Assembly (NCBI RefSeq): GCF_000220835.1 | Contig: NZ_GL985606.1 | Coordinates: 2,355,480-2,419,479 of the forward strand | Length of the DNA: 64,000 nucleotides | Origin: Actinomyces sp. oral taxon 448 str. F0400 | GTDB taxonomy: Bacteria; Actinomycetota; Actinomycetes; Actinomycetales; Actinomycetaceae | Reading direction: 5' to 3' | In this document: positions 1 through 64,000 of the stretch, piece after piece | How the letters are laid out: every line of letters starts with the position of its first letter | How positions within the stretch are numbered: the stretch's first letter is position 1 | The notes under the pieces: generated by a model | Told to the model about the DNA's origin: nothing | The model's database searches: none | The model's input: the letters and a program-made list of their open reading frames with translations, nothing else | Program-made: the position numbers and the translations under genes

Positions 1-1061
1 CGATGCTCGCCGAGGCCCGCGCGCGCCTGGCCGCCGTGGTGGACGCCGACCCGCACGAGGTGCTCTTCACCGGCGGGGGCACGGAGGCCGACGCGCTGGT
101 GGTCTGCGGGCGCGTCCTGGCGGCGCGGGCCGCCGGCGTGCGGACGCCCCGGCTCGTCACCTCCCCTCTCGAGCACCCGGCGGTGCTCGATTCGTCCCGC
201 ACCGCCGCAGTGCGCCTGGGTGCCGAGCACGTCGAGGTCGCGGTCGACGCCGCCGGGCGGGTTAAGGTGGAGAGTCTGCGCCGGGCCGCACCGGGGGCCG
301 CGCTGGTCAGCGTCATGGCGGCCAATAACGAGACCGGTGTCGTGCAGGACGTCGGCGGCCTGGTGGAGGCGGTGCGGGAGGCGACGGGAACGCGGCGGCC
401 CCAGGGTGAGGGGTACGTGCCGGTGCACTCCGACGCCGTGGCGGCGCTGGGGAAGGTACCGGTGAGCCTGGCCGGCTGGGGGCTGGACGCCATGACGGTC
501 ACCGGGCACAAGATCGGGGCGCCCGTCGGAGTGGGGGCGCTCGTGGCCGGGCGGGACTTGGCGCTCGTTCCGGCCACCGGCGGCGGACGGCAGGAGCGGG
601 GGGTGCGTTCGGGCACCCAGGACGTCGTGGCGGCCAGGGCTCTGGCGCTGGCCGCTGAGCTGGCGGCGGCCGAGCAAACAGCCGAGGGACAGCGTCTCGA
701 GGCGCTACGGTCCCGCGTGCTGGAGGGGGCGCGGGATCTGCCGGGCGCCCATGCGACCCTGCCCGCCGACGCGGCGCACGTGCCGGGCACGGCCCACCTG
801 TGGTTCGAGGACACCGACATCGAGGCGCTGCTCATGGGCCTCGACATGGCGGGCATCGACATCTCGGCCGGGTCGGCCTGCCACGCCGGGGTGGCGGGGC
901 CCAGCCACGTCATGCTGGCGATGGGCTACGAGGAGGGTCCGGCGCGCTCGACGCTGCGGTGCTCCATGGGGCGAGGCACCACCGCCGACGACGTCGATCG
1001 ACTGCTCGCGGCCCTGCCCGGGGCCCTCGAGACGGCGCGGCGGGCGGCCCGAGCGGGCTGA
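1..1061 (+). CDS. Cysteine desulfurase (NifS/IscS family), 5' end outside window
   Basis: PLP-dependent enzyme that takes sulfur from L-cysteine as an enzyme persulfide for tRNA thiolation and Fe-S assembly. About 352 residues are visible. The reading frame is open from the first base, and the family normally has some 40 more residues before the FTGGGTEAD motif, so the start lies outside the window. The PLP lysine is in TVTGHKIGAP near visible residue 168. The catalytic cysteine is in SAGSACHAG near residue 290. RSGTQDV is the usual substrate-binding segment. In many actinobacteria this gene directly precedes mnmA; here the whole CRISPR-Cas locus lies between them. Confidence 0.95.
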   Translation, partial: MLAEARARLAAVVDADPHEVLFTGGGTEADALVVCGRVLAARAAGVRTPRLVTSPLEHPAVLDSSRTAAVRLGAEHVEVAVDAAGRVKVESLRRAAPGAALVSVMAANNETGVVQDVGGLVEAVREATGTRRPQGEGYVPVHSDAVAALGKVPVSLAGWGLDAMTVTGHKIGAPVGVGALVAGRDLALVPATGGGRQERGVRSGTQDVVAARALALAAELAAAEQTAEGQRLEALRSRVLEGARDLPGAHATLPADAAHVPGTAHLWFEDTDIEALLMGLDMAGIDISAGSACHAGVAGPSHVMLAMGYEEGPARSTLRCSMGRGTTADDVDRLLAALPGALETARRAARAG

Positions 1062-1074
1062 GCAGGGATGATCC
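1060..1074 (+). repeat. Partial CRISPR repeat (3' half) at the left edge of the cas locus
   Basis: GAGCAGGGATGATCC matches the 3' half of the array repeat, GAGCGGGGATGATCC, at 14 of 15 positions and in the same orientation. It starts inside the desulfurase stop codon and ends about 106 bases before cas3. It contains the 3' strand of the repeat stem and the crRNA handle ATGATCC, which is the part missing from the last repeat of the array. Confidence 0.6.
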
Positions 1075-1116
1075 TCGCAGCCGGCCATCGCCCTGTAAGC
1101 CTAACGATTCAGTTAC

Positions 1117-1128
1117 GGCGGGCCCGCC
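1117..1128. promoter_or_regulatory. 12-bp perfect palindrome upstream of cas3
   Basis: GGCGGGCCCGCC is a perfect palindrome in the 119-base gap between the desulfurase stop and cas3, about 52 bases before the cas3 start. It could be an operator of the cas operon. A terminator is less likely, because there is no loop and no T-tract. No convincing -35/-10 pair was found; TAACCT at 1145-1150 is the best -10 candidate. Confidence 0.3.
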
Positions 1129-1180
1129 AATGTGACGAGAGCAATAACCTATCCCGGTCCCCGAGGAATCCGAAGAAAGA

Positions 1181-4174
1181 GTGTCGATGGAGCTCTCACC
1201 ACGCGCGCGCTCCGCGTGGGCCAAGTCCGGCTATGACCCGGAGCGGCGCCGCTGGCTTCCGCTCTGGCTGCACCTGCTCGACGCCGCCGCGGTGGCCGAG
1301 CACCTCGCCACGCATTGGCTGGCGCCCACTACTCGCGACCTCATTGAACGCGAATTCGCGGATTCGACGTCGGGGCTGGCTCCGACGGACGAGTTCGGGC
1401 TCCTCGCCTCCTGGATCGCCGGCGTCCACGACATCGGCAAGTGCACGCCGGCCTTCTCCGTCCAGGCCGATGGGCTCGACGACAGGATGAAGGAGGCGGG
1501 TCTGACCCACGAGCCGGTCGACCCCCTCGAGCGGCGCAAGGTCCCTCATGCTCTGGCGGGGCACCTGATCCTGGAGAACTGGCTCATGAACGATCATGGG
1601 TGGGACTTCGAATCCGCCGAAGCCCTAGCCTCCGTCGTCGGCGCCCATCACGGTATACCGCCGACGACGGCGGCTCTCACCACCGACTACTACGGGCACG
1701 AGCATCTTCTCGGCGACGAGGCGTGGGATACCGCCCGCCGCGAGTTGCTCGACCTCGTCACGCAGCGCACCGGCGCTGAGCCTCTGCTCCCCCGCTGGGC
1801 GCAACGGCGGTGGTCCCAGTCCTTCCTCGTCGAGCTGTCGGGACTGGTCATCGTAGCGGACTGGATCTCCTCGGCCGAAGACTACTTCCCCCTGCTCGGC
1901 CTCGACGAGGCCGGTACGAGCCTGCTCGTCACCGAAGCGCACGCCGAGCGCGCCGACGCCGGGCTGAGGCGTCTGGAAGTCCCCTCTCCATGGCGGCCCC
2001 GCGACGACGGCGCCGATCCCGACTCCCTGCTCGCCCGGCGCTTCGGTCTTCCTGCCGGCGCCCGCGCCACCGATGTTCAAACGCGCACGCTTCAAGCGGC
2101 CCGCACCATGGATCTGCCGGGGCTCCTCGTCGTCGAGGAGTCGACGGGAGGCGGTAAAACCGAAGCGGCCCTCATGGCCGCCGAGGTGCTCGCCGCCCGA
2201 ACCGGCCGCTCCGGGGTGCTCTTCGCCCTGCCCACCCAGGCGACAACGGACGCCATGTTCTCCCGCGAGCTCGACTGGCTGAAGCGGATCGAGGAGGCGT
2301 ACGCCGGCGAGGGCGCGCCGTCGGACTTCGCCGCTCAACTTCTGCACGGACGCTCGCGGCTGAACAAGGAGGCTCAGCGACTGCGGCGCCGCGGCTACGA
2401 GATCCGAGACCGGCTCCTCGGCGCTCTCGGCGGCGAGGACGAGGAGGCCCGGCGCACTCCGCGCCCGGGAGACATCGGCCGCGACGAGGACGCCGTCAGA
2501 GCGGCTGGGAACCCGCGCAGTGCAGCATCAGCGCATGCGACCTTAGGCGATGCGGCCCGCCGTCAGGCCGACCTGGCGATCCTGGCCTGGTTCAGCGGAC
2601 GCAAGAAGTCGATGCTGTCGGACTTCGTCGTCACCACCGTGGACCACCTGCTCTTCGGGGCGATGCGCTCCCCGCACCTGGCCATGCGGCACCTGGGACT
2701 GTCCCGCAAAGTCGTCATCGTCGACGAGGTGCACTCCTACTCCACCTATATGAATGTCTACCTGGATCGGATCCTGACCTGGCTCGCCGCCTACGGAGTG
2801 CCGGTGGTGCTCCTGTCGGCGACGCTGTCCGAGGCGCGGTGCACCGCCATGGTCGACGCCTATCGACGGGGCCTGCGTCTGTCGGCTGGAGAACGAGTCC
2901 CCACACGCCCCGACCTCGAGACCGTGCGCACCCCCTTCCCCTGCCTGGTCACCGCCGGCGGAGAGCGGATCGAGGTCGTCCCGACGTCGGCGGGGCGACG
3001 TAGCACGATCCGCCTTAAGCGGCTCATGAAGGACGCCCTGGTCCCGCTGCTGGAGGAGAGGCTGACCGATGGCGGCTGTGCGCTCATCGTCCGCAACACG
3101 GTGCGACGCGCACAGGAGACCTATGAGCTGCTGCGGGAGCGATTCGGCCAGGAGGTGAGCCTCACCCACGCCCGCTTCACCATCGGCGACCGGTTGGCGA
3201 AGGACGAGGATCTTCTGCGCCGCTTCGGACCTCCGCGCAGCGGCCCGACGCGCCCGCACCGGGCCATTGTCGTGGCCACGCAGGTGGTCGAGCAGTCCCT
3301 GGACGTCGATTTCGACCTGCTGGTGACGGACCTGGCGCCCATCGACCTGATTCTCCAGCGGATGGGCCGTCTGCACCGCCATGAGCGGCCGCGGCCGCCC
3401 TGGGTGTCCGCCCCCACCTGCTACATCGATTGGTTGCCGTCGACGTCATCCCCCGACCCTTCGCTGGAGCCGGGCGCCAAGGCGATCTACGGCGAGCAGG
3501 ACATGCTCCTGAGCGCGGCCGCCCTGAACCGGGTCGTCGACGACTCGGGCACGATCACGATCCCCGACGACGTGCACGAGCTCATCGAGGCGGTCTACGG
3601 GGCCGACGTCCAAGGGCCACCGCTGTGGCACGAGGCCGTGGAGCACGCCCGTGAGGCGTATGCGCGGAAGAACCGCGCGAAGCACGACTCCGCTCAGGGC
3701 TTCCTGCTGAGCGAGCCCGAGCGGAGCGGGGCGAGCTCCTCCCTGGTCGGCTGGCTGCATACGACGGCCTCCGACGACGAGGATGAGGGGCACGCCCAGG
3801 TGCGCGACGGCGAGGACTCCCTGGAGGTCATTCTCCTGGACCGGCGCTGGATCGGCGGCCAGGAGGAAATACGCACCCTGCCGCACGCACCGGAGTCCCC
3901 GGGAGCCCTGATCCCCACCGATCGCGTTCCGGACCGGAAGGTCGTGCGCGCCATGGCCCTGTCCGCCGTGAGACTGCCCGCCGGCATGACGAAGGGCAGC
4001 AGGCTCGACGACGCCATCGACGAGCTCGAGAAACGTGTCGTGCCCCCCTGGCAGGACGATCCGCAGCTGCGCGGGCAGCTGTTCCTCCTCCTGGAGGAAA
4101 GCCGGGCACAGCTGGCCGGTGCAACGCTCGAGTACTCCCCATCCACCGGACTGAAGGAGGTCCGTCCCGAATGA
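1181..4174 (+). CDS. cas3: CRISPR-associated nuclease/helicase Cas3 (type I-E)
   Basis: Effector nuclease-helicase recruited by Cascade to unwind and degrade the non-target strand. 997 residues, a normal full length. The N-terminal HD nuclease domain shows H31, the HD pair in GVHDIGK at 83-84, and later histidines in ALAGH and GAHHG. The SF2 helicase follows: Walker A STGGGKT near 321-327, DEVH at 515-518, LLSATLS, and motif VI QRMGRLHRH near 726-734. All key residues are intact. The start is GTG 1181 or ATG 1187; an AAGAAAGA purine run lies just upstream of both. It is the first gene of the cas operon and overlaps casA by 4 nt (ATGA). Confidence 0.97.
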   Translation: MSMELSPRARSAWAKSGYDPERRRWLPLWLHLLDAAAVAEHLATHWLAPTTRDLIEREFADSTSGLAPTDEFGLLASWIAGVHDIGKCTPAFSVQADGLDDRMKEAGLTHEPVDPLERRKVPHALAGHLILENWLMNDHGWDFESAEALASVVGAHHGIPPTTAALTTDYYGHEHLLGDEAWDTARRELLDLVTQRTGAEPLLPRWAQRRWSQSFLVELSGLVIVADWISSAEDYFPLLGLDEAGTSLLVTEAHAERADAGLRRLEVPSPWRPRDDGADPDSLLARRFGLPAGARATDVQTRTLQAARTMDLPGLLVVEESTGGGKTEAALMAAEVLAARTGRSGVLFALPTQATTDAMFSRELDWLKRIEEAYAGEGAPSDFAAQLLHGRSRLNKEAQRLRRRGYEIRDRLLGALGGEDEEARRTPRPGDIGRDEDAVRAAGNPRSAASAHATLGDAARRQADLAILAWFSGRKKSMLSDFVVTTVDHLLFGAMRSPHLAMRHLGLSRKVVIVDEVHSYSTYMNVYLDRILTWLAAYGVPVVLLSATLSEARCTAMVDAYRRGLRLSAGERVPTRPDLETVRTPFPCLVTAGGERIEVVPTSAGRRSTIRLKRLMKDALVPLLEERLTDGGCALIVRNTVRRAQETYELLRERFGQEVSLTHARFTIGDRLAKDEDLLRRFGPPRSGPTRPHRAIVVATQVVEQSLDVDFDLLVTDLAPIDLILQRMGRLHRHERPRPPWVSAPTCYIDWLPSTSSPDPSLEPGAKAIYGEQDMLLSAAALNRVVDDSGTITIPDDVHELIEAVYGADVQGPPLWHEAVEHAREAYARKNRAKHDSAQGFLLSEPERSGASSSLVGWLHTTASDDEDEGHAQVRDGEDSLEVILLDRRWIGGQEEIRTLPHAPESPGALIPTDRVPDRKVVRAMALSAVRLPAGMTKGSRLDDAIDELEKRVVPPWQDDPQLRGQLFLLLEESRAQLAGATLEYSPSTGLKEVRPE

Positions 4175-5805
4175 CTTCGACTTTCAATCTTCTCGACGAG
4201 CCGTGGATCCGAGTGATCCGGCTCAACGGCGAGGCCAACGAGGTCTCTCTTCTCACTCTTTTCCAGGATGCCACGGATATTAAGAGCATCTACGGCGAGG
4301 TCGCCAGCCAGGACATCGCCGTCCTGCGCCTGCTCCTGGCGATCTGCCACCGGACCATGGACGGGCCGGAGGATCTGGACAGGTGGAGGGAGTACTGGCA
4401 GGAACCCGAGCTCCTGGGGCGGGACGCCGCCGCCTACCTGGAGAGGCACCGCGACCGTTTCGATCTGCGCGACCCGGAGCGTCCCTTCTTCCAGGTGGCG
4501 GGGATTCATGCGGCGTCGGGGAAGATCTCGGACCTGGAATCCCTCATCGTGGACGTTCCCAACGGCAACCAGTTCTTCACCACCCGCATCGCCGAGGGCT
4601 TGAATTCCATTGGCTGGGCGGAAGCGGCCCGGTGGCTGGTGCACGCCCATGCCTTCGACCCCTCCGGTATCCGCACCGGCGCCGTCGGCGACCCGCAGGT
4701 CAAGGGAGGAAGAGGCTATCCGATCGGGCCGGGGTGGACGGGGCGGATCGGCACCGTGAGCGTGGTGGGCGGAACGCTGGAGCGAACGCTGCTCCTCAAC
4801 ACCGTGGTCTGCGACGGGAAGACAGCCGGCCTCGACGGTGTCGATCCTGCACGCGATCTCGCCCCGTGGGAGCGTGAGGCCGACGGTCCGGCGGGCTCGC
4901 CCGCCCTGGAGCCCACGGGGCCCGTGTCCTGCTACACGTGGCAGACGCGCCGCATCCTCCTCCACGGCGACGACGAGCGCGTCACCGGACTGTTCCTCGG
5001 CAACGGTGACAAGACGACGCCCCAGAACCGCTATCTGGTGGAGCCCATGACCGCATGGCGCTTCTCCGAGCCTCAGAGCAAGAAGCTGAAGTCGCCCGTC
5101 TACATGCCGCGCAAGCTGCCGGCGGACCGGGCGTTCTGGCGGGGGCTGTCGACCCTCGTGGCTCAGTTGAGCCCGAAGATCACGGTCAAGGACGCCGGGG
5201 ATGTGACCCGATACCGTTCCCCCGGCGTCGTCTCCTTCTACCAGGAACTCATGCGCCGCAGGATCGTGCCCGCGGGCGGCCTCATCCCCCTGCACGCCGT
5301 CGGCCTCGAATACGGGTCTCAGGAGGCGACAGTCACCGAACTCGTCGACGACGTCCTGACGCTGCCCGCCGGCCTGCTCGATCCTGAGAGCAAGCGCCTG
5401 GTCGCCGTCGTCCACGACACAATGGAGCAGACCGAGCAGGTGGCTGCGGCGCTGAGAAGCCTGGCCGGGAATCTGGACCGGGCTCACGGCGGGAGCCCGG
5501 AGACCGCCTCGGCCGCGCGCACGCGCGCCGGCGCGGACTTCTACCAGGTCATCGATGAGCGCTTCCCCCGCTGGCTCGCCTCCCTCGACGGAGCAGACCC
5601 GCACGTCGCCCGCGACCAGTGGCGCGGCCTCTTGCGCACCGAGGCCTGGAGGCAGCAGGAGGAGCTCGCCTCCGCCGTGCCCGGCACTACCTTCGCCGGA
5701 CGCGGGGAGGGAAAGGGACGGATGGACGTCGGCAAGGCGCTGTTCTTCTTCCGCCGCGCTCTGAACGCGGCGGTGCCCGCACCCGCCCGGCAGGACGCCC
5801 AGTGA
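4171..5805 (+). CDS. casA: Cascade large subunit Cse1/CasA (Cas8e)
   Basis: Large subunit of type I-E Cascade, which reads the PAM and recruits Cas3. 544 residues, close to the E. coli 502 and within the actinobacterial range. The opening FNLLDEPWIRV is the family hallmark, followed by the SIYGEVASQDIAVLRLLLAI segment. The start overlaps the cas3 stop (ATGA), so translation is probably coupled. It is followed by a 40-base gap carrying a short tandem repeat. Confidence 0.96.
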   Translation: MTSTFNLLDEPWIRVIRLNGEANEVSLLTLFQDATDIKSIYGEVASQDIAVLRLLLAICHRTMDGPEDLDRWREYWQEPELLGRDAAAYLERHRDRFDLRDPERPFFQVAGIHAASGKISDLESLIVDVPNGNQFFTTRIAEGLNSIGWAEAARWLVHAHAFDPSGIRTGAVGDPQVKGGRGYPIGPGWTGRIGTVSVVGGTLERTLLLNTVVCDGKTAGLDGVDPARDLAPWEREADGPAGSPALEPTGPVSCYTWQTRRILLHGDDERVTGLFLGNGDKTTPQNRYLVEPMTAWRFSEPQSKKLKSPVYMPRKLPADRAFWRGLSTLVAQLSPKITVKDAGDVTRYRSPGVVSFYQELMRRRIVPAGGLIPLHAVGLEYGSQEATVTELVDDVLTLPAGLLDPESKRLVAVVHDTMEQTEQVAAALRSLAGNLDRAHGGSPETASAARTRAGADFYQVIDERFPRWLASLDGADPHVARDQWRGLLRTEAWRQQEELASAVPGTTFAGRGEGKGRMDVGKALFFFRRALNAAVPAPARQDAQ

Positions 5806-5829
5806 GAACAAGTGAGAACAGTAAGAACG
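5801..5829 (+). repeat. Short tandem repeat between casA and casB
   Basis: AGTGAGAACA is present twice back to back (5801-5820), followed by a degenerate third copy GTAAGAACG. The first copy contains the casA stop codon. The repeats end just before the casB ribosome site GAAAGGA. Confidence 0.7.
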
Positions 5830-5845
5830 CAGAAAGGACACCGGC

Positions 5846-6544
5846 ATGACAGTGTCGGATACCAGCACACCCGCAGAGGTGTCGGGCGGGGCCCCGCCCG
5901 ATGCCCGACGAGCCCGCCGCCTCGGGAGGATCGGCCTCCTGGTGAACCAGCGCATCGGCGGCGCGCACGGCTTGCAGAAACGCTACCTCGACAACGAGTC
6001 ACTGGGGCGCGCCGAGGTTGCCGCCCTGCGCAAGGGCGCGAACAGGGCTCCCGGTGAGCTGCCCGAGATCTGGGAGCTCACCCGCGTCGAGGTCCCCGAC
6101 GGCGCCGGCGACGCTCCGACCCGGGAGGAGATCGCCGTTCACACGGCTATGACGCTCTACGCCGTCCACCAGCAGTCGCGGTCCGAGTGCATGTTCGTGC
6201 CCGGAAGAGGCCTCGGACGCGCCGCTCACGAGCTGGTGGGCACGGACGAGGAGAATCCCTCCGCCCGGGCCCGCTTCAACGCCCTGGTCACCTCGACGAC
6301 CGTGGCGGAGCTGCGCCACCACCTGCGGAACCTCGTCTCGCTGCTGAGATCCCGAGGTATTGCGTTGGACCACGCCATGCTCGCCGACGATATCGTCCGC
6401 TTCCAGCGCCCGGGCGGAGCTAAGAGCGTCCGCCTGGCCTGGGCCCGCCAGTACTACTCACTGCCCGCCGACGGCGCCGTCTCGGCCCCCGGCATCGACC
6501 ACGACACCACCTCCACCAACCACGCATCCACCTTGGAGAACTGA
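5846..6544 (+). CDS. casB: Cascade small subunit Cse2/CasB (Cas11)
   Basis: Small subunit, normally two copies per Cascade, that stabilises the R-loop. 232 residues, somewhat longer than the 160-200 usual for the family because of a Pro/Ala-rich N-terminus and a Ser/Thr-rich C-terminal tail. It is recognised by its helical, Arg-rich core (LRHHLRNLVSLLRSRGIALDH) and by its position between casA and casC. The ribosome site GAAAGGA is 8 nt before the ATG. It ends 3 nt before casC. Confidence 0.93.
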   Translation: MTVSDTSTPAEVSGGAPPDARRARRLGRIGLLVNQRIGGAHGLQKRYLDNESLGRAEVAALRKGANRAPGELPEIWELTRVEVPDGAGDAPTREEIAVHTAMTLYAVHQQSRSECMFVPGRGLGRAAHELVGTDEENPSARARFNALVTSTTVAELRHHLRNLVSLLRSRGIALDHAMLADDIVRFQRPGGAKSVRLAWARQYYSLPADGAVSAPGIDHDTTSTNHASTLEN

Positions 6545-6547
6545 TCA

Positions 6548-7678
6548 ATGAGCACCTACGTCGACATCCACATCATCCAGAATCTTCCGCCGTCCTGCGT
6601 CAATCGGGACGACTCGGGATCGCCGAAGTCCGCCATCTACGGCGGGGTGAGGCGGCTGCGTGTCTCCAGCCAGTCCTGGAAGCGGGCGGCGCGTCTGTAC
6701 TTCGACGACCTGCTGGACGCCTCCGACGTCGGTGTGCGCACCAAGCGGGTCGCCGGGGTGCTCGCCGCGAAAATCGCCGAGGACGCACCGGAACTCACGG
6801 AGAGCGCCCTCTCCTTGGCGGAGGGGGTTTTCAAGACGGCCAAGATCAAGCTCTCGCCTCCGCGCGGTAAGAAGAATGCGCCTCAGGAATCGGGATACCT
6901 GATGTTCCTGTCCGCCGGACAGATCGGACGCCTCGCTGAGCTCGCTATTACCTCGGCCCGCGGTGGCGAGGCGCTCGACGCTCGGACGATCAAGAAGATC
7001 TTCAAGGAGGCTCACGCCGTCGATATCGCGCTCTTCGGCCGCATGGTCGCCGATGACACCGATCTCAACGTCGACGCCGCCTGCCAGGTGGCTCACGCCA
7101 TCTCCACGCACGCCGCTGAGAACGAGTACGACTTCTTCACCGCCGTCGACGATGAGAAGAGCCGTTCGGAAGAGGAGGAGGATGCGGGAGCGGGTATGAT
7201 GGGGACGGTCGAGTTCTCCTCGGCCACGATGTACCGCTACGCTACCGTCAACCTCGACATGCTGGTTAAGAATCTCGGGGACGGTGAGGCGGCGCTGCGG
7301 GCGCTGGAGGTTTTCATCAAGGGATTCTGCCTGTCCATGCCGACCGGCAAGCAGAACACCTTCGCCAACCGGACCGTGCCCGAGACGGTGGTCGTCTCAG
7401 TCCGCGAGGACCAGCCGGTCTCCCTCGTGGGAGCGTTCGAGAAGCCGATTCCGCAGGACGCCGATCGCGGCTACGTCGACCGCTCGGTGGAGAGTCTGGT
7501 CCGGTACTCCTCGACGATCGAGGAGAACTACGGGCTGCGGCCGCTCGCCAGTCTCGTCGTCGCCCTCCAGGATTCCGAGGCCGTCTCGTCTGTCGGGGAA
7601 CGCGTGTCCTTCGCGGACCTGCCCGGACGGGTCCGCGACATCGTGGCCCCGCGCGTACCCGGTCAGGAGCGGGCCTGA
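6548..7678 (+). CDS. casC: Cascade backbone subunit Cas7e/CasC (Cse4)
   Basis: Backbone subunit, six copies of which coat the crRNA spacer and kink it every sixth base. 376 residues, normal length. The N-terminus VDIHIIQNLPPSCVNRDD and the RVSSQSWKRAAR segment are diagnostic of Cas7e (RAMP fold). An acidic stretch near residues 205-220 (EKSRSEEEEDAG) probably lies in the thumb region. The stop overlaps the casD start by one base (TGATG). Confidence 0.97.
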   Translation: MSTYVDIHIIQNLPPSCVNRDDSGSPKSAIYGGVRRLRVSSQSWKRAARLYFDDLLDASDVGVRTKRVAGVLAAKIAEDAPELTESALSLAEGVFKTAKIKLSPPRGKKNAPQESGYLMFLSAGQIGRLAELAITSARGGEALDARTIKKIFKEAHAVDIALFGRMVADDTDLNVDAACQVAHAISTHAAENEYDFFTAVDDEKSRSEEEEDAGAGMMGTVEFSSATMYRYATVNLDMLVKNLGDGEAALRALEVFIKGFCLSMPTGKQNTFANRTVPETVVVSVREDQPVSLVGAFEKPIPQDADRGYVDRSVESLVRYSSTIEENYGLRPLASLVVALQDSEAVSSVGERVSFADLPGRVRDIVAPRVPGQERA

Positions 7679-8400
7679 TGACCGTTCTCCTCCTACGACT
7701 CGCGGGCCCGTTGCAGGCATGGGGGGTGAAATCCCGCTTCACGATCCGCGCCACGGAGCTCGCCCCGACCAAGAGCGGGATCATCGGCATGCTGGCGGCC
7801 GCTGTCGGACGGCGCCGAACGGATCCGATCGAGGACTTTCTCTCGCTGCGTTTCGGCGTGCGCAAAGACCAGCCGGGCACCGTGATCCGCGACTTCCACA
7901 CGGCGAGACCCCTCGACGGCGGGGACTCCATGCCCCTATCGAACCGCTACTACCTCGCCGACGCCATCTTCCTGGCGGGCATCGAGGGGGACGGGGCGCT
8001 CCTGGAGGGCATTGACGAAGCGCTCGGGCACCCGGTGTTCCCGCTGTACCTCGGGAGGCGATCATGTCCGCCGACGCCCCCGATCTCGTTGGGTCTGCGC
8101 GAGGCACCGCTGCTCGACGCTCTCAGAAAGGAGCGATGGCAGGCCTCCGAGTGGTTCCAACAGCGGTTCCGCCGGCGTCGCACCCCCTTCGACGCGGAGC
8201 TGCTCGTCGACCAGGAGGCCGTGCCCGCCGTGGAGCGAGGCACTGTCCGAAGCAGCCGCGATGTGCCCATCTCCTTCGATCCGCGGCGTCGCGACTACGG
8301 GCTCCGCCAGGTCGAACGACTGCTGGTGACTGTGGAAGCCCCCGCGGTGGACCTGCACGACCCCATGATCGATGTGGAGGAGGCGGGACGGTGTTCCTGA
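7678..8400 (+). CDS. casD: Cascade subunit Cas5e/CasD
   Basis: Caps the 5' handle of the crRNA in Cascade. 240 residues. The opening LLRLAGPLQAWGVKSRFTIR and PTKSGIIGMLAAA are the conserved Cas5e motifs. The C-terminal part is normal. Its last 10 bases overlap the casE start, so the gene is translationally coupled on both sides. Confidence 0.96.
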   Translation: MTVLLLRLAGPLQAWGVKSRFTIRATELAPTKSGIIGMLAAAVGRRRTDPIEDFLSLRFGVRKDQPGTVIRDFHTARPLDGGDSMPLSNRYYLADAIFLAGIEGDGALLEGIDEALGHPVFPLYLGRRSCPPTPPISLGLREAPLLDALRKERWQASEWFQQRFRRRRTPFDAELLVDQEAVPAVERGTVRSSRDVPISFDPRRRDYGLRQVERLLVTVEAPAVDLHDPMIDVEEAGRCS

Positions 8401-9110
8401 CGAAGATCGAGCTGGATCCGACACGACGGCTGGCACGCAAGTACCTGGGCTCGCCGCAGGTCATGCACGCCGTCGTTCTGGGCGCCGCCGGAGACAGTGG
8501 CGGGGGCGAGACGGACGACGGATCCGGCCGTGTTCTGTGGCGGGTGGACCGGGGCGCGATGACGACGTTGTACCTGCTCTCGCCCTCGGAGCCCGACTGC
8601 TCGCAGATCGTGACCGAAGCAGGGGCGGCAGGCGTGCCGGCCCGGACCCTCGACTACTCCCCGTTCCTGGAGCGCCTCGACGCCGACCAGCTATGGGCCT
8701 TCCGTCTGGCGGCGAACCCGTCCTACTCGGCCTCTCGGGGGCCGGGCATGCGCGGGAAGCGGTTCGGGCATGTCACCGTCGAGCAGCAGAGGCAATGGCT
8801 CCTCTCACGCGCCCCGGGATACGGTTTCGAACTCGTGCCCGCGGTCGCCGGGAGGGAGAGCGCTGAGCGGGTCGAGGACGCTGACGAATCGGCGAACCTT
8901 GTGGTCGTGCGCCGGGAGAGGCCCATTTTCTCACGACGACGGCCGGGCTCAAAGACGCATGACCGCGTCACGATCAACCGGACCGTCTACGAGGGAATTA
9001 TGCACGTCACCGATCCGCAGGCTCTGCGTCATGTCCTCGTAACAGGGATCGGTCGCTCCAAGGCCTACGGGTGCGGGCTCCTGACTCTCGCACGAGTGAG
9101 ACGAGGCTGA
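8391..9110 (+). CDS. casE: crRNA-processing endoribonuclease Cas6e/CasE (Cse3)
   Basis: Cuts pre-crRNA at the 3' base of each repeat hairpin and stays bound to it. 239 residues from GTG 8391, preceded by GGAGG; an in-frame ATG at 8064 would lie inside casD and add 109 non-homologous residues. The start chosen puts a histidine at residue 26 (SPQVMHAV), the position of the catalytic His in the T. thermophilus enzyme. The glycine-rich RNA-binding loop GIGRSKAYGCGLL is near the C-terminus. Confidence 0.95.
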   Translation: MFLTKIELDPTRRLARKYLGSPQVMHAVVLGAAGDSGGGETDDGSGRVLWRVDRGAMTTLYLLSPSEPDCSQIVTEAGAAGVPARTLDYSPFLERLDADQLWAFRLAANPSYSASRGPGMRGKRFGHVTVEQQRQWLLSRAPGYGFELVPAVAGRESAERVEDADESANLVVVRRERPIFSRRRPGSKTHDRVTINRTVYEGIMHVTDPQALRHVLVTGIGRSKAYGCGLLTLARVRRG

Positions 9111-9113
9111 GGA

Positions 9114-10052
9114 ATGGCCAGGATGCTGCCGGTTCCCGTGACGGCGCTCCCCCGTGTGCAGGATCGGATGTCTTTCCTCTACCTGGAGCACTGCGTCGTG
9201 CACCGGCAGGATGGTGCCCTGACCGCCCGTAACGACCAGGGCACCATCCATGTCCCCGCCGCCTCCCTGGTGGCTGTCCTCTTCGGCCCGGGAACGTCGG
9301 TCAGTCATCAGGCGATGAGTCTGCTCGGTGAATGCGGAACGACGGCGGTCTGGGTCGGTGAGCGCGGAGTTCGCTATTATGCGCACGGTCGCTCGCTGGC
9401 GACGTCCACCCGGCTTCTGATGGAGCAGGCGACCCGCGTTTCCTCGCCTCAAAAACGTCTGCGTGTAGCGCGTGAAATGTACTGCATGCGTTTTCACGGC
9501 GAGGACGTCGACGGTCTCACCATGCAGCAACTGCGAGGTCGCGAAGGCGCCCGGATCCGTGAGGTGTATCGGGAGAACTCGCGACGAACCGGTGTGCCAT
9601 GGACCCGCAGGGAGTATCGGCCCGACGATTTCGAGGCATCGGACCCGATCAATCAGGCCCTCTCAGCGGCGCACGCCGCGCTGTACGGAGTCGTTCACGG
9701 CGTCATCGTGTCACTGGGCTGCTCACCGGGGCTCGGTTTTGTCCACACCGGACACGAACGATCCTTCGTGTACGACGTCGCAGACCTGTATAAGGCCGAG
9801 ACGACGATCCCGATCTCCTTCGACGTGGTCGCCGAGGGAATGGACGACCTCACCGGCACGACTCGACGGCGCGTTCGAGACAGGATCTTCGAGCTGAAGG
9901 TCATAGAGCGAACGGTCAGGGACATCTATCAACTGCTCGGAGTCGACGAGCAGGAGGATATGAGCATCAACGTCGTCTCGCTATGGGACTACCAGCGGCG
10001 TGCCGTCACCGGTGGATCGAACTACGCCGGAGAGGACGCGGGAGGATGGTAG
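9114..10052 (+). CDS. cas1: Spacer integrase Cas1 (type I-E)
   Basis: Catalytic subunit of the Cas1-Cas2 complex that inserts new spacers at the leader end. 312 residues. The metal ligands are intact: E144 in LRGREGARIRE, H211 in GFVHTGHE and D224 in VYDVADLYK, equivalent to E. coli E141, H208 and D221. It starts 3 nt after casE and overlaps cas2. Nothing in it suggests loss of function. Confidence 0.97.
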   Translation: MARMLPVPVTALPRVQDRMSFLYLEHCVVHRQDGALTARNDQGTIHVPAASLVAVLFGPGTSVSHQAMSLLGECGTTAVWVGERGVRYYAHGRSLATSTRLLMEQATRVSSPQKRLRVAREMYCMRFHGEDVDGLTMQQLRGREGARIREVYRENSRRTGVPWTRREYRPDDFEASDPINQALSAAHAALYGVVHGVIVSLGCSPGLGFVHTGHERSFVYDVADLYKAETTIPISFDVVAEGMDDLTGTTRRRVRDRIFELKVIERTVRDIYQLLGVDEQEDMSINVVSLWDYQRRAVTGGSNYAGEDAGGW

Positions 10053-10444
10053 TGCTGATTCTGTCAGCAGCCCCGGCCTCACTGCGCGGGGCCATGACGC
10101 GATGGCTGCTCGAGGTCTCCCCCGGAGTCTTCGTCGGCCACCTCTCGGCTCGCGTCCGCGAGCAACTGTGGGAACTGGTCCGAGCGTACATAGGCGACGG
10201 GCGCGCGCTCCTGATCTGGTCGGTGCGCTCCGAGCAGCACTTCACCGTGGCCTCGCTGGGATACGACCGGGAGCCACTGGACGTCGAAGGCTGCCTCGTC
10301 ATGCGTACCCCCTACCGGCAGATCGAAGGGTCGTCGTCGCAGGCCCTACCCGGCGCCGTTAAACCGGCGAAGGAGTCGTGGTCGATCGCTGCCCGGCGAC
10401 GACGCTTCCGCAACTCAGCCGAGCGGTCCCTAGGTCACCAGTGA
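10046..10444 (+). CDS. cas2: Spacer acquisition protein Cas2 (type I-E)
   Basis: Structural partner of Cas1. 132 residues from ATG 10046; GTG 10052 is an alternative in the same frame and is better spaced (6 nt) from GGAGG at 10041-10045. The core LRGAMTRWLLEVSPGVFVGHLSARVREQLW is typical Cas2e. E. coli Cas2 has 94 residues; here about 40 extra basic residues rich in Ser/Arg follow the core, with no recognisable DnaQ domain. It overlaps cas1 by 7 nt and ends 56 bases before the first repeat. Confidence 0.95.
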   Translation: MVVLILSAAPASLRGAMTRWLLEVSPGVFVGHLSARVREQLWELVRAYIGDGRALLIWSVRSEQHFTVASLGYDREPLDVEGCLVMRTPYRQIEGSSSQALPGAVKPAKESWSIAARRRRFRNSAERSLGHQ

Positions 10445-10500
10445 AGGCGAACGCCCCCTGGTAGGGTGGCCCACCGTTGGAATCACGCCGATCGCCAAGT
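10445..10500 (+). promoter_or_regulatory. Short CRISPR leader between cas2 and the first repeat
   Basis: Only 56 bases separate the cas2 stop from repeat 1, and they are GC-rich, unlike classical AT-rich leaders. TAGGGT at 10461-10466 fits a -10 box (TANNNT) and would start a transcript about 28 bases before the first repeat; no good -35 is seen. GGTGG-C-CCACC is a small inverted repeat here. Being at the cas2 end, and opposite the degenerate last repeat, this should be the acquisition end. Confidence 0.55.
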
Positions 10501-13500
10501 GTAAACCCCGCGCGAGCGGGGATGATCCCAGATACGACGAAGGCGACAGCGGCGCAGTGGCGTAAACCCCGCGCGAGCGGGGATGATCCGGGTCACGGCA
10601 TGCGATCTGAACGGCTGGGCACGTAAACCCCGCGCGAGCGGGGATGATCCCGGGACTGCCACTTATTCCAAGCCGCGCAGGGAGTAAACCCCGCGCGAGC
10701 GGGGATGATCCGCCTATCAAGGCGGAACTCCTGTGGCAGATCGAGTAAACCCCGCGCGAGCGGGGATGATCCCTGGGGCGGCGTCGGTGATCGCGGACGT
10801 GTCAGGTAAACCCCGCGCGAGCGGGGATGATCCCCCGGAGTCATGGAACTACGAACGCCTGGACGAGTAAACCCCGCGCGAGCGGGGATGATCCCCGAAG
10901 TAGTAGGATCCGTTTGCTTTGTCCTTGGTAAACCCCGCGCGAGCGGGGATGATCCGGGGCGGTTGCAGGCTTGGCCGTGTCAGCGTCGGTAAACCCCGCG
11001 CGAGCGGGGATGATCCCGTCAGACAAGGACAGGTCCGCGACACCAACCTGTAAACCCCGCGCGAGCGGGGATGATCCCGGCAACCACACGGATCGGACGG
11101 ACGGTGCAGGGTAAACCCCGCGCGAGCGGGGATGATCCGCTCCGTCGCGTACTCCTCCAACCGAAACACCTGTAAACCCCGCGCGAGCGGGGATGATCCC
11201 CGCCCCGACCCGACGGGGCGCAACAGACAGGAGTAAACCCCGCGCGAGCGGGGATGATCCCGCGCACGCGCTGCGTCGCGCGCTGCTCTGACAGTAAACC
11301 CCGCGCGAGCGGGGATGATCCCCCAGACAACGCCTCTCGACATGCAGCGCGTGTGTAAACCCCGCGCGAGCGGGGATGATCCCTCTGACAAGGAGCATCG
11401 AGAACAATGAGCAGGGTAAACCCCGCGCGAGCGGGGATGATCCCTCGACCCCGAGTCGGTGCGCCTCGTCTGGGCTGTAAACCCCGCGCGAGCGGGGATG
11501 ATCCCGAGCTGATGATCGACAGCACGAGGATGACTAAGTAAACCCCGCGCGAGCGGGGATGATCCTTGACTCGCACGTGGCTGATCTGGTTGGCGGTAAG
11601 TAAACCCCGCGCGAGCGGGGATGATCCGTCACGACGCAGCAGACGGGTCTGTGGGTGATCGTAAACCCCGCGCGAGCGGGGATGATCCTCGGGGTGCGGG
11701 GCGCTCTGAGTACGGCCTGTGGTAAACCCCGCGCGAGCGGGGATGATCCGTGACCATGAGGCTCGACAAGAACCTGACCTCGGTAAACCCCGCGCGAGCG
11801 GGGATGATCCCCCGCGCGGCATGGCTGCACGCGGCGGCAGCGGGTAAACCCCGCGCGAGCGGGGATGATCCACGTGGACAAGGCGGGCATGCTGATGCTG
11901 CTCAGTAAACCCCGCGCGAGCGGGGATGATCCGTTCAGCGTGTTGTAGGTCCGATCCGCATACGGGTAAACCCCGCGCGAGCGGGGATGATCCCGTGCAC
12001 GTCGGCTTGTGGTTGTCGAACGGGAAGTAAACCCCGCGCGAGCGGGGATGATCCCAGCCGCGGTGGGGGCCGGCCTAGCGCTGGCCCGTAAACCCCGCGC
12101 GAGCGGGGATGATCCCAGGGTCCAGTCGTCGGCGTCGGTTTCCCGCAGGTAAACCCCGCGCGAGCGGGGATGATCCGGTCACCGTCACCGGCACGATGAC
12201 CCTGCGAGAGTAAACCCCGCGCGAGCGGGGATGATCCGCGATGGCGGACGTGAAGACTTCGTTGGGGTCGGTAAACCCCGCGCGAGCGGGGATGATCCAG
12301 GACCCCTCCAATGGCCGTTGAGACCGTCACCGTAAACCCCGCGCGAGCGGGGATGATCCCAGTAATGAAAGGAACCCTCTAATGGACCGCATCGTAAACC
12401 CCGCGCGAGCGGGGATGATCCAGCGCCGGCAAAGCTTACGTTGAATGCTCCGCGGTAAACCCCGCGCGAGCGGGGATGATCCCCATTTTGACCAGGTGGA
12501 CACGCAGCTTCGCCAGGTAAACCCCGCGCGAGCGGGGATGATCCCTGATGACCCCCGCCGGAGTCGTCTCCGAAGCCGTAAACCCCGCGCGAGCGGGGAT
12601 GATCCCAGGAGCCGGACTACATTCCGATCCCCGACGACGTAAACCCCGCGCGAGCGGGGATGATCCCCCTACCACACGGGTCACACCACCGCAACCGGGG
12701 TAAACCCCGCGCGAGCGGGGATGATCCGCCGGACATGCCGTTCGCTACGGGTGATGAGGTGTAAACCCCGCGCGAGCGGGGATGATCCGCTTGGCGAGCT
12801 TGACGGTAGCACGCAGGCCACGGTAAACCCCGCGCGAGCGGGGATGATCCCGTTGCTATTTTCGGTACATCCCGTGGTGGCGGGTAAACCCCGCGCGAGC
12901 GGGGATGATCCGAGCACAGGGAGTCGAAGAAGAAGATTGATTTGGTAAACCCCGCGCGAGCGGGGATGATCCCGACCTTAGTTTGACGGATCAGATTAGG
13001 ACGGCGTAAACCCCGCGCGAGCGGGGATGATCCCTTACCGATATCATCACTGAACGAGTAGGTGTCGTAAACCCCGCGCGAGCGGGGATGATCCTTGGCG
13101 CATCTGGCTGATTGGCGGGGCGAGATGGTAAACCCCGCGCGAGCGGGGATGATCCCACCCGCCGCCACACCGCCATACGTGCCGCCGCGTAAACCCCGCG
13201 CGAGCGGGGATGATCCCGGGGAGCGGACTGTGACTGCTTTTGCTTCGGCGTAAACCCCGCGCGAGCGGGGATGATCCCAACACCCTCGCCGCTGCCGCGG
13301 GCATCCCGGTGTAAACCCCGCGCGAGCGGGGATGATCCCGACGGGACCACGATCGGAGTCGGCGTGATGGTGTAAACCCCGCGCGAGCGGGGATGATCCG
13401 GCAATATCCTCGTCATCCTCCCGTGGGACGGCGTAAACCCCGCGCGAGCGGGGATGATCCGGCCGAGCGCGCGCTCCTGACCGCCTTCGTCGCGTAAACC

Positions 13501-14246
13501 CCGCGCGAGCGGGGATGATCCCACCTCACGATCCACCGGTCTGGAACGCACGACGTAAACCCCGCGCGAGCGGGGATGATCCCTGCGCGAGCAGCTCGAG
13601 TCTTCCAACGAGAAGGTAAACCCCGCGCGAGCGGGGATGATCCGGCTTCACCCCACCACCACCCTCACCCCACCCGGTAAACCCCGCGCGAGCGGGGATG
13701 ATCCGGAGACCGCCCCATGACCCGCACCCTCTACGTAGTAAACCCCGCGCGAGCGGGGATGATCCCGTGCTGTACAACGAAGGCGGCGAAGGTATTCAGT
13801 AAACCCCGCGCGAGCGGGGATGATCCTGTCTTCGAGGGTCACGACGGTTCCTTTCAGCTGTAAACCCCGCGCGAGCGGGGATGATCCCCAACAGGCCGAC
13901 AAGGGACGCAACACAGGACAGTAAACCCCGCGCGAGCGGGGATGATCCGTCGAGGAGCATGTCCTTCGCGGACACGGTCGCGTAAACCCCGCGCGAGCGG
14001 GGATGATCCTCGTGACCTTCCCGTCCAGGGAGGACATCTTCGGTAAACCCCGCGCGAGCGGGGATGATCCGGAGCTGTGCGCAGCATGGGACGCAACCTG
14101 AAGGTAAACCCCGCGCGAGCGGGGATGATCCCGACATCCTGATCGGGGCGCGCAGATGATCGCCGTAAACCCCGCGCGAGCGGGGATGATCCCCAACAGG
14201 TCATCGCTGCGGGTCGAAGCCGCCGGTAAACCCCGCGCGAGCGGGG
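10501..14246 (+). CRISPR. Type I-E CRISPR array, 62 repeats and 61 spacers
   Basis: A 28-nt repeat recurs every 61 bases. Its parts are GTAAA, stem CCCCGC, tetraloop GCGA, stem GCGGGG and 3' end ATGATCC. Counting every copy gives 62 repeats. The first 61 look identical. The last (14226) keeps GTAAA and the hairpin but loses ATGATCC. Spacers are 33 nt except four of 34 nt, before the repeats at 11600, 12394, 12517 and 12823. Orientation matches E. coli I-E repeats, with the leader at the cas2 side. Cas6e cleavage after GCGGGG would leave a handle of ATGATCC plus one base. Uniform repeats and a single worn end suggest an active or recently active array. Confidence 0.99.
14226..14246 (+). repeat. 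Truncated terminal CRISPR repeat
   Basis: The last repeat matches the consensus for 21 nt, through the complete hairpin, then changes to CAATTACTC where ATGATCC is expected. It marks the leader-distal end of the array. Confidence 0.9.
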
Positions 14247-14567
14247 CAATTACTCATCACCCCTCAGCCCTCGCCCGACCATCTCAGCCTCCCCACAATC
14301 ACACCAGTGATTATTCTTCCCGATCAACGCGAACCACACGAGCACCCCTCTCGCCTCATGATCTCTTCTCGTGCGTGCGCAGGCCCTGCCGGGTCCCGGA
14401 TACCAGCAGAGTCGGCCCGGCCAATAGACGCCGCGGCGACGAACCGACGCGCGCCGTCGACAACCACGTCACCGCTCGGCTCCCGAGCTCAATGCCCCAT
14501 GTGCTCCATTTCTTCTCGGGCATCATCCGCAGCAAGAAATACGGGCAAGACGGCAGCCTGCGCCTCC

Positions 14568-14598
14568 GCGGAGCATCGCTCTTCAGGCGATGCTCCGC
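14568..14598. terminator. 12-bp hairpin after the CRISPR array, possible terminator
   Basis: GCGGAGCATCGC pairs perfectly with GCGATGCTCCGC around the 7-nt loop TCTTCAG. No T-run follows, so it may be a T-less terminator for array transcription or an RNA element upstream of mnmA. Confidence 0.4.
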
Positions 14599-14668
14599 CC
14601 GAGGCCTTCCCGCCCCTCTTCCACAGCACGACGGCGCAGCCCCCTCGGATCCCGAACCTCACGACCAC

Positions 14669-14693
14669 CTACTGCACGCAGTAGCCTGGCTAC
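14669..14693 (+). promoter_or_regulatory. Overlapping inverted repeats upstream of mnmA
   Basis: CTACTGC-AC-GCAGTAG and GTAGCC-T-GGCTAC share the central GTAG, so the two pairings exclude each other. TAGCCT within them also fits a -10 box about 55 bases before the mnmA start. This could be an operator or promoter, or a small switchable hairpin. Confidence 0.35.
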
Positions 14694-14741
14694 CGCCCTC
14701 GACGCACCACCAACCGCTATCACCCGACCACAGGAGACCCC

Positions 14742-15884
14742 ATGCGCGTACTCGCGGCACTGTCCGGCGGAGTCGACTCCGCTGTGGCCGCTGCCCGCGT
14801 TCTGGACGCCGGGCACGACGTCGTCGGAGTGCACATGGCCCTGACCCGCAACCGCGCCGCCACCCGCTCGGGCTCGCGTGGCTGCTGCTCCATCGAGGAC
14901 GCCTCCGATGCCCGCTGGGCAGCCGAGATCCTCGGCATCCCCTTCTACGTGTGGGACTTGTCCGAGCAGTTCGAGGAGCGGGTCGTCGCCGATTTCCTCG
15001 CCGAGTACCGTGCGGGCCGCACTCCCAACCCCTGCGTGCGCTGCAACGAGCGCGTCAAGTTCGACGCCCTGCTCGAACGGGCCCTCGCCCTCGGCTTCGA
15101 CGCCGTCGCCACCGGCCACTACGCCCGACTGACCGGGGGCGCCGCCACCGGCCACCCCGGCAGGACCGCTGGCCTGGAGCTGCGCCGCGCCGTCGACGCC
15201 GCTAAGGACCAGTCCTACGTGCTCGCCATCTCCGGACGCGAAGGACTATCCCGCGCTCTCTTCCCCCTCGGCGACGCCCCCTCCAAAGCGGCTGTGCGCG
15301 CCGAGGCCGAGCGCCGCGGCCTGCCGGTGGCCGCCAAACCCGACTCCTACGACATCTGCTTCATCGCCGATGGCGACACTCGCGGATTTCTCACCCGCAG
15401 CCTCGGCACGAGCAAGGGGGCCCTCGTCTCCCCCGACGGCAAGATTCTGGGTACGCACTCCGGATACTTCGGCTTCACTGTCGGTCAGCGTCGAGGGCTG
15501 GGATTGACCCGCCCGGCCCCGGACGGACGCCCCCGCTACGTCATCGAAACTCGACCCGCCACCAACGAGGTGGTCGTCGGTCCTGCAGAACTCCTGCACC
15601 GCAGCGCCGTCGACGGCCAGGAGCTCGTCCTGCTGGCTGAGCCGAACCCCCTCGGCGAGGGCGCCGTCGGCTGGCGGGACGTGACCGTGCAGGTGCGCGC
15701 TCACGGACGGTCCGTACCGGCCGACGTCGCCGTCGACCCGGTGGCTCGAACCCTGCGGGCGGATCTGCGCCAGCCACTGCGGGGACTGGCGGCGGGGCAG
15801 TCCATCGTCATCTACGGCCCCGCGGACGCCGGCTCGGGCGGCGAACGGGCGCTCGCCCAGGCCACCGTCTCCCAATCTCGCTGA
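14742..15884 (+). CDS. mnmA: tRNA 2-thiouridylase MnmA
   Basis: ATP-dependent enzyme that thiolates the wobble uridine (s2U34) of tRNAs for Lys, Glu and Gln with sulfur relayed from a cysteine desulfurase. 380 residues. The PP-loop SGGVDS is at residues 8-13. The catalytic cysteines are C98 in [12 protein letters not shown] and C207 in [11 protein letters not shown]. The ribosome site CAGGAGA precedes the ATG. Its functional partner is the desulfurase at the left end of the window, about 13.7 kb away across the CRISPR locus. It converges with the ABC permease gene after 20 bases. Confidence 0.96.
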
Positions 15885-15904
15885 CATAGCAGATCGGAGG
15901 GCGG

Positions 15905-16726
15905 TCAGCGCAAGGACATGTGCCGCTCGATCGCACGCACCGCCCACCAGACCAGCACCACGGCGAGTAGCGGGCTCACGATGACACTTCCCGCACCCAC
16001 GATCGCGGGATCAGTGTCCCCGCCGACCGATTCAAGGAACTCGGGCCACATCATGCGGGTCGTGAGATCTCCGGTGCCCACGTCGATGCTGAGGGGCAGG
16101 AAAAGGGTCGACACCAGACCGAGCAGCTGGTTGACCACGTACAGCACGACGAAACCGATCAGCGGCGCCCCGAAACCGGCATGGCTGTAACGCCCCTGGG
16201 CACCGATGCTCATAACAGCGGCGACCTCAACGATGAGCGCCGCGAAACCGATCAGAACGGAGACGATGAGGAACGTCGTCAGGCCCGGACCCGCAGCATC
16301 GGCAGCCGTGCGCACCGACTCCAGGATCTCGCTAAGACCGACCCCCTTACTGTGCGCCAGCGCGGCGCACCAGCCGACGAGACCGACCAGGGCGAACGCA
16401 ACCGACATCAGCCCCATGAGGCAGGCGTAGAGGAGCTTGGCGGTCACGTGCACCCGGCCGCGCACCGGTACCGCCTGGGTGAGATAACCGCGCTGACCGT
16501 ACATGGACTGCCAGTACTCGACCGCGATCTGAACCAGAACGACGACCGGCATCGCCACGAGCACCAGGGAGGCGGCAATCTGCATGAGCGCCGCCAGGCT
16601 GTCGACATCGGCCAGCAACCACCACAGCCCGAGGAACCCGACCAGAACGACGATACAGACCCCGAGCGTGGCCGCATTGCGCCCCACTTGGGTGCGGATC
16701 TCCTCGGCGAAGAGCGTGCGAAGCAT
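15905..16726 (-). CDS. ABC transporter permease (YtrA/GntR-linked)
   Basis: Integral membrane subunit of an ABC transporter, 273 residues, with about six hydrophobic segments (for example VCIVVLVGFLGLWWLL near 25-40 and VLVWWAVRAI near the end). It has no close functional signature, so the substrate is unknown. The start overlaps the ATPase stop by one base (TGATG). Third gene of a gntR-ATPase-permease operon; such operons commonly respond to cell-wall stress or antimicrobial peptides, but that is an inference from context. Confidence 0.85.
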   Translation of the reverse strand: MLRTLFAEEIRTQVGRNAATLGVCIVVLVGFLGLWWLLADVDSLAALMQIAASLVLVAMPVVVLVQIAVEYWQSMYGQRGYLTQAVPVRGRVHVTAKLLYACLMGLMSVAFALVGLVGWCAALAHSKGVGLSEILESVRTAADAAGPGLTTFLIVSVLIGFAALIVEVAAVMSIGAQGRYSHAGFGAPLIGFVVLYVVNQLLGLVSTLFLPLSIDVGTGDLTTRMMWPEFLESVGGDTDPAIVGAGSVIVSPLLAVVLVWWAVRAIERHMSLR

Positions 16727-17502
16727 CAGCGGTACTCCTTCCGGAACAGGGCGTCCAGGCTCATGGAGTGAGCCTGACGCAGGTCGTCGGCGTCGCCGGC
16801 CAGCAGCAGGTGCCCGTCCTTGAGGAAGACGACCGAGTCGACGATCGGCTCGACGTCGGCGATCAGATGAGTGGAGATGAGCATGAGAGCATGCGGGTCG
16901 AAATCACGCAGGACGCCGTCGAGGACGATCTCGCGGGCGGTGGGATCCACACCGGAGATGGGTTCGTCGAGCAGGTAGACGCGGGCACGCCGGCTCATGG
17001 CCAGGGCGATGCGCAGCTTCTCCCCCATGCCCTTGCTCATCTCCTTGATGGAACGATCGACGGGCAATGCGAAGAAGTCGACAAGACGATGGGCCTTATC
17101 GGCATCGAAGTCGGCGAACAGGCGGGAGAACTGGGCGATCGCCCGCGGCGGCGTCATGCGCGTGGACAAGAACTCAGCATCAGGCAGGAAGGACACGAAG
17201 TCCTTGGACTGCGGTCCCGGGGCGTGTCCGCCGAGAAGCACCTCGCCCTCGTAGTCGGCCAGAACCCCGGCGAGGATCTTGAGCAGGGTGGTCTTGCCGC
17301 AGCCGTTGGGACCCATGAGACCGACGATGCGTCCGGCAGGCAGGGCCAGGCTCAGATCGTTCAGGGCGGACCGTCCGCGGTAGGTCTTGGTCAGGCGACG
17401 CACGGTGACCAGCGGCGGGGCCCCGTCCAAGGAGGCGATGACACCGGGAGGGGCATCGGGGCGCTCGGCATCCAGCGACGCGGCCGTCGGTGACGTACTC
17501 AT
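16726..17502 (-). CDS. ABC transporter ATP-binding protein
   Basis: ATPase subunit paired with the downstream permease. 258 residues from ATG 17502 (MSTSPTAAS), chosen because it overlaps the gntR stop as ATGA and has AGGAGAG upstream; a longer in-frame start at 17541 would lie inside gntR. Walker A GPNGCGKTTLLK, Walker B VYLLDEPISGVDP and a modified signature EMSKGMGEKLRI are visible. The SKGMG signature is common in this drug/peptide-type ABC family. Confidence 0.93.
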   Translation of the reverse strand: MSTSPTAASLDAERPDAPPGVIASLDGAPPLVTVRRLTKTYRGRSALNDLSLALPAGRIVGLMGPNGCGKTTLLKILAGVLADYEGEVLLGGHAPGPQSKDFVSFLPDAEFLSTRMTPPRAIAQFSRLFADFDADKAHRLVDFFALPVDRSIKEMSKGMGEKLRIALAMSRRARVYLLDEPISGVDPTAREIVLDGVLRDFDPHALMLISTHLIADVEPIVDSVVFLKDGHLLLAGDADDLRQAHSMSLDALFRKEYR

Positions 17503-17885
17503 GAGGTCTCTCCTGATTCCTGAATGGGATGATCCGGCCACCGTTCGGTCAGCACCTCGCCCGCCTGAGCGAGATCCATACCGATGGCGGTGACAGCGGT
17601 GATGAAGGTGTCCGCGGCGCCGACGGCGAGCTCGCGGCGGGTGGCATCGAGCACCCCGGTATCCGCGGTGACGAAGCGCCCGGCCGTACGCTCGGCCGTC
17701 GTCAGGCCGGAGCGGTCGAGCTCGGCCAGGGCTCGCTGGACGGTGTTGGGATTGACTCCGGTATCCGCAGCGAGGTCACGCACACTGGGGATCCGGGTCC
17801 CGGGAACCCATGCGCCGGTGACGATTCGCAGGCGGAAGTCGTCGACCAGCTGAATCCAGATCGGACGGGAATCGTCGATCGGCAC
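17499..17885 (-). CDS. GntR-family regulator, YtrA type
   Basis: Small transcriptional repressor, 128 residues: an N-terminal winged helix (PIWIQLVDDFRLRIVTG, then GTRIPSVRDLAADTGVNPNTVQRAL) plus a short dimerising helical tail, as in the YtrA subgroup. GTG start with GAGGAGG upstream. It is the first gene of the gntR-ATPase-permease operon and probably autoregulates through the palindrome at 17956-17981. Confidence 0.92.
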   Translation of the reverse strand: MPIDDSRPIWIQLVDDFRLRIVTGAWVPGTRIPSVRDLAADTGVNPNTVQRALAELDRSGLTTAERTAGRFVTADTGVLDATRRELAVGAADTFITAVTAIGMDLAQAGEVLTERWPDHPIQESGETS

Positions 17886-18369
17886 GGGCCCTCCTCGGGT
17901 CGGATGGATAGGACACGGCTCATGAGCACAGCCGGACGGCCTCGTCAGACCATCTGTATGACTGCATTAATATAGTGACACAGACGAGCAGGGCCGTCAA
18001 CCCGTCCGGCCGCCGCCTGCACCTGCCTGCGAAGTCGCCCCGCCCCACCCCCGGAACGCCCTGCACCATCGGTTCGACGTGTTCGGACGCTCACGTCATC
18101 TCCCCCGTCCGCGGAAGAGTCGCGGAGGCCGAAACCAGGAAAGACTCACCTGTTATGCGAATTCCGAACGTGCACAAGAACGCGCCCGGCCCCGCCCGAG
18201 CGCCGTACCCGATCACTCGTCGACACCCTTAGTAATCCCCGGGATACCAACGTTCTGAAAAACCGTTCACGCAACGTCCCACGATGACGTTGCCGACCGC
18301 CGGACACACCTCTACCTTGAATTACGTCATCAACCGAGCACCACCGATCGCCTCAGGGGAGGACCCATT
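17886..18369. other. Intergenic region between gntR and the DUF1540 gene
   Basis: About 480 bases between divergent genes. It holds the gntR promoter/operator near 17956-18000 and, at the right end, the ribosome site AGGGGAGGA of the DUF1540 gene. I see no convincing gene in between; an 85-codon open frame at 17975-18232 lacks a ribosome site and coding bias. Confidence 0.6.
17956..17981 (-). promoter_or_regulatory. Palindromic GntR operator over the gntR promoter
   Basis: A 26-bp symmetric site: half-sites GTATGACT and AGTGACAC (pattern GTNTNACT / AGTNANAC) around a perfect ATTAAT core. On the minus strand TTGACG (18000-17995) stands 17 nt before CACTAT (17977-17972), so the site covers the likely -10 of the gntR operon. 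YtrA-type regulators bind such palindromes. Confidence 0.65.
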
Positions 18370-18651
18370 ATGTCGACCGTCACCGCCATCAAGTCCTGCG
18401 CCACCACCGCCTGCGCCTACAACCACGGAGGCTGCACCGCCTTCGCCATTACGGTCGGCGGCGACTCCACCGACCCGGCCTGCTCCACCTTCGTCAGCCT
18501 CGACGCCCGCGGCGGCCTGCCGGTGGCCGAGGGTCACGTAGGCGCCTGCCAGCGCCTGGAGTGCATCCACAACACCGATCTCATGTGCACCGCCGACGCC
18601 ATCACCATTGGCGCCGACACCGCCACCTGCCAGTCCTATAAGGCTCGCTGA
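18370..18651 (+). CDS. DUF1540 cysteine-rich protein (two repeats)
   Basis: 93 residues with eight cysteines in two copies of the DUF1540 pattern: CATTACAYNHGGCTAFAITV-type in the first half, then CQRLECIHNTDLMCTADAITI-type. DUF1540 is a small, probably metal-binding domain of unknown function, found in Firmicutes and actinobacteria. AGGGGAGGA gives a strong ribosome site 6 nt before the ATG. The gene is followed by a strong hairpin terminator. Confidence 0.88.
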   Translation: MSTVTAIKSCATTACAYNHGGCTAFAITVGGDSTDPACSTFVSLDARGGLPVAEGHVGACQRLECIHNTDLMCTADAITIGADTATCQSYKAR

Positions 18652-18693
18652 CACCGGATATCCGATTCCCCGGGGCACCCGAGGAGCAATAAG

Positions 18694-18734
18694 ACGACGG
18701 TGGGCAGACCCGTGACGGGTCTGCCCACCGTCGT
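18694..18734. terminator. Bidirectional terminator hairpin
   Basis: An 18-bp perfect stem (ACGACGGTGGGCAGACCC with its complement) around the loop GTGAC, between the convergent DUF1540 gene and the minus-strand gene ending at 18754. No T-run is present. Confidence 0.85.
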
Positions 18735-18753
18735 GTCCACCGCCCGGGCTCCG

Positions 18754-19635
18754 CTACGGGAGCAGACCGCCGACTAGGGCATCTTGAACCAGGCTGCGCA
18801 GCCGCCGTCCGGCCTCATGAGCGCAGGTCGTTCCCGGAGGCAGGAGGATCTGGATGGTGTCGGCGCCCTCGCGTTGCAACCGCAGGAGAGTGACGGCATG
18901 CGGGGAGACGTCCACGCACAGCACCCGCCCCAGCAGAGCGGTGCACAGTCCCTCGGTCGACCGCCTGGAGCAGACGACACCGGGGATGGTGCCCTGCTCG
19001 ACCCCCTCGCACAACACCCCGAGCGCCTCCTCGCCGAGGGCCTTGACCTCGTCCTGGGCACTGAAGGTCTCGAAGGCGGACCACAGCAGGGGGCGAACGC
19101 CCTTGGCGTCGGGGTCGAGCACCTCCTCGATCGTGTGACCGCTGATGCCCATGGCGTCATGGACCATGATCCGACCGCTCTCGATGACGCCCAGACGTCC
19201 GCCCGGGGCGCTGGCGAGAGCGGCCAGATCCGTCAACGGATCCTCGCCGGTGATCGAGCAGTGGCAGCCGGCCACGGATCCGGACAGGACGGCGTCGCAC
19301 TGGACATCGTCGAGCCAGGTGAGCATGCCCAGGAGGTGGACGGTCGCAGTGGTGATGCGCAGGCCGGGCTCGGCCGCCTCAAGGGTGACGTCGAGGCGCA
19401 CCTCCACCGGGGACTCATTCGGCACGGAGACCATCGGATGCCCGACTGCCGGATGGGCGGCCACAATGATGCTGCCGGTCACGTCGAGCGCGTGGAGGAC
19501 GAGCTGAGAGGGCGCACCGGCGTCGAGCCGGTAGGCGGTCAGAGTGGCGCAGCCCGCTCCGGATAGGAGGCGTCGCGCCATGCGACGCGACGCGATGGTG
19601 GTCTGCGGCGTGCGGTCCCCGCTGATGGACGTCAC
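18754..19635 (-). CDS. Unknown protein behind an iron box, possibly iron/heme related
   Basis: 293 residues, no signal peptide and no membrane helix. I do not recognise the family with certainty. The opening RRLLSGAGCATLTAY, followed by LDVTGSIIVAAHP, is reminiscent of the start of HugZ-like split-barrel heme-utilisation proteins, but the rest gives no clear motif. A cysteine pair GCHC is near residue 124. A DtxR-like box 31 bases upstream of the start suggests iron control. Alternatives are an iron-regulated protein of a novel family or a divergent PNPOx-like protein. Confidence 0.7.
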   Translation of the reverse strand: MTSISGDRTPQTTIASRRMARRLLSGAGCATLTAYRLDAGAPSQLVLHALDVTGSIIVAAHPAVGHPMVSVPNESPVEVRLDVTLEAAEPGLRITTATVHLLGMLTWLDDVQCDAVLSGSVAGCHCSITGEDPLTDLAALASAPGGRLGVIESGRIMVHDAMGISGHTIEEVLDPDAKGVRPLLWSAFETFSAQDEVKALGEEALGVLCEGVEQGTIPGVVCSRRSTEGLCTALLGRVLCVDVSPHAVTLLRLQREGADTIQILLPPGTTCAHEAGRRLRSLVQDALVGGLLP

Positions 19636-19666
19636 GGTTCCTCAATTCCCGGTCGTTGGGACTGTT

Positions 19667-19685
19667 GAGGGTAAGGCTAGCCTCG
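19667..19685. promoter_or_regulatory. Candidate DtxR/IdeR iron box
   Basis: GAGGGTAAGGCTAGCCTCG matches the 19-bp DtxR consensus at 12 positions, including the central AGGCTA and flanking GGT/CCT. It lies 31 bases upstream of the minus-strand gene starting at 19635. Confidence 0.55.
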
Positions 19686-19774
19686 TCAGCCCCTCCAAGC
19701 GAACAGTCGGCCGCCCACCGGACGCCGTCCCGTCGCAGGGGCGTATAAGCGGGCCCGGCACGGGTCACGCTCGG

Positions 19775-20761
19775 TTAAGCGCGCAGCCGCTTCAGCTCAT
19801 CGACCAGTTGGGGAACGACCTCGACGACATCACCGACGACCCCGAAATCAGCCATCTCGAAGATCGGAGCCTCGGAGTCGTCGCACACGGCCACGACGGT
19901 ACCGGCGCCCTGGATGCCGCTGGTGTGGTGGACCGCCCCGGACACGCCCAATCCGATGTACAGGCGCGGAGCAATCGAAACACCGGTCTGCCCGATCTGG
20001 GCGGACCGTCCGATCCACCCCTCGTCGCAGGCCACTCGCGTGGCGCCCACGGCCGCGCCCAGCGGGTCGGCCAGCGAATGCACCAGCTCGAAGTCACCGT
20101 CCACACCGCGCCCGCCCACTACGACGATGCGCGCCTCGGCCAGATCCGGCCCGGCGGCCGCGGCGGTGCGCTCCCGAGAGACCAGCCGTACGGCGGCCGC
20201 CTCCTCGCTCACCGAGACCTCAAGAGTCTCGACCGGCAGGGGTGCGGCGCCTCCGACGGCGACCTCAACGGACCCGGGCCGCACGGCCACGACCGGCGGA
20301 TGCTCGACGTCCGCGGCCACGCTCACGGTGGTCGACCAGGAGCCGGACAGAACCAGCTTGGAGGCGCGCAGATGGCCGCCCGCCACGTGCAGGTCGGCGA
20401 CGTCACCGGTGCAGGCCGAGTCCAGAAGAACGGCAGTGCGGGCGGCGACCTCCTTGCCGCGGTAATCGCTGGTCACCAGCACCGCCCCGGGGACGACCAG
20501 GGTGACGGCGGCGGCGAGGGCGTCGGCTGCAACGCCGGCCTGCGTACGCTCCCCGCCCAGATCGGCCTCCAGCAGACGAGTGGCTCCGGCGGCGGCCAGG
20601 GCGGCGCGGGCGTCGTCGTCCACCGGCCCCGTGGCCAGGGCGACGACGTCGCCGGCGGTCAGAGTGCGGGCGGCGGTGGCGAGCTCGAGGGCGGGGCCGG
20701 TGGGGCGCGCGCCGTCGACGTCGACGAGCACGAGGACGGGTGCGTCGAGGGTCTCAGTCAT
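19775..20761 (-). CDS. etfA: Electron transfer flavoprotein alpha subunit
   Basis: FAD-binding subunit of ETF, which passes electrons from dehydrogenases to the respiratory chain. 328 residues. The C-terminal FAD signature RLYIGLGVSGAVHHTSGIQGAG is clear, as is CDEGWIGRSAQIGQTG. It follows etfB after 47 bases on the same strand. In many actinobacteria etfB-etfA stand close to the desulfurase-mnmA pair, as here. Confidence 0.95.
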   Translation of the reverse strand: MTETLDAPVLVLVDVDGARPTGPALELATAARTLTAGDVVALATGPVDDDARAALAAAGATRLLEADLGGERTQAGVAADALAAAVTLVVPGAVLVTSDYRGKEVAARTAVLLDSACTGDVADLHVAGGHLRASKLVLSGSWSTTVSVAADVEHPPVVAVRPGSVEVAVGGAAPLPVETLEVSVSEEAAAVRLVSRERTAAAAGPDLAEARIVVVGGRGVDGDFELVHSLADPLGAAVGATRVACDEGWIGRSAQIGQTGVSIAPRLYIGLGVSGAVHHTSGIQGAGTVVAVCDDSEAPIFEMADFGVVGDVVEVVPQLVDELKRLRA

Positions 20762-20808
20762 GATCTTCTTGTCTTCCCTGTGTCTTGCCTGCGCGTCTTC
20801 GCCCGCGC

Positions 20809-21594
20809 TTAGACGAGCCTGTTGTCCACGAGCCAGGCGGCGAGCTCGCGCCCGGCCTCCCCGGCGTCGGTGCGGATGATGCCGGCCTGGCGGGCGGGCC
20901 TGGCTCTGGCCTCGACCACGTCGACGCCGGACCGGCGCGGCTGGATCCCCAGGACCGCCAGATCCCAGGTGTCCACGGGCTTCTTCTTGGCGGCGCGCAT
21001 GGCGGCGAAGTTGGGATAGCGCGGCTCGTTGGCCTGATCGGTCACGGATACGAGTGCGGGCAGCGGGGCGGACAGGACCTCGGTCAACGTGCCGGTGGTG
21101 CGGGTGACCGTGATGTCCTCCGTACTCGCCTCGAAGGAGCTCGCCAGGGTCAGGGCGGGCACGTGCAGGGCCGCGGCGAGCGCCCCCGGCAGCATGGAGG
21201 TCATGGCGTCCAGGGCGGCCATGCCGGTGACGACCAGGTCGACATCACCCACGCCCGCACCGGACTCCACCCCGCCGATGCGTCCGACGGCGGCCGCGAG
21301 CGCATGCGCGGTGACCACGACGTCGGCGCCGGCCAGGTCGTCATCGCTCACCACGACGCCGGAGTCGGCGCCCATCTGCAGGGCGCGGCGGACGGCCTCC
21401 TCGGAATCCTCGGGACCCATGGTCAGGGCCACGACCTCGCCCCCCAGCTCCTCGACGAGGCCGACGGCGGCCTCGACCGCATTCTCGTCGAGCTCGTTGA
21501 GGACATCGTCCTCGCCGCGGACGAGGCGGGCGTCCTCCAGGCGGCGTTCGGACTGCACGTCAGGGACGTGCTTGATGCAGACCACGATTTTCAT
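20809..21594 (-). CDS. etfB: Electron transfer flavoprotein beta subunit
   Basis: AMP-binding partner of EtfA, 261 residues from ATG 21594 (MKIVVCIKHVPDV, the standard start of the family). The in-frame extension up to 21951 overlaps glgX and shows no homology. The conserved NELDENAVEAA and ALAAAVGRIGG segments are visible. It is the first gene of the etfBA pair and is divergent from glgX. Confidence 0.95.
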   Translation of the reverse strand: MKIVVCIKHVPDVQSERRLEDARLVRGEDDVLNELDENAVEAAVGLVEELGGEVVALTMGPEDSEEAVRRALQMGADSGVVVSDDDLAGADVVVTAHALAAAVGRIGGVESGAGVGDVDLVVTGMAALDAMTSMLPGALAAALHVPALTLASSFEASTEDITVTRTTGTLTEVLSAPLPALVSVTDQANEPRYPNFAAMRAAKKKPVDTWDLAVLGIQPRRSGVDVVEARARPARQAGIIRTDAGEAGRELAAWLVDNRLV

Positions 21595-21769
21595 GCTCAC
21601 AAGATTGCCATATCCGGGCGCCCGCGCCGATGAGCGCTGAGTCACGTGACCGTTCCGGCCGGGGGGATCCGGCGGCCCCCCGCCCGGTCCGGTCGACCGT
21701 CCTGACCCGAACCGGTCGAGGCGTGTCCCACGCCTCCTCGAGTGGCTGACCCGCACGCGTGCACCGACA

Positions 21770-24100
21770 ATGAGTCTCATGTCCCTCTCGCCAGAGCCAC
21801 AACCGGCTGCCCTTGCCGCCTCCGACGCGGCGGACCGCACCCGTCTGGGCGTCTGCCTGACCTGGGACGGTGCCGACTTCGTCGTCGTCGCACCGCGCGC
21901 CGCCGCCGTCGACCTGTGCCTGATCGACACCGACGACGCCGGGGACGTCATCGCCGAACGCCGGGTGGGCCTGCACGGCCCCAGACTCGGGGTGTGGAGC
22001 GCCCACGTTCCCGGCGTGCGCGCGGGCCAGCGCTACGGATACCGGGTCCACGGACCGTGGGACCCCTCCGAGGGCATGCTGTTCAACCCCCGCAAGCTTC
22101 TGCTCGACCCCTATGCGCGCGCCATCGACGGCGCGCCGCAGTTGGGCCCCGAACTGTACGCGCATGCCGTCGAGGAGGATCTGTCCCCCACCTTCGTGCC
22201 CTTCGTCCCCTCCGAGCTCGACTCAGCCGGGCACGTCGCTCTGGGCGTGGTTACTGGCGAGCAGTTCGCGGTCGTGCCCGGCCCCAAGGTGCCCGACGGG
22301 CGCACCGTCGTCTACGAAACGCACGTCAAGGGCTTCACCCGCACCATGCCCGGCGTACCCCCCGAGCTGCGCGGCACTTACGCGGGTCTGGCCCACCCCG
22401 CCTCCATCGAGCATCTGCGCTCCCTGGGCGTGACCACCGTCGAGCTGCTGCCCATCCACGCCGCCTTCTCCGAGGCCTTCCTCCTCCAACGGGGGCGCAC
22501 CAACTACTGGGGGTACTCGACCCTGTCCTACTTCGCCCCGGAGCCGTCCTACGCCACCGCCACAGCTCAGGCGGCCGGCCCCCAGGCCGTCCTCGACGAA
22601 CTGCGCGGCATGGTTTCGCTGCTGCACGAGGCGGGCCTCGAAGTGATCATGGACGTGGTCTACAACCACACATGCGAGTCGGGGGCGGACGGGCCGACCC
22701 TGTCCCTGCGCGGCCTGGACAACCGGGAGTACTACCTCCACGCCCCGCATCAGCCGGCCCAGTACATCGATGTCACGGGCACCGGCAACACGGTCGACTT
22801 CCGCTCCACGCGCGCCGTCCAGCTGGTGCTCGACTCCCTGCGCTACTGGGCCGGGGACGTGGGCGTTGACGGCTTCCGATTCGACCTGGCGGTCACCCTG
22901 GGGCGCGACGCCTCGGAGTTCCATCCCCGCCATCCCCTGCTCATCGGCATGTCCACCGACCCGATCCTGCGCGGCGTCAAGCTCATCGCCGAACCGTGGG
23001 ACATCGGCCCGGGCGGCTGGCGCACCGGCCAGTTCCCTTTGCCCTTCCACGACTGGAACGATCGGTACCGCGGTACGGTGCGCTCCTTCTGGCTGCGCGA
23101 CGCCTCTGAAATATCCAAAGGGCGTCTGGGCTCCGATCTGCGGGATCTGGCCACGCGCCTGTCGGGCAGCGCCGACATCTTCAGCTACGGGGAGCTGCCC
23201 GGCGGGCGCGGCCCTCTGGGCAGCGTCAACTTCGTGACCGCCCACGACGGGTTCACTCTGCGCGACCTGGTCTCCTACGACTACAAGCACAACCTCGCCA
23301 ACGGCGAGGACAACCGCGACGGCACCGACGACAACCGCTCGTGGAACCACGGCTTCGAGGGGCCGCTGCCCGAGGGCATGGGCGGGGGACCCATTGAAAT
23401 GCTGCGGCGCCGCTCGTCCCGCAACGTGCTGGCCACACTGTTCGTCAGCGCCGGTACGCCGATGCTGCTGGGCGGCGACGAAATGGGTCGCACCCAGGAC
23501 GGCAACAACAACTCCTACTGCCAGGACTCCCCGATCTCCTGGTACGACTGGAAGCTGGCTCCATGGCAGTGCGACCTGCTGGCCACCGCCCGGTTCCTCG
23601 TGGGTCTGCGAGAGGCCCACCCCGTGCTGCGCCCCGAGGTCTTCGCCACCGGCGCCGCCCCGGAAGGGGATACGATGCCGGATCTATCCTGGTTCCGCGC
23701 CGACGGCGTCCCCATGGGCCCGGAGGCCTGGCACGGACCGTGGACGCGTGTGATCCAGATGCTGCGCAATGGCGGACCTGTGGCGGACAGGGACCTGCTG
23801 GTGGTCATCAACGGCTGGCTCGACCAGGTCGACGTCACGCTGCCCGACGGGCACGGCACGGACTGGCATCTGATGTGGGATTCGACGTGGGCGGTGCCGC
23901 GCCCGCACACCTCCGCCTTCGCGCTGGCTCACAGGGTCAGACGCGGCGCGGCCCGCACCCGTGTCATCCGGCCCTCCCAGGACAGACCGTGGCGCTCGGC
24001 CGACTGCCGGCATGACCGGCCCGGCGACACGACGACCCTGGATGCGCTGAGCATGCGGATCTACCTGTCGGGTGAGGTGCTGGAAGCCCGGAAGTCCTGA
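21770..24100 (+). CDS. glgX: Glycogen debranching enzyme GlgX
   Basis: GH13 isoamylase-type debranching enzyme that removes the short branches left by glycogen phosphorylase. 776 residues: an N-terminal CBM48-like domain (about 20-130), then the TIM barrel. The catalytic residues are D372 in GFRFDLA, E408 in AEPWDIG and the Asp in VTAHDGFTLRDLVSY. DVVYNHT is the first conserved barrel motif. Start at ATG 21770, or ATG 21779; no strong ribosome site, and GCACGCGTGC is a 10-bp palindrome just upstream. It works with glgP of the cluster at 29-41 kb. Confidence 0.94.
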   Translation: MSLMSLSPEPQPAALAASDAADRTRLGVCLTWDGADFVVVAPRAAAVDLCLIDTDDAGDVIAERRVGLHGPRLGVWSAHVPGVRAGQRYGYRVHGPWDPSEGMLFNPRKLLLDPYARAIDGAPQLGPELYAHAVEEDLSPTFVPFVPSELDSAGHVALGVVTGEQFAVVPGPKVPDGRTVVYETHVKGFTRTMPGVPPELRGTYAGLAHPASIEHLRSLGVTTVELLPIHAAFSEAFLLQRGRTNYWGYSTLSYFAPEPSYATATAQAAGPQAVLDELRGMVSLLHEAGLEVIMDVVYNHTCESGADGPTLSLRGLDNREYYLHAPHQPAQYIDVTGTGNTVDFRSTRAVQLVLDSLRYWAGDVGVDGFRFDLAVTLGRDASEFHPRHPLLIGMSTDPILRGVKLIAEPWDIGPGGWRTGQFPLPFHDWNDRYRGTVRSFWLRDASEISKGRLGSDLRDLATRLSGSADIFSYGELPGGRGPLGSVNFVTAHDGFTLRDLVSYDYKHNLANGEDNRDGTDDNRSWNHGFEGPLPEGMGGGPIEMLRRRSSRNVLATLFVSAGTPMLLGGDEMGRTQDGNNNSYCQDSPISWYDWKLAPWQCDLLATARFLVGLREAHPVLRPEVFATGAAPEGDTMPDLSWFRADGVPMGPEAWHGPWTRVIQMLRNGGPVADRDLLVVINGWLDQVDVTLPDGHGTDWHLMWDSTWAVPRPHTSAFALAHRVRRGAARTRVIRPSQDRPWRSADCRHDRPGDTTTLDALSMRIYLSGEVLEARKS

Positions 24101-24141
24101 AGCCGTCGGTCTGCGGACCCCGCGCACGCGCACTGCGGCGC

Positions 24142-26757
24142 TCACTCGGAGGCGATCGCCTCCAGGACCGGCAGCCGGACGGCCCGAGCCGCGGGCCACA
24201 GGGCGGCCAGAACCCCGACGACGATGGCGCTGGCGAGCATGACCGCCAGCTGGGACCAGGGGATGACGAGCCTGGCGAGCCCCTGATCGGCCAGGACCGA
24301 ACGCAGGGCCCCGGCGAGCAGCACGCCGACGCCGCCGCCCAGCACCGTGCCGTAGACGGCGGTGAGCACGGACTCGCATATGATCTCGCCCGACACCTGC
24401 GCCCGTCCCAGGCCGACGGCGCGCATGAGCCCGATCTCGCGGGTCCGCTCCGACACCGACAGGACGAGGGTGTTGACGATGCCGAGCACGGCGATGACCA
24501 GGGACAGGCCCAGCAGCGCGTAGAGCACGGCGAGCATGGTATCGGCTCTCTGGCCGACCTGGTCGGACAATTCTCCGGCGTCCACGACCTCGAAGACGTA
24601 CGTCGGGGCGATGATCCGCTGGATCTCGGACTTGACGGCGTCGATGTCGGCTCCATCGCGCACGTGGACGAACACGCCCAGCGGAGAGGCCAGGACCTGC
24701 TCCGGGTCGCCAGTCGTTCGAGTGGACCACGAACCCACAGCGGCCGCCAGCTGCGGGGTGGTGTAGAGGGTGCCGACGATCCCCTTGGAATCGGCGATCG
24801 CCGAAACGGTGGCCGTCACCGACCCCGTCGGCCCGGTGACGGTGACCTCGTCGCCGAGCTGGAGGCCGGAGTTCGCGAAGGCCGCGACATGGGTGGCGTC
24901 GAGCGAGTCGAAGGAGCCGGCGGTCACGTTCGGATCGTAGAACTCGGGGTAGCGCTGCGGGTCAACGGCGACCACGTACCCCGTGTCCTCGCTGCCGTCC
25001 GGCTTGGTCACGGTGTCCGTGTAGGCGGTGTAGCCGGTGGTGGCCTCGACGCCGTCGAGCTCGCCGATCCTCTCGGTCATATCGGCGGGCAGGGGCACGA
25101 GCTGGGTCGAGTTCACGGGTGTGCGGACCATGAGGTCGGCGTGCATGGAATCGTTGACGATATCGGAGATCGAGGCCCGCATGGAGGAGGCGATGATCGC
25201 CCCCGCGCACACCAGGGCCATGCCGACGACCAGGGCCGCCGACGTCGCCGCCGTCCTGCGGGGCGCCGCCGCGAGGTTGCGCGCCGCCAGCCGGCCGACG
25301 GGCCGCACGAGGCGCAGCGGTATTGCCAGAACGGCGATGGTCCGCCGAGCGAGCACCGGGGAGGCGACGAGCAGGCCGAGAACGAGGGCCCCTGCGCCGA
25401 TGCCCAGCACGGCGCTCCGGTGAGGCAGGTCCGCCCGAACCCAGGCGGCTATCGCGCCGGCCAGGCCCGCGGCCGCCATGAGCATCCCGAGCGTCCCGCG
25501 CAGACGCAGAGGCTTCTCCCGCGCCCCCGAGGTTCCCCGCATGGCCTCCACCGGCGGGGTGAGGGCGGCGTCGCGCGCCGGCAGGAGGGCGCCGATGATG
25601 GTCACGAGCAGACCGACGACCATGGAGACGGCGACTACGCCGGCGGTCACGGGCACCCCTCCGGGCAGGGGCATTCCGTAGGCCTCCAGGCCGATCACGA
25701 GCAGGCGGGTCAGGCCGGCCCCGCCCGCGACGCCGATGAGCGATCCGGCCAGCCCGACGACGACGGCCTGGAGGAGCACCGTGGCGAACACGGAGGTGGG
25801 TGAGGCGCCGACCGCCCGCAGCAGGGCGAACTCCTTCTGCCGCTGGCGCACGCTCATGGCGAAAGTGTTCATGATGATGAACGAACCGACGAACATCGCC
25901 AGGACCACGAAGACCAGCAGGAAGGTCTGAACGTAACCGAGGATCGACTCGATGTATTCGTTCTGCTCGTCGAGGCGCTCGGCGCGGGTCTGAAGGCGCG
26001 CCCCATCGGGCAGCAGGGTCGAGATCTGGTGGCGGACGGCGGCGGTGTCGGCCCCGTCGGCGAGGTAGACGGCGATGGAAGTCACCTTCGGTCCGGCCGA
26101 ACCGACGGCGTCGGCCGCACCCGCGGCACTCGCGGAGCCCGCCGCGGTCCCCTCCATGAACCAGGTCGGGTCGATGCCCACGATCGTGGCGCCCGCCATG
26201 GACGTGCCGTAGGTGAACTCGCCGACGACCCTGACTTCGGTCGGTACGCCGTTGAGCACGAGGTGGGTCGTGTCGCCGACGCTCAGACCCGAGCGCTTGA
26301 GCGCGTCCGACTCCAGGACGATCTGGTCGCGGCCGGTCGGCGCGGTGCCCGCGACTATCGTTCTGCCGGGCTCACCGGAGTAGAAGGGCAGGACCATGGT
26401 CGGAGCGCCGGTGGAGGTCACCGGCGTGTCGTCGGACCCGACGAGAGTGGCGGGCGCCGAACTGTAAGGGTGGGCGGACTCAACGCCGTCGACCCCCGCG
26501 ATCGTCTCCGCGAGGGAGGCGTCGATCCGCTCGGTCATGATGCTGCCGTCATTGTTGGACTGCCCGCGGATCGGCTGGCCCGTCACGTACAGGTCGGCCG
26601 TCATGGTCGAGGACGTCAGCGCTGAGAAGGTGTCCGACAGGACCCCGCGCAGGGCGAGGGTGCCGGACAGGAAGGTCACGCCGAGGACGACGGCGAGGAC
26701 CGTCAGGAGGAACTGCCCGATATGGGTGCGCACCGAACGCAGGGCGACACGGGTCAC
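24142..26757 (-). CDS. FtsX/MacB-type ABC transporter permease
   Basis: Large permease of 871 residues with two FtsX domains. There is one N-terminal membrane helix (FLLTVLAVVLGVTFLSGTLAL, 13-33), an extracellular domain, a helical block near 280-480, a second helix and extracellular domain near 500-750, and a C-terminal block ending with VGVLAALWPAARAVRLPVLEAI. Such pairs export lipoproteins, peptides or drugs, or transmit force across the membrane; the substrate here is unknown. It overlaps the ATPase gene by 4 nt. Confidence 0.9.
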   Translation of the reverse strand: MTRVALRSVRTHIGQFLLTVLAVVLGVTFLSGTLALRGVLSDTFSALTSSTMTADLYVTGQPIRGQSNNDGSIMTERIDASLAETIAGVDGVESAHPYSSAPATLVGSDDTPVTSTGAPTMVLPFYSGEPGRTIVAGTAPTGRDQIVLESDALKRSGLSVGDTTHLVLNGVPTEVRVVGEFTYGTSMAGATIVGIDPTWFMEGTAAGSASAAGAADAVGSAGPKVTSIAVYLADGADTAAVRHQISTLLPDGARLQTRAERLDEQNEYIESILGYVQTFLLVFVVLAMFVGSFIIMNTFAMSVRQRQKEFALLRAVGASPTSVFATVLLQAVVVGLAGSLIGVAGGAGLTRLLVIGLEAYGMPLPGGVPVTAGVVAVSMVVGLLVTIIGALLPARDAALTPPVEAMRGTSGAREKPLRLRGTLGMLMAAAGLAGAIAAWVRADLPHRSAVLGIGAGALVLGLLVASPVLARRTIAVLAIPLRLVRPVGRLAARNLAAAPRRTAATSAALVVGMALVCAGAIIASSMRASISDIVNDSMHADLMVRTPVNSTQLVPLPADMTERIGELDGVEATTGYTAYTDTVTKPDGSEDTGYVVAVDPQRYPEFYDPNVTAGSFDSLDATHVAAFANSGLQLGDEVTVTGPTGSVTATVSAIADSKGIVGTLYTTPQLAAAVGSWSTRTTGDPEQVLASPLGVFVHVRDGADIDAVKSEIQRIIAPTYVFEVVDAGELSDQVGQRADTMLAVLYALLGLSLVIAVLGIVNTLVLSVSERTREIGLMRAVGLGRAQVSGEIICESVLTAVYGTVLGGGVGVLLAGALRSVLADQGLARLVIPWSQLAVMLASAIVVGVLAALWPAARAVRLPVLEAIASE

Positions 26758-27662
26758 GAGAGGGCCTCCTTCCGTGCAGCGGAGCCCCAGCCTCCGGCGG
26801 ATCCCAGGTCGTGCAGGGCCGCGAGAATCCGGTCGCGGTCCGGGGCATCCATCTGGGCCACGAGGCGCCCGTCGCGCAGGAAGAGGACGGTGTCCGCCCA
26901 GGCGGCGGCATCCGCCTCGTGAGTCACCATGACGACGCTCTGGGCGAAGTCGTCGACAGCCGAGCGCAGGACGGCCAGAACCTGCTCGGTGGTCCGTGAG
27001 TCGAGGTTGCCGGTGGGCTCATCGGCGAAGACGACCGCGGGCCGCCCCACGAGGGAGCGGGCGCAGGCGGTGCGTTGGACCTGGCCGCCGGACAGCTCGG
27101 CGGGTCGGTGGGAGAGCCGGTCCGCGAGCCCGACCGCCTCGACGACCTGATCGAAGCGGCTGCGCTCGACCTTCCGGCGGGCGATGTCCATGGGCAGGGT
27201 GATGTTCTCCCCCGCGGTCAGGGAGGGCACCAGGTTGAAGGACTGGAAGATGAAGCCGATGCGCTCTCGCCGCAGCTTGGTCAGGCGTCTTTGGCTCATC
27301 GAGGTGATCTTCTGGCCATCGAGGTCGATCGACCCGGAGGTGGCGGACTCCAGGCCGGCCAGGCAGTGCATGAGCGTGGACTTGCCCGAGCCGGAGGGCC
27401 CCATGACGGCGGTGAACCGAGCACGCGCAACGGACACGTCCACCTGATCCAGGGCAGTCACCGCGTTCTCCCCGCGCCCGTAGATCTTGGTCAGGGCACG
27501 GGCGGTGACGACGGGATCCTCGACCACACGGTGCGTGAGGAGACCGGACCCCTCACGAGGGCGCGGCTGCCCGTCTCCGCTCCGGTCCTCGTCGTGCCGC
27601 GCCGGATCCGTCCCGTCAGGACGCGAGGCGCCTCGATCGTGCTCGTTGCTCTGCTGACTCAT
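26754..27662 (-). CDS. MacB/LolD-type ABC transporter ATP-binding protein
   Basis: ATPase partner of the FtsX-type permease. 302 residues from ATG 27662 (MSQQSNEHDRG); the frame is open to 27761, but the added residues look non-coding. No ribosome site precedes 27662, so the message may be leaderless. Walker A GPSGSGKSTLMH, signature LSGGQVQRTACAR and Walker B VVFADEPTGNLDS are intact. The first 65 residues are charged low-complexity sequence not needed for the fold. Confidence 0.92.
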   Translation of the reverse strand: MSQQSNEHDRGASRPDGTDPARHDEDRSGDGQPRPREGSGLLTHRVVEDPVVTARALTKIYGRGENAVTALDQVDVSVARARFTAVMGPSGSGKSTLMHCLAGLESATSGSIDLDGQKITSMSQRRLTKLRRERIGFIFQSFNLVPSLTAGENITLPMDIARRKVERSRFDQVVEAVGLADRLSHRPAELSGGQVQRTACARSLVGRPAVVFADEPTGNLDSRTTEQVLAVLRSAVDDFAQSVVMVTHEADAAAWADTVLFLRDGRLVAQMDAPDRDRILAALHDLGSAGGWGSAARKEALS

Positions 27663-27808
27663 GGGGCGTAAGTATGGCAGCGGCGGTTCGTGGTGCCCAT
27701 CGGGGACACCTCCTATCCGCGCATGGGGGACATCCCCCATCACCCCGCCCTGGATCCGCATGGTGGGGCCCCGTCCCCGCGGCGCTCGGCCGCCTCTAGG
27801 ATGGCGCT

Positions 27809-28957
27809 ATGACGCAGACCCCGGTCGACCCCGCCACGTCCCCCGTGTCCCCCGCCCTCTCGGCCGCCGAGGAGGCCTTGGCCACCAGCACCGACGCCGC
27901 CTCGCTGGCGCACTCGGTGACTCGGTCCGCCCAGATCGAGGCCGACCTGGACGTCAACCCGGACCGCTACCGCATGCTCACCGGCGTGCGCCCCACGGGC
28001 AATATGCACCTGGGTCACTACTTCGGCACCATGCACGCGTGGAAGCCGATCCAGGACCGCGGCGTCGACACCTGGATTCTCATCGCCGACTACCAGGTCA
28101 TCACCGACCGCGACGGCGTGGGCCCCATCCGCGAGCGCGTCCTGTCGCTGGTGGCCGACACCCTGGCCGTGGGCGTGGACCCGGACCGCTCGACGATCTT
28201 CACCCACTCGGCCGTGCCCGCGGCCAACCAGCTCATGCTGCCCTTCCTGTCGCTGGTCACCGAGGCCGAACTGCACCGCAACCCCACCGTCAAGGCGGAG
28301 CTGGAAGCCACCAACGGGCGCGCCATGAGCGGGCTGCTGCTGACCTACCCGGTGCACCAGGCGGCCGACATCCTCTTCTGCCAGGCCAATCTCGTGCCGG
28401 TCGGCAAGGATCAGCTCCCGCATCTGGAGCAGGCCCGGCTGATCGCCCAACGCTTCGATAAGCGCTACGGGCGCGCCGTCAAGAAGCACCCGGTCTTCCG
28501 CCGCCCGGAGGCTCTCCTCTCCGAGGCGCCGCTGCTCCTGGGCCTGGACGGGGAGAAGATGAGCAAGTCGCGCGGCAACACCATCGCGCTGCGCATGAGC
28601 GCCGATGAGACCGCCAAGGTCCTCAGGAAGGCGAAGACGGACTCCGACCGGCGCATCACCTATGACTCGGCCGCCCGCCCGGAGGTCGCCAATCTGCTCA
28701 GGCTGGCGTCCTTGTGCGGGGCGGGCGCGCCCGAGGAGCTGGCGGAGCGGATCGGCGACGGCGGGGCGGGGACCCTCAAGAGGATCACGACCGAGGCGGT
28801 CAACGAGTTCTTCGCCCCGATCCGCGCGCGCCGGGCCGAGTTCGCGGCTGACGAAGGGTTCCTGCTCGGCGTGCTCCATGCGGGCAATGAGCGGGCGAAC
28901 GCCGTGGCGAATGAGACGCTGGAGGCCGTGCGCACCGCCATGGGCATGGATTACTGA
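27809..28957 (+). CDS. trpS: Tryptophanyl-tRNA synthetase
   Basis: Class I synthetase that charges tRNA-Trp. 382 residues, longer than the usual 330-350 because of about 45 N-terminal residues rich in Ala/Ser. The HIGH-type motif reads PTGNMHLGHYFG and the KMSKS loop KMSKSRGN. TYPVHQAADILF and VPVGKDQLPHLEQAR are conserved. The GHY form of the first motif resembles the second TrpRS type, which in some bacteria is linked to indolmycin tolerance; the C-terminal part resembles the standard type. Confidence 0.93.
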   Translation: MTQTPVDPATSPVSPALSAAEEALATSTDAASLAHSVTRSAQIEADLDVNPDRYRMLTGVRPTGNMHLGHYFGTMHAWKPIQDRGVDTWILIADYQVITDRDGVGPIRERVLSLVADTLAVGVDPDRSTIFTHSAVPAANQLMLPFLSLVTEAELHRNPTVKAELEATNGRAMSGLLLTYPVHQAADILFCQANLVPVGKDQLPHLEQARLIAQRFDKRYGRAVKKHPVFRRPEALLSEAPLLLGLDGEKMSKSRGNTIALRMSADETAKVLRKAKTDSDRRITYDSAARPEVANLLRLASLCGAGAPEELAERIGDGGAGTLKRITTEAVNEFFAPIRARRAEFAADEGFLLGVLHAGNERANAVANETLEAVRTAMGMDY

Positions 28958-28986
28958 ACCTGTACTGAGACCGCCGGGATCCGTCC

Positions 28987-29273
28987 ATGAGCGACATCGT
29001 TCTGCGCGATCTGGAACCCGAGGAGCTCGATTCACCCGAATTGCGGAGTCAGCTGCGGTCGGCGACTCCCGCAGCCCGGCGTCCTATAAGCACCTCGTGC
29101 TCGCGATCCTCGTGATCTTCATCGTCGTCGGGGCGAGGCGGCCGGGACCCGCGTCCGGCGCGGCCCGACGGCAGGGCTCGGAGGAGGGGGACGCCCGCAC
29201 TGGTCGGGCGGCGTCCTCGCCGGGAGTCGCCGGACAGGCGGAGGCGATGGCGGGACACGCGGTGCGGAGATGA
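28987..29273 (+). pseudogene. Frameshifted small membrane-protein gene (candidate)
   Basis: ATG 28987 opens MSDIVLRDLEPEELDSP and stays open for 42 codons. About 90 bases in, the coding bias moves to another frame (stop at 29271-29273) that encodes one clear membrane helix, HLVLAILVIFIVVGA. Joined by a one-base insertion the two parts would make a small single-helix protein of about 95 residues. It may be a real mutation or a base-calling error. I do not recognise the family. Confidence 0.35.
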
Positions 29274-29299
29274 CGCGGATGGGCATGACCCCGTACGCT
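29270..29299 (+). promoter_or_regulatory. Candidate glgE promoter for a leaderless message
   Basis: ATGACG (29270-29275) and TACGCT (29294-29299) are 18 nt apart and fit -35/-10 boxes. The -10 ends 6 nt before GTG 29306, so transcription would begin at or close to the start codon. Confidence 0.4.
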
Positions 29300-29305
29300 T
29301 GGTCT

Positions 29306-31393
29306 GTGACCGCGAACACCACGCGCAGTGACGCGTCCCAGCCCCCCGTCCCACCGACCTCGGCCCCCGACGTCCCGGTACCGGCGCCCTACTCCCCCAT
29401 CGGCCGCATCCCGGTCATCGAGGTCTTCCCCGTCGTCGAGGACGGGCGCTGGCCGGCCAAGGCCGTACCCGGTGAGGTCATCCCGATCCGCGCCACCGTC
29501 TTCCGAGAGGGCCATGACCGCTTCGGCGCCACCGCCGTTCTCGTGCGTCCCGACGGCACCGACGGCCCCAGCGCACGGATGTACGAGATCGCCGCCGGCC
29601 TGGACCGCTACGAGGCCCGTCTGGCGCCCGACACCCCCGGTGACTGGGGGTTGCGGGTCGAGGGCTGGTCGGACCCCTACGCCACGTGGGCGCACGCGGC
29701 CGGCATCAAGGTGCCCGCCGGCATCGATGTCGCCCTCATGCTCGAGGAGGGCGCGCGCGTGCTTCAGCGCGCCGCCGAGGTCCCCGGCCGGCAGGTCGAC
29801 GACGTCGACGCCCTGCAATCAGCCGCAGGGCGTCTACGCGATCAGACCCGCTCCGACGACGAGCGGCTGGCCGCGGGCATGTCCGAGGCCGTGATCGCCG
29901 CCCTGAGCCGCCTGCCCCTGCGCGACCACGTCTCGCCGAGTCCCACCTACCCCCTCCAGGTGGATCGCGAGCGGGCCCTGGCCGGATCCTGGTACGAGAT
30001 CTTCCCGCGATCACTGGGTGCGACCACCGACGCCCGCGGCCATTGGCGCACCGGCACGCTGCGCAGCGCCACCACGCATCTGGATCGCATCGCGGCCATG
30101 GGATTCGACGTCCTCTACCTCACCCCGATCTCCCCCATCGGCGCCACCAACCGCAAGGGCCGCAACAACACCCTCAACGCGCGCGAGGACGACCCGGGCT
30201 CGCCCTACGGCATCGGCTCACCCGCCGGCGGTCACGATGCGATCCACCCGGACCTGGGCACCTTCGTCGACTTCGACGCCCTGGTCGCGCGCGCACGCGA
30301 CCTCGGTATGGAGGTGGCCCTGGACCTGGCCCTCCAGTGCTCCCCGGACCACCCGTGGGTGAGTGAGCACCCGGAGTGGTTCACGATTCTGGCCGACGGC
30401 TCGATCGCCTACGCGGAGAATCCGCCCAAGAAGTATCAGGATATCTACCCCCTGAATTTCGACAACGACCCCGAGGGCATTTACGCCGCGATTCTTCAGG
30501 TCGTGCGCACCTGGATCGATCACGGTGTGACGATCTTCCGAGTGGACAATCCACACACCAAGCCGCTGACCTTCTGGCAGCGTCTGCTGCGCGAGGTCCG
30601 CTCGACCAACCCCGAGGTGCTGTTCCTGGCCGAGGCCTTCACCCGCCCGGCGATGATGCGCACCTTGGGGGAGATCGGCTTCCACCAGTCCTACACCTAC
30701 TTCGCCTGGCGCAACACCAAGGAGGAGCTGACCGACTACATGGTCGAGCTCTCCCAGGACACGGCCCATATCCTGCGCCCCGCGTTCTGGCCGACCACCC
30801 ACGACATCCTCACTCCCTTCATGACCAACGGCAAGGTCCCGGCCTTCAAGCTGCGTGCCGTCCTGGCCGCGACCATGTCGCCGACATGGGGCATCTACTC
30901 GGGCTACGAGCTGGCCGAGTCGGTTCCGCGCCCCGGATTCGAGGAGCAGCTCAACAACGAGAAGTACGAGTTCAAGCGGCGAGATTTCGCCGCTGCGCGT
31001 ATCAATGGCATCGAGGAACTGCTCACGCGTCTGAATGCCGCTCGCGTCGCCCACCCGGCTCTGCGCCAGCTGCGCGACGTGTGGTTCCACGGCACGAGCG
31101 ACGACGCCCTGATCGCCTACTCCAAACGGATCGACGCCGCCCACTGCCCCACGGGGGAGGACGACGTCGTGCTCACCGTCGTCAACTTGGATCCGCACGG
31201 GGCTCGCGAGGGCGAGGTCTACCTCAACCTCGAGCAGTTGGGCCTGCCCGCGGGCACCGACGGCTCGCGCCCGGTGCTGCGGGTGACCGACGAGCTGACC
31301 GGCGACGAGTTCGAGTGGAGCGGTACCAATTACGTGCGTCTGGATCCCTTCGGCGGCCAGGTGGCGCACGTCCTGCGCGTCGAACCTTTGTGA
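29306..31393 (+). CDS. glgE: Maltosyltransferase GlgE (alpha-1,4-glucan:maltose-1-phosphate)
   Basis: GH13_3 enzyme that transfers maltose from maltose-1-phosphate to the growing alpha-glucan. 695 residues from GTG 29306; an in-frame ATG at 29270 would add 12 residues. The N-terminal domain (GRIPVIEVFPVVEDGRWPAK) and the signature KGRNNTLNA are as in Streptomyces GlgE. The catalytic pair is D414 in RVDNPHTKP and E443 in LAEAFTRP, spaced 29 residues as in the known enzyme. ENPPKKYQDIYP is strictly conserved in the family. It heads glgE-treS-mak. Confidence 0.96.
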   Translation: MTANTTRSDASQPPVPPTSAPDVPVPAPYSPIGRIPVIEVFPVVEDGRWPAKAVPGEVIPIRATVFREGHDRFGATAVLVRPDGTDGPSARMYEIAAGLDRYEARLAPDTPGDWGLRVEGWSDPYATWAHAAGIKVPAGIDVALMLEEGARVLQRAAEVPGRQVDDVDALQSAAGRLRDQTRSDDERLAAGMSEAVIAALSRLPLRDHVSPSPTYPLQVDRERALAGSWYEIFPRSLGATTDARGHWRTGTLRSATTHLDRIAAMGFDVLYLTPISPIGATNRKGRNNTLNAREDDPGSPYGIGSPAGGHDAIHPDLGTFVDFDALVARARDLGMEVALDLALQCSPDHPWVSEHPEWFTILADGSIAYAENPPKKYQDIYPLNFDNDPEGIYAAILQVVRTWIDHGVTIFRVDNPHTKPLTFWQRLLREVRSTNPEVLFLAEAFTRPAMMRTLGEIGFHQSYTYFAWRNTKEELTDYMVELSQDTAHILRPAFWPTTHDILTPFMTNGKVPAFKLRAVLAATMSPTWGIYSGYELAESVPRPGFEEQLNNEKYEFKRRDFAAARINGIEELLTRLNAARVAHPALRQLRDVWFHGTSDDALIAYSKRIDAAHCPTGEDDVVLTVVNLDPHGAREGEVYLNLEQLGLPAGTDGSRPVLRVTDELTGDEFEWSGTNYVRLDPFGGQVAHVLRVEPL

Positions 31394-31501
31394 GGCCCGG
31401 CGCGCGGTCGGGGCGGGGTGGTCCCCATCGTCCCGACCGCGTGCCACGGTCCCTCCTCCTCCGCCGCACATCCCCTCGCCGCTCGTCCTCGAAAGGTCAT
31501 C

Positions 31502-33349
31502 GTGTCCGTTCCCTTCCCGTCGGCACCCGCCCTCCCGGCGTCCGTCGCCGTCCCCGCCCTCGACGCGTATCCGGCGCTCCTGCCGGCCACGCCGAGCGGG
31601 TCCGCAATCGCGGGGCGGTCCTTCGAGTCCAGGATGTTCATCCCGGGCGTCCCCAACCTGCCGATCCAGCCGCGGCCGGGCCTGTCGTCGGATCCGCAGT
31701 GGTTCCGCACAGCCGTGTTCTACGAGGCGCTGCTGCGCTCCTTCGCGGACTCCGACGGCGACGGGGTCGGTGACTTCCGGGGGCTGGCCTCCCGTCTGGA
31801 CTACCTGGCGTGGCTGGGCGTGAATGCGCTGTGGATTCCGCCCTTCTATCCCTCCCCCATGCGCGACGGCGGCTACGACATCTCCGACTACACGGGCATC
31901 GACCCGCGCTACGGCACCATGGAGGACTTCCGCGACCTGGTCCACCAGGCCCATGAGCGCGGCATCCGCGTCGTCATCGACATGGTCCTCAACCACACCT
32001 CCGACGTCCACCCCTGGTTCCAGGCCTCGCGCTCGGACCCCGACGGACCCTTCGGTGATTTCTACGTGTGGGCCGACGACGATTCCGGCTACGCCGGCAC
32101 CCGGATCATCTTCGTGGATTCTGAGGAGTCGAACTGGTCCTACGATGTCGAGCGCGGTCAGTTCTTCTGGCACCGGTTCTTCTCCCACCAGCCCGATCTC
32201 AACTACAACAATCCGGCCGTGGTCGAGGCCATCCACGACGTCATCCGCTTCTGGGCGCGTACCGGCGTCGACGGGTTCCGCCTGGACGCCATCCCCTACC
32301 TGGCCGAGGAGGAGGGCACCAACTGCGAGAACCTGCCGGGCACGCACGACGTCATCGCGGGTATCCGCAGGATGCTCGACCAGGAGTTCCCGGGCACGAT
32401 CACGATCGCCGAGGCCAACCAGTGGCCGGCCGACGTCGTGGAGTATTTCGGTACCCCCGAGACCCCCGAGTGCACGATGTGCTTCCACTTCCCGGTCATG
32501 CCGCGCATCTACTACGCCCTGCGTCAGGGGTCGGCGACCGCCATCCGCTGGGTGCTCGAGCGCACTCCGGCGATCCCGGCGCACGGCCAGTGGGGCACGT
32601 TCCTGCGCAACCACGACGAACTGACCCTGGAGATGGTCACCGACGACGAGCGCACCATGATGTATCGGTGGTACGCCCCCGAGGATCGCATGCGCGCCAA
32701 CATCGGCATCCGGCGGCGTCTGGCGCCCCTGCTGGACGCCTCGCGCACCGAGACCGAGCTCGCCATGGCGCTACTGCTCTCCCTGCCGGGCTCGCCCTGC
32801 CTGTACTACGGCGACGAGATCGGGATGGGTGAGAACATCTGGCTGGAGGACCGCGACGCCGTGCGCACCCCCATGCAGTGGGACGAGTCGCCGAACATGG
32901 GATTCTCCACCGCGCCCGATCCGGGTGCGCTGACCCTGCCCATCATTCAGGTGCCCGGCTACCGGCACATGACGGTCTCCACCGAGCTGCGGCGCCCCGA
33001 TTCCCTGCTGCACTGGACCCGCCGCATGCTCCATGTGCGCCGGGCCCACCCCGTGCTGGGCCGCGGCCAGTTCCTCTTGCGGGACACATCGGACGATGCC
33101 GTGCTGGCCCACACGCGTCATGAGGCCCTGGGTCCCGGCGGGGAGCCGGGGGAAACGCTGTTGTGCGTGGCCAACCTGGCCGATTCGCCCCGCTGCGTGA
33201 GCGTCGAGCTACCGGACCTGGCAGGCCGGAGAACCACCGACGTCCTGGGCGGGGCTGTCTTCCCCGACATCGGGTGCGACGGGCGCCTGACGCTTACGCT
33301 GGGCGCCCGAGGCTACTACTGGTTGTCCGTCGGACCGACACTGGAATAG
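31502..33349 (+). CDS. treS: Trehalose synthase TreS
   Basis: GH13 enzyme interconverting trehalose and maltose; it feeds maltose to the maltokinase downstream. 615 residues from GTG 31502, with GAAAGG 6 nt upstream; the open frame to 31418 has no ribosome site. The catalytic residues are D262 in GFRLDAIPYL, E304 in IAEANQWP and the Asp in FLRNHDELTLEM. It starts with about 60 variable residues before FIPGVPNLPIQ. It is not fused to the kinase, unlike some relatives. Confidence 0.95.
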   Translation: MSVPFPSAPALPASVAVPALDAYPALLPATPSGSAIAGRSFESRMFIPGVPNLPIQPRPGLSSDPQWFRTAVFYEALLRSFADSDGDGVGDFRGLASRLDYLAWLGVNALWIPPFYPSPMRDGGYDISDYTGIDPRYGTMEDFRDLVHQAHERGIRVVIDMVLNHTSDVHPWFQASRSDPDGPFGDFYVWADDDSGYAGTRIIFVDSEESNWSYDVERGQFFWHRFFSHQPDLNYNNPAVVEAIHDVIRFWARTGVDGFRLDAIPYLAEEEGTNCENLPGTHDVIAGIRRMLDQEFPGTITIAEANQWPADVVEYFGTPETPECTMCFHFPVMPRIYYALRQGSATAIRWVLERTPAIPAHGQWGTFLRNHDELTLEMVTDDERTMMYRWYAPEDRMRANIGIRRRLAPLLDASRTETELAMALLLSLPGSPCLYYGDEIGMGENIWLEDRDAVRTPMQWDESPNMGFSTAPDPGALTLPIIQVPGYRHMTVSTELRRPDSLLHWTRRMLHVRRAHPVLGRGQFLLRDTSDDAVLAHTRHEALGPGGEPGETLLCVANLADSPRCVSVELPDLAGRRTTDVLGGAVFPDIGCDGRLTLTLGARGYYWLSVGPTLE

Positions 33350-33359
33350 GAGGCTTGAA

Positions 33360-34913
33360 ATGACAATGCGCCCATGCCCCGCGGATGCGGTGGGAGGCCG
33401 GCAGCCGGCCTGGCCCGACGACGGGGCGCTCCTGGCGGCCCTGGCCCCGTGGATGGCTGAGCGACGTTGGTACCCGCTCAAGGGGGACGCCGCTCCGGCC
33501 CCCGGATCGCTGAGTCTCGTCGGCTCGTGGGATCTGGCGCCGGGCGTGCGCGACCTGCTCGTCGCCGTCCCCCGCCCGGAGGGCTCGCGCGTGCTGGTCC
33601 ACGTCCCGCTCGTGCTCGAGCCCCCCGGCGCCCTGGAGGCCCACCGGGTCCGCGGCGAGACCCCGGGAGGCGAAGGGCTCCTCGCCACGGGCTCCGACGG
33701 CGTCGCAGTCGCCCTGGTCGACGGGCCGCACCACCCCGCTTTCTGGCGGGCCTGGGCCCGAGCGGCCGCGGCCGCGGGCACCACCCTGGACGGCCCCGGC
33801 GCCCGGGCGATCGTCCAGCGCGCCGAGCGACTGCGAGTGACCACGGGCGAGCAGTCCAACACCAGCGTGGTCCTGCCCGCCCCGACGCCCGGGCAGCGGG
33901 CGGGCGGCGAGGAGGATGCGGCGGCCGGCGATCTGATCGTCAAACTCTTCCGAGTGCTGGCGCCCGGCCGCAACCCCGACGTCGAGGTCTCGGTGGCGCT
34001 GGCCGGCGACGGCTGGGACCGGGTGCGCACGCCGGTGGCCTGGTCGACGTTGACCTGGGCCGACCCGCTCACCGGCGTCGAGACCGTGGCCGATGCGGCG
34101 GTGGCCTGCTCCTTCATCCCGCGCGCCGACGACGGCTTCGAGCTGTTCTGCTCCCTGGCCGCCGACGACGACGGACCGCGCGGCCCGATCCGCACCCGCA
34201 CGCTGGCCCTGGCCGCGGACCTGGGGGTCACGACCGCCCAGATGCATCACCATCTGGCCCGCGCGCTGGGCGTCAGCGAGCCGCCGGCGGCGGCCGAGCT
34301 GGCGCAGGCCCTGCGTGATCGCGCCGCCTGGGCCCTCCGGGAGGTCCCGACCGTGGCTGACCGCCTGCCCGGTCTGGACGGCACGATCGAACGGGTCCTC
34401 TCCCGACTGGCCGCTCTGGAGCGGCTCGCCCCGGCCACACGCATCCACGGCGACTACCACCTCGGGCAGACCCTCCACGAAATCGTCGAACCGGAGGCGG
34501 GTGAGGGCCGTTGGTTCATCCTCGATTTCGAGGGCGAGCCGCTGCGGCCCCTGGCCGAGCGCAGGAAGCCGGATCAGCCGCTGCGGGACGTCGCCGGGAT
34601 GCTACGGTCCTTCGATTACGCCGCGGCCGTCGGCGGGGCCGATGACCCCGGCTGGCTCGACGCCGTGCGCGACGCCTATCGCACCGCCTACACCGCCTAT
34701 GAGAACTGCGAGAGGACCGGCGGGGGGACCCGCCGGGAGGCGTCCCCCGGGCGGGAGGAGGCCGACGCGCGGGCCCGCGGCGTCCTGCTGACCGCGCTCG
34801 AGCTGGACAAAGCCCTCTACGAGGCCGTCTACGAAGCGCGCAATCGCCCCGATTGGATTGAGATCCCCCTGCGAGGGCTGCGTCGTATCCTCACCGCGGA
34901 GGCCTCCGCCTGA
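33360..34913 (+). CDS. mak: Maltokinase
   Basis: ATP-dependent kinase that makes maltose-1-phosphate, the GlgE donor. 517 residues, longer than the roughly 455 of mycobacterial Mak because of Gly/Ala/Glu-rich insertions. The kinase catalytic loop is RIHGDYHLGQTL (HGD), followed by the metal-binding ILDFEGEP; WMAERRWYPLKG is the typical N-terminal motif. It starts 10 nt after treS with AGGAGG just before the ATG. Confidence 0.93.
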   Translation: MTMRPCPADAVGGRQPAWPDDGALLAALAPWMAERRWYPLKGDAAPAPGSLSLVGSWDLAPGVRDLLVAVPRPEGSRVLVHVPLVLEPPGALEAHRVRGETPGGEGLLATGSDGVAVALVDGPHHPAFWRAWARAAAAAGTTLDGPGARAIVQRAERLRVTTGEQSNTSVVLPAPTPGQRAGGEEDAAAGDLIVKLFRVLAPGRNPDVEVSVALAGDGWDRVRTPVAWSTLTWADPLTGVETVADAAVACSFIPRADDGFELFCSLAADDDGPRGPIRTRTLALAADLGVTTAQMHHHLARALGVSEPPAAAELAQALRDRAAWALREVPTVADRLPGLDGTIERVLSRLAALERLAPATRIHGDYHLGQTLHEIVEPEAGEGRWFILDFEGEPLRPLAERRKPDQPLRDVAGMLRSFDYAAAVGGADDPGWLDAVRDAYRTAYTAYENCERTGGGTRREASPGREEADARARGVLLTALELDKALYEAVYEARNRPDWIEIPLRGLRRILTAEASA

Positions 34914-34940
34914 ACGAGGAGGCCCGGACTCATCATCTCG

Positions 34941-34969
34941 TTCCGATACATCCGATATCCTGGTATAAA
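34941..34969 (+). promoter_or_regulatory. Candidate glgB promoter
   Basis: TATAAA (34964-34969) stands 17 nt after TTCCGA (34941-34946) in the gap between mak and glgB. The -10 is good and the -35 weak. It would allow glgB to be expressed separately from glgE-treS-mak. Confidence 0.5.
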
Positions 34970-35009
34970 GTCCCCCCATCACCCGCCTCCCGCATGGAAG
35001 AGTGTGACC

Positions 35010-37223
35010 ATGACCGACGTTGCCACACCTGAGCCCGCCCGCACGCCCGTCCATGTGGACCCATGGATTCTCGCCGACGTCGCCTACGCGCGATACCACA
35101 ACCCACACGAGGTCCTCGGTGCGCACGTCGGGGAGGACGGTGTCACGATCCGCACGGTGCGGCACCTGGCCGACGCCGTGGCCGTCGTCACCGCCGAGGG
35201 CGTCTTCCCCGCCGAGCACGAGCAGGATGGTGTATGGGTGGCGGTCGTTCCCGGCCAGACCGTGCCCGACTATCGCATCGAGGTGACTTACGGGGAGGAG
35301 ACCACGACGGTTGACGACCCGTACCGTTTCCTGCCGACCCTGGGCGAGATGGACACCTACCTCATCTCCGAGGGCCGCCACGAGGGTCTGTGGGAGGTTC
35401 TCGGCGCTCACCTCAAGCACTATTCCGGCCCCATGGGCGAGGTGGAGGGCGTCGCCTTCGCCGTCTGGGCCCCCAACGCCCGTGCGGTGCGCGTCGTCGG
35501 CGACTTCAACTACTGGGACGGTACCGCGTCGGCTATGCGCTCCCTGGGCGCCTCGGGCGTGTGGGAGCTGTTCGTGCCGGGCGTGGGCGTGGGCGCCCGC
35601 TACAAGTTCGAGCTGTGCTTCTCCGACGGATCCTGGCACCAGAAGGCCGACCCGCTGGCCCGCGCCACCGAGGTGCCCCCGGCCACGGCGAGCGTGGTGA
35701 CCGACCGCTTCCACGAGTGGGGCGACGCCGACTGGATGGCCAAGCGCGCCATCACCGACCCGCATTCGGGCCCCATGAGCATCTACGAGGTGCACGTCGG
35801 GTCATGGCGGCAGGGCCTGGGCTACCGCGGTCTGGCCGACGAGCTCGTCCCCTACGTCAAAGAGGCCGGCTTCACTCACGTGGAGTTCCTGCCGGTGGCC
35901 GAGCACCCCTTCGGCGGGTCCTGGGGATATCAGATCACCGGCTACTACGCGCCCACGGCGCGCTTCGGCACCCCCGACGATTTCAGGTACTTGGTGGATC
36001 AGCTCCACCAGGCGGGCATCGGTGTCATCCTGGACTGGGTGCCGGCTCACTTCCCCAAGGACGACTGGGCCCTGGCCCGGTTCGACGGCACCGCCCTGTA
36101 CGAGGATCCGGACCCCCAGCGCGGCGAACACCCGGATTGGGGCACCTACGTCTTCAACTTCGGCCGCAACGAGGTGCGCAATTTCCTGGTGGCCAACGCC
36201 CTGTACTGGATGGGGGAGTTCCATGCCGACGGCCTGCGCGTGGACGCCGTCGCCTCCATGCTCTACCTGGACTACTCGCGCGAGGAGGGTCAGTGGCATC
36301 CCAACCAGTTCGGAGGCCGGGAGAATCTCGAGGCGATCAGCTTCCTCCAGGAGGCCACGGCGACGGCCTACCGGAAGAATCCGGGCACGGTCATGATCGC
36401 CGAAGAGTCCACCGCCTGGCCGGGCGTGACGGCTCCCACCGAGTACGGCGGCCTCGGTTTCGGATTGAAGTGGAACATGGGGTGGATGAATGACACCCTG
36501 CGCTACCTGGCGGAAGAGCCCATCAACCGCCGCTATCACCACGGGGAGTTGACCTTCTCCCTGGTGTACGCCTTCTCCGAACAGTTCGTCCTGCCGATGA
36601 GCCACGACGAGGTCGTCCACGGCAAGGGGTCCCTGCTGTCGAAGATGCCCGGCGACCCCTGGCAGGAGCTGGCGGGGCTGCGCGCCCTGTACGCCTACCA
36701 GTGGTCTCACCCGGGCAAGCAGCTGCTGTTCATGGGTCAGGAGTTCGGCCAGGGCGCCGAGTGGAATGCGGAGAACTCGCTGGACTGGTGGATCCTGGAT
36801 GACCCGGGCCATCAGGAGTTGCTCAAGCTGGTCAGTGACCTCAACCGCTTCTACACCGAGTCCCCGGCACTGTGGGCGGACGATTTCTCCCATCGGGGCT
36901 TCGAATGGATCGAGGCGGGCGACGGCGATCACAACGTCCTGTCCTACTTGCGCAAGGGCACCGGCCCCGACGGACGCGCCGACTTGATGGTCGCGGTCAT
37001 TAACTTCGCCGGCACTCCGCATGAGGGATACCGGGTCGGCCTGCCGTTCGCCGGCGGTTGGGACGAGGTCATCAACACCGACGCCCCCGAGTACGGCGGC
37101 TCCGGCGTGGTCAATCTGGGGCACGTCGAAGCCGAGGAGCTGCCGTGGAACGGCCGCCCGGCTTCGGTGCGGCTGCGCGTGCCCCCGCTCGGCGCCGTCT
37201 TCCTGCGCCCCTCTCAGGACTGA
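35010..37223 (+). CDS. glgB: Glycogen branching enzyme GlgB
   Basis: GH13 enzyme forming alpha-1,6 branches. 737 residues from ATG 35010, with GGAAGAG 7 nt upstream. Domain order: N1 domain (about 10-110), CBM48 (about 120-225; [22 protein letters not shown]), barrel, and C-terminal all-beta domain. The catalytic residues are D412 in [11 protein letters not shown] and E465 in [24 protein letters not shown] carries the third acid. It follows mak in the same direction. Confidence 0.97.
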
Positions 37224-37239
37224 GGCGGGCCGGAGGCCA

Positions 37240-37513
37240 CTCGGGCCGCGAAGCGACGGGCTCAGTCGATGCGTCCTGCCGGGGTTTCTCGATGCGGATG
37301 AACTCGGCCTTGTGCAGGGAGCCCGCCGCCTCGGCCTGCGCGCCCGCGTAGGAGTCACCCCTGGATCCCCATCGGGGTGACCGCCAGGAAGTCGAAGAAG
37401 TCGAACCTCTCATCGATTTTCAGGAAGTCCCGGATCATCGCCAGGACCCGACCGGCCTCCACTGCAATTCTCACGGTTTCTAGTGAAGGAATCAGGTTCG
37501 TACAGGCGCTCAC
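37240..37513 (-). pseudogene. Frameshifted gene remnant, family not recognised
   Basis: From GTG 37513 the minus strand reads MSACTNLIPSLETV, then AGRVLAMIRDFLKIDERFDFF, and stops at 37355 after MGIQG. Removing one G from the run before the stop continues into a second frame (DSYAGAQAEAAGSLHKAEFIRIEKP) in which nearly every third base is G or C. Both parts therefore look like one broken gene. The 3' end is lost near the glgB stop. I cannot name the family. Confidence 0.35.
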
Positions 37514-38328
37514 CGGCTGTATTTGAGATGAGCTGCATTCAATGTAGCCGTGCTCGTTGCAGAGATACTGTCATCCGTACTGGCCGGAATCAAGTCCTCA
37601 AAGTCGCCCTGATCGTCGGCGTCCTGGTACAAGGCGCGCATTATCCCGAATCGGGTCGTTCCAGGCTTCGGTGCAGGCCAGTCTGCGGGCGGCCGTCACA
37701 TCACTTACATCACTGGGGACTCCGCGGTGACAGCAGGCGGTTCCATGGCGACGGACGCCACGAGGCGAGCCCTGGCACGGCGATGCGGCTGTCGGTCGGG
37801 CTCCGGCCGAGGCCGCCGGGAGATTCGAACACGGGCCCGGGGTCGCCCGGGCCACGGACTCGACGGACGCATCCGCGCTCCCCCTGCGGGCGCGGAGTAA
37901 AGGTGCTCCCACCGAGCGACCTCACCGGCATGGTATCGGTCACCGATGTCGTCCACTCCGGCATCTGCGCCGGGTCCGGGCCGTCCTTTTCGAGGCGGCC
38001 CGGCAGCGCCGCCTGGTCCACTTCGTCCGCACCGCCTCCGAACTCGGGCCGACCCGCCTCCGAACCAGCGGGCGACGAGGGGCGACATCGATGCCCGTGC
38101 CCGCCCGCCGCGCCCCCGCCGACCTCCGTCGGAGCGCATGAACACCGAATCGTGCCGTGTGCGACATCCGCTCCCCAGGCGCCGCACCACGGGCTTGGGT
38201 ATCCTCGCAGTGTACGCACTGGGGCAGACGGGTTCGACGCCCAGTTTCGCGCCCCGTCTTCCCGAATGCCCGCCGAAATCCTGTGCAAGATCTTGCACGC
38301 CGCTCCGAAGCCCGACAGGGGAAGAAGA
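37514..38328. other. Long gap before glgP, mostly non-coding
   Basis: About 815 bases before the glgP start. The frame of glgP is open back to 37483 but the translation has no homology-like features and poor coding bias. The region contains CAGTG-TACG-CACTG near 38207-38220 and a 16-bp perfect palindrome at 38283-38298. No gene or tRNA could be supported. Confidence 0.55.
38283..38298. promoter_or_regulatory. 16-bp perfect palindrome upstream of glgP
   Basis: GTGCAAGATCTTGCAC, perfectly symmetric, ends 30 bases before the glgP ATG. TTGCA/TGCAA half-sites are typical of LacI-family sugar regulators, including MalR-type operators of actinobacteria. It is probably an operator controlling glycogen breakdown. 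Confidence 0.55.
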
Positions 38329-40704
38329 ATGACGCAGAACCTGGTTTCCACCGTACCCTCCCAGGTGCGGGCGGTCTCCGGCCGCTCCGCCGCGGCCTCC
38401 ACCGAGATGGAGGTGTGGCAGGGCCTGTCCGCGGCCGTCGTCGACGCCGTTGCCGATAATTGGCACGCCACCGAGCAGAAGTACCGCGCGGGCCGGATGG
38501 AGCACTATTTCTCCGCCGAATTCCTCATGGGACGCGCACTTCTGAACAACCTCACCAACCTCGGCCTGGTCGAGCAGGCCCGCCAGGCGGTGAACGCCTT
38601 CGGCCAGAATCTCACCGACATTCTCGAGCAGGAGCCAGACGCCGCTCTGGGCAACGGCGGCCTCGGACGCCTGGCCGCCTGCTTCCTGGATTCATGCGCC
38701 ACCCTTGAGCTGCCGGTCGCCGGCTACGGCATCCTCTACCGCTACGGCCTGTTCAAGCAGCTGTTCGAGAACGGCTTCCAGACCGAGCACCCGGACCCGT
38801 GGATGGAGGAGGGCTACCCCTTCGTCATCCGCCGCGAGGAGGCCCAGCGGCTCGTCCGCTACAACGACCTGATCGTGCGCGCCATCCCCTACGACATGCC
38901 GATCACCGGCTACGGCACGCGCAACGTCAACACGCTGCGCCTGTGGAGGGCCGAGAGCGTCGAGGAGTTCGACTACGACGCCTTCAACTCCCAGCACTTC
39001 ACCGACGCCATCGTCGAGCGCGAGCGCACCGCGGACATCTCCCGCGTCCTCTACCCCAACGACACCACCTACGAGGGAAAAGTGTTGCGGGTGCGTCAGC
39101 AGTACTTCTTCTGCTCGGCCTCTCTGCAAGAGATCATCGACAACTATGTCGCCCACCATGGCGAGGATCTCACCGGCTTCGCCGACTTCAACTCCGTCCA
39201 ACTCAACGACACCCACCCGGTGCTCGCCATCCCCGAACTCATGCGCCTGCTCATGGACGAGCACGGCCTGGGGTGGGAGGACGCCTGGGCGGTGGTCTCC
39301 AAGACTTTCGCCTACACCAATCACACGGTGCTCGCCGAGGCCCTGGAGACCTGGGAGGTGTCGATTTTCGAACGCCTCTTCCCGCGCATCCTGGAGATCG
39401 TCCGCGAGATCGACCGCCGCTTCCGCCTCGAGCTGACCGAGCGCGGCATCGGGCAGGACGTTATCGACTACATCGCCCCCATCAGCGGCGACAAGGTCCG
39501 TATGGCCTGGATCGCCTGCTACGCCTCCTACTCGATCAACGGAGTCGCGGCTCTGCACACTGATATCCTCAAGCGCGACACCCTCAAGGACTGGTACGCC
39601 ATCTGGCCCGAGCGCTTCAACAACAAGACCAACGGCGTGACCCCGCGCCGCTGGCTGCGTCAGTGCAACCCGCGGCTGTCCGCCCTGCTCGACGACGTCA
39701 CCGGTTCGGACGCCTGGGTGCGCGACCTGACCGTGCTCGGAGACTTCACCGGCGCCGTCGACGGCGCTGACGGCGCTGTTCTCCTGGACCGCCTGACAGA
39801 GGTCAAGCACGCCAACAAGGTCGACTTCGCCGCCTGGACGGCCGAGCGCGAGGGCATCGAGATCAGCCCCGACGCGATTTTCGACGTCCAGATCAAGCGC
39901 CTTCATGAGTACAAGCGCCAACTGCTCAACGCGATCTACATCCTGGACCTGTACTTCCGGATGAAGGACGACCCGTCGCTGGAGGTCCCGCCGCGCGTTT
40001 TCATTTTCGGTGCTAAAGCCGCCCCCGGGTACATTCGCGCCAAGGCGATCATCAAACTGATCAACACGGTGGCCGAGCTGGTCAACAACGATCCGGTGGT
40101 CTCCAGGACGCTCAAGGTTGTCTTCGTCCATAACTACAACGTCTCCCCCGCCGAGCACATCATCCCGGCCGCCGACATCTCCGAGCAGATCTCGATGGCC
40201 GGCAAGGAGGCCTCGGGCACGTCCAACATGAAATTCATGATGAACGGCGCCCTGACCCTGGGCACGCTCGACGGTGCGAACGTCGAGATCCTCGACGCCG
40301 TGGGGTCCGAGAACGCCTACATTTTCGGCGCCACCGAGGACGAGCTCCCCGCCCTGCGCGCGACCTATGACCCACGTGCCGCCTACGAGACCGTCCCCGG
40401 TCTCAGACGCGTCCTGGACGCCTTCACCGACGGCACCCTGGACGACAACGGCTCCGGCTGGTTCGCCGACCTGCGCCGCAGCCTCCTGGAGACGACCCAC
40501 GAACCCGCCGACGTCTACTACGTGCTGGGCGACTTCGCCGCCTACCGCGAGACCAGGGACCGGATGGCCGCCGACTACGCCGACCAGCGCGCCTGGCAGC
40601 GCAAGGTGTGGGTCAACATCACCGGCTCGGGCCGCTTCTCCTCCGACCGCACGATCAACGACTACGCGAGGGTCTGGAATATCCGACCCGAACCGATCGC
40701 CTGA
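38329..40704 (+). CDS. glgP: Glycogen/maltodextrin phosphorylase
   Basis: GT35 phosphorylase that releases glucose-1-phosphate from alpha-glucan ends. 791 residues from ATG 38329, with AGGGGAAGAAG just upstream. The PLP lysine is K635 in SNMKFMMNGALTLGTLDGAN. LGNGGLGRLAACFLDS, YGILYRYGLF and NDTHPVLAIPELMRLL are family motifs. No obvious AMP/phosphoserine regulatory N-terminus is present. It is followed by a strong terminator. Confidence 0.97.
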   Translation: MTQNLVSTVPSQVRAVSGRSAAASTEMEVWQGLSAAVVDAVADNWHATEQKYRAGRMEHYFSAEFLMGRALLNNLTNLGLVEQARQAVNAFGQNLTDILEQEPDAALGNGGLGRLAACFLDSCATLELPVAGYGILYRYGLFKQLFENGFQTEHPDPWMEEGYPFVIRREEAQRLVRYNDLIVRAIPYDMPITGYGTRNVNTLRLWRAESVEEFDYDAFNSQHFTDAIVERERTADISRVLYPNDTTYEGKVLRVRQQYFFCSASLQEIIDNYVAHHGEDLTGFADFNSVQLNDTHPVLAIPELMRLLMDEHGLGWEDAWAVVSKTFAYTNHTVLAEALETWEVSIFERLFPRILEIVREIDRRFRLELTERGIGQDVIDYIAPISGDKVRMAWIACYASYSINGVAALHTDILKRDTLKDWYAIWPERFNNKTNGVTPRRWLRQCNPRLSALLDDVTGSDAWVRDLTVLGDFTGAVDGADGAVLLDRLTEVKHANKVDFAAWTAEREGIEISPDAIFDVQIKRLHEYKRQLLNAIYILDLYFRMKDDPSLEVPPRVFIFGAKAAPGYIRAKAIIKLINTVAELVNNDPVVSRTLKVVFVHNYNVSPAEHIIPAADISEQISMAGKEASGTSNMKFMMNGALTLGTLDGANVEILDAVGSENAYIFGATEDELPALRATYDPRAAYETVPGLRRVLDAFTDGTLDDNGSGWFADLRRSLLETTHEPADVYYVLGDFAAYRETRDRMAADYADQRAWQRKVWVNITGSGRFSSDRTINDYARVWNIRPEPIA

Positions 40705-40730
40705 CCCGACCGCACTCGGTTCACGGCTCG

Positions 40731-40771
40731 CGTCGGCGGCCCGGTCCCAGCTCGGGACCGGGCCGCCGACG
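40731..40771 (+). terminator. glgP terminator hairpin
   Basis: An 18-bp perfect GC-rich stem around the loop AGCTC, about 27 bases after the glgP stop, with no T-run. Confidence 0.85.
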
Positions 40772-40822
40772 TCTGCACTCCCGCACACATTCAGTTCTTC
40801 TTTCCCCATCTCTCGCCGCCAT

Positions 40823-40871
40823 CGAGATCGGGTGAAAAATTCACCGAGATCGGTAGAAACTGGCGTATACT
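40823..40871 (+). promoter_or_regulatory. Direct and inverted repeats with a -10 box before the AbiEi-like gene
   Basis: CGAGATCGG occurs at 40823-40831 and 40844-40852, two helical turns apart, with GGTGAA-AAA-TTCACC between them. A good -10 (TATACT, 40866-40871) follows. The arrangement suggests autoregulation by the downstream AbiEi-type protein. Confidence 0.5.
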
Positions 40872-40949
40872 CCTCACTGAGGCGGATATTTTATCCACAA
40901 GGGTCTCTATCTCTGGCATTAACTCCTGATCTCGACGCACTCTGGCGCC

Positions 40950-42035
40950 ATGGATGACCCGACGCCATCACATCCACAGCATCCTTGGATCCGAGGCACC
41001 GACCTCACCCCCGCCGAGCTGCGCGCCGCACTGGACAGCGGGCGCATCGTCCGGGTGCGCCGCAACCTCTACCTGCCGCGTCCCGACGGCATCGAGGCCC
41101 GGGCCTTCGTCAGCGAGGCCCACCGCGCGCTTCTCGATCAGCTGCGCAGCGAATCCATCAACGGCGTCGTGTGTCTGGAATCCGCCGCTGTCCTGCATGG
41201 CGCCACGCCGTTGACTCCGCACCGCACGGTTCATCTCGTCGTGGGGTGGAACGCGGGCGGGATGAAGCTGGGTGAGGCCGACCAGCCGCCGTTCGACGCT
41301 CCCGGTAGAGTCGATCGTCGCCGCAGGCTCGCCCAGCGCGCCGTCGCACGTCACAGGTACCCGGTGCCGCAGGCCGACATCGTCGAGATCCGCGGCATGC
41401 GCGTGACCAGCCTCGAGCGCACGATGGAGGACTGCGCACGGTTCCTGGAGCCCGATCGTGGTCTGGCAGTGGTGGATTCACTGATCGCGGTCGCCGTCGG
41501 AGCCAGTGCGAGCGCCAGGCCGTGGGACCGACGCGAGCAGATCGATGGTCTGGCCGCCGCCACGCGCGAGCTCGTCCTGGAGCGGCTGGATGGACGACGC
41601 AGGGAGCGCGGCCTTCGGCGCGCACGCGCGATCCTGGCGGCGGCGACGCCCTGGAGTCAGTCCCCGTGGGAGAGTGAAGCGCGCAGGCAGTGCCTGGTCG
41701 GCGGAATCGGCGCCATGGCGCCGCAGCTGCCCGTCGACGCGATGGGAGTGCGCTTCTACGCCGATCTGGGCTGGCTGACCGCCAGGCACATCCTCGAGGT
41801 CGACGACACGATGAAGTACCGCATGAATTCCGAAACGATCCTGCAGCAGCAGGGCGGGCGCGAGGATGCGATCCGCGATGTCGGCTTCTCCATTTCCCGC
41901 GTCGCACCGGACGAGCTCCGCGCGCCCGGTGTTCTAGCCGAGCACCTGCGTGAAGCCCTGCCGCAATCAGTTTGTGAAACCAGGCCGGTCACCGTCCTGC
42001 GAACCAGACGCGAGAAGCGCACCTCGCGCCCCTGA
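40950..42035 (+). CDS. AbiEi-type winged-helix protein with C-terminal DUF559 domain
   Basis: 361 residues. The N-terminus (LTPAELRAALDSGRIVRVRRNLYLP) is an AbiEi antitoxin-like winged helix. The C-terminus (SPWESEARRQCL, then YADLGWLTARHILEVDDTMKYR) matches the DUF559/Vsr-like nuclease fold with E, D, E-x-D and K positions in place. Such single genes are frequent in actinobacteria; in true type IV systems AbiEi is paired with an AbiEii nucleotidyltransferase toxin, and none is present here. The role is unknown: orphan antitoxin, regulator or nuclease. Confidence 0.8.
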   Translation: MDDPTPSHPQHPWIRGTDLTPAELRAALDSGRIVRVRRNLYLPRPDGIEARAFVSEAHRALLDQLRSESINGVVCLESAAVLHGATPLTPHRTVHLVVGWNAGGMKLGEADQPPFDAPGRVDRRRRLAQRAVARHRYPVPQADIVEIRGMRVTSLERTMEDCARFLEPDRGLAVVDSLIAVAVGASASARPWDRREQIDGLAAATRELVLERLDGRRRERGLRRARAILAAATPWSQSPWESEARRQCLVGGIGAMAPQLPVDAMGVRFYADLGWLTARHILEVDDTMKYRMNSETILQQQGGREDAIRDVGFSISRVAPDELRAPGVLAEHLREALPQSVCETRPVTVLRTRREKRTSRP

Positions 42036-42109
42036 CCTGGCCCTTCCCCCCCCCCGCCGACGCCGTTGCACATTCGGGTCGGTCGCATCGCGCGCCCGGA
42101 CCGCCCCGT

Positions 42110-42151
42110 CGGCGACGGCGCCGGGCGAGCGCTCGTCCGGCGCCGTCGCCG
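42110..42151. terminator. Bidirectional terminator between convergent genes
   Basis: A 15-bp perfect stem (CGGCGACGGCGCCGG with its complement) around a 12-nt loop that is itself nearly palindromic (CGAGCGCTCG). It lies between the stops of the AbiEi-like gene and the thioredoxin-TPR gene. Confidence 0.85.
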
Positions 42152-42152
42152 G

Positions 42153-43100
42153 TCAGAAGAGCAACGCCGCCAGCTGCCGGCGGGCTCTCGCCACCTCGGG
42201 GGTGGAGGAGCCGATGACGTCGAAGAGCTCGAGCAGCCGCATGCGCGCGGTCTCCCGCTCCTCGCCGGCGTGAGAGCGGACGGCTTCCAGACCACGGCCC
42301 AGCGCAGCGTTGACGTCCCCGAGCGCCAGGGCCGCATCCGCCCCCGCCACCTGCTCCTCAACGCTCGCATCCGGTGCGTCCGCGGCGGCGAGCAGGGCGC
42401 GGGGGTCCTCACCATCCATGCGTCCGAGCATACGGATCTGGTTGCGAGCCGCCTTGAGGTCGGCATCCGCCGGACTCTGCGCGATGGCGTGGTCGTAGAC
42501 CTCCTCGGCGGCGGCGTAGTCGCCTCGCTCCATGGCCTCACGGGCCTGGCGCTCCACCTCGGTCTCCTCCTCGGGTTCGTCCGGCTCCGACTCGACCTCC
42601 GACGCGAGGCGCCCGGAAACGCCGTTGCGGGCGGCCAACTCGAGCACCTGGTCGAGCAGCTGGCGCAGCTGGTCGACGGGAACCGACCCCTGGAACAGCG
42701 GCACCGGCTGCCCCGCGATCAGAGCGATAACCGTCGGTACTGCCGCGGCCTGAAGAGCCTGGGCGACCTCGGCGGCGGCATCGACGTCCACACGTGCCAG
42801 CTCGAAACGGCCCGCATACTCCCGAGCGAGGGTCTCAAGCTGCCCGGCGAGCTCCGTGGAGGCCTGGGAGCGCGACGTGTGAAGAACGACCACGACCGGT
42901 ACTCGGGTGGAGAGCTCGGCGACATCGCGCAGTGACGCGGCGTCGACGTCAACGACCAGCGGCGCCGAAACGACGGATCCCGCTGCCGAGCCGGAGGCCG
43001 CCGTCTCTCCCGCTCCCGTTCCAGAACCCGATGCGCCTCCCGCGGCAGCATCCTTCCGAGGTGCGAGTGTGGACAGGTCCACGGCGCCGAACATGCTCAT
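42153..43100 (-). CDS. Thioredoxin-TPR protein (CnoX/YbbN-like) without CxxC
   Basis: 315 residues: a Gly/Ala/Ser-rich N-terminus (20-45), a thioredoxin-like domain (about 50-150), an acidic linker (EVESEPDEPEEETE) and a C-terminal TPR-like helical domain. CnoX proteins are chaperedoxins that hold oxidised proteins. Here the active-site position reads LHTSRSQAS, with no cysteine, so redox activity should be absent and only a holdase or scaffold role is possible. The start has AGGCACCTC before the ATG. Confidence 0.85.
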   Translation of the reverse strand: MSMFGAVDLSTLAPRKDAAAGGASGSGTGAGETAASGSAAGSVVSAPLVVDVDAASLRDVAELSTRVPVVVVLHTSRSQASTELAGQLETLAREYAGRFELARVDVDAAAEVAQALQAAAVPTVIALIAGQPVPLFQGSVPVDQLRQLLDQVLELAARNGVSGRLASEVESEPDEPEEETEVERQAREAMERGDYAAAEEVYDHAIAQSPADADLKAARNQIRMLGRMDGEDPRALLAAADAPDASVEEQVAGADAALALGDVNAALGRGLEAVRSHAGEERETARMRLLELFDVIGSSTPEVARARRQLAALLF

Positions 43101-43214
43101 GAGGTGCCTTTCCCGGGCAGAAGCCCGATGGTGGATCGAAGTGGTGACGAATACGGGGCGAGATGAAGCGTACCGGGGGCGCTGGCGAGGCCCGGCCGGT
43201 GAGGCCCGCGGAAT

Positions 43215-44222
43215 TCAGTCCGGCGACTGGGAATCGTCCCGGGTGACCGACGTCAGCACGTGCACCGTGCCCAGGGTGACTGCCTGGGAGCCGGAGGCGG
43301 CGACCGGAATCGAGAATGCGACAACAGCCTCGTGGGAGGCTGTGACTGTGCCGACAACGTCGGTGTTCTCCCCCAGCATGGCGGCGACCTGCTCCTGCAC
43401 ATTGTACTTGGAACGGGCGACCGTGCGCTTGTACAGGACGTCGAAAGTGAGCGTCGTGAACACGATGGCCCCGTTGTCAGTCGTCCGCAGTCCGCGGAAG
43501 CCGTCACCGCCGGGGCTAGCGGTCACCGACACCTCGCCGGCGGCGGAGACGTCCAGGCTACGGCGTGCGGCGATGTATCGGCGCAGCTCCTCATCCGCGA
43601 ACGCTTTGCCGTTGTCCCCGTCGGGATTGTTCAGGGCGTCGATGTAAGCATTCAGAACTTCCTGCGGCGTGGCGACCAGCCCGTCGGCATCGGCGTCGAC
43701 CTGCGCGCTGCCCACCGAGGCCGTATTCGTGGAGGGCACCTCGACGCCGGGGAACAGCCGCACCCAGGCCCACAGCTCGAAGTTCTCGCGCGCAGTGCCC
43801 TGGGTCAGAGCCAGCAGATAGGGCACGTTGGTCTCGTCGGCCTCGGTGAGCGTCAGGGCGATGCGCGGGAAATCGGTGGTCAGGCCCACGGTTCCGGCCT
43901 GGCTGTCGGTCGTGAAGTGGTCGATCTCGGTGTCGTCGTTAGTCGCTGTGGCGACTGCGTACTCCTCGGTCCGCACGCGAGCGGCCGGCCCGGTGAGATA
44001 CCCGTTCAACAGTTCGGTCTTCTTCTGGGCATCGGCCGCGTCCATGCCGCTCTGAATCCGCTCGAGGACGGCCGTGAGACGTTCGCTGTCCAGGACCGGC
44101 TGAGCCGTCGAGGTCCCGGTGGCCTCGAGCGACGGGGGGGCGTCCCGCGAACACGCGGCGAGGGCGGCGCTGACGGCGGTCGCCGCAGCAGAGGTGAGAA
44201 GGGCTCGGCGGCTGGTCATCAT
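43215..44222 (-). CDS. Secreted lipoprotein of unknown function
   Basis: 335 residues with a Sec/Tat-type signal and lipobox: MTSRRALLTSAAATAVSAAL followed by AAC with the lipid-attached cysteine near residue 24. The mature part is mixed alpha/beta with no recognised motif. It overlaps the upstream membrane-protein gene by 4 nt, so both are probably translated together and act at the cell surface. The exact family is unknown. Confidence 0.8.
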   Translation of the reverse strand: MMTSRRALLTSAAATAVSAALAACSRDAPPSLEATGTSTAQPVLDSERLTAVLERIQSGMDAADAQKKTELLNGYLTGPAARVRTEEYAVATATNDDTEIDHFTTDSQAGTVGLTTDFPRIALTLTEADETNVPYLLALTQGTARENFELWAWVRLFPGVEVPSTNTASVGSAQVDADADGLVATPQEVLNAYIDALNNPDGDNGKAFADEELRRYIAARRSLDVSAAGEVSVTASPGGDGFRGLRTTDNGAIVFTTLTFDVLYKRTVARSKYNVQEQVAAMLGENTDVVGTVTASHEAVVAFSIPVAASGSQAVTLGTVHVLTSVTRDDSQSPD

Positions 44223-45655
44223 GCGTGCTCCTCGTCATCGGGACTCGTGGACGCGTCGTCGCTCACATCGTCGGCCCCTTGCTCGTCGGACTGTCGCTGG
44301 GGCTCCACCGTCCAATTCTGCGCCCGGGCCGGGAGGGAGAAGGCCTGCTCCTGCTGGGCCTGTCCGTCTCCGTCTCCGTAACCCGAATAGGCCGATTCGG
44401 AATAGGCCGGCCCGGACAACGCCTGCGTCTCATCCTGCCGATCCTCACCCTGGCCGTCCCCGTAACCGGCCTGGACCTGACCGTCCCCGTAACCGTAGTC
44501 GTAGCCCGAATAAGCGAAATTCGAGAACGTTTGCGTCTCCTGTTCGGCAGGCGCATAGGGGGACACGTCCTGCGCCCCCTGCGTCGTCCAGTAGGCTGCC
44601 GATTCGGGCGCGGCGGCGCCATAGAATGCCTCGGTCTCACCGGATGCGCCGTTCGGATCGTCGGAATACCCGGAGGAATACCCGTTATAGCCCATATCGG
44701 GGTACTCCCCCGCCTGATCGGAGGCGGGCGCCTGCGGCACATCGGGGGCCTCGACGCCGTCGAGGTAGACCCGGCCCGTGCGTGGGTCGACCCACTCCTC
44801 CCCGGCGGCCTCGGCCCGTTCCTTCTCCCGCATCTCCCGGCGTGAGAGCGCGCGATTCGGATCGCTGATCTGCGGGAATCCGGCGGTGACGACTCCGTCG
44901 GCCTGCGCCAGCCGCGCGGCCCGCTCGGCGGAGCGAGCGCGCCTCTGCTGATCCGCCCGGCGCATCTGAATGTCAATGAGGAAGAGGAAGACGCCGATGA
45001 GCAGCAGGACGCCGCCGCCGATCAGCCCGGGGACGAGCCGCGGGGTGGAGACCGTGCGCGGCCAGGACATCGAGAGGTCGGGGGCGGGCGAGGACCCGTC
45101 GGTGGCGGCCAGGACAACCAGGTCCGGATCCGCGGTGTTCAGGTCGAGAGTCGTCGATCCGGTGCCCGACGCCGTGGTCAGCCACAAGTCGGAACTGGTC
45201 GGATCGGCGTTGGACGCCTCCAGAACGGTGCAGCCGTTCGCGTCCGTGCTCGGTGCGACGGTGGGCTCGGCCGATCCGCCGGGGGCGGGCGACGTCGTCG
45301 GCTCAGCCTCGTCACCGCACCTGGTCGTAACATCGGAGGCCTCCAGCGTGTCCCAATCGGTCAGGCCGGTGACGGACACGTAAGGGTCGTTGGCCAGCCA
45401 CGCCGAGACATCGGACGAATGACCCACCGCGATGAACACGGGATCGGCGTCGCCGGCCGTCGCGGTGATCGTGACATCGGAGTCGACCAGGCCGAGAACG
45501 CCTGGTCGCGTGACGACGTAGTTCTGCTCGGGCTTCGCGGGGAGGGTCGCCTGGGCGGTCGAGCTGGGCCGCCACACGGTGGCGGAGCAGACTGCCAGAG
45601 CGATGACGATCAGGCCGAGAACGGCGATAATCGCACTCAGGATCCGTCGGTTCAC
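44219..45655 (-). CDS. Membrane protein with Tyr/Gly-rich cytoplasmic tail
   Basis: 478 residues: an N-terminal membrane helix (ILSAIIAVLGLIVIALAVC, 5-23), an extracellular domain of about 190 residues rich in Thr/Ser/Asp, a second helix (LIGGGVLLLIGVFLFLIDI near 215-233), a basic segment, then about 200 residues of low complexity rich in Tyr, Gly, Gln and Asp (GYSSGYSDD, SGYDYGYGDGQ). The tail looks disordered and may be cytoplasmic. First gene of a likely membrane protein-lipoprotein pair. No family recognised. Confidence 0.8.
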   Translation of the reverse strand: MNRRILSAIIAVLGLIVIALAVCSATVWRPSSTAQATLPAKPEQNYVVTRPGVLGLVDSDVTITATAGDADPVFIAVGHSSDVSAWLANDPYVSVTGLTDWDTLEASDVTTRCGDEAEPTTSPAPGGSAEPTVAPSTDANGCTVLEASNADPTSSDLWLTTASGTGSTTLDLNTADPDLVVLAATDGSSPAPDLSMSWPRTVSTPRLVPGLIGGGVLLLIGVFLFLIDIQMRRADQQRRARSAERAARLAQADGVVTAGFPQISDPNRALSRREMREKERAEAAGEEWVDPRTGRVYLDGVEAPDVPQAPASDQAGEYPDMGYNGYSSGYSDDPNGASGETEAFYGAAAPESAAYWTTQGAQDVSPYAPAEQETQTFSNFAYSGYDYGYGDGQVQAGYGDGQGEDRQDETQALSGPAYSESAYSGYGDGDGQAQQEQAFSLPARAQNWTVEPQRQSDEQGADDVSDDASTSPDDEEHA

Positions 45656-45994
45656 GACGTGACTCTCCTCAAGATCGTGGACATGGCGCCGCTGTCACCG
45701 GCTGACGCGACCGACGCCGCACTCCACGGCGGCCAGACGCGTGTACCGCCCAGAATCGCACGCCCGTCCGATCCGTGCGAGCGGCCCCGTCGAATATCAC
45801 AGGTCCTGCGCCCTGAGCGGAAGAACCACATCCCGGCGCGGCGCGCCGCTGCGACGTCGTCGACCGCATATGCTCAGCGCCTCCTCCCGCTGCTTCCCCG
45901 TCATCAGGCCCTCAGGACCCAGGCGCGAAAGGGGCTGTCGCGGATACTCTTGTCCCACTGCGGGCCGCAGCGGCCCGCCAGAAGGAGGAGAGAC
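45656..45994. other. Divergent intergenic region
   Basis: About 340 bases between the membrane-protein gene (minus) and the coiled-coil gene (plus). GATACT near 45949 could be a -10 for the latter, and GCGGGCC-GCAGC-GGCCCGC forms a small hairpin directly before its ribosome site AAGGAGGAG. No gene seen. Confidence 0.5.
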
Positions 45995-47512
45995 GTGGCT
46001 GAGGGATCCGACGAGTTCGCCATCACCATGCGAGGATACGATCGCACCCAAGTCGATCAGCGCATCAAGGCCCTAACCCGCCAGCTGGGAGACGCCCGCC
46101 GTGAGGTCGCCAGCCTCGACCAGCGGGCGATGACGCTCGCCGGCGAGCTCGCCGACGCCCAGCGTCGTCTGCGCGAGGCCGACAAACCCACCTACGCCGG
46201 GCTCGGCTCGCGCATCGAGCAGCTTCTGCGCAGCGCGGAGGAGCAGAGCACCTCCGTGCTGTCCAAGGCCAACGCGGAGGCCGACGCGCTCCTGGCCCGC
46301 ACGCGGGCCAACGCCACCCACCTGTCCGAACGCAGCTCCTCCGAGGCCGCCACGATGGTCGCCGACGCTCGACGGGAGGCCGCCGAGCTGCGCTCCCACT
46401 CGGAGTCCGAGGCCTCCACGCTCCTGGCCAATGCGCAGGCCCGGGCGGACGAGCTCATCTCCTCCGCCCAGCGCAAGGCGGAGCAGATCACCTCCGACGC
46501 GAACGCGAGCATGACCGAGGCTCGCTCGGCCGCGGAACGCGAGGCGCAACTGACCGTGGCCACCGCCAAGAAAACCGCCGTGGAACTCACCGTGACCGCC
46601 GAGCGGGAGGCGAACACCACCAAGGAGGCCGCCGCGGAGGAGGCCGAGGCCCTGCGGCGCTCCTCCCGGGAGCAGGCCGACTCGGTGACGGCGACGGCCG
46701 CCGAAGAGGCTCGCGTCGCAGTGGAGAAAGCCCGCACGGAAGCGGAGACCCTGCTGTCGGCGGCTCGCGACGAGGCGGAGTCCCTGCGGCGCTCGAGCAC
46801 GGCCGAGGCCGAGGCGGCGCGAGCGGAGGCCACGGAGCTGCGGCAGCAGGCGCTTCTCGAGATCGCCGCCGCCCACGAGACGGCCGCTGAGGAGGATTCG
46901 GCCGCCCATGAGGCCGCACGTCAGCGGATCGAGGAGATGAACCGGCAGGCCCAGGAGCAGGCCGAGCAGGCCGAAGCCCGCCTCGAAGAGGCCCTGGCCC
47001 GCGCTGAGACGGTTCGCGCCGAGACGGACGAGGCGGCACGCGCTCGCCAGGACGAGGCCACGCGGCTGGCCGAGGACACTGTGAACCAGGCTCGTCTCGA
47101 GGCGAGTGCTCTCGTCGAGGACGCTCGTGCCGACGCCGAGGTCGAGAAGACCACGATCGCCCGTCAGATCAAGGAGCTCGAGCGGCAGCGGGACTCCGTG
47201 GCCAGCTACCTGGAGGAGATGCGCGGCGTGCTCGGCAACGTCATACCGCAGGCTCCCGAGTTCTCCGACGTCATCAACGCGGCGCTGGCGACCGGTGTGC
47301 CGCAGGCCGCCGGCCTGCCCGAGGCCGCCTCCTCCGGCAGCGCGGACAGTGCCGGCAGCGCCGGCAGTGCGGACTCGCCCGCGAGAGCGCAGAGTGCGGA
47401 GGAGGCCGCCAGCCCCGTCAGCCCGGAGGAGGTGAAGGACGCCGGCGACAACTCCGAGCAGCAGCCCGCCGAGGAGAATCTGCTCAGTCTGGGCGGCCGC
47501 AACCGCCGGTGA
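45995..47512 (+). CDS. DivIVA-like coiled-coil protein
   Basis: 505 residues from GTG 45995, with AAGGAGGAG just upstream; the frame is open to 45419 but without a ribosome site. The N-terminus [17 protein letters not shown] is a DivIVA-type membrane-curvature motif. About 400 residues of Ala/Glu/Arg-rich heptads follow (many A-E-A-x-x-L/A blocks), then a Ser/Ala-rich tail. Similar proteins (Wag31, Scy and FilP types) organise polar growth and cytoskeleton in actinobacteria. The exact role here is inferred. Confidence 0.85.
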
Positions 47513-47529
47513 ATCGTCGGCTCCGTCGG

Positions 47530-47892
47530 CTACGACCAGGCGCGACGCACGAGCGCGAGTGTCTCGCCCCGGGTCATGCCCAGGTTGCGCATAGTCGCCA
47601 CGAAGCGCACAGTCTCCCTCTTGGCCGCAGTGTCAGCGAGATCCATGACGTAAGTGCCGTGGCGACCACGTCCTTCGAGCACTCCTTCGAGCTCCAGCTC
47701 GCGATAGGCCTTGGCCACTGTGTTGACGGCGACGTCGAGATCGGCTGCCAGGGCGCGTGTCGTCGGCAGGCGCGCGCCCGCGGCCAATCGTCCCGAGGTG
47801 ACGTCCTCACGGATCGCTGCGCAGATCTGGGCGAAGACCGGTCTGGCCGAATCGGAGTCCAGATTGATGCGCGGACGAATGGGGACGGACAT
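47530..47892 (-). CDS. Small GntR-family regulator (YtrA type)
   Basis: 120 residues from ATG 47892 (MSVPIRPRINLDSDS); in-frame ATGs at 47919 and 47955 would overlap or abut the divergent gene at 47954, so the shorter start is preferred. Winged helix: PVFAQICAAIREDVTSGRLAAGARLPTTRALAADLDVAVNTVAKAYREL, followed by a short tail RFVATMRNLGMTRGETLALVRRAW. No ABC genes follow, unlike the GntR gene at 17.5 kb, so its target is unclear. Confidence 0.9.
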   Translation of the reverse strand: MSVPIRPRINLDSDSARPVFAQICAAIREDVTSGRLAAGARLPTTRALAADLDVAVNTVAKAYRELELEGVLEGRGRHGTYVMDLADTAAKRETVRFVATMRNLGMTRGETLALVRRAWS

Positions 47893-47953
47893 GTCTCTAG
47901 TGTGCTCCCCATCACTCATTCCCGCATCTTGAGACGGACCGCAGGCTGAGTCC

Positions 47954-48451
47954 ATGTCCGCGTCGTCTCAGTCGCCCGATCCACCGGCCGTCTCCCGCTC
48001 GTCGCCGCCCTTCCCCGGCGCCGACGACTGGGCCGTCCGGCGCCGGGAGGCCGCCGCCGAGCGAGCGCGGCTCCTGCATGAGAAGCAGGAGGCCGAGCAT
48101 CGGCGCGCAGAGCGCATCGTCAGGCTCTTCATCCGGGTGGCCCGTGCTGAAGGGCTGGCGCCGGTGCCTCTGCGCGTCCAAGGTTATGGCGGCGGCAGCG
48201 CGCGCACACCGCTGCGCGGGTGGTACTTGCGTGCCGATAAGACCGTCGCCATCGATGTTGAAGGCGGGTTCTACGTGCTATCGCAGCCACTGGGGCTCAA
48301 GGAGCGGCTGAGGGGGACGACCCCGCCCAGCGAGCCCGTCCCCATGACGATCGGTGAGGGCGGGCGGGATGGCGACGTCCTCCCACTGCGCTCCGCATTG
48401 GACCGGCTGCTGCCGGGCTGGGAGGAGCGTTCGCCCGCGCCCCTCGTGTAG
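47954..48451 (+). CDS. Hypothetical protein
   Basis: 165 residues, predicted cytoplasmic. The first 25 residues are Ser/Pro-rich, followed by a charged helix (RRREAAAERARLLHEKQEAEHRRAERIVRLF) and a compact region (LRVQGYGGGSARTPLRGWYLRADKTVAIDVEGGFYVL). No known family recognised. Coding bias is good. The start has only a weak ribosome site. It is divergent from the small GntR gene. Confidence 0.65.
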   Translation: MSASSQSPDPPAVSRSSPPFPGADDWAVRRREAAAERARLLHEKQEAEHRRAERIVRLFIRVARAEGLAPVPLRVQGYGGGSARTPLRGWYLRADKTVAIDVEGGFYVLSQPLGLKERLRGTTPPSEPVPMTIGEGGRDGDVLPLRSALDRLLPGWEERSPAPLV

Positions 48452-48507
48452 ATGGAGGCTTCGCCCGGTGGCGCGCACTCGACAGCGCACGGGGCTCGTC
48501 CTCGCGG

Positions 48508-48798
48508 TCACCACAAGCGACGCTCCCAGCAGGAGGTGTGCCAGTGGCGGCGATCCTCCAGGCCGCGGTCCGCCCCGAAGAGCGACTCGTTGGACCAGGC
48601 GACAACGTGCGGCGTACCCGGCGGAATGCTCCGATTGCACCCCGGACAGGTGTACGTCTTGGCTCCGCCGCGCAGGCGCCGCACGGTGAAGTCGGCTCCG
48701 CCCGGACCGGTCTGGGTTCGCGGCACCGAGCTCAGCCGTCCCAGGTCAAGCGGGCGGTGCGCAGCGCTGTAGGGACGTTTGGAACTGCGTCGTGCCAT
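48508..48798 (-). CDS. Conserved actinobacterial zinc-binding-like protein
   Basis: 96 residues from ATG 48798 (MARRSSKRPYSAAHRPLD); a start at 48885 would add 29 residues without homology. The core KTYTCPGCNRSIPPGTPHVVAW, then RRHWHTSCWE, is typical of a small protein widespread in actinobacteria and often labelled ATP/GTP-binding. The Cys pair CPGC and the later H-x-x-C suggest a metal site. Function unknown. Confidence 0.8.
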   Translation of the reverse strand: MARRSSKRPYSAAHRPLDLGRLSSVPRTQTGPGGADFTVRRLRGGAKTYTCPGCNRSIPPGTPHVVAWSNESLFGADRGLEDRRHWHTSCWERRLW

Positions 48799-48847
48799 GA
48801 GCAGACTGTATCGTCGCCGGCCGGCGGCAGGACGCAGCCGGAACGTC

Positions 48848-48878
48848 AGGCTTCCCCGGAGCTCCCCGGAGGAAGCCT
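48848..48878 (-). terminator. Hairpin downstream of mdh
   Basis: AGGCTTCC-CCGG pairs with CCGG-(A)-GGAAGCCT around a 6-nt loop with one bulged A, about 95 bases beyond the mdh stop on the minus strand. Confidence 0.5.
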
Positions 48879-48971
48879 CACGCATCCGAGCTCGTCAGCA
48901 CCGGAGGCCAGCACCCCCGCGACGGCGCAGGCCGATGACTGCGGGCGCGGGCGGTACGGGATCCCAGGGCC

Positions 48972-50063
<1,092 letters not shown>

Positions 50064-50139
50064 TCATTGATGTAATACGCATCATAGAGCGATCGTGCGG
50101 TCGGGCGGGGCCCGTCCCCCGCTCGCCGGAGCCCCGCGC

Positions 50140-51480
50140 TCAGCTCGCAGCCTCGGAACCGGCGGACTCGGCGGAGGCGGTCAGCTCCTCGGGGCTCACA
50201 AGACCGTCGACACCGACCCGGTCGAGATACGCCATGCCGTCGAAGGACAGCTCGCGGGCGTTCTCCGGATCGCCGTCGGCACCGAGCCGCCCGCCCGCGA
50301 GACGATCGATGATGATAGCGATGGCTCCATCGCCGGTGACATTGGTGGCGGTGCCGAAGGAGTCCATGGCGATGTAGGTGGCGATCATGAGGGCGACCTG
50401 AGCGTCGTCGAAACCGAGCATGGACGACAACAGGCCCGTGGCCGCCATGATGGCCCCGCCGGGAACGCCCGGGGCAGCGACCATGGTGATGCCGAGCATG
50501 AAGATGAAACCGACCCACTGCACGGTCGAGACGGACAGTTCCTGGGTGAGCACGATCGCGAAGGCAAAGGAGAAGATCTTCGAGGTCGAGCCGGCCAGGT
50601 GGATGGTGGCGCACAGCGGGACGGTGAAGGAGGCGACCGCCTCCGACACGCCGTTCCTTCTGGTCTGCGCCAGCGTCACGGGAATCGTCGCGGCGGACGA
50701 GGACGTGCCCAACGCGGTCAGGTAGGCGGGCGCCATGGTGACCAGCGCCCTGACGGGATTCCTGCCACCGACCATACCGGCCACGACGTACTGGACCGAG
50801 AGGATGACGACTTCCAGAACCAGGACGACGACCACCACTCGCAGGAGGGCGTGCATCACCGACCAGGCCTCGCCCGTGTACGTGAGGTTGAGGAAGATGC
50901 CGAAGATGTGCAGCGGCAGCAGAGGGATGATGATTCGCTCGATGAGTCTGGTGATGATCGCGCGGAACTCGACGAACCCCTTGCGCAGGACCCCGCGGGG
51001 CACCATCGACAGGCCGATACCGAGGATGAAGGACAGCAGCAGAGCCGTCATGACCTCCACCGGCGCCGGCATCTCGATACTGAAGTACGTCTCCAACGCG
51101 CTGCCCGGCTTCTCGACGTCGGACAGGGCCGTGCCCGAGAGAAGATCGGGCAGGAGCGCGGCGCACACGCCGTAAGTGAGGAAGCCGGAGAAGAGCGTCG
51201 ACGCGTAAGCGATGGCGGTAGTGATTCCGAGCCACCTTCCCGCGCCCCGGCCGAGGTCGGCGATGGCCGGAGTCACCAGACCGATGATGATCAACGGGAT
51301 GGAGAAGGACAGGAACTGGCTGAACAGGCCCGAGAAGGTGGCGAAGATGCGGCCGACGGCCTGCGGGACGAGAGGACTTCCACCGATCCTGGTGCTGCCC
51401 AGGACGAGAGCGAGAATGATCGCGGCGAGCACCCACACGAGGATGCCGCTGGCTGAGAGCGCCTTGCGGAGGTGTGACAC
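50140..51480 (-). CDS. Dicarboxylate/amino acid:cation symporter (DAACS family)
   Basis: Sodium- or proton-coupled uptake of C4-dicarboxylates or acidic amino acids. 446 residues, eight or more membrane helices. The serine-rich re-entrant loop ALGTSSSAATIPVTL and the NVTGDGAIAII motif are family hallmarks. The last 60 residues are hydrophilic. Located beside mdh, which makes C4-dicarboxylates plausible substrates; a serine/threonine or glutamate carrier cannot be excluded. Confidence 0.9.
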   Translation of the reverse strand: MSHLRKALSASGILVWVLAAIILALVLGSTRIGGSPLVPQAVGRIFATFSGLFSQFLSFSIPLIIIGLVTPAIADLGRGAGRWLGITTAIAYASTLFSGFLTYGVCAALLPDLLSGTALSDVEKPGSALETYFSIEMPAPVEVMTALLLSFILGIGLSMVPRGVLRKGFVEFRAIITRLIERIIIPLLPLHIFGIFLNLTYTGEAWSVMHALLRVVVVVLVLEVVILSVQYVVAGMVGGRNPVRALVTMAPAYLTALGTSSSAATIPVTLAQTRRNGVSEAVASFTVPLCATIHLAGSTSKIFSFAFAIVLTQELSVSTVQWVGFIFMLGITMVAAPGVPGGAIMAATGLLSSMLGFDDAQVALMIATYIAMDSFGTATNVTGDGAIAIIIDRLAGGRLGADGDPENARELSFDGMAYLDRVGVDGLVSPEELTASAESAGSEAAS

Positions 51481-51596
51481 AGAACTGCCTTTCGGCCCGG
51501 AGGGCGGGCGGCTGGGTACCGCCCACTGCGCCGCAGCATGCCATAGGACGGATGACGAGCGGCTGACGTATCAAGAGCCGACCCGCGAGCCGGCTC

Positions 51597-51989
51597 TCAG
51601 ACGACCCGCGGCAGGTCCGCGTAGTAGGTCAAGGCGAATAGGGCGACGGCGAGCAGAGTGCCGAAGACGACGTCGAAGAATCGCCCGCGAGCCGCTATCC
51701 AAGTGCCGTCGGGCCGTTGCAGGCGCAGGAGTGCGAGCAGCAGCACACCGGTGCCGAGGCAGATGATCGCCAGACGCCGGTGGCCCAGCAGGGAGATCAC
51801 GGGCACCACGATCAGCCCGACTGCCACGCTCAGGACTGAGAGCGTTCGGTAGGGCTCCTTGTGCTCGGGTGCGGGGCGAGCCCCCACGAGCCCCGGCTGG
51901 ACCCAGGCGCCGTGCGGCGGAGTTCGCACCTCGTGCTGGCTCTCGCCCCGGGTCCCCCGCACGGTCTGATCCTGACTCACGACCGTCAT
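51597..51989 (-). CDS. DUF3017 membrane protein
   Basis: 130 residues with three membrane helices in the second half (VLSVAVGLIVVPVISLLGH, LAIICLGTGVLLLALL and FFDVVFGTLLAVALFALTYYA). The size, layout and place next to purH are those of DUF3017, an actinobacterial family without known function. The first 45 residues are hydrophilic. Confidence 0.85.
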   Translation of the reverse strand: MTVVSQDQTVRGTRGESQHEVRTPPHGAWVQPGLVGARPAPEHKEPYRTLSVLSVAVGLIVVPVISLLGHRRLAIICLGTGVLLLALLRLQRPDGTWIAARGRFFDVVFGTLLAVALFALTYYADLPRVV

Positions 51990-52049
51990 CGTAGCGGGCC
52001 GCGAGCGGTCGCAGGGCGCCGCCGACGGCGGGATCAGCCGAATGTCGGA

Positions 52050-53804
52050 TCAATGGGCGAAGTGGCGGTTGCCGGTCAAGTACATGGTCATTCCACCGGA
52101 CTTCGCCGCTTCGATGACCTCGCCGTCGCGGATGGAGCCGCCGGGCTGAACGACGGCCCTGACGCCCGCGTCGACGAGGACCTGCAGACCATCGGCGAAG
52201 GGGAAGAAGGCATCGGAGGCGGCCACGGCGCCACGCGCCCGCTCGGGCGGTGCGGCGGGGAGGAGCTCGCCGGCGTCGGCGCCCTCGTCCTCCTGCTGCC
52301 CGCCGGCGTCGGAGGCGTCGCCCGCCGAGCGCAGTCCCAGGGTGTTGGCCCGTTCGACGGCCAGCCGGCAGGAGTCGACGCGGTTGACCTGCCCCATGCC
52401 GACGCCCACGGTCGCACCGTCGGAGGCGAGCAGGACGGCGTTCGAACGGACGGCGCGCACGGACAGCCAGGCGAAGCGCAGATCCGCCAGGGTCCTCGCG
52501 TCCGCGGCCCGGCCGGAGACCAGCCGCCAGGTGGCGGGGTCAGCGTCGCCGGCCTGGTAGGCGTCGCGCTCCTGGATGACGGCGCCGCCGGTCACCTGCC
52601 TGATCTCGTAGCCGCCCGCACTCGGAGGATCAACGAGGAGCAGGCGCAGATTCTTCTTGGCGGACAGGATCTCCACGGCCTCGTCATCGAAGGCCGGGGC
52701 GGCGACGACCTCGGTGAAGATCGACTCGATCTGACGGGCCATGGCCGCCGTCACCGTCGCGTTGGTGGCGATGACGCCGCCGTAGGCGGACACGGGATCG
52801 CAGGCATGAGCCTTACGGTGGGCCTCGGCGACGTCCCCGCAGGCGGCCACGGCGATCCCGCACGGGTTGGCGTGCTTGACGACGGCGACCGTCACCGCGT
52901 CACCGTGGTCGTAGGCGGCCCGGAGCGCGGCGTCGGTGTCGGTGTAGTTGTTGTAACTCATGGCTTTGCCGTGCAGCTGCCGGGCGTTCGCCACCCCCCC
53001 GCTCCGCCCGTAAGTCGTGTAGACGGCGGCGGCCTGGTGGGGGTTCTCCCCGTAGCGCAGGCCGGCCAGGCGTTCGTAGCCGACGCCGACGTAGACGGGC
53101 GGCGCGGCCCGGTCGGCCCCGGCCTCCCCGGCGCCGGCCGCATCATCCTCCTCGATCTGGCCGGCGAACCAGGTGGCCACTGCAGCGTCGTAGGCGGCGG
53201 TGCGGGCGAAGGCCCGGGCGGCCAGGGCGCGGCGCTGGGCGAGGGTGAAGCCGCCGGCGGCGACGGCCCCGGCGACCTCGTCGTAGGCATCCGGATCGGT
53301 GACGACGGCCACTGCCGGGTGATTCTTAGCGGCCGCCCGGACCATGGAGGGCCCGCCAATGTCGATCTGCTCGATGCAGGCGTCGAAGGGGGCACTGGAA
53401 GCGACCGTATCGGCGAAGGGGTAGAGGTTGACGACGACGAGGTCGATCGGGGGCGCGTCCAGCTCGGCGAGCCGGCTCATGTGCTCGGCCTTGCGACGAT
53501 CGGCGAGAATCCCGGCGTGGATGCGAGGATGGAGGGTCTTGACACGCCCCTCGAGGCACTCGGGGAAACCGGTGACCTCCTCCACAGAGGTGACCGGCAG
53601 GTCCGCGGCCGTGATGGCGGCGGCGGTTGAACCGGTGGAGATGATCTCGACACCGGCGTCGACGAGGGAGCGGGCCAGGTCGATCAACCCGGTCTTGTCA
53701 TAGACGGAGATCAGCGCCCGGTGCACGGCGACCCGGTCGGGGCCGGTCAGTCCCTCGGTGGAAACGTGCTGGGCGGGGACGGCGAACTGGGTCTGGGTGG
53801 CCAC
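52050..53804 (-). CDS. purH: AICAR formyltransferase/IMP cyclohydrolase PurH
   Basis: Bifunctional enzyme for the last two steps of IMP synthesis. 584 residues from GTG 53804, with AGGAGCG upstream; an in-frame ATG at 53858 would add 18 residues before the ribosome site. The N-terminal cyclohydrolase domain ([20 protein letters not shown]) is followed by the transformylase ([29 protein letters not shown]). It is 55-70 residues longer than usual, mainly through Ala/Asp/Glu/Gly-rich inserts near residues 220-235 and 485-515. Confidence 0.96.
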
Positions 53805-54017
53805 TGGCGCTCCTGATGCGATCGGTCCGGGGACGCCCAGGCGGGCGACGTCCCTCATTCATGACCTGTTCATGATCCGTGGCCGCTCCCCGGTGGTTGC
53901 CCACCCTCGCCAGTCGCGACCGCCTCCAGTGTAGCCGCGGCCTGCGTCGTCGGGAGGCGCGGGCCGCGCTGTCAGATCCGAACCGTCAGCTCCTCCGGCC
54001 GGGCGGCCGCTCCCCCG

Positions 54018-55655
54018 TCAATCCTCCCGATCGGGGGCGTCGCAGGCGCCGGGCGCATCCGACGCCTCATCCTCGGCCCGCTCGCGGGAGGCGCGCTCAC
54101 GCCAGCCGACGAAGAGCCCCCGCCCGGCGGCGGAACCGGCGGGAATCGACTCGGGCGCGGACACCTCCTCGGTCACCGGTGCCGGTTCGACGCCGGAGTC
54201 CCGGGCGAGCGGAGCTGTTCCGGCTTCCGTCCCGCGCCGCGGCACCCGATGGCCGACGTTCTCCCTCTGCTGTCCGTTCCGCTCAGTGGGCTCGCCCCGT
54301 CCGTTCCGCTCGCGATCGGTCGTCTCCCACCGGTCGGTGTCGCCACGGGCTTTCGCACCGGCCCCGGCATCCCCGGCGTCCTCATGCAGACCGCGGGCGA
54401 CGCCGGCACTCGCCCGGGTCCCTCGAACGGCCAACCGACGGGTGCCCGGGTGGGAGATCACCGCGACGGCGACGAGCCCGACACCGATCTCCAGAGCGAT
54501 GAAGAGGCACAGATGCCCCCAGTGAGGACCGACCTGCGTCATCCGGCCCGGGCCGACAGGCCCGGACGCCGCCAGCGCCAGCGCCAAGCAGCCCAGCGTC
54601 ACCACTGCGGTCGCGACGAGCGCGGCGATAACGGCCTCGCCAAGCCCGAGCACGGCCAGACGCCGGCGCCGGGGCCAGGAGGCGACCATGGTGCCGGCCG
54701 TGATGACCAGGGGCAGGTAGAGGCCGACGGTCCCCAGCGGCGCGGTGGGCAGCAAACCCAGCAGCGGCATGGCGGGGACCGGCCCCGTCACAACGGAGTC
54801 GGGCGAGAACAGGGTGCCGGCGCCCACTGCGAAGCCGGGACCGGCGAGCCACGCCAGCGCCCATACGAGCATGGTCGGCGCCCAGCAGGCCTGCAGTGCG
54901 ATGAGCCCGAGAGACGCCAGAATCCCTCCGGCCGACAGTGCGTCGTGAAGTCGTCCGACGCGTCCCGCGCCTTCGACGACGGCGACCACGGTGACGGCGG
55001 CGACCAGCACGACCAGGGCGAGGAAAGTGCTGCGCACGAGTGCGAGCGCGGGGTCCGTCCAGCACGGGCGGCGCGCCCACCACCGGTCCACATCCCGCCG
55101 ACCCCGTCCCGAGCGCTGAAGGCGGCCGACGGCGATGAACGCCGTTAGCCCGCCAAGACCGAGCACGGCCGTCCACAGGCGGGAGCCCGGCGGCCCGGCG
55201 GCCACGACAACGAGAGCGGCGGTCACCACCGCGGCCAGGACCGTCCATAGGCCCGACAGCAGGCCGGCGAGCCGCGAACGACGCACCGACCACCGGGTGA
55301 TGAGTGCCTGGAGGACGGTCAGTCCCAGCAGCGGCAACCCGAGGACACCGTCGGGGCTCGCCGCGCTCCCCCAGGTCCCTCCCAGCCCCAGAGCCCACAG
55401 GGCGGTGCCGGCGCGCACAGCGGCGCCCACCGACAGGGCCGCGGCGGCGTCCATGGAGGAGGTCGAGACATAGACGGCGAGAGTCGGGACGACGACGAGG
55501 AGCCAGCCCGCCAGAACGGACTCGACCCCGGCGCGTACGGCGAAGGGCCAGTCGGTGGGAACCGCCCGGTACCGCCTGCCGGTACGGGCGGGGGGACCGC
55601 CCTCCGAGGCCGAGACCACTCGTCTCAGCCGTGCCGGGTTACCGCCTGTGCTCAC
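54018..55655 (-). CDS. DUF6350 membrane protein
   Basis: 545 residues, about nine to ten membrane helices in the first 400 (for example [19 protein letters not shown]), then a hydrophilic tail rich in Arg, Glu and Gly that ends [16 protein letters not shown]. Its place after sucCD is the usual one for DUF6350 in actinobacteria. It overlaps the sucD stop by 4 nt. Function unknown. Confidence 0.85.
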
Positions 55656-56602
55656 GCCCGCTCCGCCGCGCCGGCAATCTCCCGGTACAGCCCGCGGGCG
55701 AGGGAGGCGGTCTCAGCGGGTGTGCGTCCAACGCGAACGCCCGCGGCCTCCAGGGCCGCCTTCTTGGCCCGGGCGGTGCCGGAAGATCCGGAGACGATGG
55801 CGCCGGCGTGCCCCATGGTCCTCCCCTCCGGGGCGGTGAAACCGGCCACGTAGGCCACGACGGGTTTGGTCACGGAGGAACGGATGTAGGCGGCGGCGCG
55901 CTCCTCCGCATCTCCCCCGATCTCCCCGATCATGACGACCAGCTCGGTGTCCGGGTCCGCCTCGAAGGCGGCGAGGGCGTCGATATGGGTGGTGCCGACG
56001 ATCGGATCGCCGCCGATGCCGACGCAGGTGGTGAAGCCGAGGTCGCGCAACTCGTGCATGAGCTGGTAGGTCAGCGTGCCCGATTTCGAAACCAGGCCGA
56101 TGGGGCCGGGGCCGGTGATGTCAGGCGGGGTGATGCCGACGTTGGAACGGGCTGGGGAGATGATGCCGGGGCAGTTGGGGCCGATGACCCGCACGCCGCG
56201 GGAGGCGGCGTAGGCGCACGCGCGAGCGGTGTCCGCCACCGGGATTCCCTCGGTGATGACGACGACCAGGCGCAGCCGCGCGTCAACGGCCTCGATGATG
56301 GCGTCCTTGGCGAAGGCCGGGGGGACGAAGAGGACCGAGACGGTAGCGCCGGTGGCCTCCTCCGCTTCGGCGACGGTCCCGTAGACGGAGACCTCGACCG
56401 CGCCCGGGACGACGCCGAGGGTCTGCGCCCCGGGGCCGGCGGGCTCGACGTCGAAGGCGACACTCGTGCCGGCCTTGCGCGGGTTGACGCCGCCGACGAT
56501 CTTCGTGCCGGCGCCGAGCATGCGCCGAGTGTGCCTGCGGCCTTCGGAACCGGTCATGCCCTGGACGATGACGCGGTCGTTCTCGGTCAGGAAGATGCTC
56601 AT
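55652..56602 (-). CDS. sucD: Succinyl-CoA ligase alpha subunit
   Basis: Forms succinate and ATP/GTP from succinyl-CoA with SucC. 316 residues. The phosphorylated histidine is H265 in [23 protein letters not shown] and the CoA-binding MTGSEGRRH are conserved. It starts 3 nt after sucC and overlaps the DUF6350 gene by 4 nt, so sucC-sucD-DUF6350 form one unit. Confidence 0.97.
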
Positions 56603-56605
56603 GGT

Positions 56606-57799
56606 TCAGGCTCCCAGCTTCGTGACGATGTCGTGGGCGATCTCGGTGACGACGTCGGCGGCGCCGTCCATGGACTCCACGACGGTGACGCCGGGCAGGG
56701 CCGCCTCCGCGAGGATCCGGCGGGCCAGATCGGCATTGTTGCCGTCCAGGCGCACGACGATGGGCTTGTCGACGTCCTCCAGGGAGTCGACGGCGGTGAC
56801 GATGCCCTCGGCGACGGTGTCGCAGGAGGTGATGCCGCCGAAGACGTTGACGAGGATGGCGTGCACCTGCGGGTCGGAGGCAACCACCTCCAGGCCGGTG
56901 GCCATGACCTGGGCGGAGGACCCCCCGCCCAGGTCGAGGAAGTTGGCCGGTCGCATGCCGCCGTGGTGCTCGCCGGCGTCGGCGATGACGTCGAGAGTGG
57001 ACATGACCAGTCCCGCACCGTTTCCGAGCACCCCGACCTGCCCCTCGAGGCGGACGTAGTTCAGGCCCGCGTCCCTGGCCCGGGCCTCCAGCGGATCCGC
57101 ATCGGCGATGTCTCTGAATGCGGCGTGCTCGGGATGGCGGAAGGCGGCGTTGTCGTCCAGAGAGACCTTGCCGTCCAGAGCCAGGATGGCGCCGTCGGCG
57201 GCGGCCAGCGGGTTGACTTCCACCAAGGTGGCGTCCTCGGCGGTGAAGACCTCCCACAGCCGGGTGATGACGTCGGCGATGCGGGCGGCGGTGAGCCCGG
57301 GCTCGAAGCCGGCCGCCTCGACGATGCCCGCGGCGACTTCGTCCGTTATGCCGGTCAGGGGGTCGACGGCGATGCGGGCGAGCGCCTCGGGACGCTCCTC
57401 GGCGAGGGTTTCGATGTCCATGCCGCCTTCGCGCGAGCACATGGCCAGATAGCGGCGCTCGGCGCGGTCCAGGAGAATGGAGACGTAGAATTCGGAATCG
57501 ATGTCGGCGCCGGCGCAGATCAGGACCGTACGCACCGTATGACCTTTGATGTTCATTCCGAGGATCTCGCGGGCCCGCCGCTCGGCCTCGAGGGCGCTGC
57601 GGGCGAGCTTGACTCCGCCGGCCTTGCCGCGGCCGCCCGTCTTGACCTGGGCTTTGACGACGACCAGCGACGAACCGGCGTCGAGCAGGCCGGCGGCGAC
57701 CTCACGCGCCTGCTCGGGGGTTGCAGCGGTCGCGCCGTCGAGCACCGGCACCCCGTGCGCTCGGAACAGGTCTCGCGCCTGATACTCATACAGATCCAT
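56606..57799 (-). CDS. sucC: Succinyl-CoA ligase beta subunit
   Basis: ATP-grasp subunit partner of SucD. 397 residues from ATG 57799 (MDLYEYQARDLF), with GGAAGG 9 nt upstream; ATG 57808 would add three residues but stands too close to the ribosome site. The long open frame up to 58759 is antisense to pfk. KAQVKTGGRGKAGGVKLA, EVNPLA and NFLDLGGGSSAQ are family motifs. Confidence 0.97.
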   Translation of the reverse strand: MDLYEYQARDLFRAHGVPVLDGATAATPEQAREVAAGLLDAGSSLVVVKAQVKTGGRGKAGGVKLARSALEAERRAREILGMNIKGHTVRTVLICAGADIDSEFYVSILLDRAERRYLAMCSREGGMDIETLAEERPEALARIAVDPLTGITDEVAAGIVEAAGFEPGLTAARIADVITRLWEVFTAEDATLVEVNPLAAADGAILALDGKVSLDDNAAFRHPEHAAFRDIADADPLEARARDAGLNYVRLEGQVGVLGNGAGLVMSTLDVIADAGEHHGGMRPANFLDLGGGSSAQVMATGLEVVASDPQVHAILVNVFGGITSCDTVAEGIVTAVDSLEDVDKPIVVRLDGNNADLARRILAEAALPGVTVVESMDGAADVVTEIAHDIVTKLGA

Positions 57800-57806
57800 A
57801 CGGTCC

Positions 57807-57819
57807 ATCCTTCCGGGTC
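57807..57819 (-). repeat. 13-bp sequence shared with the pfk upstream region (inverted copy)
   Basis: On the minus strand GACCCGGAAGGAT, the ribosome-site region of sucC, is identical to the plus-strand sequence at 58088-58100 in front of pfk. Confidence 0.6.
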
Positions 57820-58087
57820 CGCGTGCAGCGGGCCCGCGGTCGATCTTCGCGCGCAGCGGGGCGGGCTCGATGATGAGGGTAGCGTGCCGGGGGTTCCGCG
57901 CGCGGGTGGTTCCGCATGCGAGTCGGGACCAAGGTCCGTATCGGAGGCTCTCCGGTTCCGGGATGCGGAAGCCGGTGCCCAGCTCCTCCCCCGGCCCTCG
58001 GCGCCAGCGCGAGTCCCGGGACCTCCGGTGCAGACGCGAGCGCCGTGCACGAGCCACAATGGTCTTACGGGACGCTTCATCCCGCCC
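57820..58087. other. Divergent intergenic region between sucC and pfk
   Basis: The 307-base gap between the two start codons must contain both promoters, but no convincing -35/-10 pair was found. It is flanked by inverted copies of GACCCGGAAGGAT at 57807-57819 and 58088-58100. No gene seen. Confidence 0.5.
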
Positions 58088-58100
58088 GACCCGGAAGGAT
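58088..58100 (+). repeat. 13-bp sequence shared with the sucC upstream region
   Basis: GACCCGGAAGGAT, containing the pfk ribosome site, is an exact inverted copy of 57807-57819. Confidence 0.6.
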
Positions 58101-58106
58101 CCGTAG

Positions 58107-60473
58107 ATGTCAGCCGACAACACCGATGCCGCCTCCCCCGCATTCACACCGGCCGGCGAACCAACGGGCTCCGGTGAGCCGGTGCGCATCGGGGTCCTGA
58201 CCTCCGGCGGCGACGCGCAGGGCATGAACGCCGCGGTGCGCGCCGTCGTTCGCACGAGTCTGCGCATGGGAGCCCAGCCATTCGCGGTGATGGAGGGCTG
58301 GTCCGGCGCCGTCGCCGGCGGAGAGGGTATACGCCCCCTGGAATGGGACTCGGTGGGATCGATCCTCCACCGCGGCGGCACCATCATCGGCACCGCCCGG
58401 TCCGCGGCCTTCCGCGAGCGCGACGGACAGCTGGCCGCCGCCCGCAACCTGCTCGAGCACGGCATCGACAGGCTCGTCGTCATCGGCGGGGACGGGTCGC
58501 TGACCGGCACCAACGAGTTCCGCAGGAACTGGCCGGGGCTCGTGGCCGAACTCGCCGAGCGCGGGGAGATCAGCGCGCAGACCGCCGCCGCCCACCCGGC
58601 CCTTATGGTCACGGGCATCGTCGGGAGCATCGACAACGACCTGGTCGGCGCGGACATGACCATCGGAGCGGACTCGGCCCTGCACCGCATCCTGGAGGCG
58701 ATCGACGACATCTCCTCGACGGCCGCCTCCCACCAGCGCACCTTCGTCGTGGAGGTCATGGGACGCCACTGCGGCTACCTCGCCCTCATGGCGGCCGTCG
58801 CCGGCGGGTGCGACTACGTACTGGTGCCCGAACTCCCCCCCGCCGACGGCTGGGAGGAGGACATGTGCCGCAAACTCGCCAAGGGCCGTGAGGCCGGCCG
58901 TCGCGAATCCATGGTCATCGTCGCCGAGGGCGCCACCGACCGCGCGGGCAACCGCATCAGCGCCGACGACGTCAAGCGCGTCCTGGCCGAGAAGCTGGGC
59001 GAGGAGGCGCGCGTGACGATCCTCGGCCACGTCCAGCGCGGGGGCAAGCCGAGCGCCTACGACCGGTGGATGTCGACTCTGCTGGGATGCGCGGCGGCCC
59101 ACGAACTGCTCATCGCCACCCCGCAGTCCGAGCCGGTCATCATCGCCGAGCGCCACAACCGGATCAGCCGCCTGCCCATGATGGAGCAGATCCATGCCAC
59201 GCGCGCCGTCAAGGACCTCGTGGCCGACGGGGATTACGACGGCGCGGTGGCCGCCCGCGGCGCGAGCTTCGGCGAGATGCTGCAGCTGTTCGAGACCATG
59301 TCCACCCCGCCGGAGCTCGACCCCGACGTCGTCGCCTCGCATCAGCAGGACGGGGTCCGACCCAAGCGCGTCGCCATCATCCACGCGGGCGGTCTGGCGC
59401 CCGGCATGAACACGGCCGCGCGCGCCGCCGTGCGACTGGGGCTCGACCACGACTTCACCATGCTCGGCATCTACGGGGGCTTCCCCGGTCTCCTCGACGG
59501 CGAGGTGCGCGAGCTGAGCTGGGACGATGTCGAGGGCTGGGTCGGGGACGGCGGCGCCGAGCTCGGCACGCGCAGAGAGGTCCCCACCATCGAGCAGCTC
59601 TACGCACTGGGTCGGGCCATCGAATCCCACGAGATCAATGCTCTGCTCATCATCGGCGGCTACAACGCCTACCTGGCGGCCCACGAGCTGGTCACGGAGC
59701 GGGACCGCTACCCCGCCTTCAACATCCCGATCATCTGCGTGCCCGCCTCGATCGACAACAATCTGCCCGGCAGCGAGCTGAGCATCGGTGCGGATACGGC
59801 CCTGAACAACGCCGTCGGCGCCCTGGACTCGATCAAGCAGTCCGCCGCCGCGTCCCGGCGCTGCTTCGTGGCCGAGTCGATGGGCCGCAAATGCGGCTAC
59901 CTCGCTCTCATGAGCGGTATCGCCACAGGTGCTGAACGGGTCTACCTCAACGAGGACGGCCTCACGCTGGCTCAGCTCGCCCGGGACTCGGCGCGCATGG
60001 TGGAATCCTTCCGCTCGGGACGCGACCTCTACCTGGTGATCCGCAATGAGAGGGCAAGCGAGAACTACACCCTGGACGTGCTCGCCAAGATCTTCGCCCA
60101 GGAGGGCCGCGGCCTGTACGACGTGCGCCACGCCGCCCTCGGCCACCTGCAGCAGGGGGGCGACCCGTCCGCCTTCGACCGGATCATGGCCACCAAGCTC
60201 GTGGCGCACGCCCTCGACCTTCTGGCGGATCAGCTGGGGGCGGGCACTCACCACTCAAGCTATGTGGGCCTGACGGGCGGGCGAATCACGCACCGCCGTC
60301 TGGAGCGCATGAACGACGAGCTCGATCTGAGTTCGCGCCGCCCTCTCCACCAGTGGTGGATGGGCCTGCGCGAGGCGATCAGCCTGGTCAGCCAGAACAT
60401 CGGGGTGATTCCCTTGGAGGACATGCCCGACTTCAGCGCGTCGGTCAACGCCGCGGCATCCCCCCAGGACTGA
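58107..60473 (+). CDS. pfkA: Eukaryotic-type tandem 6-phosphofructokinase
   Basis: 788 residues, two fused PfkA-like halves (about 25-390 and 400-770), instead of the roughly 320-residue bacterial enzyme. N-half: GGDAQGMNAAVRAV, IGGDGSLTGTNEFR, and catalytic D176 in GSIDNDLVGADMTIGADSALHRI. Gly after GGD and before SIDND fits ATP, not PPi, as donor. C-half: GGLAPGMNTAARAAVR, GGYNAYLAAHE (GGDGS lost) and ASIDNNLPGSELSIGADTALNN (D550 kept, next Asp changed to Asn). This is the pattern of animal and fungal PFK, where the C-half has become allosteric. GGAAGG is 8 nt before the ATG. Confidence 0.95.
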   Translation: MSADNTDAASPAFTPAGEPTGSGEPVRIGVLTSGGDAQGMNAAVRAVVRTSLRMGAQPFAVMEGWSGAVAGGEGIRPLEWDSVGSILHRGGTIIGTARSAAFRERDGQLAAARNLLEHGIDRLVVIGGDGSLTGTNEFRRNWPGLVAELAERGEISAQTAAAHPALMVTGIVGSIDNDLVGADMTIGADSALHRILEAIDDISSTAASHQRTFVVEVMGRHCGYLALMAAVAGGCDYVLVPELPPADGWEEDMCRKLAKGREAGRRESMVIVAEGATDRAGNRISADDVKRVLAEKLGEEARVTILGHVQRGGKPSAYDRWMSTLLGCAAAHELLIATPQSEPVIIAERHNRISRLPMMEQIHATRAVKDLVADGDYDGAVAARGASFGEMLQLFETMSTPPELDPDVVASHQQDGVRPKRVAIIHAGGLAPGMNTAARAAVRLGLDHDFTMLGIYGGFPGLLDGEVRELSWDDVEGWVGDGGAELGTRREVPTIEQLYALGRAIESHEINALLIIGGYNAYLAAHELVTERDRYPAFNIPIICVPASIDNNLPGSELSIGADTALNNAVGALDSIKQSAAASRRCFVAESMGRKCGYLALMSGIATGAERVYLNEDGLTLAQLARDSARMVESFRSGRDLYLVIRNERASENYTLDVLAKIFAQEGRGLYDVRHAALGHLQQGGDPSAFDRIMATKLVAHALDLLADQLGAGTHHSSYVGLTGGRITHRRLERMNDELDLSSRRPLHQWWMGLREAISLVSQNIGVIPLEDMPDFSASVNAAASPQD

Positions 60474-60570
60474 TGCGAGCGATAGGGCGGCATCTCGAGG
60501 CCCGGGGAGGGCCGGCCGCGGCGGCCGCCGGCCGGTCGCACGCGGGCTGCTCAGGACCGGACAACGCCCC

Positions 60571-60598
60571 CGTCGCCCGGTTCACGCACCGGGCGACG
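60571..60598. terminator. Hairpin between pfk and the ABC exporter
   Basis: CGTCGCCCGG pairs with CCGGGCGACG around an 8-nt loop, between the convergent stops of pfk (60473) and the ABC gene (60613). Confidence 0.7.
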
Positions 60599-60612
60599 CG
60601 CGGTCAGCATCC

Positions 60613-62736
60613 TCAGGGTCGGTCGGCGGGCACCGCTTCCTCATCCCGTTCGGTCATGGCGTGGGCGAACTGGGCGGCGTGCAGACGCGCGTAGGCGCCG
60701 TCGCGCTCCAGCAGCTCGGCATGGGTACCCTGCTCGACGATGTCGCCGTGCTCCATGACGAGGATCGTGTCAGCGTCGCGAATGGTGGACAGACGGTGGG
60801 CGATGACGAAGCTCGTGCGCCCGCGCCGCAGCGCCGCCATGGCCCGCTGAACCAGCAGTTCGGTGCGGGTGTCCACCGAGCTGGTGGCCTCGTCCAGGAT
60901 GAGCACGGCCGGGTCGGCGATGAACGCGCGAGCGATGGTCAGCAGTTGGCGCTCACCGGCGGAGACGTTGGCGGCGTCCTCCTCCAGAACCGTGTCGTAG
61001 CCCTCCGGCAGGGCGCGCACGATGTGGTCGACATAGCAGGCTCCGGCGGCCGCCTCAACGTCCTCGTCCGTAGCGCCGGGACGCCCGTAGCGGATGTTCT
61101 CGCGGATAGTCCCTTGGAACAACCAGGGATCCTGCAGCACCATGCCGGTTCGAGCGCGCACGTCGCGCCGGTGCATGGTGGCCGTGTCGACGCCGTCGAG
61201 GCTGATGCGCCCGCCGTCGATCTCGTAGAAGCGCATGAGAAGGTTGACCAGAGTCGTCTTACCCGCTCCCGTAGGGCCGACGATGGCGACGGTCTGACCG
61301 GGCTCGACGCGCAGCGACAGGTCGCTGATGAGCTCGGTATCGGGATCGTAGGAGAAGCGGACGTGGTCCATCTCAATGACGCCCGCACCCTTCCCCGTTC
61401 CCGGGTCCGCCACGTCCGCCGAACCGGCCGAACGGGCGGAGTCAGTCGTGCCGGCAGCACCGACCGACCCCGACGAGTCGGGGCGCTCCTCGGCGGCGTC
61501 GAGCAGCTCGAAGATGCGTTCAGCACTGGCGGTGCCCGATTGCACGGCGGTGGCCATGCCGCCCAGCTGAGCCAAAGGCTGAGTGAACTGCTGGGAGTAC
61601 TGGATGAAGGCCTGCACATCGCCCAGACGCAGGCCGCCCCCGGCCACCATGAGGCCGCCGGCCACGGCGATCGCGACATAGGACAGGTTCCCGACCACCC
61701 GCATGACCGGCATCATGATGCCCGACAGGAACTGGGCTCGCAGGCCGGCGCGGTAGAGCTCGTCGTTCTCGTCATCGAACTTCTCGCGCGAGTCGGCTGT
61801 GCGCCCGTAGGTGCGCACCAGGGCGTGCCCGGAGAAGGACTCCTCGACGCGCGCGTTGAGCCGCCCGGTCTTGGCCCACTGCGTGGTGAAGGCCCTCTGG
61901 GAGCGCGGCCCGACGACGCCGAACAGGACGCCCATGAGCGGCAGGACGATCATGGCCACCAGCGTCAGCCTCCACGAGATCGAGATCATCATGGCGAGCA
62001 CGCCGACGACGGTCAGGATCGAGGTCACCGCACTGGACAGAGACTGCTGAAGCGTGTTGGTGACGTTGTCGATGTCGTTGGTGACGCGGCTGAGCAGCTC
62101 GCCGCGCTGGACGTGGTCGAAGTAGGACAGGGGTAGGCGGTGGATCTTGGCCTCGACGTCGGCGCGCATCCGGTACATGGCCTTGATCATGATGCGGTTG
62201 AGGACGAATCCCTCGAGCCAGGCCAGGAATGCGGAGCCGAGGTAGACGGCCAGGGTGAGAAGGAGGACTCGGCCCAGGGCGCCGTAGTCGATGCCCGCGC
62301 CGGGCACCAGGTCCATGGCGCGCACCATGTCGGCCATCTCCCCGCGTCCATCGGCGGTCAGACTCTGGGCGATCTGCTCCTTGGTGACGCCCGCGGGCAG
62401 ATGGGCGCTGATCCACCCCTCGAAGACGAGGTTGGTGGCCTGCCCCAGGATCTTGGGGCCGGCCACGGTCAGGACGACGGAGCCGATGGCCGCCGCCATG
62501 GCCACCGCGAGCGACCTCTTGAAGGGCATCAGGAGGGAGAGCATCCGGATGAAGGAGGGCCAGAAGGCGTTGGCCTTTCCGGGCGGCGGTCCTGCGCTCC
62601 AGTCGCCCGAGGACGCCTGAGCCTCGGAGGCCATGGCGAGTTCGTCCTCACTGAGCTCATCGGCGCGGCCCTCACCGGACTTCCTGCGGGAAGGACGCCG
62701 GCCGGCTGCAGCAGTGGTGGGGTCGGTGGCGCTCAT
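60613..62736 (-). CDS. ABC exporter half-transporter (membrane + ATPase), second subunit
   Basis: 707 residues. A hydrophilic N-terminus (1-65) is followed by six membrane helices (about 75-390) and an ATPase domain. Walker [13 protein letters not shown], Walker [15 protein letters not shown] with the catalytic Glu present, and an altered signature [14 protein letters not shown] (SAGER in place of SGGQ). An insert of Ser/Ala/Gly (about 420-455) precedes the ATPase domain. The start overlaps the partner gene by 4 nt. Probably exports drugs, peptides or lipids as a heterodimer. Confidence 0.93.
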
Positions 62737-64000
62737 GCGGCGGCCTCGCTTCCGAGCTGGGAGGTGACGATCTCACGGTAGGTCTCACTGGCGGTCAGCA
62801 GCGTCTGGTGCGTACCGGTCGCCACGAGCCTGCCCTCGTCCAGGACGAGGATGAGGTCCGCATCGGTGATCGACGAGACCCGCTGGGCAACAACGATCTT
62901 GGTGACTCCGGCGGTCGCAGGCCACAGCGCCTCGCGCAAAGAGGCGTCGGTGGCCACATCGAGGGCGGAGAAGGAGTCGTCGAAGATGAGCACCGCCGGG
63001 CGGCGCACGATGGCGCGAGCAATGGCCAGACGCTGGCGCTGCCCGCCGGAGACGTTCGTACCGCCCTGGGCGATGGGCGCCTCGAGCCCGCCGTCCATCT
63101 CGGTCACGAAGTCGCGGGCCTGGGCGAGCTCCAGGGCGTCCCACAGCTCGTCGTCGGAGGCGTCCTCGCGCCCCAGCCGCAGGTTGGAGGCGACGGTGCC
63201 GGCGAACAGGAAGGGCTTCTGCGGCACCAGGCCCAGCTGGGCCCATAGGGCCTCGGGCTCGGCACGGCGCACCTGCGTGCCGCCGACGAGCACCTCACCG
63301 GCGGAAGCCTCCAGGAGCCGGGGAATGAGGTTGACCAGGGTCGTCTTGCCCGATCCGGTCGAGCCGACGACGGCGACCGTCTGACCGGGCCGGGCCGTGA
63401 AGGAGATCCCCTGCAGGACGGGCTCCTCCGCACCAGGGTAGGTGAAGGCGACCTCGCGCAGCTCGACCTCGCCCGGCCGGGGGAAGTCGGCGACCGCGTT
63501 GGCGGCGACGGTCAAAGAGGGGTCGGTGTCCAGGACCTCGTCGATGCGCTCGGCGCATACAGCGGCGCGCGGGATCATCATGGTCATGAAGCTGGCCATG
63601 ACGATCCCCATGAGGATCTGCATGAGATAGGTCATGAAGGCCACGAGCGTGCCGACCTCCACACGACCGGAGTCGACCTGGTGGCCACCGAACCAGATGA
63701 CGCCGACCATGGTGACGTCCAGGACCAGCATGGTGGCGGGGAACAGGAAGACGAAGAGCTGACCGACGATCTCCCCCACCCGGGAGATGTCCTGGTTGGC
63801 GGTCTCGAAGCGCTCGGTCTCGGCCTCCTCGCGCACGAAGGCGCGCACGACGCGGATCCCGGTCAACTGCTCGCGCAGCACGCGGTTGATGGAGTCCAGG
63901 CGCTCCTGGTAGGAGCGGAACAACGGCACCATACGGCGCACGGTCACCCCGACCACGAGCAGGAGCACGGGCACGGCCACGGCGATGAGCCAGGACAGCG
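62733..64000 (-). CDS. ABC exporter half-transporter, first subunit, 5' end outside window
   Basis: About 422 C-terminal residues are visible; the frame is still open at the window edge, so part of the membrane domain lies outside. Two or more helices precede the ATPase domain: Walker A GSTGSGKTTLVN, signature NVSGGQRQRLAIAR (intact), and Walker B VLIFDDSFSALD with Asp where the catalytic Glu is expected. With the partner's SAGER signature this gives one degenerate and one consensus ATP site. Confidence 0.93.
   Translation of the reverse strand, partial: LSWLIAVAVPVLLLVVGVTVRRMVPLFRSYQERLDSINRVLREQLTGIRVVRAFVREEAETERFETANQDISRVGEIVGQLFVFLFPATMLVLDVTMVGVIWFGGHQVDSGRVEVGTLVAFMTYLMQILMGIVMASFMTMMIPRAAVCAERIDEVLDTDPSLTVAANAVADFPRPGEVELREVAFTYPGAEEPVLQGISFTARPGQTVAVVGSTGSGKTTLVNLIPRLLEASAGEVLVGGTQVRRAEPEALWAQLGLVPQKPFLFAGTVASNLRLGREDASDDELWDALELAQARDFVTEMDGGLEAPIAQGGTNVSGGQRQRLAIARAIVRRPAVLIFDDSFSALDVATDASLREALWPATAGVTKIVVAQRVSSITDADLILVLDEGRLVATGTHQTLLTASETYREIVTSQLGSEAAA

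What the first reader, a model, noticed from the sequence alone, without database searches (positions are those of the whole stretch)
58107..60473. Eukaryotic-type double phosphofructokinase in a bacterium
Two fused PFK halves with an active N-half and a C-half that lost GGDGS and one catalytic Asp match animal and fungal PFK rather than bacterial PfkA. The C-half may bind an allosteric effector. Gly at both donor-specificity positions predicts ATP use, although PPi-dependent PFK activity is known in Actinomyces.
Basis: partly seen in the sequence, partly recalled or inferred. Interest (0 to 1): 0.6.

Follow-up and report, generated by a model that had tools for sequence, protein, structure and literature searches.

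The report
Bacterial double phosphofructokinase like ours
This bacterium makes the same two-part, apparently allosteric version of the glycolysis enzyme phosphofructokinase that animals and fungi have, and the family trees suggest that this version first arose in bacteria and only later reached animals and fungi.

Summary
Window 58107-60473 (+) encodes a 788-aa fused double phosphofructokinase. It scores 951 bits to the "eukaryotic" model TIGR02478 (cut-off 708), and its predicted fold superposes on human PFKL/PFKP (TM 0.9).

The N-half keeps every catalytic residue. The C-half has lost the ATP/Mg site (GGDGS to GGYNA; SIDND to SIDNN) but keeps a complete fructose-phosphate pocket, the animal sugar-bisphosphate effector site.

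It is not a eukaryotic gene in a bacterium. Intact fused genes occur in 35 of 37 sampled genus members (two more are frameshifted) and patchily across Actinomycetota, Chloroflexota, Cyanobacteria, Pseudomonadota, Acidobacteriota, Bacteroidota, Lentisphaerota and others. N-halves of bacteria, animals and fungi form one clade, and so do C-halves. A recent duplication (AU p=8e-6) and a separate bacterial duplication (p=3e-4) are rejected. Animal and fungal PFKs nest inside bacterial doubles; bacterial monophyly is rejected under the mixture model (p=0.002) but only borderline under LG+G4 (p=0.06-0.07).

Most likely it is an ATP-dependent, allosteric PFK-1 with fructose 1,6-bisphosphate as the probable C-half ligand (inferred). 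A Chloroflexus paper (PMC8004040) already noticed bacterial members, so this is a new member of a known kind. The bacterial-origin reading is the interesting part.

The parts
58107..60473 (+). double (fused) ATP-type 6-phosphofructokinase gene, 788 aa
58093..58099 (+). ribosome-binding-like site GGAAGGA, 7 nt before ATG
   Evidence: sequence read; function inferred
58107..58181 (+). N-terminal extension, residues 1-25, predicted mostly disordered
   Evidence: pLDDT < 50 for residues 1-21
58182..59306 (+). N-half PFK domain (residues about 26-400): catalytic half, all active-site residues kept, Gly at both donor positions
58485..58499 (+). GGDGS (residues 127-131), Mg-ATP motif, intact
58530..58604 (+). 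about 22-aa insertion after GGDGS (residues 142-166), shared with animal and fungal PFK and absent from single PfkA and from the L137 double
58626..58640 (+). SIDND (residues 174-178), catalytic Asp pair, intact
59361..60413 (+). C-half PFK domain (residues about 419-769): regulatory half, ATP/Mg site lost, sugar-phosphate pocket kept
59655..59669 (+). GGYNA (residues 517-521), degenerate GGDGS
59748..59762 (+). SIDNN (residues 548-552): first Asp kept, second changed to Asn

Best explanation
The gene encodes an ATP-dependent phosphofructokinase-1 of the fused double type. Shown by sequence: the N-half has a complete catalytic site with ATP-type donor residues; the C-half has lost the ATP/Mg site but keeps the fructose-phosphate pocket; each half is orthologous to the corresponding half of animal and fungal PFK. 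Inferred: the N-half phosphorylates fructose 6-phosphate with ATP, and the C-half pocket binds a fructose (bis)phosphate, most likely the product fructose 1,6-bisphosphate, and stabilises the active state, giving feed-forward control. Origin: one ancient duplication and fusion in bacteria, most likely in or near Chloroflexota, spread among bacterial phyla. It is inherited as a genus-wide gene in this Actinomyces-like genus, and animal and fungal PFK1 descend from the same bacterial stock.
For: Family and fold: TIGR02478 951 bits; human PFKP 706 bits; AlphaFold model pLDDT 92, pTM 0.92, matching human PFKL R-state at TM 0.91/0.96 over 754 columns. Catalytic N-half and disabled C-half: residue table for 97 bacterial and 6 eukaryotic doubles. 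Sugar pocket in the C-half: R481, R566, M, E, R655 and H661 equivalents all present in the window and in 91-97 of 97 bacterial doubles. The eukaryotic pocket binds FBP in solved structures (PMC8802628; PMC12203962). Single shared fusion: N-halves 100/96, C-halves 100/100, recent duplication p 7.8e-6, separate bacterial duplication p 3.2e-4; shared 22-aa insertion. Bacterial origin: eukaryotes nested in all concatenated trees; bacterial monophyly p 0.0021 with the mixture model. Spread: 35 of 37 genus genomes intact, 25 of 396 Actinomycetota, 13 of 121 Chloroflexota, 42 of 150 of the Anaerolineae genome's class, many further phyla.
Against: No enzyme data. With LG+G4 the AU test does not reject bacterial monophyly at 5% (p 0.07 and 0.06). 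Eukaryotes were sampled only from PDB (human and two yeasts), so protist doubles could move the root of the eukaryotic branch. As I recall it, the 1995 A. naeslundii enzyme study found only PPi-dependent PFK activity in extracts (the library confirms only that PPi-PFK was reported), which would mean the double enzyme is weakly expressed, inhibited in vitro, or not ATP-dependent. In Chloroflexus aggregans the double gene is transcribed far less than the single one (9 vs 1312 TPM, PMC8004040). The FBP ligand is inferred by analogy.
Confidence: 0.8

Rival explanations
1. Actinomyces acquired the gene from a eukaryote (animal or fungal host) by horizontal transfer.
For: 48% identity over the full length to human PFKP; the NCBI model is named 6PF1K_euk; these bacteria live on animals (general knowledge).
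Against: Nearest relatives are Actinomycetaceae, Arsenicicoccus, Propioniciclava, Accumulibacter and Contendobacter (100/100), not eukaryotes; a window-plus-eukaryote clade has p 0.026; eukaryotes form one nested clade; deeper branches are Chloroflexota.
Confidence: 0.03
2. A recent, lineage-specific duplication of ordinary PfkA that converged on the eukaryotic layout.
For: Actinomycetota also hold single PFKs.
Against: N and C halves are only 37% identical; N-N with human is 53% and C-C 45%; AU p 7.8e-6 against N_WIN+C_WIN and 3.2e-4 against a separate bacterial duplication.
Confidence: 0.01
3. The fused PFK was present in a common ancestor of bacteria and eukaryotes, or arose in eukaryotes and moved once into bacteria early, so that bacterial doubles are a sister clade.
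For: With LG+G4 the AU test does not exclude monophyletic bacterial doubles (p 0.06-0.07).
Against: Anaerolineae, L124 and L112/L115 branch below the eukaryotes with mostly starred support (100/100 above the Anaerolineae group, 99/98 above L112/L115); the mixture model rejects it (p 0.0021); diversity and depth are greatest in Chloroflexota.
Confidence: 0.13
4. The double protein is not a working ATP-PFK in the cell: glycolytic flux runs through the PPi-PFK, and the double acts mainly in another condition or with another donor such as GTP.
For: PPi-PFK reported for A. naeslundii (PMC10715109); the genome has a PRK06555 PPi-PFK (697 bits); human PFKs accept GTP (PMC7702303); low transcription of the Chloroflexus double (PMC8004040).
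Against: Complete ATP-type catalytic site conserved in most of 97 bacterial N-halves (D103 95, G104 97, G124 92, D127 97, D129 97); intact in nearly every genus member.
Confidence: 0.2

Closest known systems
Animal PFK1 (human PFKP, PFKL, PFKM), TIGR02478
   Same: Double architecture, 22-aa N-half insertion, catalytic N-half, disabled C-half with kept sugar pocket, C-terminal QWW tail motif, fold (TM about 0.9)
   Different: 44-48% identity; C-half keeps first catalytic Asp and R171 equivalent, which eukaryotes lost; N1 Lys386 not kept; N2 pocket only partly kept (Y308, L538); no 6PF2K match found in the genome
Chloroflexus aggregans Cagg_2702 (747 aa, '6PF1K_euk superfamily', PMC8004040)
   Same: Bacterial fused double PFK of the same family; Chloroflexus loci align over the full length
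   Different: Chloroflexus clade; its genome also transcribes a single 'bacterial' PFK more strongly
Accumulibacter / Contendobacter double PFK (L066, L092)
   Same: Nearest well-supported group outside Actinomycetota, 63-64% identity
   Different: Different phylum; implies transfer between phyla
Single bacterial PfkA (E. coli, Geobacillus)
   Same: N-half active site
   Different: One domain of about 320 aa, no insertion, both effector and active site in one domain
PRK06555 PPi-PFK (G000:C1:2057.6 kb)
   Same: Same superfamily, same genome
   Different: Asp104/Lys124 donor motif; 409 aa; other clade

Membership tests
Fused double PFK1 (TIGR02478) | Whole-protein score above curated cut-off 708 | tested here: met
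   951 bits, residues 27-763
Fused double PFK1 (TIGR02478) | Two tandem PFK domains in one polypeptide | tested here: met
   one frame, no stops
Fused double PFK1 (TIGR02478) | N-half catalytic residues intact, Gly/Gly donor positions | tested here: met
Fused double PFK1 (TIGR02478) | C-half ATP/Mg site lost | tested here: met
   D103Y, G104N, D129N, R252Q equivalents
Fused double PFK1 (TIGR02478) | C-half sugar effector (F') pocket | tested here: met
   six of six checked residues present
Fused double PFK1 (TIGR02478) | Each half groups with the corresponding half of animal/fungal PFK | tested here: met
   N 100/96, C 100/100
Fused double PFK1 (TIGR02478) | Fold of solved animal/fungal PFK1 | tested here: met
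   TM 0.91/0.96 to 8w2g
Fused double PFK1 (TIGR02478) | N2 adenine-nucleotide activator site | tested here: inconclusive
   Y/R/S/L/D/F/K at the positions of F308, R310, S377, F538, D543, F671, K678; the position list is partly from memory, F308, F537/538, F670/671 and D543 from PMC8802628 and PMC3875906
Fused double PFK1 (TIGR02478) | ATP-PFK activity, tetramer, FBP/AMP activation | not testable with these tools
   needs enzyme assay
Fused double PFK1 (TIGR02478) | Host makes fructose 2,6-bisphosphate (6PF2K, PF01591) | tested here: inconclusive
   no match in G000 and none above cut-off in 38 relatives, none in 29 double-bearing genomes, but the controls held no positive
Single bacterial PfkA | One domain, about 320 aa | tested here: not met
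   788 aa, two domains
PPi-dependent PFK | Asp104 / Lys124 | tested here: not met
   Gly/Gly in N-half

The most novel reading that the evidence does not exclude
The duplication, fusion and conversion of the C-half into a sugar-bisphosphate effector half, described in the reviews read here as a eukaryotic invention, happened in bacteria (probably Chloroflexota). Animals and fungi inherited a ready-made allosteric double PFK by transfer from bacteria, before F2,6BP became its activator.
Probability: 0.72. Interest if true: 0.68.

Novelty: new member of a known kind. Interest (0 to 1): 0.48.

Why it matters
Papers and the 2025 review (PMC12203962) present the tandem duplication and the C-half effector site of PFK1 as eukaryotic. 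If bacterial doubles are the ancestral stock, the sugar effector site arose in cells where no F2,6BP synthase was found, and its original ligand (probably FBP) can be tested on bacterial proteins. For Actinomyces it raises a concrete question: why keep an allosteric ATP-type PFK beside a PPi-PFK.

Tried and rejected
Eukaryote-to-Actinomyces transfer (AU p 0.026) and recent duplication (p 7.8e-6) were rejected. A genus fission of the gene was considered because two relatives show two frames: G018 and G012 carry frameshifts with no N run, L132 a scaffold gap, so none is evidence of separate genes. Searching for pre-fusion pairs of unfused halves gave none; the closest oddity, L137, is fused, and no other Nitrospinota genome held had it. 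Conserved operon context was sought: pfk is divergent from sucCD, and an sucD match also lies near the A. oris and A. urogenitalis pfk loci, but no functional link follows. Literature searches for earlier descriptions of bacterial doubles found one paper (PMC8004040); Bapteste 2003 is not in the library and could not be checked. Searches failed on input or on a paper not held, and script 37 on a missing row; those needed were redone or replaced.

Full report
Observation. The frame at 58107-60473 (+) is real: 788 aa, ATG start, GGAAGGA 7 nt upstream. It holds two PFK domains (335 and 284 bits) and matches TIGR02478, the NCBI model of eukaryotic PFK1, over residues 27-763 at 951 bits against a cut-off of 708. 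Human PFKP is matched end to end at 706 bits; single PfkA from Geobacillus or E. coli reach 200-237 bits. The AlphaFold model from 39 related sequences has pLDDT 92 and pTM 0.92. Its best PDB match is human PFKL in the R state (TM 0.91 of query, 0.96 of target, 44% identity), followed by PFKP, PFKM and yeast; single PfkA follow at TM 0.36-0.37 of the query.

Sites. On an alignment of 97 bacterial and 6 eukaryotic doubles with single PFKs, the window's N-half keeps R72, D103, G104, G124, D127, D129, R162, M169, R171, E222, R243, H249 and R252 (E. coli numbering). Gly at 104 and 124 is the ATP pattern; the PPi pattern is Asp/Lys. In the C-half D103 is Tyr, G104 Asn, D129 Asn and R252 Gln, so Mg-ATP catalysis is not expected, while R162, M169, R171, E222, R243 and H249 are all kept. 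That pocket is the F' effector site of animal PFK (PMC12203962), which binds fructose 1,6-bisphosphate in solved human structures (PMC8802628). Its residues are present in 91-97 of 97 bacterial doubles. The AMP/ADP activator pocket N2 is only partly kept. No 6PF2K match was found in this genome or in 29 double-bearing genomes, and none above cut-off in relatives, but the control genomes contained no clear positive, so absence of F2,6BP is likely rather than shown.

Distribution. Of 37 genus genomes 35 have the intact fused gene; two (G012, G018) have both halves in two frames, which look like frameshifts. In the rest of the order it is rare (G047; G194). It occurs in 25 of 396 Actinomycetota, 13 of 121 Chloroflexota and 42 of 150 genomes of the class of the Anaerolineae bacterium L122, some with two copies. 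A scan of 84,980 species genomes, cut at 80 loci, found it also in Oscillatoria, Accumulibacter, Contendobacter, Bacteroidota, Acidobacteriota, Lentisphaerota, Spirochaetota and others. Several are isolates (Oscillatoria PCC 10802, Arsenicicoccus, Propioniciclava, Mycolicibacterium agri, Mobiluncus), so MAG contamination cannot explain the spread.

Phylogeny. In trees of separate halves, all N-halves (bacterial, animal, fungal) form one clade and all C-halves another (leaving L137 aside; 100/96 and 100/100). Forcing the window's two halves together (recent duplication) is rejected at p 7.8e-6, and forcing all bacterial halves together (independent bacterial duplication) at p 3.2e-4. An insertion of about 22 residues in the N-half, absent from single PfkA, is shared by bacterial and eukaryotic doubles. 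Concatenated trees rooted with single PfkA put Anaerolineae sequences (L122, L172-L181), L124 and L112/L115 below a group that contains the animal and fungal enzymes and all other bacterial doubles. The AU test of monophyletic bacterial doubles gives p 0.073 and 0.061 under LG+G4 and 0.0021 under LG+C20+F+G4 PMSF. A window-plus-eukaryote clade gives p 0.026. The window lies with Actinomycetaceae, an unnamed actinomycetote, Arsenicicoccus, Propioniciclava, Accumulibacter and Contendobacter at 100/100.

Other PFKs of the genome. C1:2057.6 kb encodes a 409-aa PRK06555 PPi-PFK (697 bits, GGDDT/PKTIDND), the likely source of the PPi-PFK activity reported for A. naeslundii (PMC10715109). C1:1796-1797 kb encodes a PFK_mixed-like protein with PKTIDND, whose Mg-binding Asp/Glu is replaced by Gly (GGGGT) in all 28 genus copies read. 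The double is therefore the only one of the three with the complete ATP-type pattern.

Mechanism. Most likely the N-half phosphorylates fructose 6-phosphate with ATP, and the C-half senses a fructose bisphosphate, probably the product, and favours the active state. Catalysis, tetramer formation and ligand are inferred from conserved residues and from the human enzymes; only anatomy and ancestry are shown.

Precedent and novelty. [quoted passage not shown] The papers read here describe the duplication as eukaryotic. Bapteste 2003 could not be read. The protein is thus a new member of a known kind; the wider bacterial spread and the nesting of eukaryotes are the points of interest.

Limits. Eukaryotes were represented by human and two yeasts taken from PDB alignments. 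Yeast, E. coli and S. aureus query letters were recalled and matched the PDB chains completely. Organism names of G handles are not given; the genus is called Actinomyces-like because its relatives include A. oris (L138, 81% identity).

Noticed in passing
G000:C1:1796022-1797143 (L002, L184-L213): A second PFK homologue, in 34 of 37 genus genomes, has Gly in place of the Mg-binding Asp/Glu (GGGGT) in all 28 copies read, with Lys124 kept; it may be catalytically altered or regulatory.
   Followed up: partly
G000:C1:2057657-2058526 (L004): Canonical PPi-PFK (PRK06555, GGDDT/PKTIDND) in the same genome.
   Followed up: yes
L137:3501-5510: A Nitrospinota genome has a 746-aa fused PFK whose first half is PfkA-like without the 22-aa insertion and whose second half is highly degenerate: a separate or very deep-branching double; absent from four other genomes of its phylum.
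   Followed up: partly
L059, L060, L074, L075, L086, L087: In several Chloroflexota the double PFK gene is followed directly by one or two single PFK genes; the two examined (L059, L074) have the PPi-type motif GGDDT/PKTMDND.
   Followed up: partly
G650, G686, G699, G702, G718: Some Chloroflexota of the Anaerolineae genome's class carry two double PFK genes; in most of these one copy is close to the L122 clade and the other is not.
   Followed up: no
L126: Assembly named Xylanimonas cellulosilytica 352_XCEL has a double PFK nested with Schaalia at 100/100; the name may be wrong.
   Followed up: no
L214, L215 (G018, G012): The double PFK is frameshifted in two genus genomes, at the linker and (G018) also near the start; probably sequencing errors.
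   Followed up: partly
window 55652-58000 (-): sucC and sucD lie divergently upstream of pfk; an sucD match is also found near the A. oris and A. urogenitalis pfk loci.
   Followed up: partly
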